DNA from: Solirubrobacterales bacterium
GTDB taxonomy: Bacteria > Actinomycetota > Thermoleophilia > Solirubrobacterales > 70-9
Assembly: GCA_021155855.1 (NCBI GenBank)
Contig: JAJNAZ010000024.1
Location: forward strand, 1-35,399
Direction: 5' to 3'
Length of the DNA stretch: 35,399 bases
Each line of letters begins with the position of its first letter. Positions within the stretch are counted from its first letter, which is position 1. The notes beneath the pieces were generated by a model, which did not search any database, was not told where the DNA came from, and saw only the letters and a program-made list of their open reading frames with translations. Positions 1-35,399 of the stretch are shown here, one piece after another. A program made the translations under genes and the position numbers.

Positions 1-56
1 GTGGCGCAACCCGCCGGTCAGATGTGTAGTCTGCCGCCAGTTCGTTAGCACCCGTT

Positions 57-180
57 AATGCCGAATCCCCACTCGCACGCGAGCGGGGAACGGGGGACCC
101 ACATGTTGGGGCTAACCCACCGCAGGAGGCGGTGGGGGCGCAGCTTCTTTGCGCCAGTCCGTCAGCTAACCCCGTAGGCC
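57..180 (+). promoter_or_regulatory. Cyclic-di-AMP riboswitch (ydaO/yuaA type)
   Basis: The leader of the NlpC/P60-like gene carries the conserved blocks of the ydaO/yuaA aptamer in order: GCCGAATCC (60-68), CGGGGGACCCA (91-101), TTGGGGCTAA (106-115) and GTCAGCTAACCCCGTAGGC (161-179). Between them sit two perfect hairpins, CCCACCGC/GCGGTGGG (116-136) and GGCGCA/TGCGCC (137-155). The class binds c-di-AMP and is known upstream of cell-wall hydrolase and osmolyte/potassium genes, where ligand usually lowers expression. The aptamer ends a few bases before a Shine-Dalgarno (AAGGAGA, 184-190), so control of translation or of early termination is possible; I see no separate U-rich terminator. The assignment rests on recalled consensus blocks, not on a covariance search. 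Confidence 0.93.
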
Positions 181-200
181 GAAAAGGAGACGGAACCGCC

Positions 201-782
201 GTGCCCAGTTCGACCTGCAGCCGCCTACGTGCCCCGCTGGCGCTCTGCGCTGCGGCGATCGCGCTCGCCCTGCCCGCCTCCGCCTCCGCCGGTTCCGGCG
301 GCATCGGCATCGAGGGGACCGAGGAGCCGGCCCAGACGACGCCGGTCGCGGGCGAGAAGGCGAAGCTGCTGAAGAGCGGGCTCGCCGCGGCGCCCGAGAG
401 CGCCCCGGAGGGGGTCGCCCGCGCGATAGAGGCCGCCAACCGCATCGACGGCGCCGGCTACTGTCTCGGCGGCGGTCACGGCAAGTGGCGCTCGCACTGC
501 TACGACTGCTCGGGCGCGGTTAGCTACGTGCTTGGCCCCAAGGGCGCCGACATTCTCGACTCGCCGTTGCCCTCGGGCGCCTTCAACAAGTGGGGCGAGC
601 GCGGCAAGGGAAGCTGGATCACCGTCTACTACAACGGTGGCCACGCCTACGTCGTGATCGCCGGCCTGCGCTTCGACACCTCGCTGCCCGACGACGGCGC
701 CGAGGGCCCGGGTTGGAGCAAGAGGGTCAAGCGCGGCAAGGTCAACGGCCCGTTCAAGAAGCGCCACTACCTCGGGCTCTAA
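201..782 (+). CDS. Secreted NlpC/P60-like (CHAP-like) cysteine peptidase
   Basis: A 193-residue protein with a signal peptide (hydrophobic LCAAAIALALPASASA at about 15-30), a low-complexity linker, and a C-terminal NlpC/P60-like domain. The probable nucleophile is Cys103 in YDCSGAV and the catalytic His is His148 in GGHAYVVI, the usual DCSG...H layout of peptidoglycan endopeptidases. The GTG at 201 is chosen because AAGGAGA lies 10 nt upstream and the signal peptide then starts properly; an in-frame upstream start at 132 would run through the riboswitch. The likely role is cleavage of peptide stems in peptidoglycan outside the membrane, controlled by c-di-AMP through the leader. Substrate is unknown. 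The domain is short, and extra cysteines (CLGGGHGKWRSHC) just before the nucleophile may form a disulfide. Confidence 0.85.
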   Translation: MPSSTCSRLRAPLALCAAAIALALPASASAGSGGIGIEGTEEPAQTTPVAGEKAKLLKSGLAAAPESAPEGVARAIEAANRIDGAGYCLGGGHGKWRSHCYDCSGAVSYVLGPKGADILDSPLPSGAFNKWGERGKGSWITVYYNGGHAYVVIAGLRFDTSLPDDGAEGPGWSKRVKRGKVNGPFKKRHYLGL

Positions 783-831
783 GCGCCGCCGCCGCGGGCC
801 ACGAACTCCACGCCGGGCTTCCGGCGGTCGG

Positions 832-837
832 TAGCTT
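832..837 (+). promoter_or_regulatory. -10 box of leaderless promoter, M29 peptidase gene
   Basis: TAGCTT lies 6 nt before the ATG at 844, so a start site about 7 nt downstream of the hexamer would coincide with the start codon. No clear -35 box is visible. Confidence 0.5.
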
Positions 838-843
838 GAGCGC

Positions 844-1800
844 ATGAGCGACCTCGAGCGCGCCGTCGCCGCCGTGATCCGCGACTGCCTCGGCGTTCGC
901 GAGCACGAGACCGTGCTCGTCGTCTGCAATCCGCCGACGATCGGGCTCGGCGAGCGCCTGCGGGGCGAGGCCGGGCGCGCCGGGGCCGACGGGATCCTCT
1001 GCCTGATGGCCGAGCGCGGGACGCACGCGGCGGAGCCGCCGGCGCCCGTCGCCGCGGCGATGGCTGCCGCGGATGTCGTCCTCGCCCCGACGGTCCAGTC
1101 GCTCTCGCACACCGCGGCGCGCAAGGCCGCGACCGCGGTAGGGGTGCGGATCGCGACCCTGCCGGGCGCGACCGAGGAGATGCTCGCCCGGGTGATGAGC
1201 GCCGACATGGAGGGCCTGCGTCGCCGCGGCGCCGCGATCGCCGAGGTCCTCACCCGGGGATCGGAGGCGCGGATCACGTGCGCCAACGGCTCCGACCTGC
1301 GGCTCGGGCTCGGCGACCGCGAGGCGATCCCCGACGCCGGCGACCTGACCGCGCCCGGCGCCTTCGGCAACCTTCCATGCGGCGAGGGCTTCATCGCCCC
1401 GATCGAGGGCAGCGGCGATGGGACGCTTGTCGTCGACGGTGGGATCGCGACGATCGGCCGCCTCGCCGAGCCGGTCAGGCTGACGATCGAGAGTGGGCAC
1501 CTGGTCGCTGCGAATGGCGCCGCGGGCGAGCGCCTGATGGAGCTGCTCACCGCGGGCGGGGAGGAGGGCACCAACGTCGCCGAGCTCGGCATCGGCACAA
1601 ATGAGCGGGCGGTCCTCACCGGCGAGGTGCTCGAGGACGAGAAGATCCTCGGCAGCTGCCATGTCGCCTTCGGCGCCTCGGCGGCGATCGGCGGCACCGT
1701 CCAGGTCCCGGTGCATCTCGATTGCGTGGTGATGAAGCCGGACGTGAGCGTCGACGGCGAGCCGGTCGTCCGCGCCGGCGAGCTGCTCGTCGGGGACTGA
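844..1800 (+). CDS. M29-like (thermophilic-type) metalloaminopeptidase
   Basis: A 318-residue protein resembling family M29 leucyl aminopeptidases (AmpS/PepS/aminopeptidase T) and related NicX-like proteins. The C-terminal half carries the recognisable core: NLPCGEGFIAPIEGSGDG (about 179-196), ELGIGTNE, EDEKILGSCHVAFGAS and VPVHLDCVVMKPDV, which supply the Glu, His and Asp ligands of the two-metal site. It is shorter than canonical M29 enzymes (about 400 residues), mostly in the N-terminal domain. Soluble and cytoplasmic, it probably removes N-terminal residues from peptides; a dioxygenase-like activity of the NicX branch cannot be excluded. It is followed after 13 nt by ftcD and may share its transcript. 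Confidence 0.75.
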   Translation: MSDLERAVAAVIRDCLGVREHETVLVVCNPPTIGLGERLRGEAGRAGADGILCLMAERGTHAAEPPAPVAAAMAAADVVLAPTVQSLSHTAARKAATAVGVRIATLPGATEEMLARVMSADMEGLRRRGAAIAEVLTRGSEARITCANGSDLRLGLGDREAIPDAGDLTAPGAFGNLPCGEGFIAPIEGSGDGTLVVDGGIATIGRLAEPVRLTIESGHLVAANGAAGERLMELLTAGGEEGTNVAELGIGTNERAVLTGEVLEDEKILGSCHVAFGASAAIGGTVQVPVHLDCVVMKPDVSVDGEPVVRAGELLVGD

Positions 1801-1813
1801 GACCGCGGGGGCG

Positions 1814-2707
1814 ATGGCGCTCGCGGTCCCGAACTTCTCCGAGGGGCGCGACCCGGCCGTGATCGGGGCGATCGCCGCGGCGTTCGGGCGGGTCGCCGAG
1901 ATCCTCGACCGCCACAGCGACGCGGTCCACAACCGCACCGTGGTGACGCTGTCGGCGCCGGATCGGGGGCTGCTCGCGGCGCTGATCGCCGGCGCCGCCG
2001 CCTGCGTCGAGCGGATCGACATGTCCGCACACGCGGGCGAGCATCCGTGCATCGGCGCGCTCGACATCTGCCCGCTGGTCTTCGTCGACCAGCGCGGTCG
2101 CGGGCTCGCCCGCGAGCTGGCGCTCGAGGCTGCGGCGGCGATCGGCGAGCTCGGGGTTCCCGTCTTCCTCTACGGCGAGCTGGCCTCCGCGCCGGCGCGC
2201 CGCGAGCGCGCCTACTTTCGCCGCGGCGGCCTCGCCGAGCTCGGCGAGCGGATGCGCGGCGGCCGGCTCGACCCCGACTTCGGACCAGCCGAGCCGCACC
2301 CGAGCGCCGGTGCCACCCGGGTCGGCGCGCGGCCGCCGCTCGCGGCCTTCAACCTAGAGCTCGACAGCGCTGATCTGTCGATCGCCCGCGCGGTGGCGGC
2401 GGCGCTGCGCGAGTCCGGCGGCGGGCTCGCCGGGGTGCGGGCGCTCGCGATCGACCTCGGCGACCGTGCCCAGGTCTCGACCAACGTCCACGACCCGGTC
2501 GCGACCCCGCTCGGGGCGGTGGTCGAGAGGGTCCGCGCGCTGGCAGCCGCACACGGCGCCGCCCCGGTGGCGGCCGAGGTCGTCGGCCTCGTCCCGGCGG
2601 CGGCCCTCGCCGGCCTGCCCGAGGACGTGCCGCTGCGAGGCTTCGACCCCGCCCGTCAGGTGCTCGAGAACCGGCTAGGACCCGACCGCGCTAGCGGGCC
2701 GGCTTAG
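1814..2707 (+). CDS. ftcD: Glutamate formimidoyltransferase (formiminotransferase)
   Basis: A 297-residue protein matching the formiminotransferase N- and C-subdomains: LAVPNFSEGRD at the N-terminus, DRHSDAVHNRTVVTL with the folate-site residues, MSAHAGEHPCIGALDICPLVF (His at about 73 and 77 region), and YGELASAPARRERAYFRRGGLAEL. It transfers the formimino group from N-formimino-glutamate to tetrahydrofolate, the last step of one histidine-degradation route, feeding one-carbon metabolism. Only the transferase is present; the cyclodeaminase domain found in the mammalian bifunctional enzyme is absent. No other hut gene is in this window, so its place in histidine catabolism here is unproven. 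Confidence 0.9.
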   Translation: MALAVPNFSEGRDPAVIGAIAAAFGRVAEILDRHSDAVHNRTVVTLSAPDRGLLAALIAGAAACVERIDMSAHAGEHPCIGALDICPLVFVDQRGRGLARELALEAAAAIGELGVPVFLYGELASAPARRERAYFRRGGLAELGERMRGGRLDPDFGPAEPHPSAGATRVGARPPLAAFNLELDSADLSIARAVAAALRESGGGLAGVRALAIDLGDRAQVSTNVHDPVATPLGAVVERVRALAAAHGAAPVAAEVVGLVPAAALAGLPEDVPLRGFDPARQVLENRLGPDRASGPA

Positions 2708-2713
2708 TACGCT
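2708..2713 (+). promoter_or_regulatory. -10 box of leaderless promoter, small membrane protein gene
   Basis: TACGCT ends 9 nt before the ATG at 2723, right after the ftcD stop. It fits the start-proximal TANNNT pattern seen at many genes here; no -35 box is evident. Confidence 0.45.
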
Positions 2714-2722
2714 GCCTGACCG

Positions 2723-3082
2723 ATGGCCCAGACGAAGAAGAAGCGCCGCCGCAAGCATCGCGGCACCCAGACCGGACGGGTCGACACCCGCGGGCGGCGC
2801 GGGCGACCGCGCTCCAAGGACGAGGCGCGGGCGCAGGCGCGTCGGCGCTCGGAGACCCGCCGCGACCTGGCGCCGACCTGGGGCTCGGCCTTTCGCCGCG
2901 GCCTGTTGGGCGCCGGCATCTTCTTGCTCTTGATGTTCTTTGCCTTCGGCCGCTCGTTCGGCGAGTCGCTGGCGCTCTCGGTGGTAATGCTGGCGATGTA
3001 CGTGCCGCTCGGCTACTACGTCGACCGCTTCTTCTACAACCGCCGCCGCGCCCGCGAGCGCGCCCAGAAGCCCGCCCGTTAG
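2723..3082 (+). CDS. Small basic membrane protein, function unknown
   Basis: A 119-residue protein with a strongly basic N-terminal half (MAQTKKKRRRKHRG, then many Arg) followed by two membrane helices: GLLGAGIFLLLMFFAFG at about 66-82 and LALSVVMLAMYVPLGYYV at about 87-104. It ends in a basic tail. The positive-inside rule puts both termini in the cytoplasm. The basic arm could contact nucleic acid or ribosomes, but nothing in the sequence establishes this. It ends 2 nt before the following hydrolase gene, so the two are probably co-expressed. Not a family I can name. Confidence 0.75.
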   Translation: MAQTKKKRRRKHRGTQTGRVDTRGRRGRPRSKDEARAQARRRSETRRDLAPTWGSAFRRGLLGAGIFLLLMFFAFGRSFGESLALSVVMLAMYVPLGYYVDRFFYNRRRARERAQKPAR

Positions 3083-3084
3083 CT

Positions 3085-3720
3085 ATGGACGTGCGCGTAC
3101 TCACCGTCGGCCCGGTGGCAGAGAACTGCTTCGTGGTCCGCGGCGACGGCGGCGCGCGTGCGCTGGTCGTCGATCCCGGCGACGAGGCCGAGCGGATCCT
3201 GGCGCTCGTCGACGAGCTCGGGATCGGGATCGACGCGATCCTGCTGACCCACACTCACTTCGACCACATCGGCGCCGTGGCTCCGGTGGCGCGGGCGACC
3301 GGCGCGCCGGTCTACTGCCCCGAGATCGAGCTGCCGGTGCTGGCCGACATCATGTCCTGGGTCCCGCCCGGATTTGGTCCCTTCGAGAGCTACGAGGCCG
3401 AGCACTCGCTCACCGGCGGCGAGCGGCTCGAGCTCGCCGGCTTCGAGATCGACGTCATCCATACGCCCGGCCACAGCCCCGGGCACGTCACCTACTCGAT
3501 CCCCGCCGAGGCGGCGCTGTTCTCGGGCGACGTGCTCTTTCAGGGCTCGGTCGGACGGGTCGACCTGCCCGGCGGCGACGGGCCGACGCTGATGGCCACC
3601 CTACGCGGGCTCGCCGAGGGCTTTCCCGAACAGACGACCGTCTATCCCGGCCACATGGGGATCACGACACTTGGCGCGGAACGGGCGACGAATCCGTTTC
3701 TAGCCGAGCTGGCGCGCTAG
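3085..3720 (+). CDS. Glyoxalase-II-like metallo-beta-lactamase-fold hydrolase
   Basis: A 211-residue metallo-beta-lactamase-fold protein with the signature THTHFDHIG (about 55-63; His ligands of the first zinc plus Asp/His of the second), HTPGHSPGHV (about 129-138), a GDVLF segment (Asp ligand) and YPGHMGITTLGAE near the end. These make it resemble YcbL-type glyoxalase II/hydroxyacylglutathione hydrolases, though thiol-ester substrates other than glutathione are likelier in an actinobacterium. It follows the membrane protein gene by 2 nt. Its last 59 nt overlap the end of the convergent phosphatase gene. Confidence 0.85.
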   Translation: MDVRVLTVGPVAENCFVVRGDGGARALVVDPGDEAERILALVDELGIGIDAILLTHTHFDHIGAVAPVARATGAPVYCPEIELPVLADIMSWVPPGFGPFESYEAEHSLTGGERLELAGFEIDVIHTPGHSPGHVTYSIPAEAALFSGDVLFQGSVGRVDLPGGDGPTLMATLRGLAEGFPEQTTVYPGHMGITTLGAERATNPFLAELAR

Positions 3721-5374
3721 TAGCGGGCCCCCGCGCCGGCGGGATGCGGAGCACGAACAGGAGGATGTCGTCGCGCGGATCGCTCGGCCGGCCGTCGAGC
3801 ACCGAGTGGGTGAGCTTGCGCGCGATCGCGTCGGCGTCGAGGCCCGCGCACGCCCGCAACGCGATCGCGAGCTCCTTCTGGGTGATCGCGTGGCTCGGAG
3901 CATGCGCATCGGTCAACCCGTCGGTGTAGAAGACGAGCGCGTCCCCGGCGGCGAGGTCGACGGAGTCGTCCTCGAGCAGGGGGTCGGGCCGCACGCCGAG
4001 CACCATCCCTGGGGCGCCGGCGCTCTCGACCCCACCGTAGGCGCGCAGGACGAGCGGCAGCGGCTGACCGCCGCTGGCCAAGGTGACGTGCACCCCACCC
4101 CGATCGCGAAGCTCGAGCCGTGAGTAGACGACCGTGCAGCTCTGGCCGGGGGCCTGGCGCAGGATCGCGTCGTTCAGCTCGCGCAGGATGCTGCTCGGCA
4201 GCTGGCTGCGGACCGCCGCGGCGCGCAGCGTGTAGCGGGCGAGGGCGGTGGTCGCGGCCGCGGTCGCGCCGTGGCCGAGCACGTCGCCGACGACCACCGT
4301 CCAGCTGCCGTCCTCGGCCGTGTAGAGGTCGTAGAAGTCCCCGCCGACGATCTGGTGCTCGCCCGCGGGCCGGTAGTCGATCGCGGTCTCGATCCCGGGA
4401 ACGGTGGGCAGTCGCGACGGCAGCAGGCTCTCCTGGAGCGTGTTCGCGATCTGCTCGAGCGTGTACTCGACCCGCCGTCGTTCCGTGACCACGGCGGCCA
4501 GCAGCAGCGTGGTCAGGCTGGCGACGGCGATCAGGGCCTGTGCGAGCAGCAGCCGCTCGTCGGGGGAGTTGTCGGCGAACGGGCCGAGTGCGTCCGCGGT
4601 CAGCGGGATCGCGATGCAGGCGACCAGCAGGCAGCCGGCGACCGCGCCCGGCTGCCAGAAGCGCATCGCGGCGGCGATCAGGGGCGGGATGATCAGGAAC
4701 GTGAACGAGCTTTCGCTGGTGAACACGAACGCGGTGAGGCCGGCGATCAGCACTGCCAGCGCGGCGGCCTCGAGCGCCCTCCCCGGCGCCCGCGCATAGG
4801 GCCAGTGAGTCACTGCGACCAGCAGCGCCGGGGCGACCACCAAATCGCCCCCCATGTCGCCCAGCCACCAGGTGCGCCAGGTGGAGCCGGCGTCGGCGAA
4901 CGCGATCTCGTCGCCCGCGAGCAGGCTGCCGACGCCGACGGTCGCGCTGACCATGGTGCTGAGGACCCCGCCGAGCACGGCGAGCGCGACCACGTCACGG
5001 ACCCGCTCCAGCGAGGGCCGGAAGTCGGTGACGCGGCGCAGCAGAAAGCCGCCCGCCAGCGCCTCGGCGGTGTTGCCGGCGGTGATCCCGAGCGCCGTGT
5101 ACAGCGGCACGTCGGTCCAGGCGTTGGCGAGGAAGGCGCCGAGCGCGATTCCGGGCCAGACCCGGTAGCCCCAGAGGATGACCGCGGCGAGCGCGATCCC
5201 GGTCGGTGCCCAGATCGCGGTCACGCTCTCGGTCGTGAAGGCGAGGTCGAGACCGAGCTTCGCGGCGGCGTAGTAGGCGGCGGCGAGACCGGCGATCCTG
5301 ATCAGCAACACGCGCCGGCTGCCACCGGGTTCGCTTCCATGCGACACCCCATGCGACTCCGCCACGACTGGCAC
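3662..5374 (-). CDS. MASE1 membrane sensor-PP2C (SpoIIE-type) serine phosphatase
   Basis: A 570-residue protein with a multi-helix N-terminal MASE1 sensor (about 22-305; signature IWAPTGIALAAVILWGYRVW) and a C-terminal PP2C/SpoIIE phosphatase domain (about 335-545). Metal-binding acidic residues are visible in IVGGDFYDLY, VVGDVLGHGA, FYTDGLTDAH and PRDDILLFVL. Such enzymes dephosphorylate anti-sigma antagonists (RsbV/SpoIIAA type) and so switch on stress sigma factors; MASE1 senses an unknown signal at the membrane. The RsbW-like ATPase at 16724-17140 could be in the same pathway but is not adjacent. Start is GTG 5374, 6 nt after a minus-strand TAGGCT (5386-5381). The 3' end overlaps the convergent hydrolase by 59 nt. 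Confidence 0.88.
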   Translation of the reverse strand: MPVVAESHGVSHGSEPGGSRRVLLIRIAGLAAAYYAAAKLGLDLAFTTESVTAIWAPTGIALAAVILWGYRVWPGIALGAFLANAWTDVPLYTALGITAGNTAEALAGGFLLRRVTDFRPSLERVRDVVALAVLGGVLSTMVSATVGVGSLLAGDEIAFADAGSTWRTWWLGDMGGDLVVAPALLVAVTHWPYARAPGRALEAAALAVLIAGLTAFVFTSESSFTFLIIPPLIAAAMRFWQPGAVAGCLLVACIAIPLTADALGPFADNSPDERLLLAQALIAVASLTTLLLAAVVTERRRVEYTLEQIANTLQESLLPSRLPTVPGIETAIDYRPAGEHQIVGGDFYDLYTAEDGSWTVVVGDVLGHGATAAATTALARYTLRAAAVRSQLPSSILRELNDAILRQAPGQSCTVVYSRLELRDRGGVHVTLASGGQPLPLVLRAYGGVESAGAPGMVLGVRPDPLLEDDSVDLAAGDALVFYTDGLTDAHAPSHAITQKELAIALRACAGLDADAIARKLTHSVLDGRPSDPRDDILLFVLRIPPARGPATSAPARLETDSSPVPRQVS

Positions 5375-5380
5375 CGGGCC

Positions 5381-5428
5381 AGCCTACCCGCATCTTGGGT
5401 GACCGCGGGCGGAATTGCTCGTTAGGCT
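5381..5428. promoter_or_regulatory. Divergent promoters of MASE1-PP2C gene and hisS
   Basis: The 63-nt gap between the two genes holds the same hexamer, TAGGCT, on each strand: minus strand at 5386-5381, 6 nt before GTG 5374, and plus strand at 5423-5428, 9 nt before ATG 5438. Both place the likely transcription start at or near the start codon. No -35 boxes or Shine-Dalgarno sequences are obvious. Confidence 0.5.
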
Positions 5429-5437
5429 CGCCCAGCC

Positions 5438-6670
5438 ATGAGCTCCCGATTCCAGGCCCCGCGGGGGACCTTCGACATCCTCCCCGCCGGCTGGGAGCAG
5501 CGGGCGCGGGTCTACGCGGCCGCCGCCCAGATCTTCGAGCGCGCCGGCTACGGGCGGATCGAGACCCCGGCGTTCGAGGACAGGGAGCTGTTCGCGCGCG
5601 GGGTGGGTCAGTCGACCGACATCGTGCAGAAGGAGATGTTCAGCTTCACCGATCAGGGCGGGCGGGGGCTGACCCTGCGCCCCGAGGGCACGGCACCGAT
5701 CGTCCGCGCGTACGTCGAGCACGGCATGCACAGGCTCGCCCAGCCGGTGAAGCTCTGGCACTGGGGCCCCTACTTCCGCCACGAGCGCCCCCAGTCGGGC
5801 CGCTTCCGGGAGTTCAACCAGATCGGCGCCGAGGCGATCGGCTCGGACTCGCCCCTGGTCGACGCCGAGCTGATCATCCTGCTCGACGAGCTGTTCCGGG
5901 AGCTCGGCATTGCCGGCATTCGCCTGCGGCTCGGCAGCCTCGGCTCGCCCGCCACCAGGGCCGCCTACCGAGACGAGCTGCAGGCCTACTTGCGCCAGCG
6001 CGAGGCGGAGCTGGCGCCGACCGTGCGCGAGCGGATCGACCTCAACCCGATGCGCGCCTTCGACTCCGACGATCCGGGCACGCGTGCGGTGATGGAGGAG
6101 GCGCCGACGATGCTCGAGCGCCTCGACGACGCCGACGCAGAGCACTTCGCCGCCGTCCGGGCGATGGTCGATCGCGCCGGGATCAGCTACCAGCTCGATC
6201 CGACCCTGGTCCGCGGGCTCGACTACTACACCCGCACCGTGTTCGAGTTCGAGTCCGACCGCCTCGGCGCCCAGGCGGCGCTCGGCGGCGGCGGCCGCTA
6301 CGACGGCCTGGTCGAGCAGCTCGGCGGGCCCTCGACCCCCGCCTGCGGCTGGGCCGCCGGGATCGAGCGGATCCTGCTGGCGCTCGACGAGGAGGCCGAC
6401 GAGCCCGGCGTCGACGTCTTCGTCGCCGCCTCCGAGGATCAACGCGAGCGCGCCTTCGCGCTCGTGCGCGAGCTGCGGCGGGCCGGACTGCGCGCCGAGC
6501 TCGACCTCGCCGAGCGCTCGCTCAAGGGCCAGATGAAGCAGGCGGACCGGCTCGGCGCCCGGGCGGCGATCGTGCTCGACGAACAGCAGCCGGCCCAGCT
6601 TCGCGACATGACCAGCGGCGAGCAGCGCGAGCTCGACCTGGCACGGGCGGTGGAGGAGCTGGGCCCATGA
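5438..6670 (+). CDS. hisS: Histidyl-tRNA synthetase
   Basis: A 410-residue class II aminoacyl-tRNA synthetase that charges tRNA-His. It begins with the family's PRGTFDILP segment, followed by motif 1 and TLRPEGTAPIVRAY, motif 2 GPYFRHERPQSGRFREFNQ, the HisRS-specific histidine-binding RGLDYYTRTVFEF (about 262-274), GGGGRYDGL and motif 3 CGWAAGIERILLAL. The C-terminal anticodon-binding domain (about 325-410) contains the DLAERSLKGQMKQADR block. Length is normal for the short bacterial type. It is followed after 52 nt by aspS, the usual pairing. Confidence 0.97.
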   Translation: MSSRFQAPRGTFDILPAGWEQRARVYAAAAQIFERAGYGRIETPAFEDRELFARGVGQSTDIVQKEMFSFTDQGGRGLTLRPEGTAPIVRAYVEHGMHRLAQPVKLWHWGPYFRHERPQSGRFREFNQIGAEAIGSDSPLVDAELIILLDELFRELGIAGIRLRLGSLGSPATRAAYRDELQAYLRQREAELAPTVRERIDLNPMRAFDSDDPGTRAVMEEAPTMLERLDDADAEHFAAVRAMVDRAGISYQLDPTLVRGLDYYTRTVFEFESDRLGAQAALGGGGRYDGLVEQLGGPSTPACGWAAGIERILLALDEEADEPGVDVFVAASEDQRERAFALVRELRRAGLRAELDLAERSLKGQMKQADRLGARAAIVLDEQQPAQLRDMTSGEQRELDLARAVEELGP

Positions 6671-6722
6671 CGCGAAGTCCGGCGAGACGAAGCCGAATCG
6701 CGCGGCTGTCGAGGCGGTCTCC

Positions 6723-8516
6723 GTGAGCGGACGCGGCTTCCCGGCCCTGCGCGCGAACGAGTACCGCGACGCGTGGTGCGGCCAAGTGCTCGCCGACCGG
6801 GTCGACTTCGAGCTCCGGCTCGCCGGCTGGATCCACCGGCGCCGCGACCACGGCGGGCTCGTGTTCGTCGACCTGCGCGACCGCACCGGCCTCGTCCAGC
6901 TCGTCTTCGATCCCGACGAGTCCGGCGCCGCGTTCGAGCTTTCCCACCAGCTGCGCGCCGAGGACGTGATCAGCGTCGCCGGCCGGGTGGTTCGCCGCGC
7001 CCCCGAAACCGTCAACCCCGAGCTGCCGACGGGGGAGTTCGAGCTTCGCGTCGACGAGGCCGAGCGGCTCGGCGGGGCGGCCACCCCGCCGTTCGAGATC
7101 GAGGCGTACTCGGGCGAGGTCGGCGAGGAGATGCGGCTGCGCTACCGCTATCTCGACCTGCGTCGGGAGCGCATGCGCGAGGCGATCGAGCTTCGCCACG
7201 GGGTGGCGAAGGCGATCCGCGACTTCCTCGGCGGCGAGGGCTTTCTCGAGATCGAGACGCCGATGCTCTCGCGCTCGACCCCGGAGGGCGCCCGCGACTT
7301 CCTCGTCCCCTCGCGGCGCGAGCCGGGCTCCTTCTACGCCCTGCCGCAGTCGCCGCAGCTGTTCAAGCAGCTGTTGATGGTCGCCGGGTTCGAGCGCTAC
7401 TTCCAGATCGTGCGCTGCTTTCGCGACGAGGACCAGCGCGCCGACCGTCAGCCCGACTTCACCCAGCTCGACCTCGAGATGTCCTTCGTCGGGGTCGAGG
7501 ACGTGCTCGACCTCAACGAGCGCCTGCTCGCCGCCGTCTTCGAGGCGGTCGGCGGCCCGGCGCTCGAGCTGCCGCTGCCGCGGCTGCCCTACGACGAGAC
7601 GCTGACCCGCTACGGCACCGACCGCCCCGACCTGCGCTTCGGGCTCGAGCTGGTCGAGCTCACCGACCTGGTCGCCGAGACCGAGTTCAAGGTCTTTCGC
7701 CGCACGATCGAGGGCGGCGGCGTGGTCAAGGGCCTCAACGCCGGCGCCCGCGAGGTGCCGCGCTCGGTCCTCGACGGGCTGATCGAGCGCGCCCAGGAGC
7801 TCGGCGCCAAGGGGCTGGTGTGGGCGTTTCGCGAGGGCGAGGGCTGGCGCTCGCCGACGGCGAAGTTCCTCTCCGCGGAAGAGCTGTCAGCGCTCAACGA
7901 GCGGCTCGGAGCGGAGGAGGGCGCCCTGTTGCTGGTGGTCGCCGACCGCGCCGAGGTCGCGAACTCGGTGCTCGCCCAGCTGCGGCTCGAGCTCGGCGAA
8001 CGCTTCGGGCTCGTCGACCCCGGCGCGGAGGCGTTCTGCTGGATCACCGAGTGGCCGATGTTCGGCTGGAACGAGGACGAGCGGCGCTGGGACCCGCACC
8101 ACCATCCCTTCACCGCGCCCGCCGAGGGCTTCGATCCCGAGCGCCCCGGCGAGGCGCGGGCGCTCGCCTACGACCTGGTCTGGAACGGTCAGGAGCTCGG
8201 CGGCGGCTCGATCCGGATCTCAGACCCCGAGCTGCAACAGCGGGTCCTGGAGACGATCGGGATCGGCGCCGAGGAGGCGCGCGATCGGTTCGGCTTTCTG
8301 CTCGAGGCGCTTCGCTACGGCGCGCCGCCGCACGGCGGGATCGCCTACGGGCTCGACCGCTGGGTGCAGCGGCTGCTGCACGCGGACTCGATCCGCGACA
8401 CGATCGCCTTCCCGAAGGCGGCCTCGGGCGCCGACCCGCTCACCGGCGCCCCGGCGCCGGTGGGCGAGGCCCAGCTTCGCGAGCTCGGGCTGGCGCTGCG
8501 CTCGCCGGGCCGCTGA
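6723..8516 (+). CDS. aspS: Aspartyl-tRNA synthetase, bacterial type
   Basis: A 597-residue class II synthetase with an N-terminal OB-fold anticodon domain (LAGWIHRRRDHGGLVFVDLR, about 36-55), motif 2 RCFRDEDQRADRQPDFTQ, the bacterial GAD insertion (about 290-420) and motif 3 GIAYGLDRWVQRLL. It charges tRNA-Asp. The residue after RRRD is His; in Pseudomonas AspRS a His at this place is linked to relaxed specificity that also misacylates tRNA-Asn, so this enzyme may be non-discriminating and work with GatCAB. That is inference from one residue. The GTG at 6723 starts the protein at the right place relative to homologues; the upstream Shine-Dalgarno is weak. Confidence 0.96.
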   Translation: MSGRGFPALRANEYRDAWCGQVLADRVDFELRLAGWIHRRRDHGGLVFVDLRDRTGLVQLVFDPDESGAAFELSHQLRAEDVISVAGRVVRRAPETVNPELPTGEFELRVDEAERLGGAATPPFEIEAYSGEVGEEMRLRYRYLDLRRERMREAIELRHGVAKAIRDFLGGEGFLEIETPMLSRSTPEGARDFLVPSRREPGSFYALPQSPQLFKQLLMVAGFERYFQIVRCFRDEDQRADRQPDFTQLDLEMSFVGVEDVLDLNERLLAAVFEAVGGPALELPLPRLPYDETLTRYGTDRPDLRFGLELVELTDLVAETEFKVFRRTIEGGGVVKGLNAGAREVPRSVLDGLIERAQELGAKGLVWAFREGEGWRSPTAKFLSAEELSALNERLGAEEGALLLVVADRAEVANSVLAQLRLELGERFGLVDPGAEAFCWITEWPMFGWNEDERRWDPHHHPFTAPAEGFDPERPGEARALAYDLVWNGQELGGGSIRISDPELQQRVLETIGIGAEEARDRFGFLLEALRYGAPPHGGIAYGLDRWVQRLLHADSIRDTIAFPKAASGADPLTGAPAPVGEAQLRELGLALRSPGR

Positions 8517-8557
8517 TGGACGCCGTCTCCGCCAAGGCCAACCGACCGGCGACCCGC

Positions 8558-8563
8558 TAACTT
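8558..8563 (+). promoter_or_regulatory. -10 box for the candidate small RNA after aspS
   Basis: TAACTT stands 6 nt before the first base of the terminal helix of the predicted RNA (8570). The same hexamer lies upstream of aroC (22692-22697). No -35 box recognised. Confidence 0.4.
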
Positions 8564-8569
8564 CTAGGA

Positions 8570-8728
8570 AGGCTCGAGCGTGTTCGCGAGCCGCTCCAAT
8601 TGTGAGCCAACACAATCGCCTTGGGAGTCAGCGTCCGGTAGCGCCCTGCGGGTAGCGCCGGCAAGACACCCACCTGTTCACTCAGGTTCTCAGGCAGAGC
8701 GGTAACGGCAGGCTGGGGCCTCTTTTCT
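8570..8728 (+). ncRNA. Candidate structured small RNA, family unassigned
   Basis: The 302-nt gap after aspS has no credible gene but can be folded by eye into a closed RNA. The ends pair (AGGCTC 8570-8575 with GGGCCT 8716-8721). Next is a 7-bp helix GCCGCTC 8590-8596 with GAGCGGT 8697-8703, enclosing three arms: hairpin ATTGTG/CACAAT (8599-8616, loop AGCCAA), an arm with GGG/CCC and CCGG/CCGG (8623-8671) that contains two copies of GGTAGCGCC, and hairpin ACCTG/CAGGT (8672-8687). A T-rich run CTCTTTTCTG follows, as at an intrinsic terminator. End pairing and about 160-nt size recall 6S RNA, and TGTTCGCGAGC resembles the 5' strand of E. coli 6S, but the three-arm interior does not fit. raiA-type RNA is another family to test. 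The rest of the gap (8729-8818) shows nothing beyond short hairpins. Confidence 0.5.
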
Positions 8729-8818
8729 GCGCCGCGCACGAGACGCCCCTGAACGACGTCAGCTCGTCCCAGGCCGTGGCGATCGCGCGGGACCTTCCCC
8801 GCCACCGAGAGTGGAGCG

Positions 8819-9217
8819 TCAGGCTCCGCCCCAGGGGTCGTCGACGAGGATTCCCCAGGTCCCGTCCGCGCGGCGGCGCATCACGTCGGCGCTGGTCCCG
8901 CTCATCTCGACCGCCGCGCCCGTCGGGTTGGTGCCCGCGAGTCGCCAGCGGTTGATGATCAGGGCGGTGTCGCCGGCCTCGTGGACCCGCTGCACCTCGC
9001 CCGTGATCGTCGGCTCGAGCGCGAACAAGGCCCGCAGCGCCTCGCCGATCCGCTCGCGTCCGCTGATCGCGTCCTGGTCGGGCGCCGGGCGGAACACGGC
9101 TCCGGGCAGATAGAGGGCGAGCGCGCCGCCGAGGTCGCCCGCGTTCAGGCACGCCGCAAACCGCGCCAGCGCCTCGACCGGAGTTGACGCTTGAGCCGTC
9201 GTCGAGTCAGTGGTCAT
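8819..9217 (-). CDS. NTF2-like/SnoaL-fold (SgcJ/EcaC-type) protein
   Basis: A 132-residue protein with the single-domain NTF2-like cone fold pattern: an N-terminal helix VEALARFAACLNAGDLGGALALYLPGAVF, the typical GRERIGEALRALFALEPTI block, and strands ending ADGTWGILVDDPWG. It resembles SgcJ/EcaC or ketosteroid-isomerase-like proteins, which bind small hydrophobic ligands or act as minor hydrolases/isomerases; no activity can be assigned. A good Shine-Dalgarno (AGAGGAG) precedes ATG 9217. It lies 38 nt downstream of marR on the same strand, so it is probably the regulated partner in a two-gene operon. Confidence 0.8.
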   Translation of the reverse strand: MTTDSTTAQASTPVEALARFAACLNAGDLGGALALYLPGAVFRPAPDQDAISGRERIGEALRALFALEPTITGEVQRVHEAGDTALIINRWRLAGTNPTGAAVEMSGTSADVMRRRADGTWGILVDDPWGGA

Positions 9218-9255
9218 TTCTCTTACTCCTCTCGGTCGTCCGGGTCGGCCCGGAT

Positions 9256-9711
9256 TCAGGCCTCGATCACGCTTCGCAGCCCGCGCTTCATCGTCTCGCT
9301 GGTTGTCCGTGTCAGGTGCTCCTCGATCCGCGAATCGAGGCCGGCGAGCACCTCCTCGGCCACCGGCCGGAAGAGGTGCGCCCGGGGGAGCAGGACCACG
9401 CGGCGGGCCCGGCGGTCGACGTCGTCGCGGTCGCGGCGCACGAGCGCGTCGCGCTCCATCTGCGCGACGAGCGTGGTCATCGTCTGCTTCGACAGTCGCG
9501 CCCGGCGCCCGAGCTCGCCCATCCGCAGCCCGTCCTGCTCGAACAGGGGCAAGAGCACCGAGCCGTACGAGGGCTGAACCTCGCCAAACCCTCGCTCGGC
9601 GAAGGCCGCGGCCAGGAGCTGGTTCCAGCGCGCGCTCGCCTTGGCGAGCAGAAAGCCGAGGTTGTCGGTGCTCGCGCGTGATCCGATCGATGTGGGGGCG
9701 CCGGAACTCAA
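9256..9711 (-). CDS. MarR-family transcriptional regulator
   Basis: A 151-residue winged-helix repressor. The DNA-recognition part is LRMGELGRRARLSKQTMTTLVAQMERDALVRRDRDDVDRRARRVVL (about 60-106), with the standard helix-turn-helix and the Arg-rich wing (DxRxRxV variant); flanking helices would form the dimer. MarR proteins typically repress their own operon and release DNA on binding phenolic or oxidant ligands. The start is TTG 9711, the only plausible initiator; a perfect-arm palindrome begins 2 nt upstream, which implies autoregulation. Downstream is the NTF2-like gene. Confidence 0.88.
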   Translation of the reverse strand: MSSGAPTSIGSRASTDNLGFLLAKASARWNQLLAAAFAERGFGEVQPSYGSVLLPLFEQDGLRMGELGRRARLSKQTMTTLVAQMERDALVRRDRDDVDRRARRVVLLPRAHLFRPVAEEVLAGLDSRIEEHLTRTTSETMKRGLRSVIEA

Positions 9712-9712
9712 A

Positions 9713-9732
9713 ATAGTCTGAGTTCAGACTAT
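9713..9732. promoter_or_regulatory. MarR operator palindrome
   Basis: ATAGTCTGA-GT-TCAGACTAT is a perfect inverted repeat with 9-bp arms around a 2-bp centre, AT-rich against a very GC-rich background. It abuts the TTG start of the MarR gene, and its arms contain TAGTCT, which fits the local -10 pattern, so bound protein would block transcription. It lies 41 nt upstream of the divergent mnmA -10 box and could also affect that gene. Confidence 0.8.
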
Positions 9733-9772
9733 ATCACTATCCCGGGCACGGATTCCCCGGCGCGAGCGCGAC

Positions 9773-9778
9773 TACCCT
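9773..9778 (+). promoter_or_regulatory. -10 box of leaderless promoter, mnmA
   Basis: TACCCT ends 6 nt before ATG 9785; no Shine-Dalgarno fits in that space. Confidence 0.45.
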
Positions 9779-9784
9779 GAGCGC

Positions 9785-11230
9785 ATGGACCACGAGGCCA
9801 TGGACCTGTATCTGCGCGACTCGAGCCGGCGCGGCGCGGCGCTGAGCGGCGGTTTCGACGGTGCCGCCGGGGGCGCACCGTGTGGCGACCTGGTGCGGCT
9901 CTCGGTGGTGCTCGAGCGTGGCCGGGTCGCCCGGGTGAGCTTCGACGCCGAGGGCTGCGCGACGGTCAACGCCGCCGCCGCCGCCGCCGCGGAGTTCGCC
10001 GACGGCGAGCCGGCGCTCGATCTCGCCCGGATCGGGCCCGACGAGATCGCCGCCGCGCTCGGGGGCATCGGGCCGCAGGGCCGCCATGCCGCCGAGCTGG
10101 CGGCCGACGCGCTTCACCGAGCCCTGGCGGCGGCGGCCGGATCCGAGACGGCCCTCGCCGCGCCGCCGGCAAGCTGGGAGCGGGTGCTGGTCGCGCTCAG
10201 CGGCGGCGTCGACTCCGCGGTGGCGGCGCTGCGCGAGCGCGAGCGTGGGGCGGAGGTGGTCGCCGTGACGCTGAAGCTGTGGGCCGACCGGCGCACCGAC
10301 GCGACCCGAAGCTGCTGCTCGCCGCTCGCCGTGCTCGGAGCCCGCGAGCTCGCGCACTCGCTCGGCATCGCCCACTTCACCCTCGACCTCGAGGCGGACT
10401 TCCGCGCCCGGGTCGTCGACGGCTTCGTCTCCGGCTACCGCGCGGGGCGGACCCCGAACCCGTGCGTGATCTGCAACGGCGAGCTGCGCATCGACGCGAT
10501 GCTGGCGCTCGCCGATCGGCTCGGGTGCTCCGCGCTCGCCACCGGCCATTACGCCCGCCTGGTCGACGACGGCGAGGGGTCGCTGCTGACCGCGGCCGCC
10601 GATCCGGCCAAGGACCAGACCTACATGCTCTCCGGCCTGCGCCCGGCATCGCTGGCGCGGCTGCGCTTCCCGCTCGCGGAGCTGACCAAGCCCGAGGTGC
10701 GTGCGCTCGCCGCCGACGCCGGCCTGCCGGTCGCCGCGAAGGCCGAGAGCCAGGACCTCTGCTTCCTCGCCGGTGAGGGCAAGCGCGGCTTTCTCGCCCG
10801 CAACGGCGGGCTCTCCGAGCGGCCCGGGCCGATCGTCGACCGCCGCGGCCGGCGCCTCGGCGAGCACCGCGGCCACCACGAGTTCACCGTCGGCCAGCGC
10901 CGCGGGATCGGCCTCGGCGGGCCTGAGCCGCTCTACGTGCTCGCCACCGACGCGCGCGCGAACGAGGTCATGGTCGGCACGCGCGAGGACCTCGCCCGGC
11001 GGCGGGTACGGGTTCGCGAGGCGACGCTGCACCGCCCCGGCGGGCGGGTCGACCGGGTGCGGCTGCGCTACCACGCGAAGCCGCTCGCCTGCGAGCTTCC
11101 CGGCGTCCCCGCCGGGCGCCACGACGAGCTCGAGCTCGAGCTCGCCGAGCCCGCCCACGGCGTCGCCCCGGGGCAGACGGCCTGCCTGATGTCGGGCGAC
11201 GTGGTGGTCGGCCGGGCGACGATCGCCTGA
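9785..11230 (+). CDS. mnmA: IscU-like scaffold domain fused to tRNA 2-thiouridylase MnmA
   Basis: A 481-residue two-domain protein; MnmA alone is about 360. Residues 1-118 match the IscU/NifU-N scaffold: GGAPCGD (Cys33, Asp35), FDAEGC (Cys58) and RHAAELAADALHRAL, where the third scaffold cysteine is Ala102 although the preceding His101 is kept. Residues 131-481 are MnmA: PP-loop SGGVDS (139-144), NPCVICN (Cys227, Cys230), ATGHYAR, KDQTYML, and SQDLC (Cys326), then the tRNA-binding and beta-barrel parts. MnmA adenylates and thiolates U34 of Lys, Glu and Gln tRNAs. The CxxC plus distal Cys pattern, instead of DxxC as in E. coli, is the form reported to bind a [4Fe-4S] cluster. In-cis cluster or sulfur delivery by the fused domain is my inference. 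A continuous frame with no internal start signal argues for a true fusion. Confidence 0.92.
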   Translation: MDHEAMDLYLRDSSRRGAALSGGFDGAAGGAPCGDLVRLSVVLERGRVARVSFDAEGCATVNAAAAAAAEFADGEPALDLARIGPDEIAAALGGIGPQGRHAAELAADALHRALAAAAGSETALAAPPASWERVLVALSGGVDSAVAALRERERGAEVVAVTLKLWADRRTDATRSCCSPLAVLGARELAHSLGIAHFTLDLEADFRARVVDGFVSGYRAGRTPNPCVICNGELRIDAMLALADRLGCSALATGHYARLVDDGEGSLLTAAADPAKDQTYMLSGLRPASLARLRFPLAELTKPEVRALAADAGLPVAAKAESQDLCFLAGEGKRGFLARNGGLSERPGPIVDRRGRRLGEHRGHHEFTVGQRRGIGLGGPEPLYVLATDARANEVMVGTREDLARRRVRVREATLHRPGGRVDRVRLRYHAKPLACELPGVPAGRHDELELELAEPAHGVAPGQTACLMSGDVVVGRATIA

Positions 11231-11246
11231 ACACCGATTGTGCGTT

Positions 11247-11318
11247 GAGACCGCAAACAAGCTGCCGAGGCGCACTCGCAGCGACCTCGGCCCGTATTTC
11301 GGGGTCAACTGTGGTCTC
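11247..11318 (+). other. Nested inverted repeats between mnmA and alaS
   Basis: The 121-nt gap contains an inner 7-bp repeat GCCGAGG/CCTCGGC (11264-11270, 11285-11291) inside an outer repeat GAGACC/GGTCTC (11247-11252, 11313-11318). It may be a terminator for mnmA or a folded element; no U-run follows, and the alaS -10 box lies downstream of it, so it is probably not part of the alaS mRNA if that mRNA is leaderless. Confidence 0.4.
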
Positions 11319-11336
11319 GGTGGGCATCTCGGCGCC

Positions 11337-11342
11337 TAGACT
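11337..11342 (+). promoter_or_regulatory. -10 box of leaderless promoter, alaS
   Basis: TAGACT ends 9 nt before ATG 11352; the intervening bases (CAGGCCGGG) lack a convincing Shine-Dalgarno. Confidence 0.5.
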
Positions 11343-11351
11343 CAGGCCGGG

Positions 11352-13994
11352 ATGAGACCGGACGAGATCCGCGAGACGTTCCTGTCGTACTTCGAGCGGC
11401 GCGGGCACCTGCGCCTGCCCTCGGCGTCGCTGGTGCCGGCGCCCGACGACACCTCGACCCTGCTCACGGTCGCCGGCATGCAGCCGCTGAAGCCCTACTT
11501 CGAGGGCCGCGAGGAGCCACCGAAGCGGCGCCTGACCTCACCGCAGCGCTCGTTCCGGACGGTCGACATCGAGGTGGTCGGCTCGACCAAGCGCCATCTG
11601 ACCTTCTTCGAGATGCTCGGCAACTTCAGCATCGGCGACTACTTCAAGGCCGAATCGATGGCCTACGGCTGGGAGCTCTCGCTCGAGGGCTTCGACTTTG
11701 ACCCGGACCGGATCTGGGTGACCGTGTTCGCGGGCGACGAGGAGCTCGGTCTCGGGCCCGACACCGAGTCGATCGAGATCTGGCGCGAGATCGGGGTCCC
11801 CGAGCAGCGGATCGTGCGCCTGCCGCGGGCGGAGAACTTCTGGCAGGGCGGCGAGACCGGCCCCTGCGGACCGTGCTCGGAGATGTACATCGATCGCGGG
11901 CCGCAGTTCGGCTCCGACGACCTGCGTCCTGGCGACGACACCGATCGATACCTCGAATACTGGAACCACGTGTTCATGACCTATGAGCTGCACGAGGACG
12001 GCTCGCTCACCGACCTGCCGCAGAAGAACATCGACACCGGGCTCGGCCTCGAGCGCATGGCGGTAATCCAGCAGGGCGTCGACTCGGTCTTCGACACCGA
12101 CGCCCTCTCGCCGCTGATCGCGCTCGCAGAACAGCTCTCGGGGTCGAAGTACAACTCCGATCCGAAGGTGACCCGGGCGATGCGGATCATCGCCGACCAC
12201 TCGCGCGGCACCGTCAACCTGATCGCCGACGGGGTCGTGCCCTCGAACGAGGACCGCGGCTACGTGCTGCGGCGGATCATGCGACGGGCGATCCAGCAGG
12301 GCCGGGTGCTCGGGCTCGAGCCGCCCTACTTCGGCCGCTTCGCCGAGCGCGCGATCGAGCTGATGGCGGATGCCTACCCGCACCTCGCCGCCGAGTACGG
12401 ATCGATCCTGCGCTGGGTCGGCGACGAGGAGCAGAGTTTCGGCCGCACGCTCGACCGCGGCACCGAGCTGCTCAAGCGCCTCGTCGCCGAGGCCAAGTCG
12501 AAAAACACCTCGTGGATCGACGCGGAGGACGCCTTCCGCCTCCACGACACCTACGGCTTCCCCTACGACCTGACCAAGGAGCTGCTCGCCGGCGAGGGCC
12601 TCTCGGTCGACGACGAGGGCTTCGAGGCGCTGATGGAGCAGCAGCGCACGCGCGCTCGGGCCGACTCGGGCGCCCCGGCCGCCGATCGTCACGAGGCGGT
12701 GATCTCGTTCGTCAACGCGAGCCCGCCGACGCGCTTCGTCGGTTACGAGGAGCTCAGCGCGCAGACCAGCGTCGCCGCGGCCGAGCCGCTGGGCGACGAC
12801 GGCGCGCTGCTGGTCAAGCTCGAGGAGAGCCCCTTCTACCCCGAGGGCGGCGGCCAGGTCGCCGACTCGGGGGTCGTGCGGTGGGATGGGGGAGGGACCG
12901 CCGTCGACGACGTCTACCGGGTCGGCGATGACCAGGCCCTCCGCCTCGCCTCCGCCGAGCAACGAGCGACCAGTGACGGCCACCTGGCCCCGGGATCCCG
13001 CGTGATCGCCAGCGTCGATCACACCACCCGCCACGCCACCATGCGCAACCACACCGCCACCCACCTGCTGCACGCGGCGCTGCGCGAGCGGCTCGGGACT
13101 CACGTTCGGCAGGCGGGCTCGGCGGTGCGGCCCGACAAGCTGCGCTTCGACTTCACCCACGGGGCGCCGCTGAGCCGCGAGGAGGTGCGCGCGATCGAGG
13201 ACCGGGTCAACAATTGGGTCAAGGCGAGCAGGCCGGTGCGGGCGCTGGAGATGGAGCGTGCCGAAGCCGAGGCGCTCGGGGCGATGGCGCTGTTCGGCGA
13301 GAAGTACGGCGACTGGGTGCGGGTGATCGAGGTCGACGATGTCTCGCGTGAGCTCTGCGGCGGCACCCACGTCGCCAACACCGCCGAGATCGGCATCGTG
13401 GCGATCGTCTCGGAGGGGTCAAGCGCCGCCAACGTGCGCCGGCTCGAGGCGCTCAGCGGGCCGGCGGCGATCGATTGGTACCGCGGGCGCAGCGACGAGC
13501 TGAGCGAGGCCGGAGCGCTGCTCGGCTCGCCGCGCGACGCCCTTGCGGCCGCGGCGCGCGCCGCCGAGCGCCTGGCCGAGCTCGAGCGCCGGATCGAGGA
13601 GCTGCGGCGCGATGAGGCCGGTGCCGAGGCCAAGCGGCTCGGCGAGCAGGGCGAGGAGATCGCCGGCGTTCGGGTGATCGTCAGCGAGGGCCAGGGCGCC
13701 AACCAGCGCGAGCTGCTCGACCTCGCCGACCGGATCAAGCAGCGCGCCGGCGACGCGGCGGTGGTGCTCGGCGGCACCGACGACGGCAAGGTCGCGCTGG
13801 TCGCGAGCTTCACCCGGAGCGCCGTCGAGCGCGGACTGTCGGCGGCCGAGGTGATCCGCGAGGCGGCCGGCGTCGTCGGCGGCGGGGGCGGTGGGCGCGA
13901 CGATGTCGCTCAGGCCGGAGGCCGCGACCCGCAGCGCCTCGGCGAGGCGCTCGAGACGGCGCGAGCTGCGATCCGCCGCGGCCTTTCCTCGTAA
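11352..13994 (+). CDS. alaS: Alanyl-tRNA synthetase
   Basis: An 880-residue class II synthetase of full bacterial length. The N-terminal catalytic domain starts IRETFLSYFERRGH and includes FFEMLGNFSIGDYFK, the tRNA-recognition domain follows, then the editing domain with HTATHLLHAAL (zinc-binding His residues, about 573) and CGGTHVANTAEIG (about 675), and a C-terminal DHHA1/C-Ala domain ending in GGGGGGRDDVAQAGGRDPQ. It charges tRNA-Ala and clears Ser/Gly mischarging. All key motifs appear intact. The ruvX -10 box overlaps its stop codon. Confidence 0.97.
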   Translation: MRPDEIRETFLSYFERRGHLRLPSASLVPAPDDTSTLLTVAGMQPLKPYFEGREEPPKRRLTSPQRSFRTVDIEVVGSTKRHLTFFEMLGNFSIGDYFKAESMAYGWELSLEGFDFDPDRIWVTVFAGDEELGLGPDTESIEIWREIGVPEQRIVRLPRAENFWQGGETGPCGPCSEMYIDRGPQFGSDDLRPGDDTDRYLEYWNHVFMTYELHEDGSLTDLPQKNIDTGLGLERMAVIQQGVDSVFDTDALSPLIALAEQLSGSKYNSDPKVTRAMRIIADHSRGTVNLIADGVVPSNEDRGYVLRRIMRRAIQQGRVLGLEPPYFGRFAERAIELMADAYPHLAAEYGSILRWVGDEEQSFGRTLDRGTELLKRLVAEAKSKNTSWIDAEDAFRLHDTYGFPYDLTKELLAGEGLSVDDEGFEALMEQQRTRARADSGAPAADRHEAVISFVNASPPTRFVGYEELSAQTSVAAAEPLGDDGALLVKLEESPFYPEGGGQVADSGVVRWDGGGTAVDDVYRVGDDQALRLASAEQRATSDGHLAPGSRVIASVDHTTRHATMRNHTATHLLHAALRERLGTHVRQAGSAVRPDKLRFDFTHGAPLSREEVRAIEDRVNNWVKASRPVRALEMERAEAEALGAMALFGEKYGDWVRVIEVDDVSRELCGGTHVANTAEIGIVAIVSEGSSAANVRRLEALSGPAAIDWYRGRSDELSEAGALLGSPRDALAAAARAAERLAELERRIEELRRDEAGAEAKRLGEQGEEIAGVRVIVSEGQGANQRELLDLADRIKQRAGDAAVVLGGTDDGKVALVASFTRSAVERGLSAAEVIREAAGVVGGGGGGRDDVAQAGGRDPQRLGEALETARAAIRRGLSS

Positions 13995-13997
13995 TCT
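13992..13997 (+). promoter_or_regulatory. -10 box for ruvX overlapping the alaS stop codon
   Basis: TAATCT includes the alaS TAA stop and ends 7 nt before ATG 14005, so ruvX-mltG may have their own promoter as well as read-through from alaS. Confidence 0.45.
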
Positions 13998-14004
13998 GCC
14001 CCGG

Positions 14005-14421
14005 ATGCGCATCCTCGCGATCGACCACGGAGACGCCCGCGCCGGCACCGCCGTCTGCGACCCGAGCGAGACCATCGTCCGACCCCTCGGGGTCGTCGAG
14101 CCGCCCGATCCGCGGGCGGTGGCGCGGGTCGCCGCAGACGAGGGCGCGGAGCTGATCGTTGTCGGCCTGCCGGTCTCGCTCGACGGCGCCGAGCGCGCCC
14201 AGGCGGCCGCGGCGCGCGCGTTCGCCGACGAGCTGGCGGAGTTGGCCGCGGTGCGGGTGGAGACCTACGACGAGCGGCTGACCACGAGGATGGCGGCCGA
14301 GACCGCCCGCGGCGGGGCGAGCGCCCCCGCCGACGCGCTCGCGGCCTCCCATCTGCTCGAGTCCTATCTGCGCGCCCGCGATGTCGCCGACCCCGGGCGC
14401 GGAGCGGGGGAGGCCGCGTGA
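14005..14421 (+). CDS. ruvX: RuvX/YqgF-type Holliday junction resolvase-like protein
   Basis: A 138-residue RNase-H-fold protein with the YqgF signatures: ILAIDHGDARAGTAVCDP (catalytic Asp at about 6), ELIVVGLPVSLDGAE, and VETYDERLTT (Glu of the active site). The family processes the 5' end of 16S rRNA precursor and has been linked to recombination intermediates. ATG 14005 is chosen because the protein then begins exactly at the first RNase-H strand, 10 nt after alaS; a longer in-frame start at 13891 would lie inside alaS. It overlaps mltG by 1-4 nt, so translation is coupled. The alaS-ruvX-mltG-aroE order is common in Gram-positive lineages. Confidence 0.92.
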   Translation: MRILAIDHGDARAGTAVCDPSETIVRPLGVVEPPDPRAVARVAADEGAELIVVGLPVSLDGAERAQAAAARAFADELAELAAVRVETYDERLTTRMAAETARGGASAPADALAASHLLESYLRARDVADPGRGAGEAA

Positions 14422-15644
14422 TGTCGGGCGACGACTGGAACTGGCACGACCCGTTCGTCGAGGACCAGGAGGGCCTCGAGCGCGAGCGCCGCCGCGCCGA
14501 GCGCGAGGCGCGCCGCCGCGAGCGCCAGGGCCTGCTCGCGGAAAAGGTCCGCGAGCAGGGCGAGCGACCCGAGACAGCCCAGGTCGCGAGCGCAGCGCCG
14601 CGGCGCACCCCCGAGCGACCGCAGCGAGCAGCCCAGCGGGCGCCGCAAGCCGCCGAGGGACCGCAGCGATCAGCCCGGCAACCGCCGCACCCGATCCCGC
14701 CCCGCGCCGGCGACGGCAACGGCGGATCGCCGCCGGGTCCCACGGCGCCGCCCCGTTCGGCCGGCGGTGGCGACGAGGTCCCGCGTGAGGCGCTGTTTGC
14801 TCGCCGGGCGCTCGGTCTGTTGGCGGTGGCCGTGGTCGTCGTACTTCTCTATTTCGTCGGCAAGGAGGTCAAGGACCTGTTCGGCGACGACCCACAGCCG
14901 GTAGCGCAGGAGCCACAACCGTCGAAGGTGAGCGAGGTCGTCGTTCCCGAGGGGCTCGATCGCCGCCAGATCGCCGAGCTCGCCGACGAGGCGGGCCTGA
15001 CCGGCAGCTACGCCGACGCCAGCAACGAGTTCGAGGGCTTCAACCCCGGCAAGTACGGAGCGGACGGGAGCTCGAACCTCGAGGGCTTTCTCTTCCCCGC
15101 CACGTATGAGTTGCCGAAGAAGGCAACTTCCAGGGACCTGGTCGAGCGCCAGCTAGCCGCCTTCGAGGACAACATCGCCGAAGTGGATCTCTCCTACGCG
15201 AAATCGAAGAACCTCAATGTCTACGACGTGCTCAAGATCGCCTCGATGATCGAGCGGGAGATCCAGGTCGCCGACGAGCGCCGGCTGGCGGCGGCCGTGA
15301 TCTACAACCGGCTTGCCGCCGACGACACGCTCGGGATCGACGCGACGATCCGCTACGAGGATCGCAACTACGACGAGCCGCTGACCGAGAGCCGCCTCGC
15401 CGAGGACACCCCGTACAACACGCGGATCAACCCCGGCCTGCCGCCGACTCCGATCGGCAACCCCGGCCTCGCCTCGATCGAGGCGGCGGCGAAGCCGGCG
15501 CGCAGCGACGCCTATTACTTCGTCGTCAAGCCGGGGACCTGCGGCGAGCACGCGTTCGTCGAGACCGAGCAGGAGTTCGCCCGCGCCGAGGCCAAGTACC
15601 AGCAGGCGCTCGAGGCCGAGGGCGGCTCGCCGACCGATTGCTGA
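14418..15644 (+). CDS. mltG: Endolytic murein transglycosylase MltG (YceG-like)
   Basis: A 408-residue membrane protein with a long cytoplasmic arm (about 1-125) rich in Arg/Glu then Pro/Gln/Arg, one membrane helix (LGLLAVAVVVVLLYFVG, about 133-149), and an extracellular YceG domain. The active-site region is KIASMIEREIQ (catalytic Glu in the IERE block, about 278), followed by AAVIYNRL, YNTRINPGLPPTPIGNPG and YYFVVKPG. MltG cuts nascent glycan strands and sets their length. The start is GTG 14418 or ATG 14421, overlapping the ruvX stop. The arm contains an imperfect 42-nt DNA repeat (14611-14652 and 14653-14690), and such arms vary greatly among actinobacteria. Confidence 0.93.
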   Translation: MMSGDDWNWHDPFVEDQEGLERERRRAEREARRRERQGLLAEKVREQGERPETAQVASAAPRRTPERPQRAAQRAPQAAEGPQRSARQPPHPIPPRAGDGNGGSPPGPTAPPRSAGGGDEVPREALFARRALGLLAVAVVVVLLYFVGKEVKDLFGDDPQPVAQEPQPSKVSEVVVPEGLDRRQIAELADEAGLTGSYADASNEFEGFNPGKYGADGSSNLEGFLFPATYELPKKATSRDLVERQLAAFEDNIAEVDLSYAKSKNLNVYDVLKIASMIEREIQVADERRLAAAVIYNRLAADDTLGIDATIRYEDRNYDEPLTESRLAEDTPYNTRINPGLPPTPIGNPGLASIEAAAKPARSDAYYFVVKPGTCGEHAFVETEQEFARAEAKYQQALEAEGGSPTDC

Positions 15645-15654
15645 GACCCGCCAA

Positions 15655-15707
15655 GCGTCGAGTCGTACGGTGACCGTCTCAGGGACCGCGAACGTACGAC
15701 TCGGCGC
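15655..15707 (+). terminator. 15-bp stem between mltG and aroE (terminator-like)
   Basis: GCGTCGAGTCGTACG (15655-15669) pairs with CGTACGACTCGGCGC (15693-15707): 15 bp, 11 of them uninterrupted Watson-Crick, with one G-U in RNA and a 23-nt loop. It begins 10 nt after the mltG stop. No U-run follows, so it may be a non-canonical terminator, an mRNA 3'-end stabiliser, or a DNA palindrome bound by a regulator of aroE. Confidence 0.55.
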
Positions 15708-15732
15708 CTGGGCCCGAGCGGCGCGCTCGCTC

Positions 15733-15738
15733 TAGCAT
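15733..15738 (+). promoter_or_regulatory. -10 box of leaderless promoter, aroE
   Basis: TAGCAT ends 7 nt before ATG 15746, downstream of the strong stem-loop, consistent with a separate aroE transcript. Confidence 0.5.
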
Positions 15739-15745
15739 CGCGCTG

Positions 15746-16597
15746 ATGCCCCGCCTCGCGGTCCTCGGCCGGCCGGTCGCTCACTCGCGCTCGCCGGCAA
15801 TGCAAAACGCGGCGCTCGCCGAGCTCGGGCTCGCCGGCGAGTGGAGCTACGAGGCGATCGAGGTCGCGGCGGAGGAGTTCGAGCCGCTGGTCCGCTCGCT
15901 GCCGGGCCGCGACTTCGCCGGCGTCAACGTCACCGTCCCGCACAAGCTCGCCGCTCTGGCGGTCGCCGACCGTGCCTCGGCGGCGGCGCGCGAGATCGGC
16001 GCCTCGAACACGCTCAGCTTCACCGCCGCCGGGATCGAGGCCGAGAACACCGATGCCAGCGGGCTGATCGCTGCCCTGCCGGAGTCCCCGCGGGGTAGGC
16101 GCGCCCTCGTGCTCGGCGCCGGCGGCTCGGCCCGCGCCGCCGTCTGGGCGTTGAAGCGCGCCGGAGCATTGGTCGAGATCTGGAACCGGACGCCCGAGAA
16201 AGCGCAGCGGCTTGCGGCGAAGCTCGGCGTCGCGGTCAAGAGCACCGGGTCCCGATCGGACGACGCCGAGGGCCGATACATCGTCGACGGCGCCGAGTTC
16301 GACCTGCTCGTCAACTGCACCACCGTCGGGCTCGCCTCGGCAAACGAGTCCACCGACCTAGAGCCGCTCCCGCTCGATGCCGATTCTGTCCGAGACACGC
16401 ACGTAGTCGTGGACCTGGCCTACGGGCCGTCACCGACCCCGCTGATCGCCGCGGCCACCAGCCGCGGGGCGCGAGCCGTCGACGGCCTCGACGTCCTCGT
16501 CCACCAGGGAGCTGCCTCGCTGCGGATCTGGACCGGTCGCAATCCGCCGCTGGAGACGATGCGACGGGCGGCGCGCGAGCGTCGAACACCGGCTTGA
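15746..16597 (+). CDS. aroE: Shikimate dehydrogenase (NADP+)
   Basis: A 283-residue enzyme converting 3-dehydroshikimate to shikimate. The substrate-binding domain shows LGRPVAHSRSPAMQNAAL (Ser pair contacting shikimate) and GVNVTVPHKLAA with the catalytic Lys (about 66); ASNTLSF and ENTDASGL carry the conserved Asn and Asp. The NADP domain has LGAGGSARAAVWAL and WNRTPEKAQRLA, where Asn-Arg-Thr favours NADPH. The C-terminus has LDVLVHQGAASLRIWTG with the family's Gln. It is separated by about 6 kb from the rest of the shikimate genes in this window. Confidence 0.95.
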   Translation: MPRLAVLGRPVAHSRSPAMQNAALAELGLAGEWSYEAIEVAAEEFEPLVRSLPGRDFAGVNVTVPHKLAALAVADRASAAAREIGASNTLSFTAAGIEAENTDASGLIAALPESPRGRRALVLGAGGSARAAVWALKRAGALVEIWNRTPEKAQRLAAKLGVAVKSTGSRSDDAEGRYIVDGAEFDLLVNCTTVGLASANESTDLEPLPLDADSVRDTHVVVDLAYGPSPTPLIAAATSRGARAVDGLDVLVHQGAASLRIWTGRNPPLETMRRAARERRTPA

Positions 16598-16723
16598 CAC
16601 CCGGCGGTGATCGCCGAGGATGCCGCCGTTCGCAACCGGACGGGCACGCACGCGTCGAGCGGTTCTTGCGCGAGCGGGCGGGCACACGTTCGGGGATCGG
16701 CCCGGGCGGGTAGTCCTAGTCAA

Positions 16724-17140
16724 ATGGTAGGGGCCACCGTTGAAACGCTTGACTTGATGCTGCCCGCGTCGCCCTCGAGCGTGGCCGAGGCACGGCACGA
16801 GCTGACCGCGTACGCGGAGCGCTGCGGGTGGTACGACCTGTGGCCGGTCAAGGTCGCGGTCTCGGAGGCGGTTGGTAACGCCGTGGTTCACGCGTATCCG
16901 GACGGCAGCGGCCGCGATCACGTGCGAATCCGTGCCCACCTCGATCAGGGTCGGCTGCTGGTCTCGATCGAGGACGATGGCGTCGGGATGCGGCCGCGCA
17001 TCGACAGCCCCGGGCTCGGCATCGGGATCTCGCTGATCCAGCGCCTGACCGACCGGTTGGTGATGAAGGAGCGCTCCGAGGGAGGGGTCCAGGTCGAGCT
17101 CTGCTTCGCCCGTCACGCGGGCCAGGACGCCTGCGCCTGA
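16724..17140 (+). CDS. RsbW/SpoIIAB-like anti-sigma factor (HATPase)
   Basis: A 138-residue single-domain GHKL ATPase. Visible boxes are the N box VSEAVGNAVVHAYP (about 44-57), the G1 box EDDGVGM and the G2 box GLGIGISLIQRL. This is the arrangement of serine kinases/anti-sigma factors such as RsbW, which hold a sigma factor or phosphorylate an antagonist. No antagonist or sigma-B-type gene is adjacent; the convergent sigma gene encodes an ECF type with its own inhibitor domain, so it is not an obvious partner. The ATG at 16724 is preferred over a GTG at 16607, which would add a low-complexity extension; TAGTCC lies 7 nt upstream of the chosen start. Confidence 0.85.
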   Translation: MVGATVETLDLMLPASPSSVAEARHELTAYAERCGWYDLWPVKVAVSEAVGNAVVHAYPDGSGRDHVRIRAHLDQGRLLVSIEDDGVGMRPRIDSPGLGIGISLIQRLTDRLVMKERSEGGVQVELCFARHAGQDACA

Positions 17141-17198
17141 GGCGCCGGCGGCCCCGGCCGGCTCAGCGAGCCGACCGGGTACCCCCTCCGCCGGCGCC
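17141..17198. terminator. Large stem-loop after the RsbW-like gene, bidirectional terminator candidate
   Basis: Directly after the stop codon, GGCGCCGGCGG (17141-17151) pairs perfectly with CCGCCGGCGCC (17188-17198), enclosing CCCGG/CCGGG and CGGCTC-AGC-GAGCCG (17159-17173): about 22 bp in a nearly continuous stem. It lies between convergent genes. There is no T-run, so termination may need Rho or act by the stem alone. The rest of the gap to 17315 shows only short GC-rich repeats. Confidence 0.6.
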
Positions 17199-17315
17199 GG
17201 GATGCCCATCCCTTCCTGGAGAGCTGGACGTACGCGGTCTCCTCTCGCCTCGAGCCAGCCGGGTGAAGCCCGGCCCTCGAGAGCAGCAACGCGGCCGGCG
17301 CGCGGGCGTCAGGGC

Positions 17316-18848
17316 CTACTTGTCGAAATCGCCCTGGGCCGGTGCCGGGTCGCGGTTCGCGGCGGCGGCGCCACCAGCGGCCTGCGCCTTGCTCGCGGAC
17401 ACCGTCGCCGGGGTCTGCCGCTCGGGCTTGACCAGGCCCGGCGGCGTCGGGGGCTGGCCCGATGGTGTGGTCGTCTGCCCGGGCGGAGTCTGTGCCTGAC
17501 CCGGGGGTGGCTGCGACTGGCCAGGCGGAGTCTGTGCCTGACCCGGGGGTGGCTGCGACTGGCCAGGCGGCGTCTTCACCTGCCCGGGAGATGTCAGCGA
17601 CTGGCCCGGCGGGGGCGCCGCCTGGTCGGGTGGCGTCCTCCCCTGAACCGCTGGAGTCTTCACCTGGCCGGGGGGTACGTCCACCCGACCCGGCGGCGGG
17701 TTCGCCTGGTCGGGCGAGGTCATGGATGGCTCCGATTGGCCCCCCGCCTTGCCCGGCGCGGCCGCCCCTGTCGGTGGTATCCGGGCGGTGGCGCCCTGCT
17801 CCTGACCGGAGACCGATCCGCCCGCGCCATTTGCAGGTGGCCCCGGGCCGGCGCCCTCGGCGGGCGCGCTCGAGCCCGAGCGCTCGCCGCCTGCCCCGCG
17901 ATCACCGAGGCCGGGTAGTTCGACGACGTCGCCGACCTGGGCCGCGCCCGCGCCGATCGCCGCCGCGGCGAACACTGCGGTAGCGGACTTGACCGCAGCC
18001 GAGCCGCCGAGCGCCGTACCGGCGCTCGCGGCGCCCGCACCGCCGGCGCCACCGCCGCCGAGCCCGGCGCTTTTCATTAGCCCGAGCACGGCCGGCAACG
18101 ACAGGACCGGGGCAAGCTGGGCGAGGTCCTCGCGGCGCTCGACGATCCCCGCCTTGAAATCAGCGCACGCCTCGCACTCGCGCAGGTGTGCGCGCAGCCG
18201 ACGGGCCCGTAGCATCCGTCCGTCGCGCTCGGAAATCGCTCTGCGGATGAGCTCGCAGTCCATCTCGCGACCCTCAGCAATCTCCTGGAGCGCGATCCGC
18301 GCCTCGTAGATGAGCTGTCGCGCGGCCGACGCGGTGCAGCCGAGACTGGCGCCGATCTCCTCGCAGTTGATCCCGTTGAGCTCGCGCATCACGAGCGCCC
18401 CCCGCTGGCGGTCGGGAAGCTGTCCGAGGTCGCGTACCAGCCGGCGCAGTCGCTCCGCGGTCGCGGCGCCGGCGTCCGCGCCCGGGACCGTCAGCTGTTC
18501 GGGGTCGAGCTCGGCCGCGGGACGTCGCTGGCGCAGCAAGGAGATCGCCTCGTTGTGGGCGACCCGGAACAGCCACGGCTTCAGCGCGATCTCTCGCCGT
18601 TCGCCGGGCAAAGCGCGCAGCGCGCTCACCATCGTGTTCTGGAGCGCGTCGGCGGCGTCCTCGGAGCTGCCGAGGATCGCCCGGCAGTAACGATGCAACT
18701 CGCCCCCGTAGCGGCGGTAGATCGCGGCGAAGGCGCGCTCGTCGCCGGCGGCGGCCAGCCGCGCGAGCCGCTCGTCGCCGAGCAGACGCGGAAGGGCAAG
18801 GCCCATCCCCCGCGGCTGTTCGCGCACCGCTTCGTTCACGCCGGACAT
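17316..18848 (-). CDS. ECF sigma factor fused to zinc anti-sigma domain, membrane helix and Pro/Gln-rich tail
   Basis: A 510-residue single chain. Sigma region 2 is at about 31-98 (AFAAIYRRYGGELHRYCRAI, DALQNTMVSALRAL, PWLFRVAHNEAISLLRQRR) and region 4 at about 135-192 (LGQLPDRQRGALVMRELNG, EEIGASLGCTASAARQLIYEAR). Directly after comes a ZAS/zf-HC2 anti-sigma motif: Cys198, then His221-x3-Cys225-x2-Cys228. Then an Ala-rich, probably membrane-spanning segment (about 284-306) and a 190-residue tail rich in PPGQ/TPPGQ, probably outside the cell. Normally the sigma factor and its zinc-binding anti-sigma are separate; here they are tethered, and actinobacterial ECF groups with fused C-terminal extensions are known. 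Release would need proteolysis or a conformational change. ATG 18848 is preferred over TTG 18875. Its regulon is unknown; autoregulation is likely. Confidence 0.9.
   Translation of the reverse strand: MSGVNEAVREQPRGMGLALPRLLGDERLARLAAAGDERAFAAIYRRYGGELHRYCRAILGSSEDAADALQNTMVSALRALPGERREIALKPWLFRVAHNEAISLLRQRRPAAELDPEQLTVPGADAGAATAERLRRLVRDLGQLPDRQRGALVMRELNGINCEEIGASLGCTASAARQLIYEARIALQEIAEGREMDCELIRRAISERDGRMLRARRLRAHLRECEACADFKAGIVERREDLAQLAPVLSLPAVLGLMKSAGLGGGGAGGAGAASAGTALGGSAAVKSATAVFAAAAIGAGAAQVGDVVELPGLGDRGAGGERSGSSAPAEGAGPGPPANGAGGSVSGQEQGATARIPPTGAAAPGKAGGQSEPSMTSPDQANPPPGRVDVPPGQVKTPAVQGRTPPDQAAPPPGQSLTSPGQVKTPPGQSQPPPGQAQTPPGQSQPPPGQAQTPPGQTTTPSGQPPTPPGLVKPERQTPATVSASKAQAAGGAAAANRDPAPAQGDFDK
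17482..17565 (-). repeat. 42-bp tandem repeat (2 copies) encoding a 14-residue PPGQ unit
   Basis: Two consecutive 42-bp copies at 17482-17523 and 17524-17565 appear identical at DNA level. On the minus strand they encode TPPGQSQPPPGQAQ units in the sigma-fusion tail. More degenerate PPGQ units flank them (about 17570-17700). Identity at DNA level suggests recent duplication and length variability between strains. Confidence 0.85.
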
Positions 18849-18886
18849 TCTCAGGCCAGATACCCATTCGTGCAATAAAACGCACC

Positions 18887-18930
18887 CGGCCGCCGGGCGT
18901 CAGGGCCAATCGGCCGCCGGGCGTCAGGGC
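18887..18930. repeat. 20-bp direct repeat in the sigma-fusion/88-aa divergent region
   Basis: A 20-bp sequence beginning CGGCCGCCGGGCGTC occurs at 18887-18906 and again at 18911-18930, separated by CAAT (24-bp period, just over two helical turns). It lies upstream of the sigma-fusion gene and immediately before the promoter of the 88-residue protein, so it could be a tandem regulator-binding site. Confidence 0.75.
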
Positions 18931-18942
18931 GGAGCGGTCGCA

Positions 18943-18948
18943 TAGGAT
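18943..18948 (+). promoter_or_regulatory. -10 box of leaderless promoter, 88-residue membrane protein
   Basis: TAGGAT ends 6 nt before ATG 18955, just downstream of the 20-bp direct repeats. Confidence 0.45.
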
Positions 18949-18954
18949 CGCCCG

Positions 18955-19221
18955 ATGGGCTGCCTCGCGGCGTTGCTGGCGCTGATCTCGCCCCGACTGG
19001 CGCTGTTCTTCATCTGGATCTTCAGCGACTTGCTCGGACGCGCGTTCGAGGAGTGGTATGTGCCCCTGCTGGGCTTCTTCTTCCTCCCCTGGACGACGCT
19101 CGCCTACGCCGTGATGTGGAGCTCAGCCGACGGGGTCCGCGACTTCGAGTGGTTCATCGTCATCCTCGCCTTCGTCGTCGACCTGGCGTCCTGGTTCGGC
19201 GGCTCCCGGGCTCGGGGCTAG
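18955..19221 (+). CDS. Small multi-helix membrane protein, unknown function
   Basis: An 88-residue very hydrophobic protein with about three membrane helices: CLAALLALISPRLALFFIWIF (3-23), a second around VPLLGFFFLPWTTLAYAVMW (36-55), and WFIVILAFVVDLASWFG (66-82). The pattern, with ISPRLALFFIWIFSD near the start, recurs in small actinobacterial membrane proteins of unknown role. It is divergent from the sigma-fusion gene, which makes it a possible target. Its last 99 nt overlap a possible gene on the other strand. Confidence 0.75.
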   Translation: MGCLAALLALISPRLALFFIWIFSDLLGRAFEEWYVPLLGFFFLPWTTLAYAVMWSSADGVRDFEWFIVILAFVVDLASWFGGSRARG

Positions 19222-19383
19222 CTCGCACGGACTCCCCGTTTCTTCGTTGCGGCCCCCGGGCGGGAGGGTGCCGCCGAGGTCCCGACAGACCACCCCGCCG
19301 TCGGTCACCTCGACCCGTCCGGGCTCGAGCGCGGCGATGAAGCCACGCGGCCCGTCCTCGAGATCTCGTTCGTCGGCGGACAT
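19123..19383 (-). CDS. Possible 86-residue acidic protein
   Basis: A short frame with a strong Shine-Dalgarno (GAGGGGGGAG just before ATG 19383) and a minus-strand TAGGCT -10 box about 30 nt upstream (19418-19413), so a leadered message is plausible. The first 60 residues (including GFIAALEPGRVEVTDGG and CRDLGGTLPPGG) fill an otherwise empty gap; the acidic C-terminus (DDEGEDDDEP) overlaps the end of the 88-residue protein gene and looks like a reading of its complement. It has no domain that I recognise. The real gene may be shorter or absent. Confidence 0.42.
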   Translation of the reverse strand: MSADERDLEDGPRGFIAALEPGRVEVTDGGVVCRDLGGTLPPGGRNEETGSPCELAPSPGAAEPGRQVDDEGEDDDEPLEVADPVG

Positions 19384-19412
19384 CGCTCCCCCCTCGGCGG
19401 CGGTGGTGCCGC

Positions 19413-19422
19413 AGCCTATTGT
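19413..19422. promoter_or_regulatory. Overlapping divergent -10 boxes
   Basis: AGCCTATTGT contains TATTGT on the plus strand (19417-19422), 9 nt before TTG 19432, and TAGGCT on the minus strand (19418-19413), about 30 nt before ATG 19383. The two hexamers share the central TA, so polymerases for the two directions should compete for the same DNA. Confidence 0.5.
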
Positions 19423-19431
19423 TGGGCTGGC

Positions 19432-20553
19432 TTGGCGACCCGCAACGAGACCGAGAGGGCCCGCAGCCGGGAGTCGCTCGGCGATCGCTTCGAGCGCGAG
19501 ATCGAGGAGCACGTCGATGTCGAGGGCGAGATCGAGCGCGGTGAGGCCGAGTCCGAGCGCGCTGCCCCGAGCCTGCGCCGGACCGCGATCTGGCTCGCGA
19601 TCACCGGGGTCTCGCTGTACCTGGTCGGGCCCAGCCTGCTCGACGTGCTCGGATCCTGGCAGGACCTCAACCGGATCGACTGGCTCTGGTTCCCGGCGAT
19701 GCTGGTGCTTCAGGTCGGCGGCCTTGCCTGTCTGTGGGCGGTGCAGCGGATGGCGCTTCACCGCGCCCGCTGGCCCGACGTGATCGAGTCCCAGCTCGCC
19801 GGCAACGCGGTCTCCAAGATCGCCCCCGCGGGCGGCGCGGTGGGCGCCGCGCTCCAGTACAAGATGCTGGTCGCGGCGGGGCTCGAGCGGGGCCGCACGG
19901 TGGCGGGGATAACCGCGGTCAACCTGCTCACCTTCGCGGTCGTGCTGGTGCTGCCGGTGCTGGCCCTGCCCGTGTTCGTCCGCGGCTCGGTCGACCGCAA
20001 TCTGGTCGAGGCGACGGTGATCGGGGTCCTCGTCTTTGCGCTCCTGCTCGGCGCGGGGATCGCCCTGCTTGCCTTCGACCGCCCGCTGGACCTCGTCGGC
20101 CGGGCGGTGCAGTCGGTGCGCAACCGGATCCGGCGCCGGTCGCAGCCGCTGCGGACGCTGCCCGCGCGCTTGACCCGCGAGCGCGACAAGCTGCTCGGGA
20201 CTCTGGGGCCGCGCTGGAAGGGGGCGCTGGTGGCGACGGTCGGTCGCTGGGCGTTCGACTACGCGACTCTGCTCGCGGCGCTGGCGGCGGTCGGCGCGAC
20301 CCCGAGCCCGGCGCTGGTGCTGCTCGCCTTCTGCGCTGCGCAGGTGCTCGCCCAGGTGCCGGTGACGCCGGGCGGCCTCGGCTTCGTCGAGGCCGGGCTG
20401 ACCGCGACCCTGGCGCTTGCCGGCGTCTCCCCCGGCAAGGCGGTGCTGGCGACGCTCGCCTACCGCCTGTTCGCCTACTGGCTTCAGCTCCCGGCCGGGC
20501 TGGTCGGCTTCTTGCTCCACAAGCGGCGCTACGCGGGGGTGGCGGCGCCGTGA
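19432..20553 (+). CDS. Lysylphosphatidylglycerol-synthase-TM-like membrane protein (UPF0104 type)
   Basis: A 373-residue integral membrane protein with a charged cytoplasmic arm (1-50) and about seven or eight helices. The family hallmark is QVPVTPGGLGFVEAGLTATLAL (about 306-327) near the C-terminus, preceded by NAVSKIAPAGGAVGAALQ, the conserved loop of the flippase-like LPG_synthase_TM domain. It lacks the soluble aminoacyl-transferase domain of MprF. Related proteins flip or bind lipids or polyprenyl carriers; the substrate here is unknown. TTG 19432 is used because it follows a good -10 box by 9 nt. It overlaps the next gene by 4 nt (GTGA). Confidence 0.83.
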   Translation: MATRNETERARSRESLGDRFEREIEEHVDVEGEIERGEAESERAAPSLRRTAIWLAITGVSLYLVGPSLLDVLGSWQDLNRIDWLWFPAMLVLQVGGLACLWAVQRMALHRARWPDVIESQLAGNAVSKIAPAGGAVGAALQYKMLVAAGLERGRTVAGITAVNLLTFAVVLVLPVLALPVFVRGSVDRNLVEATVIGVLVFALLLGAGIALLAFDRPLDLVGRAVQSVRNRIRRRSQPLRTLPARLTRERDKLLGTLGPRWKGALVATVGRWAFDYATLLAALAAVGATPSPALVLLAFCAAQVLAQVPVTPGGLGFVEAGLTATLALAGVSPGKAVLATLAYRLFAYWLQLPAGLVGFLLHKRRYAGVAAP

Positions 20554-21308
20554 GCGCCGATCGGATCACCTACGTCGGCCATGCCACGGCACTGCTCGAG
20601 CTCGACGGCGTCCGCGTGCTCACCGACCCGATGCTGCGCTCGCGGCTGCTTCGGGTGATCGTCCGCCATTCGCCCGCACCGGACCCCGAGATCGCCGAGC
20701 GGATCGACGCGGTGCTGATCTCTCATCTGCACCACGACCATCTCGACTTCGCCTCGCTGCGCCGGATCGGACTCGGGGTGCGGGTGATCGCCCCGCCCGG
20801 CGGCGGTCGCGTGATCCGCCGCCGCGGGTTCGAAAACGTGATCGAGCTCGCCTCCGGCGAGACGACGCTGGTGCGTGGGGTGGAGGTGCGGGCGACCGAT
20901 GCGATCCACGACGGTCGCCGGCACAAGATCGGCCCGCGGGTCGACGCGATCGGCTACCTGCTGCGCACGCCCGCGCGCACGGTCTACTTCGCCGGCGACA
21001 CGGACCTGTTCGAGGGCATGGACGAGCTCGCCGGCAACCTCGACGCGGCGCTGCTGCCGATCGGCGGCTGGGGCACGAAGGTCGGCGCCGGCCATCTCGA
21101 CCCGGGCCGCGCCGCCGTCGCGGCGGCGATGCTGCGCCCGCGCCTGGCGATTCCGATTCACTGGGGCACGCTGCTGCGCGCCGACCTCGGGCGCCGCGCC
21201 GACGACCTTCTGCACGCGCCGCCGCGGCGGTTCGTCGCTCAGCTCGCCGAGCGCGCGCCCACGGTAGAGGCGGTCGTGCTCGAACCAGGAGAGTCGCTGG
21301 GACTCTGA
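20550..21308 (+). CDS. UlaG-like metallo-beta-lactamase-fold hydrolase
   Basis: A 252-residue cytoplasmic metallo-beta-lactamase-fold protein. It begins with ITYVGHATALLELDGVRVLTDP, typical of the UlaG/RomA group, and has metal motifs SHLHHDHLD (about 54-62), AIHDGRRH, FAGDTDLFEGM and IPIHWGTL. Such enzymes include NAPE-PLD-like phosphodiesterases and lactonases; the substrate is unknown. GTG 20550 overlaps the upstream stop by 4 nt, so it is translationally coupled to the lipid-flippase-like protein, which hints at a lipid-related substrate. A longer in-frame opening upstream is only a shadow of that gene. Its last 70 nt overlap the convergent neighbour. Confidence 0.87.
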   Translation: MSADRITYVGHATALLELDGVRVLTDPMLRSRLLRVIVRHSPAPDPEIAERIDAVLISHLHHDHLDFASLRRIGLGVRVIAPPGGGRVIRRRGFENVIELASGETTLVRGVEVRATDAIHDGRRHKIGPRVDAIGYLLRTPARTVYFAGDTDLFEGMDELAGNLDAALLPIGGWGTKVGAGHLDPGRAAVAAAMLRPRLAIPIHWGTLLRADLGRRADDLLHAPPRRFVAQLAERAPTVEAVVLEPGESLGL

Positions 21309-21778
21309 CCTGGACTGTCATCGGGCTGGTCGGGTGGGTCGCGCCGTCCTGGCTCGTCCGGCCGGTTCCGTTCGCCGGTGTCCCGGCGCTCCGCGATCTC
21401 GATCCAGCCGATGGTCCGGTCGGCGTCGAGCAGGCGCACCTCGTATCTGCCGGCCTCACGCGGTAGGAGGCTGAAGCGTGCTGCGGCGTTCGGGTCGACC
21501 TGCTCGAGCAGCCCGAGGCCCGCGATCTCGACCTCGTCGACGCGTCTGGCCGTCACCTGGAGCTCGAGCTGGTCGCCGAGCTCGAGCGCGATCCTCGCCG
21601 GCTTTCGCTCACCGGCGTCGATCGTCTCGCGCAGCAGCTCGCCGGGCGGCGGCTCGGTGGCCGTCGTCGACGTCGTTGACGTGTCCTCGCCGGCATCGCG
21701 GACAGGGGCCAGCGCGGCGGCGATGCTGGAAACGACCAGCAGCGCCAGCATGAGGACGATCAACCGGCGGGCGGCCAC
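21239..21778 (-). CDS. Membrane-anchored extracytoplasmic protein, unknown
   Basis: A 179-residue protein with an N-terminal membrane anchor or signal (RRLIVLMLALLVVSSIAAAL), a Thr/Ser-rich linker (STTSTTATEPP), a beta-rich central domain (about 50-120; LELGDQLELQVTARRVDEVEI, REAGRYEVRLLDADRTIGWIEI) and a Pro/Asp/Ser-rich tail. No Cys follows the hydrophobic stretch, so it is not an obvious lipoprotein. Initiation is at one of two tandem GTG codons (21781 or 21778); the minus-strand TACGCT (21790-21785) fits the second as a leaderless start. The tail overlaps the end of the UlaG-like gene by 70 nt. Function unknown. Confidence 0.68.
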   Translation of the reverse strand: MAARRLIVLMLALLVVSSIAAALAPVRDAGEDTSTTSTTATEPPPGELLRETIDAGERKPARIALELGDQLELQVTARRVDEVEIAGLGLLEQVDPNAAARFSLLPREAGRYEVRLLDADRTIGWIEIAERRDTGERNRPDEPGRRDPPDQPDDSPGQSPSDSPGSSTTASTVGARSAS

Positions 21779-21784
21779 CACCTG

Positions 21785-21823
21785 AGCGTAGCCCGAGCGC
21801 CCGCGGAGGCCACGAAGTAGGTT
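21785..21823. promoter_or_regulatory. Divergent -10 boxes of the anchored protein and prepilin peptidase genes
   Basis: The minus strand has TACGCT (21790-21785), 6 nt before GTG 21778, and the plus strand TAGGTT (21818-21823), 10 nt before ATG 21834. The 27 bp between them leave no room for two independent -35 regions. Confidence 0.45.
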
Positions 21824-21833
21824 CCCCCCTCCG

Positions 21834-22601
21834 ATGATCGCGATCGTGGCGGCCCTGTTTCTGCTCGGTTGCGTATTCGGCAGTTTCGTCAGCCTGGTTG
21901 CGCACCGGCTGCCGCGGAAGGAGTCGTTGGTAACCGGTCGCTCCCGCGATCCCTCGTGCGGGGCGCGGATCGCCGCCCGCGACAAAGTGCCCGTGTTCTC
22001 CTGGCCCCTCCTGGGAGCGCGTTGTCGCAGCTGCGGCGAGCGGATCTCGGCCGGCTATCCCCTCGCCGAGCTCGGTCTCGGAGCGCTGTGGGCGACCACC
22101 TACCTGATCCTCGGCTCCGAGGACGGTGGCCGGCTGGCCCTCGGCCTGCTGCTCTGTGCGCTGCTGCTGGCGATCACGCTCACCGACCTCGAGCTGCGGG
22201 TGATCCCGAACCCGATCGTGCTCGTCGGGGCGCTCGCGGCGGTCTTGATTGTGATCGCCACCGATCCGGGCTCCCTGGCCGAGAACCTGATCGCGGCGGC
22301 GGCGGGCGGCGGCGTTCTGTTCCTGGTCGCGCTCGCGTATCCAGACGGGATGGGGATGGGCGACGTGAAGCTGGTCGCGATGATGGGTCTCTACCTCGGC
22401 CGTGCGATTGCCCCCGCGGTGCTGATCGGGTTGCTGGCCGGTGCCGCGGTGGGCGCCGCGCTGATCACCCGCCACGGGTCTGCGGCCCGCAGGCGGGCGA
22501 TCCCGTTCGGGCCGTTTCTGGCCCTCGGCGGCGTGATCGCGCTCTGGTTCGGCGACGAGATCGTCGACTGGTATCTGGACGAGTTCTTCCTCGACAGCTG
22601 A
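21834..22601 (+). CDS. Prepilin peptidase/methyltransferase (A24, PilD-type)
   Basis: A 255-residue polytopic membrane aspartyl protease that cleaves and may methylate type IV prepilin-like signal peptides. The N-terminal FGSFVSLVAHRLPR block, both catalytic aspartates (TDLELRVIPN at about 121 and GMGDVKLV at about 176) and about seven helices are present. The cytoplasmic zinc loop of PilD normally has four cysteines (C-x2-C...C-x2-C); here only Cys42, Cys64 and Cys67 remain, and Asp39 occupies the place of the first. No pilin or pilus-assembly gene is nearby, so its substrates are encoded elsewhere. Confidence 0.92.
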   Translation: MIAIVAALFLLGCVFGSFVSLVAHRLPRKESLVTGRSRDPSCGARIAARDKVPVFSWPLLGARCRSCGERISAGYPLAELGLGALWATTYLILGSEDGGRLALGLLLCALLLAITLTDLELRVIPNPIVLVGALAAVLIVIATDPGSLAENLIAAAAGGGVLFLVALAYPDGMGMGDVKLVAMMGLYLGRAIAPAVLIGLLAGAAVGAALITRHGSAARRRAIPFGPFLALGGVIALWFGDEIVDWYLDEFFLDS

Positions 22602-22691
22602 CCGGGCCGAATAGCTCAGGGACGGCCCCGGTCGCCGGCAAGCGCCGAACCGCGGGCCCTTCGGCGCGCCCCTCGCGCCGCACTCCGCCAC

Positions 22692-22697
22692 TAACTT
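22692..22697 (+). promoter_or_regulatory. -10 box of leaderless promoter, aroC operon
   Basis: TAACTT ends 9 nt before ATG 22707 and would drive aroC-aroKB-aroQ-pepP. Confidence 0.5.
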
Positions 22698-22706
22698 AGG
22701 CGGACG

Positions 22707-23873
22707 ATGGCCGACCTTCGTTTCACCACCGCCGGCGAGTCGCACGGGCCGGGGCTCGTCGCGATAGTCGAGGGGCTGCCCGCCGGATTGACGGTCGACC
22801 GCGAGCGGATCGACCGCGAGATGGCGCGCCGTCAGCTCGGCCACGGCCGCGGGGGGCGGATGAAGATCGAGCGCGATGCGGTCGAGGTGCGGTCGGGGAT
22901 CCGCCACGGGCGCACCCTGGGAAGCCCGATCGCGCTCCTGGTCGACAACCGCGACTACGCCAACTGGGAGGAGCGGATGAACCCGTGGCCGGTCGAGGCC
23001 GAGGTCGAGGAATCCCATCTGCCGCGACCCGGCCACGCCGACCTGGTTGGGGCGCTCAAGTACGCCCACCGCGACGTTCGCAATGTGCTCGAGCGCGCCA
23101 GCGCGCGCGAGACCGCGGCCAGGGTCGCCGCCGGGGCGATCGCGAAGGAGTTCCTCGCCGCGCTCGGGGTCACCGTCCACAGCCACGTGCTGCGGATCGC
23201 CTCGGTGGCCGCCGCCGAGCGCGGCGACCTCACGCCCGCCGACTTCGCCGCCGTCGACGACTCGCCGGTGCGCTGCCTCGACGGCGAGGCCGCCGAGGCG
23301 ATGGTTGCGGAGATCGACCGGCTGCGGAAGGCGAACGAGAGCCTGGGCGGCGTGTTCGAGGTCCGCGCCTTCGGCCTCGTCCCGGGGCTCGGCTCGCACG
23401 TGAGCGCAGAGGAGCGCCTCGACGGCCGACTCGCCCAAGCAATCGTCTCAATCCAGGCGGTAAAGGGGGTCTCGGTCGGGGAGGCGTGGGAGGTCGCCGA
23501 GCTGCCCGGGTCGGAGTCCCACGACGAGATCTTCTGGTCGGCCGAGCGCGGCTATCACCGCGAGACAAACCGCGCCGGCGGCGTCGAGGGCGGGATGTCG
23601 AACGGCGAGCCGCTGGTGGTCCGCGGCGCGCTGAAGCCGATCTCGACCCTGACGAAGCCGCTGCGCTCGGTCGACACCGAGACCAAGCGGCCGGCGGAGG
23701 CGATGCGCGAGCGCACCGACTCGACCGTTGTCCCGGCCGCGGGCGTGGTCGGCGAGGCGATGGTCGCGCTGGTGCTCGCGCGTTGCTACCGGGAGAAGTT
23801 CGGCGGCGACCACATCGACGACGTTCTCGCCGCCGTTGAGGGGTACCGGGAGCGGATCGATTGGCGTCGCTGA
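22707..23873 (+). CDS. aroC: Chorismate synthase
   Basis: A 388-residue enzyme that removes phosphate from EPSP to give chorismate, using reduced FMN. Signatures are GESHGPGLVAIVEGLPAG (about 11-28, with the first catalytic His), RHGRTLGSPIALLVDNRDY, RPGHADLVGALKY, RASARETAARVAAGA, RETNRAGGVEGGMSNGEPL and PISTL. All three hallmark regions and the Arg-rich FMN/EPSP site are intact. It is the first gene of the aro operon and overlaps the next gene by 13 nt. Confidence 0.97.
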   Translation: MADLRFTTAGESHGPGLVAIVEGLPAGLTVDRERIDREMARRQLGHGRGGRMKIERDAVEVRSGIRHGRTLGSPIALLVDNRDYANWEERMNPWPVEAEVEESHLPRPGHADLVGALKYAHRDVRNVLERASARETAARVAAGAIAKEFLAALGVTVHSHVLRIASVAAAERGDLTPADFAAVDDSPVRCLDGEAAEAMVAEIDRLRKANESLGGVFEVRAFGLVPGLGSHVSAEERLDGRLAQAIVSIQAVKGVSVGEAWEVAELPGSESHDEIFWSAERGYHRETNRAGGVEGGMSNGEPLVVRGALKPISTLTKPLRSVDTETKRPAEAMRERTDSTVVPAAGVVGEAMVALVLARCYREKFGGDHIDDVLAAVEGYRERIDWRR

Positions 23874-25417
23874 GCACCGGCTCGACCGAGCGTGCGCTCG
23901 TCTTCATCGGGTTCATGGGGGCGGGCAAGTCGAAGGCCGCCCTGGCGGCGCGCGAGGCTGGGCTCGAGACGATTGACGCCGACGGGGCTCTGGAGCGCGA
24001 GCTCGGGGCGCCGATCGACGAGTTCTTCGCCCGCGAGGGGGAGGCGGAGTTTCGCCGTCGCGAGGAGGGGCTGGTGATCGACCTGCTCGAGCGCACCGCG
24101 GGCGGCGCGATCGCGCTCGGAGGCGGCAGCGTGCTCTCGGAGGGCGTGCGCCGGGCGCTTCGGCGGCACACAATCGTCTGGCTCGAGGTCGATCCCGAGA
24201 CGGCGTGGAGGCGGGTCGAGGAATCGGATCGCCCGCTGGCCCGCGATCGCGAGCGATTCGAGGCCCTGCACGCCGAGCGCCGCCCGATCTACGAGTCGCT
24301 CGCCGACGCGATCGTGCCCGCCGAGCGCGAGCTCGTGCGCCGGGCGCTACCGGCGCTGATCGCGCTCGGTTCGCTACCCGTCGGCACCCGGCTGGCCTGG
24401 GGGCGAAGCGAATCGGGCGATTATCCCGCCTTCGTCGGCCGCGGCCTGCTGGCGAGCGGGTACTGGCCGCTCGAGGGCCGGCGCTTCTTGGTCACCGACC
24501 GCGAGGTCGGGCGCCTGTACGCCGACAAGGTCGAGCCGCTCGACGGCCGGGTCGAGGTCGAGCCGGGCGAGCAGGCGAAGACGATGGCCGAGGCGGAGCG
24601 CGTTCTGCATCAGCTCGCCGAGCAGGGGATGACCCGCTCCGACCACGTCGCCGCGCTCGGCGGGGGAGTGGTCGGCGACCTGGGCGGCTTCTGCGCCGCC
24701 ACCTACCAGCGCGGGGTCGAGGTGGTCCAGGTGCCGACCACGCTCGTCGCCCAAGTCGACTCCGCCTACGGCGGCAAGACCGGGGTCGATCTCCCTGAGG
24801 CAAAGAATTACGTCGGCGCCTACCACCTGCCTGCCGCGGTCCTCGCCGATCCGTCGCTGCTCGCCACCCTGCCGGCGGCGGAGCTGGCGGCCGGCTTCGT
24901 CGAGGTCGTGAAGACGGCGTTGATCGCCGGCGACGTGCTGTGGGAGCGCGTGCGGGCGATTGGCGAGCTCGACCCCGAGGGGCTCGACGAGGTGGTCTTC
25001 GCCTGCGCGCGGATGAAGCTAGCCGTCGTCGCTGCCGACGAGCGCGACGCCGGCCGCCGCCAGGTGCTCAACCTCGGCCACACGGTCGGCCATGCGATCG
25101 AGGCCGGCGGCGGATACTCGCGTTACCGCCACGGCGAGGCCGTCGGCCTCGGCTTGCTGGCTGCGCTGCGGCTCTCGGGCGCCGACGAGCTGCGCGACGA
25201 GGTCGCCGAGCTGCTCGCCCGCCACGGTCTACCCAGCGAGCTCACCCCCGAAATCGGCGTCGACGAGGTGGTCGCGGCGATCGAGCGCGACAAGAAGCGG
25301 ACCGCGGCGGGAGTGCCCTTCGTGCTCCTGGCCGCGCCCGGAGCGCCGCGGCCGGGCGAGCTCGTCGACCCGGATAGGGTCAGGGCAGCCGTGGAGGAGC
25401 TCCAGAATCCCGGATGA
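23861..25417 (+). CDS. aroKB: Bifunctional shikimate kinase-3-dehydroquinate synthase
   Basis: A 518-residue fusion. Residues 1-165 are shikimate kinase: P-loop GFMGAGKS (17-24), shikimate-site IDADGALERELG and EFRRREE, GGGSVL, and the lid/adenine region RPLARDRERFEAL. Residues 178-518 are dehydroquinate synthase: NAD-binding GGGVVGDLGGFCAATYQRG, PTTLVAQVDSAYGGKTGVD, KNYVGAYHLP, and metal ligands in AGFVEVVKTALI, LNLGHTVGHAIE and YRHGEAVGLGL. The protein thus catalyses steps 2 and 5 of the pathway. It starts at TTG 23861, within aroC; no later start precedes the P-loop strand. No stop or frameshift separates the halves. It overlaps aroQ by 4 nt. Confidence 0.95.
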   Translation: MASLSTGSTERALVFIGFMGAGKSKAALAAREAGLETIDADGALERELGAPIDEFFAREGEAEFRRREEGLVIDLLERTAGGAIALGGGSVLSEGVRRALRRHTIVWLEVDPETAWRRVEESDRPLARDRERFEALHAERRPIYESLADAIVPAERELVRRALPALIALGSLPVGTRLAWGRSESGDYPAFVGRGLLASGYWPLEGRRFLVTDREVGRLYADKVEPLDGRVEVEPGEQAKTMAEAERVLHQLAEQGMTRSDHVAALGGGVVGDLGGFCAATYQRGVEVVQVPTTLVAQVDSAYGGKTGVDLPEAKNYVGAYHLPAAVLADPSLLATLPAAELAAGFVEVVKTALIAGDVLWERVRAIGELDPEGLDEVVFACARMKLAVVAADERDAGRRQVLNLGHTVGHAIEAGGGYSRYRHGEAVGLGLLAALRLSGADELRDEVAELLARHGLPSELTPEIGVDEVVAAIERDKKRTAAGVPFVLLAAPGAPRPGELVDPDRVRAAVEELQNPG

Positions 25418-25866
25418 GCCCGACCGCCCACAACCGGGTCGAGGTCCTGCACGGGGTCAACCTCGACGCGCTCGGGCGGCGCAGCCCGGAGCACTACGGC
25501 ACGCTCACCCTCGCCGAGCTGCAGACCCAGATCAAGCGCTACGGCCGCGAGCTGGACCTCGAGGTCGCCTTCTTTCAGACGAACAACGAGGGCGAGTACG
25601 TCGAGCGCCTTCACCGCCTGCCCGAGGTCGCCGACGCCGCGCTGCTCAATCCCGGCGCCTGGACCCACTACAGCTGGGCGATCCGCGACGCGCTTGAGAT
25701 CGCCGGGCTGCCCGCGGTCGAGGTCCATCTCTCCGACGTCGGTGAACGGGAGGACTGGCGCAGGCTCTCGGTGCTCGAGGGCCTCGTGCTACGCACCGTC
25801 TCGGGCAAGGGACCCGAGGGCTACCGCGAGGCGCTCGAGGTGCTGAGGCGGGAGCTGGGGTCGTGA
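25414..25866 (+). CDS. aroQ: 3-Dehydroquinate dehydratase, type II
   Basis: A 150-residue flavodoxin-like enzyme that dehydrates 3-dehydroquinate. It has HGVNLDALGRRSPEHYG (Asn, flexible-loop Arg and catalytic Tyr), FFQTNNEGEYVERLH, NPGAWTHYSWAIRDAL (Asn and His) and VEVHLSD. The loop reads RRSP where most members read RREP, and the segment after the strand is LSDVGERE instead of ISNxHxRE; the core Tyr, Arg and His residues are retained, so activity is likely. The start overlaps aroKB (ATGA) and the end overlaps the peptidase gene (GTGA), so translation is tightly coupled. Confidence 0.93.
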   Translation: MSPTAHNRVEVLHGVNLDALGRRSPEHYGTLTLAELQTQIKRYGRELDLEVAFFQTNNEGEYVERLHRLPEVADAALLNPGAWTHYSWAIRDALEIAGLPAVEVHLSDVGEREDWRRLSVLEGLVLRTVSGKGPEGYREALEVLRRELGS

Positions 25867-26978
25867 GCCACGCACCGGCCGAACGCGCCGAGCGGCTCGC
25901 CGAGCTGGTCGCCGAGCGCGGCCTCGACCAACTGCTCGTCGGCGATCTGGTCCGTCCCGGCGACTCGGGTCCCGGCGCGATCGCCGACTCGCGCTGGCTC
26001 ACCGGCTTCACCGGCACCAGCGCCCTCGCGATCGTCGGCGCCGAGAGCCGGGTGTTGCTCACCGACTTCCGCTACACCGACCGCGCCGAGCGCGAGGTCG
26101 GCGAGCCGTTCGAACGGGTCACCGCGAGCGCTCGCCTCTTGCCCGAGCTCGCCGCGCGCCTGCGCGGGCGGGTCGGCTTCGACGCCGCAACCACCAGCGT
26201 TGCCAACTTAAAAAGGCTCGAGCAGGCGATCGAGGAGGGGGGCTCGGATGCCGAGCTGGTCGCCGTTGAGGGCCTCGTCTCGAGTCTCCGCCGCCGCAAG
26301 GACGAGACCGAGCAGGAGGCGATCGCGCAGGCGGCCCGGCTCGCCGACGAGGTCTACGAGCTGGTGCTCGACCAGGGACTGATCGGGCGCACCGAGCGCG
26401 AGATCGCGAGGACCGCCGCGGCGCGGATCCGTGAGCTCGGCGCCGAGCCGTCGTTCCCGACGATCGTCGCCGCGGGCGAGAACGGCGCCCTGCCGCACGC
26501 GGAGCCCGGCGAACGGGAGATCCGCGACGGCGATCTGGTCGTCTGGGACATGGGCGCGCTCCTGGATGGCTACTGCTCGGATTGCACTCGCACCTTCGCC
26601 GCCGGCGAGCCCTCCGAGGACGTGCGCGAGATCTACCAGCTCGTCCAGCGAGCCCAGGCCGCCGGGCTCGAGGCAGTCGGCCCCGGCGTCGACGGCAGGG
26701 ACGCGGACGAGGTCGCGCGGTCGATCATCCGCGACGCCGGCTACGAGGAGAACTTCGGCCACGGGCTCGGCCACGGGGTCGGGCTCGAGATCCACGAGCC
26801 GCCGCGGATGGGGCCGCGCTCGGAGGACACGCTGATCGAGGGCGACGTGGTCTCGGTCGAGCCGGGCGTCTATCTCCCCGGCCGCTTCGGGGTGCGGATC
26901 GAAGACCTGGTGGTGATCACCGCCGACGGGCACCGCAACCTGAGCTCGCTGCCGAAGGAGCTGCGGGTGGTCGGCTGA
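25863..26978 (+). CDS. pepP: Xaa-Pro aminopeptidase/dipeptidase (M24B)
   Basis: A 371-residue pita-bread metallopeptidase. An N-terminal creatinase-like domain (1-135) precedes the M24 domain with the metal ligands: Asp in VVWDMGALLDG, Asp in YCSDCTRTF, His in NFGHGLGHGVGLEIHEPPRMG, Glu in VSVEPGVYLPG and Glu in VRIEDLVV. It removes residues next to proline from peptides. Whether it acts on dipeptides (PepQ) or longer peptides (PepP) cannot be told. It is the last gene of the aro operon (4-nt overlap); aroQ-peptidase-efp order is widespread in Gram-positive bacteria, though here efp is 3.7 kb further on. Confidence 0.92.
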   Translation: MSHAPAERAERLAELVAERGLDQLLVGDLVRPGDSGPGAIADSRWLTGFTGTSALAIVGAESRVLLTDFRYTDRAEREVGEPFERVTASARLLPELAARLRGRVGFDAATTSVANLKRLEQAIEEGGSDAELVAVEGLVSSLRRRKDETEQEAIAQAARLADEVYELVLDQGLIGRTEREIARTAAARIRELGAEPSFPTIVAAGENGALPHAEPGEREIRDGDLVVWDMGALLDGYCSDCTRTFAAGEPSEDVREIYQLVQRAQAAGLEAVGPGVDGRDADEVARSIIRDAGYEENFGHGLGHGVGLEIHEPPRMGPRSEDTLIEGDVVSVEPGVYLPGRFGVRIEDLVVITADGHRNLSSLPKELRVVG

Positions 26979-27001
26979 GGACTGCGAGCGCCCGGGACGG
27001 G

Positions 27002-27008
27002 TAACAAT
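27002..27008 (+). promoter_or_regulatory. -10-like box for the eRF1-like gene
   Basis: TAACAAT ends 7 nt before ATG 27016. The upstream ATG 27007 lies inside this box, so 27016 is the better start. Confidence 0.4.
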
Positions 27009-27015
27009 GGGCGCG

Positions 27016-28080
27016 ATGGAAGCGGATGCCGGCGAGCGGTTGCTGCGCGAGTTGACCGCGTGGGACCCCGAGGGCGGCGTGGTCTCGGTATATCTGGCCA
27101 TCGATCACGCCGACCGCTCGGAGGGCTGGCGGATCGAGCTCAAGGACCGACTCGCCGGTGTCGACCGCGCCGCCGCCGAGCGAATCCTCGCCCGTTTTCG
27201 CGGCGACGTGCCGCCGCCCGCGGGCCGCACCCAGGTCGGTTACGTCGAGGTCGGCGGCGAACGCCGCGAGATCTGGAACGGCTTCCAGCTCGACGGCATC
27301 GCAACCGAGGTCGTCGCCGCCGGCCGCCCCTACCTGGCGCCGCTGATGCGGATGCTCGACGACGGCTCACCGGTCGGCGTGATCGTCGTCTCGCTCGAGC
27401 GGGTGCGGGTGCTCGACTGGGCCCTGGGTCAAATCGAGGAGCTCGACGGCTGGGAGCTGGAGATCACGAGCCTCGACTGGCACGAGCGCAAGGCGCCGCG
27501 CCGCGACCCGGCCCGCGGAACGGGCGCGAGCGCCTCCGGTCGCGATCAGCACGCGCAGCGGCTCGAGCACAACCGCGAGCGCTTTCTCAAGCAGGCCGGC
27601 GGACTGGTCGTGTCCCGCCACGGTGAGCGCCCCTGGCGCCGGGTCGTCGTCATCGGCGAGGGCGACCGGCCGCGGCTGCTGGCGAGGGGGATGGGGCCCA
27701 AGGCCGGGCTCGTGCACGAGGTTCGCCAAGACCTGATCCGCGCCGCGCCAACCGCGATCGGCGAGCGGCTTGCCGAGGAGCTCGAGCACCTCAACAGCAG
27801 CCGCGAGGAAGCGCTGATCGCCGAGCTCAAGGAGGCGATTGGCAGCGACCCGGGGGCCGCCCTCGGATCAAAGGAGGTGCTCGAGACGCTCGAGCAGGGC
27901 CGGGTCCGGCACGTGATCTTCGACGGCACGCGCGAGTTCGAACGGCACGACGGCGTGCCCGCCTCCGAGCTGATGATCGAGCGCGCGCTCGCCACCAGGG
28001 CCCGGGTCACCCCGGTCGAGGGCCTCGCCGCGGCGAGCCTCGCCGAGCACGACGGCGCCGCGGCCCTGCTGCGCTACTGA
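27016..28080 (+). CDS. Bacterial eRF1-like protein (baeRF/VLRF1 group)
   Basis: A 354-residue protein with the three-part build of bacterial/archaeal eRF1-like proteins: an N-terminal domain (GVVSVYLAIDHADR), a central domain (about 95-230) with RRVVVIGEGDRP, and a C-terminal domain ending VRHVIFDG, then a terminal AALLRY typical of the group. It lacks the NIKS codon-recognition motif and the GGQ loop of true eRF1; a GTGASASG stretch (about 167) falls in a flexible region. Relatives act in ribosome rescue or peptidyl-tRNA release (VLRF1/Vms1 group) or as hibernation-type factors. The exact role here is not established. ATG 27016 is chosen over 27007 because the latter lies within the -10 box. 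Confidence 0.72.
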   Translation: MEADAGERLLRELTAWDPEGGVVSVYLAIDHADRSEGWRIELKDRLAGVDRAAAERILARFRGDVPPPAGRTQVGYVEVGGERREIWNGFQLDGIATEVVAAGRPYLAPLMRMLDDGSPVGVIVVSLERVRVLDWALGQIEELDGWELEITSLDWHERKAPRRDPARGTGASASGRDQHAQRLEHNRERFLKQAGGLVVSRHGERPWRRVVVIGEGDRPRLLARGMGPKAGLVHEVRQDLIRAAPTAIGERLAEELEHLNSSREEALIAELKEAIGSDPGAALGSKEVLETLEQGRVRHVIFDGTREFERHDGVPASELMIERALATRARVTPVEGLAAASLAEHDGAAALLRY

Positions 28081-28084
28081 CTCG

Positions 28085-28090
28085 TAGACT
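28085..28090 (+). promoter_or_regulatory. -10 box of a leadered promoter, PEBP gene
   Basis: TAGACT lies 32 nt before ATG 28123, and a Shine-Dalgarno (GAGGAG, 28113-28118) occupies the leader. It is a useful contrast to the leaderless genes. Confidence 0.45.
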
Positions 28091-28122
28091 CCGCCCCGTC
28101 CCGAGAGCGACCGAGGAGCGAG

Positions 28123-28755
28123 ATGGCCTTGCACGTGGAAAGCGACAGCATCAAGCACGGCGAACGGGTTCCGCACGACCACGCGTTCGGCGTCCCCGAC
28201 GGTGAGGGCAAGGCGGCGCCCCAGGGCGGGAACCGCAGCCCGCACCTGCGCTGGTCGGGCGCTCCGGCGGGCACGCAGTCGTTCGCGGTGCTGGTCTTCG
28301 ACCCCGACGTTCCGGCGGACTTCTCCGATGCCAACCAGGAGGGCATGACGCTGGCCCACGACCAGGAGCGCTCCGACTTCACCCATTGGCTGCTGGTCGA
28401 CATTCCACCCGATGTCAACGAGCTTCCCGAGGGGGCGGGCTCGGACGGGATCGTCCCCGGGGGCAAGCCGACCGGCGAGACCGAGCATGGTGTCACCGGC
28501 GCCAACAGCTACACCGAGGCGATGGCCGGCGACCCCGAGATGGGCGGCACCTACGGCGGCTACGACGGCCCGTTCCCACCCTGGAACGACGAGCGCGTGC
28601 ACCACTACCACTTCATCGTCTACGCCCTCGATGTCCCCAGCCTCGGGCTCTCGGGCGATTTCAACCTCGACCGCTTCCGCGAGGCGATCGAAGGCCACGT
28701 GCTCGACCAGGGCGAGATCGTCGGCGAGTACACGCTCTACGCCGAGCACCTGTAG
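28123..28755 (+). CDS. YbhB/YbcL-type PEBP (Raf-kinase-inhibitor-like) protein
   Basis: A 210-residue phosphatidylethanolamine-binding-protein fold. It shows NRSPHLRWSGAPAGTQSFAVLVFDPD (ligand-pocket Asp and Pro), DFTHWLLVDIPP (His of the anion pocket), and HHYHFIVYALD, the three pocket-forming segments. It is longer than YbhB (about 160) because of insertions around 65-85 and 135-155. No signal peptide, so cytoplasmic. Ligand and role of bacterial members are largely unknown. The start is supported by GAGGAG 5 nt upstream. It ends 6 nt before the convergent M42 peptidase gene. Confidence 0.9.
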   Translation: MALHVESDSIKHGERVPHDHAFGVPDGEGKAAPQGGNRSPHLRWSGAPAGTQSFAVLVFDPDVPADFSDANQEGMTLAHDQERSDFTHWLLVDIPPDVNELPEGAGSDGIVPGGKPTGETEHGVTGANSYTEAMAGDPEMGGTYGGYDGPFPPWNDERVHHYHFIVYALDVPSLGLSGDFNLDRFREAIEGHVLDQGEIVGEYTLYAEHL

Positions 28756-28761
28756 GAGGCT

Positions 28762-29817
28762 TCAGCGCGCCAGGTCCACGTCCGCCTCGAGCGACTCGGT
28801 GAACCCGGCGATCAGCTCGACCACGGCCTCCAGGTCGCCGAGGTCGACCATCTCGACCGGTGAGTGCATGTAGCGCAGCGGGATGCCGACGATCCCGGCC
28901 GGCACGCCGCCCTTGGAGATCTGGATCGCGTCGGCGTCGGTGCCCGTGCGCCGGCCCGAGGCCTCGACCGTGTACTCGATCCCGAGGCGCTCGGCGGATT
29001 CGCAGAGGAGCTCGAATACCTTCGGCGACAGCGTCGAGCCGCGGCCGATCGACGGGCCGGAGCCGAGCGGGTGGCTGCCGAGCTGCTTCTCCTCCATCCC
29101 CGGAGCATCGGTGGCATGGGTGACGTCGATCGCCAGCGCCAGGTCGGGGCCGACGGCGAAGGTGCTCGTCGCCCCGCCGTTGAGCCCGATCTCCTCCTGG
29201 ACCGAGGCGATCGCGACCATCCGGCCGCTGAGCTTGCCGCGCTCGTGGCAGCGGCGCAGCGACTCGAGCGCGACGTAGGCGCCCAGCCGGTTGTCCATCG
29301 AGCGCGACACCAGCCTGCCGCCGTCGACCTGCACCGGGTCGCAGGCGATCACGACAGGGTCGCCGATCCGGATCAGCTCGAGGGCGCGGTCGCGGTCGGC
29401 CGCGCCGACGTCGATGTGGAGGGCGTCGAGCTCGACCGCGGCCTTTCGCTGCTCCTCCTTGAGCACGTGGATCGCCTTGCGCCCGACGACACCGACGACG
29501 ACGCCGTCGCGGGCTTCGACCCGGACCCGCTGTCCGACGAGGATCTGCGGGTCCCAGCCACCGATTGGGGCGAAGTAGATAAAGCCTTTCTCGTCGACGT
29601 GGGTGACGACGAGCCCGATCTCGTCGATGTGGCCGACGACCGCGAGCAGCGGCTTCGCTCCCTCGTCGCCGATCTCGGCGATCGACGACCCGATCCCGTC
29701 GGTGCTCAGGCGCGCAAATGAGGCCGCCTCGCGCCAAACCGCCGCCGCCGGCCCCTCGTACCCCGAGGGCGCCGGGGCGGAGAGCAACCGCTGGAGCAGT
29801 TTCGGGGTCTCGCTCAT
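28762..29817 (-). CDS. M42-family aminopeptidase (glutamyl aminopeptidase/FrvX-like)
   Basis: A 351-residue cytoplasmic two-metal aminopeptidase of the tetrahedral (TET) group. Metal and catalytic residues are seen in VVGHIDEIG (first His and Asp, about 62-64), SMDNRLGAY (bridging Asp), VQEEIGLNGG (catalytic Glu and metal Glu), IDVTHATDAP (Asp) and RYMHSPVEMVD (His). The family assembles into dodecamers and trims peptides from the proteasome or other proteases. A minus-strand TAGGCT (29829-29824) sits 6 nt before ATG 29817, predicting a leaderless transcript. Confidence 0.93.
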   Translation of the reverse strand: MSETPKLLQRLLSAPAPSGYEGPAAAVWREAASFARLSTDGIGSSIAEIGDEGAKPLLAVVGHIDEIGLVVTHVDEKGFIYFAPIGGWDPQILVGQRVRVEARDGVVVGVVGRKAIHVLKEEQRKAAVELDALHIDVGAADRDRALELIRIGDPVVIACDPVQVDGGRLVSRSMDNRLGAYVALESLRRCHERGKLSGRMVAIASVQEEIGLNGGATSTFAVGPDLALAIDVTHATDAPGMEEKQLGSHPLGSGPSIGRGSTLSPKVFELLCESAERLGIEYTVEASGRRTGTDADAIQISKGGVPAGIVGIPLRYMHSPVEMVDLGDLEAVVELIAGFTESLEADVDLAR

Positions 29818-29823
29818 GCGGGC

Positions 29824-29829
29824 AGCCTA
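29824..29829 (-). promoter_or_regulatory. -10 box of leaderless promoter, M42 peptidase
   Basis: TAGGCT on the minus strand, 6 nt before ATG 29817; the identical hexamer precedes the MASE1-PP2C gene with the same 6-nt spacing. Confidence 0.5.
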
Positions 29830-29912
29830 ATGGTCGGCCGCACGCGCGACGCGCTTCGAGACACCCTGCGCGCCACGGGCACGCCACGCGACGCGACACT
29901 CCTCGGATGCGC

Positions 29913-29945
29913 ACCGTGACCGCGGTTCGCCACCTATTTCACGGT
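29913..29945 (-). other. Inverted repeat after the NAD(P)-binding protein gene
   Basis: ACCGTGA (29913-29919) and TCACGGT (29939-29945) form perfect 7-bp arms around 19 nt, 4 nt past the stop of the minus-strand gene. It may be a terminator for that gene; no T-run follows. The rest of 29846-29912 holds GCGACGCG-rich sequence without a recognisable element. Confidence 0.4.
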
Positions 29946-29949
29946 CAAG

Positions 29950-30615
29950 TTAAAGAGACGCGAGCGCCTTCTCCACCGGCAGCTCGCCGGAGGTGAGCTC
30001 GAAGGTCTTGCCGATCGTCGTCGGGGTGTGGAGGACCGCGGCGACGACGGCGGCGACGTCGTCGCGCGGGATCTCGCCGCGGGGAACGTGCTCGGCAGCC
30101 TGCACGCGGCCGGTGTCGGGCTCGTCGGTGAGTCGCACGGGCCGCACGATCGTGTAGTCGAGCCCGCTGGCCTCAAGCTCTGCGTCGGCCTTGCCCTTCG
30201 CCCGCAGATAGACACTGAAGGTGTCGTCGCCCGACGCTTCGGGGTCGGCGCCGATCGAACTGATGATCACATAGCGCGCGATCCCGGTTGCCTTGGCGGC
30301 GGCGATCAGCTTCACCGCTCCGCCGTAGTCCATCGTCCACTTTCGCTCCGCGCCGCTGCCCGGCCCGGCGCCGGCGGCGAAGACGATCGCGTCGACCGAG
30401 CCGACGGCCGCAGCGACCTCCTCCTCGGTCGCGGCCTCGAGGTCGCAGACGACCGGCTCGGCGCCCCACGCCCGGATCTCCTCTCCGTAGTCGGGGCTGC
30501 GATCCAGCGAGCGAACCTCGTCGCCGTTCGCGACCAGCAGGCGGATCAGCCTGCGGCCGATCTTGCCATGTCCTCCCGCGATCGCGACTCGCACCTGCCG
30601 AGTGAACCAGATCAT
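29950..30615 (-). CDS. NAD(P)-binding atypical SDR (NmrA/YwnB-like)
   Basis: A 221-residue Rossmann-fold protein. The N-terminal VAIAGGHGKIGRRLIRLLV (about 10-28) is the dinucleotide loop of atypical SDR group a5, followed by VVCDLEAATEEEVAAAV, DAIVFAAGAGPGSG, ARYVIISSIGAD and LDYTIVRPVRLTDEP. The Tyr-x3-Lys pair appears as YLRAKGKAD. Such proteins are NAD(P)H-dependent reductases or redox sensors; the substrate is unknown. ATG 30615 has a GAGGAG Shine-Dalgarno 5 nt upstream. Divergent from efp with a 35-nt gap. Confidence 0.87.
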   Translation of the reverse strand: MIWFTRQVRVAIAGGHGKIGRRLIRLLVANGDEVRSLDRSPDYGEEIRAWGAEPVVCDLEAATEEEVAAAVGSVDAIVFAAGAGPGSGAERKWTMDYGGAVKLIAAAKATGIARYVIISSIGADPEASGDDTFSVYLRAKGKADAELEASGLDYTIVRPVRLTDEPDTGRVQAAEHVPRGEIPRDDVAAVVAAVLHTPTTIGKTFELTSGELPVEKALASL

Positions 30616-30636
30616 CGGGCTCCTCGGTCGGCTCGC

Positions 30637-30642
30637 TACCCT
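30637..30642 (+). promoter_or_regulatory. -10 box of leaderless promoter, efp
   Basis: TACCCT ends 8 nt before GTG 30651, within the 35-nt gap shared with the divergent SDR gene; the same hexamer precedes mnmA. Confidence 0.45.
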
Positions 30643-30650
30643 CAGCGCCC

Positions 30651-31211
30651 GTGATCTCCACCAATCAGTTCAAGAACGGCACCCACATCGAGGTCGATGG
30701 AACGACCTACCGGATCATGGAGTTCCAGCACGTGAAGCCGGGCAAGGGCGGGGCGTTCGTACGCACGCGGTTGCGCAAGCTCGGCGACGGCTCGGTGATC
30801 GACAAGACCTTCCGCGCCGGGGAGAAGTTCCGCCCAGTGCGCACCGAGACCCGGAAGATGCAATACCTCTATGACGCCGGCGACGCGGCGGTGTTCATGG
30901 ACACGCGCTCCTACGAGCAGACCGAGATCCCCCGCGACACGATCGCCGAGGAGATGCGCTGGGTGCTGCCCAACCACAACGTCGACCTGCTGCTGGTCGA
31001 CGAGCGCCCCGCGGGCGTGCAGGTCGCGAGCGCCGTCGACATGACGGTCACCGACACCGACCCGGGGCTCAAGGGTGACACCGCCTCGGGCGGCGGCACC
31101 AAGCCGGCGACCCTGGAGTCGGGGGTCACCGTGCAGGTGCCCCTGTTCGTCAACGAGGGCGATCGCGTCCGCGTCGACACCCGCAGCGGCGAGTACGTCT
31201 CCCGCGCCTGA
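30651..31211 (+). CDS. efp: Translation elongation factor P
   Basis: A 186-residue factor that relieves ribosome stalling at polyproline. It begins ISTNQFKNGTHIEVDGTTYRI and has the domain-I loop HVKPGKGGAF with Lys32 at the tip, then two OB domains with the signature VNEGDRVRVDTRSGEYVSR at the C-terminus. No EpmA, EpmB, EarP or YmfI-type modification gene is in the window, and a PGKG loop is compatible with an unmodified lysine, as suggested for some actinobacterial EF-P. The PPGQ-rich tail of the sigma-fusion protein would be a demanding client. GTG start. Confidence 0.97.
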   Translation: MISTNQFKNGTHIEVDGTTYRIMEFQHVKPGKGGAFVRTRLRKLGDGSVIDKTFRAGEKFRPVRTETRKMQYLYDAGDAAVFMDTRSYEQTEIPRDTIAEEMRWVLPNHNVDLLLVDERPAGVQVASAVDMTVTDTDPGLKGDTASGGGTKPATLESGVTVQVPLFVNEGDRVRVDTRSGEYVSRA

Positions 31212-31255
31212 TCCGGGGTCTTACGGGGCCAGGCCGATCCGCCTCCGCCACCGCG

Positions 31256-31261
31256 TACGCT
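31256..31261 (+). promoter_or_regulatory. -10 box of leaderless promoter, nusB operon
   Basis: TACGCT ends 10 nt before ATG 31272 and would drive nusB, the XseB-like gene and the prenyl synthase gene. Confidence 0.45.
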
Positions 31262-31271
31262 GCGTGACCCG

Positions 31272-31655
31272 ATGCGACGCTCCGACCAACGCCGCGACGC
31301 CGTCTTCGCGCTCTATCAGCGCGAGGTGACCGGCCGCCCGCTCGCCGAGTTGCTCACCGGCGCGAAGCCGTTCACCCGCGAGCTCACCGAGGGCGTCGAC
31401 GCCCGGCTCGCCGAGCTCGACCAGGAGATCGCCCGCCTGGCGCGCGGCTGGGAGCTCGACCGGATCGCCCCGCTCGAGCGCTGCATCATGCGGGTTGCCT
31501 TGTATGAGATGCGACATCGAGACGAGATTCCGGTCGAGGTCGCGATCGACGAGGCGGTGAACCTGTCGAAGGAGTACTGCGGCGCCGACGCCCCCGGGTT
31601 CGTCAACGGGATCCTCGGCTCGGCGGCGCGAGCGCTCGAGGAGGCGCGCTCGTGA
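31272..31655 (+). CDS. nusB: Transcription antitermination factor NusB
   Basis: A 127-residue all-helical RNA-binding protein. The family core is RRDAVFALYQREVTG at the N-terminus, IARLARGWELDRIAPLERCIMRVALYEM in the middle and IDEAVNLSKEYCGADAPGFVNGILGSAA at the C-terminus. With NusE it binds BoxA RNA to promote antitermination in rRNA operons. The gene order efp-nusB-(xseB)-ispA-dxs is a frequent actinobacterial and Gram-positive arrangement. It overlaps the next gene by 4 nt (GTGA). Confidence 0.95.
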   Translation: MRRSDQRRDAVFALYQREVTGRPLAELLTGAKPFTRELTEGVDARLAELDQEIARLARGWELDRIAPLERCIMRVALYEMRHRDEIPVEVAIDEAVNLSKEYCGADAPGFVNGILGSAARALEEARS

Positions 31656-31891
31656 CCGGCGATCCGGGCGGCGATCCGGGGGTCGAGCGAGGCAGCGAAC
31701 CGACCGGCGACCCGGCCGCCGAGGTGCGGGAACTGGCCGAGCGACTGCGCGCGGTCGCGGCGCGGCTGCGCGATCCCGAGGTCGGCGACGAGCGGTCGGC
31801 GGAGCTCGCGCGCGAGGCGGCGGAGCTCGTCAGCCGCGCGGGCAACGAGATCGACCGGGCGCTGCGCGAGGCCGACGCCGACGGGGGCTGA
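31652..31891 (+). CDS. Small helical protein in the xseB position
   Basis: A 79-residue protein with a Gly/Pro/Glu-rich start and one long helical stretch (about 23-75; EVRELAERLRAVAARLRDPE, ELAREAAELVSRAGNEIDRAL). Position between nusB and ispA, size and two-helix pattern suggest exonuclease VII small subunit (XseB), but the usual signature (RLESGxLxLExSLxxFExG) is not recognisable and no xseA is in the window. It is either a very divergent XseB or an unrelated coiled-coil protein. The GTG start overlaps the nusB stop, and ispA follows after 7 nt. Confidence 0.6.
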   Translation: MTGDPGGDPGVERGSEPTGDPAAEVRELAERLRAVAARLRDPEVGDERSAELAREAAELVSRAGNEIDRALREADADGG

Positions 31892-31898
31892 CCGCGAG

Positions 31899-32813
31899 GT
31901 GGTCGCCTACCCCGACGACCTGCGCGAGCTGGTCGAGCACTACCTGGGCGAGCTTCGGTTCTCCGAACGGGCGGCCACCGAGGGGCTGGGCGAGGCGATG
32001 CGCTACTCGCTGCTTGCGGGCGGTAAGCGGATCCGCCCGGTGCTCTGCCTGGCGGCGGCACGCTCAGCGGGCGCTGAGCCGGCGGTGGTGCTGCCGGCCG
32101 CGGCGGCGATCGAGCTCATCCACACCTATTCGCTGATCCACGACGACCTGCCGGCGATGGACGACGACGAGCTGCGCCGCGGGCGCGCGACCTCGCATGT
32201 CGTCTACGGCGAGGACGTCGCGATCCTCGCCGGCGACGGCCTGTTCGCCGAGGCGATCCGCTTGTTCAGCGAGCGCCAGTCCGGCGAACCCGATCGCGTC
32301 CTCGCCGCGCTCGCGGAGCTCGTCTCGGCGACCGGGGTGGGGGGAATGGTCGGCGGCCAGTACCGCGATGTCACCCTGGGCACGGCGGGGACCGCCGCAT
32401 CGGGGGGCGAGCACGAGGAGGCGGCGGGCATTGGTGTCGACGCGCTGCGCGAGCTGCACGGATTGAAGACCGGCCGCCTGATCGCGGCGAGCGTACTCGT
32501 GCCGCTGATCCTCGCCGGGGCCGACGAGCGCGCGATGGGCGCCTACCGGCGCTTCGCCGAGGAGCTCGGGGTCCTGTTCCAGATCGTCGACGACATCCTC
32601 GACGTCACCGGGAGCGACGCCGAGCTCGGCAAGCCGCACGGCTCCGACGAGCGCCACGGAAAGCTCACCTACGTATCCCTGTTCGGGCTCGAGCGCGCCC
32701 GCGAGCTGGCCGCCGAATCTCACGCCAGCGCTCGCACCGCGCTCGCCGCGATCGACGCCCCCACCGCGGACCTAGAGCTGATCACCGACTTCATCCACAC
32801 CCGCCAGCGCTAG
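31899..32813 (+). CDS. ispA: Polyprenyl (farnesyl/geranylgeranyl) diphosphate synthase
   Basis: A 304-residue trans-prenyltransferase joining IPP to allylic diphosphates. It has GGKRIRPVLCLAA, the first Asp-rich motif IHDDLPAMDDDELRRG (about 86-101), the Lys of LHGLKTGRLI, and the second Asp-rich motif FQIVDDILDVTGSDAELGKPHGSD. The stretch before the first motif (HTYSLIH) is like E. coli IspA, favouring C15 or C20 products. It belongs functionally with dxs at the end of the window. The GTG start is 7 nt after the upstream stop. Confidence 0.93.
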   Translation: MVAYPDDLRELVEHYLGELRFSERAATEGLGEAMRYSLLAGGKRIRPVLCLAAARSAGAEPAVVLPAAAAIELIHTYSLIHDDLPAMDDDELRRGRATSHVVYGEDVAILAGDGLFAEAIRLFSERQSGEPDRVLAALAELVSATGVGGMVGGQYRDVTLGTAGTAASGGEHEEAAGIGVDALRELHGLKTGRLIAASVLVPLILAGADERAMGAYRRFAEELGVLFQIVDDILDVTGSDAELGKPHGSDERHGKLTYVSLFGLERARELAAESHASARTALAAIDAPTADLELITDFIHTRQR

Positions 32814-32828
32814 CGCCTCGGCGGTCGA

Positions 32829-33512
32829 TCAGACGTCGAAACGGGCCCGCTCGATCCGGCGGGCGGGGATCTCGCCCGCTTCGCCGAGCACCTCGCGCAC
32901 CGCGTCGGCGCTGCCCTGAAAGTCGTACGCCACGCGGCGCAGATCGATCGACCCGGCGTCGTCCACCACCGCGTAGGCGGCTCGGTGATCGCCGTCGAGC
33001 GGGATCCCGACGCTTCCCGGGTTGAGGAGCTCGATGCCTTCTCCGGTCGGGCGCGAGAACTGCACGTGCGTGTGACCGAAGACGACCCGCCGCTGATCGG
33101 CGCCGGCGAGCAGCTCGGCGTCCGAGGCGTCGGGTTCGGGTGAGAACCCGCGCATGTCGGAGAGGGGCGAGGCGTGGCAGTAGCGGACGCCGTCGAGGAT
33201 CGCCTCCTCCCGCAGGCGGGCGAGCTCGGTGACCGTGTCGGGGCCGAGCAGCTCAGCGCCGCGCGCGACCGCCGCACGGACCGCCCCGGGGATCTCCTCA
33301 TCGTCGGGCTGCGCCGCCCAGCGGTCGACGTTGCCGCGGATCCAGGTCGCGTCCAGCGTTCGCAGTCGAGCGATCGTCTCGACCGGCCAGGCGCCGAAGA
33401 CCGCGTAGTCGCCGCCGAGCAGGAACCGCTCGGCGCCGGCCGCGTCGGCGTCGGCGAGCACGGCATCGAGAGCCGGGAGATTGCCGTGGACGTCGTAGAG
33501 CAGGGCGAGCAT
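32829..33512 (-). CDS. YfcE/MJ0936-like metallophosphoesterase
   Basis: A 227-residue calcineurin-like phosphoesterase with the family blocks in order: LYDVHGNLPAL (Asp-x-His), LLGGDYAVFG (Asp), WIRGNVDRW (Asn in place of the usual GNHD; a GNxD/E form is common in this branch), YCHASPLSD (His), VFGHTHVQFSRP (GHTH) and LLNPGSVG. It is soluble and has no signal peptide. Substrates of this branch include phosphodiesters and cyclic nucleotides. ATG 33512 is chosen because TAAGCT (33526-33521) lies 8 nt upstream and the protein starts at the first strand; an upstream in-frame start would add a low-complexity extension. Confidence 0.88.
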   Translation of the reverse strand: MLALLYDVHGNLPALDAVLADADAAGAERFLLGGDYAVFGAWPVETIARLRTLDATWIRGNVDRWAAQPDDEEIPGAVRAAVARGAELLGPDTVTELARLREEAILDGVRYCHASPLSDMRGFSPEPDASDAELLAGADQRRVVFGHTHVQFSRPTGEGIELLNPGSVGIPLDGDHRAAYAVVDDAGSIDLRRVAYDFQGSADAVREVLGEAGEIPARRIERARFDV

Positions 33513-33520
33513 GGCGACCG

Positions 33521-33587
33521 AGCTTAGGGGGCCGCGGCCAGGGGGCCTCGGCGTCCGGTCAACCGACCGTGGGCGCCGCACTAGCCT
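33521..33587. promoter_or_regulatory. Divergent -10 boxes of the two metallophosphoesterase genes
   Basis: Minus-strand TAAGCT (33526-33521) is 8 nt before ATG 33512; plus-strand TAGCCT (33582-33587) is 7 nt before ATG 33595. Two phosphoesterases transcribed divergently from one 82-nt gap suggests shared control. Confidence 0.5.
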
Positions 33588-33594
33588 GGGCGCG

Positions 33595-35115
33595 ATGCGA
33601 CGCGAAGCGATCGAACGGCTCGCCCGGCGAGCGGTGCTGCCGTTGGCGGCGCTCGCGCTCGCGGTCGCCGGCGTGACACTCGGCCTGCGCCTCGCCGGCC
33701 CGGCCACCGAGGAAACCTCCCTCGGGCGGGTCTCGTTCGAGCTCGCCCCCTCGCTGCCGGGCGGGGTCGAGGCCTACGTGCCGGTCGCCGACTGGGGCCT
33801 GCGCTCGGCGGCGTTCACAGGGCCGTTCGAGCTTCGCCTCGAGCTGCGTACCCTCGAGCGCCAGGCGCTGCTCGCCGCGGCCGGCGACGACCGGTCGGTG
33901 CTCCAGCGCACCCGCTCGGAGCTCGGCGACGGCGCCGTCGAAGCGGTCCTGCGAGCGATCGCCTGGAGCGTCGGTTCGACCGCGCTCTTGTGCGGGCTTG
34001 TGGTCGCCGCCTGGCCGCGGGCGCGACGGGCGACCTGGAGGCTGCCGGCGCTGACCGCGGGGGCGCTGCTCGCGATCGTCGGCGGGGGGGTCGCGCTCAC
34101 CTCGGCGACCTTCGACGAGGCCGCGCTCGAGACCCCCACCTACTACGCGCGCGGCGCCGAGCTCGACCGCCTGCTGGCCGCCGCCGAGGCCGAGCGGGTC
34201 GAGAGCGGTTATGGGTCCGAGCTCGAGAGCATCGTGCGCAGCATGAGCACGGTGCTCGCCAACGAGCCGATCCGCGAGCGCGTCGGCCGCGAGCTCTTCC
34301 TCGCCTCCGACCTGCACGCCAACCCGCTTGTGATCGACCCGTTGGCCGCGTTCTTCGACGGCGCGCCGGTGCTGTTCGCGGGCGACTTCGGCCAGCGGGG
34401 AACCGCGGCGGAGGCGGCGCTGCTGGCGCGACGGGTGGCGGCGCTCGGCGACCCGGTGCTCGCGGTCTCAGGAAACCACGACTCCGATCTGCTCATGGAC
34501 CGGCTCGCCGACGCCGGGGTAACGGTGCTCGGCCGCGACCCGGCCGCGGATGAGACGGTGATCGTCGAGGGGCTGCGGATCGCCGGCCACCCGGATCCGC
34601 TCGAGGGCCGCGGTCCAGACCTCGCCGATCCCGACCGCGCGCTGACCTTCGATGAGCTGCAGAACGGAGAGCAGCAGGCCGAGCGCGCCGCCGAGGAGCT
34701 GCGCGCCTGGTTCGACGAGCTCGCCCCGTCGCCGGACGTGGTGGTCGTGCACCAGAACGCGCTCGCCCAGTCGCTCGCCGCTTCGCTATGGGCGGACGGC
34801 TACGAGCGGCCGCTGACGATCGCCACGGGCCACGACCACCACCAGCACGTGGATCGCTACGGGGAGGTCGTCGTCGTCGACGCGGGCACGATCGGAGCCG
34901 GCGGGATCTTCGACGCCGGGGTCGCCTTCTCGGGCTTCGCGGAGCTGCATTTCGCCGCCGATCGCCAGGTGCTGCGCGCCGTCGACATGGTCGCGGTCGA
35001 GCCGTTCTCCGGCCGCGGTCGCGGCTCGCGGGTGGTCCTCGACACGCTCTGTCCGGACGAGGACCGCTGCACCTTCACCCCGGCCGAGCCCGAGGTCGAG
35101 GTGCCGGCTTCGTGA
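33595..35115 (+). CDS. Membrane-anchored metallophosphoesterase
   Basis: A 506-residue protein. An N-terminal helix (LPLAALALAVAGVTLGLRLAG, about 15-35), a presumed extracytoplasmic segment (36-115), two further helices (about 123-140 and 149-167) and a linker precede a calcineurin-like domain (about 238-450): ASDLHANP (Asp-x-His), FAGDFGQRG (Asp), VSGNHDSDLL (Asn-His-Asp), VVVHQNAL (His) and ATGHDHHQHV (GHDHH). The order is that of the YkuE/membrane metallophosphatase type; the domain's side of the membrane is uncertain. A Cys-containing tail (LCPDEDRCTF) follows. Lipid phosphates are possible substrates. ATG 33595 is preferred over an in-frame start at 33511, which overlaps the divergent gene. 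Confidence 0.85.
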   Translation: MRREAIERLARRAVLPLAALALAVAGVTLGLRLAGPATEETSLGRVSFELAPSLPGGVEAYVPVADWGLRSAAFTGPFELRLELRTLERQALLAAAGDDRSVLQRTRSELGDGAVEAVLRAIAWSVGSTALLCGLVVAAWPRARRATWRLPALTAGALLAIVGGGVALTSATFDEAALETPTYYARGAELDRLLAAAEAERVESGYGSELESIVRSMSTVLANEPIRERVGRELFLASDLHANPLVIDPLAAFFDGAPVLFAGDFGQRGTAAEAALLARRVAALGDPVLAVSGNHDSDLLMDRLADAGVTVLGRDPAADETVIVEGLRIAGHPDPLEGRGPDLADPDRALTFDELQNGEQQAERAAEELRAWFDELAPSPDVVVVHQNALAQSLAASLWADGYERPLTIATGHDHHQHVDRYGEVVVVDAGTIGAGGIFDAGVAFSGFAELHFAADRQVLRAVDMVAVEPFSGRGRGSRVVLDTLCPDEDRCTFTPAEPEVEVPAS

Positions 35116-35179
35116 GTGTGCGGGCGGGCGCCGGGTTGCTGCGATGGCGGGTGGGCTGCGAGAATTCGCGGCTCCCAGG

Positions 35180-35399
35180 ATGAGCGACCCCCCCGAGACA
35201 GACAGCGACTCGAGCGCCCCGCTGCTCGACTCGATCGCCACCCCCGCCGACCTCAGCGGCCGATCCGACGGGGAGCTGGCGCAGATCGCGCAGGAGGTGC
35301 GCGAGCAGATCATCGAAACGATTGGTGAGATCGGCGGCCACTTCGGGGCCAACCTCGGCACCTGCGAGCTGACCACGGTCCTGCACAGCCTGCTCGACT
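35180..35399 (+). CDS. dxs: 1-Deoxy-D-xylulose-5-phosphate synthase, N-terminal part
   Basis: The first 73 residues of a gene cut by the window edge. After an acidic Ser/Asp-rich start, LLDSIATPADLSGRSDGELAQIAQEVREQII and GEIGGHFGANLGTCELTTVLHSLLD match the DXS N-terminus, with the His of GGHxGxNLG that contacts the thiamin-diphosphate site. DXS condenses pyruvate and glyceraldehyde 3-phosphate, the first MEP-pathway step. It lies 65 nt after the membrane phosphoesterase. ATG 35180 is the only start near the conserved part; its Shine-Dalgarno is weak (CCAGG). Confidence 0.92.
   Translation, partial: MSDPPETDSDSSAPLLDSIATPADLSGRSDGELAQIAQEVREQIIETIGEIGGHFGANLGTCELTTVLHSLLD

What the first reader, a model, noticed from the sequence alone, without database searches (positions are those of the whole stretch)
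9785..11230. IscU-like scaffold fused in frame to a CxxC-type MnmA
Seen: about 118 residues matching the IscU core precede a complete MnmA. Two scaffold cysteines and the Asp are kept (Cys33, Asp35, Cys58), His101 is kept, the third cysteine is Ala102. The MnmA part has Cys227-x2-Cys230 plus Cys326. Known: MnmA needs sulfur from a desulfurase/relay, and the CxxC+C form has been reported to depend on a [4Fe-4S] cluster, unlike the E. coli DxxC form. Inference: the fused domain delivers a cluster or sulfur in cis, or has become a docking site for a cysteine desulfurase; loss of one cysteine suggests transfer rather than stable assembly.
Basis: partly seen in the sequence, partly recalled or inferred. 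Interest (0 to 1): 0.85.

Follow-up and report, generated by a model that had tools for sequence, protein, structure and literature searches.

The report
tRNA sulfur enzyme with scaffold domain
In a large group of soil bacteria the enzyme that puts sulfur on transfer RNA carries at its front an iron-sulfur scaffold domain that has lost one key cysteine but keeps exactly the four residues that hold a single metal ion, so it probably takes sulfur from the cell's only sulfur-releasing enzyme and hands it to the tRNA enzyme rather than building iron-sulfur clusters.

Summary
In detail: window 9785-11230 encodes one 481-aa protein, an IscU/NifU-fold domain (residues 1-122) fused to a complete CC-CxxC-C type MnmA. 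It is not an oddity of one genome: the fusion is found across the class Thermoleophilia (mainly Solirubrobacterales here), and separately in Rubrobacter. In 42 order members C33, D35, C58, H101 and Ala102 are all invariant. Among 144 fused domains with C33-D35-C58 intact, 132 keep His101 and have lost Cys102, 12 keep Cys102 and have lost His101, and none has both or neither. C33/D35/C58/H101 correspond to the four residues that hold one Fe2+ or Zn2+ in free ISCU; residue 102 corresponds to the persulfide-accepting Cys138. A related family keeps the unfused form, iscR-iscS-iscU-mnmA with all five residues. Nearly all Solirubrobacterales tested have no IscS, TusA or SufE, only SufS plus SufU. 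Best explanation (0.45): a metal-dependent, cluster-assembly-disabled acceptor that takes sulfur from SufS in cis, analogous to the SufE-like domain proposed on Plasmodium MnmA. Cluster delivery is less likely. Families f7, f9 and f12 have lost the site, so it is dispensable there. Nothing biochemical is shown.

The parts
9785..11230 (+). single ORF, 481 aa: IscU-like domain fused to MnmA
9785..10150 (+). N-terminal IscU/NifU-fold domain, residues 1-122
   Evidence: NifU_N 25-116; fold match to 4EB5 chain C, Z 21.4
9881..9883 (+). Cys33, putative metal ligand / sulfur acceptor
   Evidence: invariant in 42 order members; aligned one-to-one with A. fulgidus IscU
9887..9889 (+). Asp35, putative metal ligand
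   Evidence: invariant in 42
9956..9958 (+). Cys58, putative metal ligand
   Evidence: invariant in 42
10085..10090 (+). His101-Ala102; Ala102 replaces the third scaffold cysteine
   Evidence: invariant in 42; H101/C102 mutually exclusive in 144 fused domains
10178..11227 (+). complete MnmA, residues 132-481
   Evidence: NF001138 338 bits over cut-off 284
10199..10216 (+). PP-loop SGGVDS
   Evidence: sequence; invariant in 40 aligned fusions
10313..10318 (+). Cys177-Cys178 (CC motif)
   Evidence: sequence
10463..10474 (+). Cys227-x2-Cys230 (CxxC motif)
   Evidence: sequence
10760..10762 (+). Cys326
   Evidence: sequence
5438..8516 (+). hisS and aspS, conserved upstream neighbours
   Evidence: Pfam; conserved order
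11352..16597 (+). alaS, ruvX, mltG (yceG), aroE, conserved downstream neighbours
   Evidence: Pfam; conserved order

Best explanation
The protein is a tRNA 2-thiouridine synthase whose N-terminal domain is a scaffold-derived, cluster-assembly-disabled IscU domain acting as a sulfur acceptor in cis. One metal ion (Zn2+ or Fe2+) sits on Cys33/Asp35/Cys58/His101. The domain docks on SufS, the only clear cysteine desulfurase found in this genome. A SufS histidine displaces Cys33 from the metal, Cys33 takes the persulfide sulfur as SufU does, and the sulfur passes to the MnmA cysteines, which thiolate adenylated U34. Shown here: the architecture, the four invariant residues, the fixed loss of Cys102, the SufS-only gene content, and the unfused iscS-iscU-mnmA state in a related family. 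Inferred: metal binding, docking on SufS, Cys33 persulfide, and the hand-over to MnmA.
For: C33, D35, C58 and H101 are among only 8 invariant columns of 129 in the N-domain. Of 144 fused domains with C-D-C intact, 132 keep H101 and 12 keep C102, none both or neither. Free ISCU2 binds Fe2+ by Cys69/Asp71/Cys95/His137, which align with these four, and its persulfide acceptor Cys138 aligns with Ala102 (PMC11021402; alignment). SufS of this genome passes the SufS cut-off (540 bits) and the free scaffold passes the SufU cut-off. No IscS-type hit in 46 of 48 order genomes, while all 19 genomes of f6, f8-f11 and Rubrobacter in the same search ring; f5 has lysine-less homologues. No TusA in 29 of 31, no SufE in 31 of 31. 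Type II desulfurases depend on a SufE/SufU acceptor (PMC8300815). In SufU the first Cys takes the sulfur while a SufS His replaces it on zinc (PMC10216065); the window SufS has GIHGHD, by my alignment that His. Within Thermoleophilia Cys102 survives only in families with an IscS (f6, f8, f10, f11). A SufE-like domain on P. falciparum MnmA is proposed to do the same job with SufS (PMC10219651).
Against: By sequence and fold the domain is closer to IscU than to SufU (Z 21 against 14) and lacks the fourth zinc ligand of SufU, so SufU-like docking is a guess. Rubrobacter has the same C-D-C-H-A site beside an intact iscS, so loss of IscS cannot be the only cause of Cys102 loss. f7 and f12 have no IscS hit and have lost the site, so such cells can live without it. 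A free SufU in the same genome could feed MnmA in trans. The H101/C102 exclusivity rests on few independent events: 2 state changes on the tree, sign test p 0.5.
Confidence: 0.45

Rival explanations
1. Docking and structural domain: the metal only stabilises the fold. It brings a desulfurase (or SufU) to MnmA, and sulfur goes straight to the MnmA cysteines without passing through Cys33.
For: High confidence of the whole two-domain model (pTM 0.93). Direct transfer from desulfurase to MnmA occurs with B. subtilis YrvO (PMC10219651). The fold is retained in f9 although the ligands are lost. Desulfurase genes sit next to the fusion in f10, f11 and Rubrobacter.
Against: A purely structural role does not easily explain why Cys33, Asp35, Cys58 and His101 are invariant in 42 species while most of the domain varies.
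Confidence: 0.28
2. Cis delivery of an Fe-S cluster, or of iron, to a [4Fe-4S] site on the CxxC+C centre of MnmA.
For: MnmA has the CC-CxxC-C motif and [4Fe-4S]-dependent thiolation has been proposed for MnmA (PMC11784392). The domain derives from a cluster scaffold.
Against: Cys102 is lost in 132 of 144 intact sites and His101 in the other 12. CxxC+C MnmA is present with and without the domain, and in f7, which has almost lost it. Whether MnmA uses a cluster is itself disputed.
Confidence: 0.15
3. Relic: an ancestral iscU-mnmA fusion whose scaffold part is decaying and does little now.
For: Decay is seen in f7, f9 and f12. An unfused iscR-iscS-iscU-mnmA operon stands at the same place in f6.
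Against: In the order of the window the site is invariant although the proteins are only 50-71% identical, which a relic would not show.
Confidence: 0.12

Closest known systems
MnmA (TrmU), C-type CC-CxxC-C, e.g. Thermus and actinomycete MnmA
   Same: Full-length enzyme, PP-loop, all five motif cysteines; passes the NCBIfam equivalog cut-off
   Different: Carries an extra N-terminal IscU-fold domain; an actinomycete operon read here has a cysteine desulfurase gene next to mnmA without any IscU (Tsukamurella)
IscU / NifU N-terminal scaffold (A. fulgidus IscU 4EB5, human ISCU2)
   Same: Fold (Z 20-21), Cys33, Asp35, Cys58 and His101 at equivalent positions
   Different: Third cysteine is always Ala in this order; covalently joined to MnmA; far below the NifU/IscU equivalog cut-offs
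SufU, the zinc-dependent sulfur acceptor of SufS
   Same: Same superfamily; C-G-D ... C metal site; acceptor of SufS, the only clear desulfurase found here
   Different: No fourth Cys ligand, lower structural similarity (Z 14.4), His101 instead; the genome has its own free SufU
Apicoplast MnmA of Plasmodium falciparum with SufE-like N-terminal domain (PMC10219651)
   Same: SufS-dependent MnmA with a fused SufS-acceptor-like domain proposed to relay sulfur in cis
   Different: Different fold (SufE-like, predicted there) and an unrelated lineage; would be convergent

Membership tests
MnmA (tRNA 2-thiouridine(34) synthase) | NCBIfam equivalog score over cut-off | tested here: met
   NF001138 338 bits (cut-off 284), TIGR00420 284 bits (cut-off 237)
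MnmA (tRNA 2-thiouridine(34) synthase) | PP-loop and C-type CC-CxxC-C cysteines | tested here: met
   SGGVDS 139-144; C177 C178 C227 C230 C326
MnmA (tRNA 2-thiouridine(34) synthase) | s2U34 thiolation activity | not testable with these tools
   needs an assay
NifU_N / IscU fold superfamily | Pfam gathering score and fold | tested here: met
   52.9 bits over 22; Z 21.4 to 4EB5 chain C
Canonical IscU scaffold | three conserved cysteines | tested here: not met
   third Cys is Ala102 in 42 of 42 order members
Canonical IscU scaffold | equivalog score (TIGR01999 / TIGR03419) | tested here: not met
   26.8 against 192.4 and 40.9 against 187.9 bits; the f6 free IscU passes TIGR03419
Canonical IscU scaffold | assembles Fe-S clusters | not testable with these tools
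   needs anaerobic biochemistry
SufU | equivalog score TIGR01994 | tested here: not met
   23.3 against 92.5 bits; the genome's free SufU passes with 93.6
SufU | C-D-C-C zinc site | tested here: not met
   C33, D35 and C58 present; the fourth ligand position is Ala102, with His101 beside it
SufU | accepts sulfur from SufS | not testable with these tools
   SufS present with the HxHD motif; transfer not measured

The most novel reading that the evidence does not exclude
A whole bacterial class, and separately Rubrobacter, turned the IscU scaffold into an MnmA-dedicated, cluster-dead, single-metal sulfur acceptor. After fusion or dedication the redundant His-Cys pair of the scaffold was reduced to one ligand, with the choice tracking in part which desulfurase the cell kept. 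It would be a bacterial, convergent counterpart of the SufE-like domain on apicoplast MnmA, letting a type II desulfurase serve tRNA thiolation without TusA or a dedicated desulfurase.
Probability: 0.4. Interest if true: 0.75.

Novelty: new variant of a known kind. Interest (0 to 1): 0.62.

Why it matters
How bacteria that own only a SufS-type desulfurase feed sulfur to MnmA is open, and whether MnmA works by persulfide or by a [4Fe-4S] cluster is actively disputed. This fusion puts donor-side and acceptor-side chemistry in one stable chain, with natural variants at each step: unfused with three cysteines, fused with C102, fused with H101, site lost, domain nearly gone. The two models can therefore be tested by comparing existing proteins. 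It also shows a route by which a cluster scaffold may become a sulfur-transfer domain.

Tried and rejected
A special link between the fusion and the CxxC form of MnmA: rejected, all 67 MnmAs sampled are CxxC+C. Loss of IscS as sole cause of Cys102 loss: rejected, Rubrobacter keeps iscS next to a C-D-C-H-A domain, fused or free. Fusion as assembly artefact: rejected by recurrence in more than 80 genomes and in an isolate genome. A missed IscS or other desulfurase in the window's genome: the other class-V aminotransferase hits are weak; the two best look like an alanine-glyoxylate-type transaminase next to serA and an unrelated family member (my reading of the sequences). Statistical proof of H101/C102 exclusivity: only 2 state changes on the tree, not significant. 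The single-sequence AlphaFold job failed (pLDDT 37). The first MnmA tree had wrongly cut rows and was redone. Literature searches found no paper describing an IscU-MnmA or NifU-MnmA fusion, but that library lacks most subscription journals.

Full report
What is there. Window 9785-11230 (+) is one open frame of 481 codons. Residues 25-116 match Pfam NifU_N (E 5e-14) and residues 133-480 match MnmA over the curated cut-offs. The N-part aligns without gaps to A. fulgidus IscU 25-115, so numbering is shared: C33, D35, C58 and H101 are present, and Cys102 of that IscU is Ala here. The MnmA part has C177 C178, C227xxC230 and C326, the complete CC-CxxC-C class described in PMC11784392. A model built from 40 homologues has pLDDT 95.2 and pTM 0.93. 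The N-domain superimposes on IscU of the A. fulgidus IscS-IscU complex (Z 21.4) and human ISCU2 (Z about 20), less on B. subtilis SufU (Z 14.4); the rest superimposes on MnmA (Z 38-39).

How widespread. Of 101 genomes searched (own and close relatives), 96 have a match, and more than 80 align over both domains in a single frame. Many of the rest start or end at a contig edge or are split into two matches within one open frame. In a class sample 278 of 299 genomes have a match, and fused proteins occur in the families coded f1-f5 and f8-f12. The gene stands in a conserved row: gloB-like, hisS, aspS, [fusion], alaS, ruvX, mltG, aroE.

Origins. In f6 the same genomic place holds an unfused operon, an iscR-like gene, iscS, iscU, mnmA, and that IscU keeps all five site residues; it passes the NifU equivalog cut-off. 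In f10 and f11 iscS lies directly upstream of the fused gene, overlapping its start in several cases. In f8 fused and unfused forms both occur. In Rubrobacter iscS precedes mnmA with the scaffold either free or fused, and in both states the third Cys is Ala. On the MnmA tree fused Rubrobacter proteins do not form one group, and fused/unfused needs 5 changes over all rows; f1-f5, f7 and f10-f12 form one supported group (99/98), but deeper order is not resolved.

The site. In 42 order members C33, G34, D35, C58, G94, H101, A102 and A109 are the only invariant columns of the N-domain. In all sampled sequences fused domains show C-D-C-H-A in 107, C-D-C-H-G in 24 (f5), C-D-C-H-V in 1, and C-D-C-x-C with x = A, E, S or G in 12 (f8, f10, f11). 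None has both His101 and Cys102, and none of the C-D-C ones has neither. f9 and f12 have lost Asp35 and Cys58, and f7 has almost lost the domain. Because the states are shared within families, only two switches are counted on the tree, so exclusivity is a pattern, not a statistically proven rule. Part of the sample was fetched with a pattern that requires C33-G-D35, so the constancy of those residues is partly by selection; one search is not affected. According to PMC11021402, free ISCU2 holds Fe2+ by Cys69, Asp71, Cys95 and His137, the equivalents of C33, D35, C58 and H101, and Cys138, the equivalent of residue 102, is the persulfide acceptor. So the fused domain keeps the single-metal site and has lost the ISC-type sulfur acceptor.

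Partners. In the window's genome the one clear cysteine desulfurase is SufS (540 bits over cut-off 475), near a free SufU and sufC; the two next-best class-V aminotransferases look like other families. Across 48 order genomes 46 have no IscS-type hit at 1e-30, while all 19 sampled f6, f8, f9, f10, f11 and Rubrobacter genomes do. f5 has only weak homologues; in the six read, the PLP lysine is missing. TusA is absent in 29 of 31 and SufE in 31 of 31 genomes. Type II desulfurases need a SufE or SufU acceptor (PMC8300815). In the Mtb SufU-SufS complex a SufS histidine replaces the first Cys of SufU on zinc and this Cys takes the sulfur (PMC10216065). The window SufS carries GIHGHD, by my reading that histidine. 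The genome is an incomplete assembly (96.3%), so an absence in it alone would be weak; the absence across the order is what counts.

Most likely mechanism. I propose a metal-dependent sulfur acceptor in cis: SufS, then Cys33 of the fused domain, then MnmA cysteines, then U34. The end points (SufS content, MnmA identity) and the conserved site are shown; metal binding, docking, Cys33 persulfide and hand-over are inferred. The closest parallel is P. falciparum MnmA, for which a SufE-like N-terminal domain was proposed to take sulfur from SufS (PMC10219651). A docking-only role is the main rival. Cluster delivery is less likely because each intact fused site lacks one of the two residues His101 and Cys102, and because CxxC+C MnmA occurs without the domain. 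A pure relic is unlikely in this order because the site is invariant, but decay in f7, f9 and f12 shows it can be given up.

Novelty. Both parts are known families; the joined form with a reduced single-metal site and its evolutionary series was not found described in the library searched, which lacks most subscription journals; protein databases probably list the architecture under MnmA. I rate it a new variant of a known kind.

Noticed in passing
L181, L346-L350 (family f5 genomes): The only IscS-like proteins found in six f5 genomes lack the PLP-binding lysine (GGG/GGR-type in place of SAHK) but keep the catalytic Cys loop (GSAC/GSTC): a possible desulfurase turned sulfur carrier.
   Followed up: partly
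window 9713-9732: Perfect palindrome ATAGTCTG-AGTT-CAGACTAT between the divergent MarR gene (9256-9711, -) and the fusion gene start at 9785: a likely MarR operator that might also affect the fusion.
   Followed up: no
window 8819-9711 (-): A SnoaL-like gene and a MarR gene on the opposite strand sit between aspS and the fusion; none of the other neighbourhoods compared shows this pair.
   Followed up: no
L161-L165, L192, L195, L220-L230: A small predicted membrane protein of about 105-135 aa with a hydrophobic start follows mnmA in f6, f8, f11 and Rubrobacter but not in the window.
   Followed up: no
L137-L139, L167-L170 (family f7): f7 MnmAs carry a shrunken remnant of the N-domain with the site residues and surrounding loops deleted, yet a recognisable LLEAAAV / LAVDALA core remains.
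   Followed up: partly
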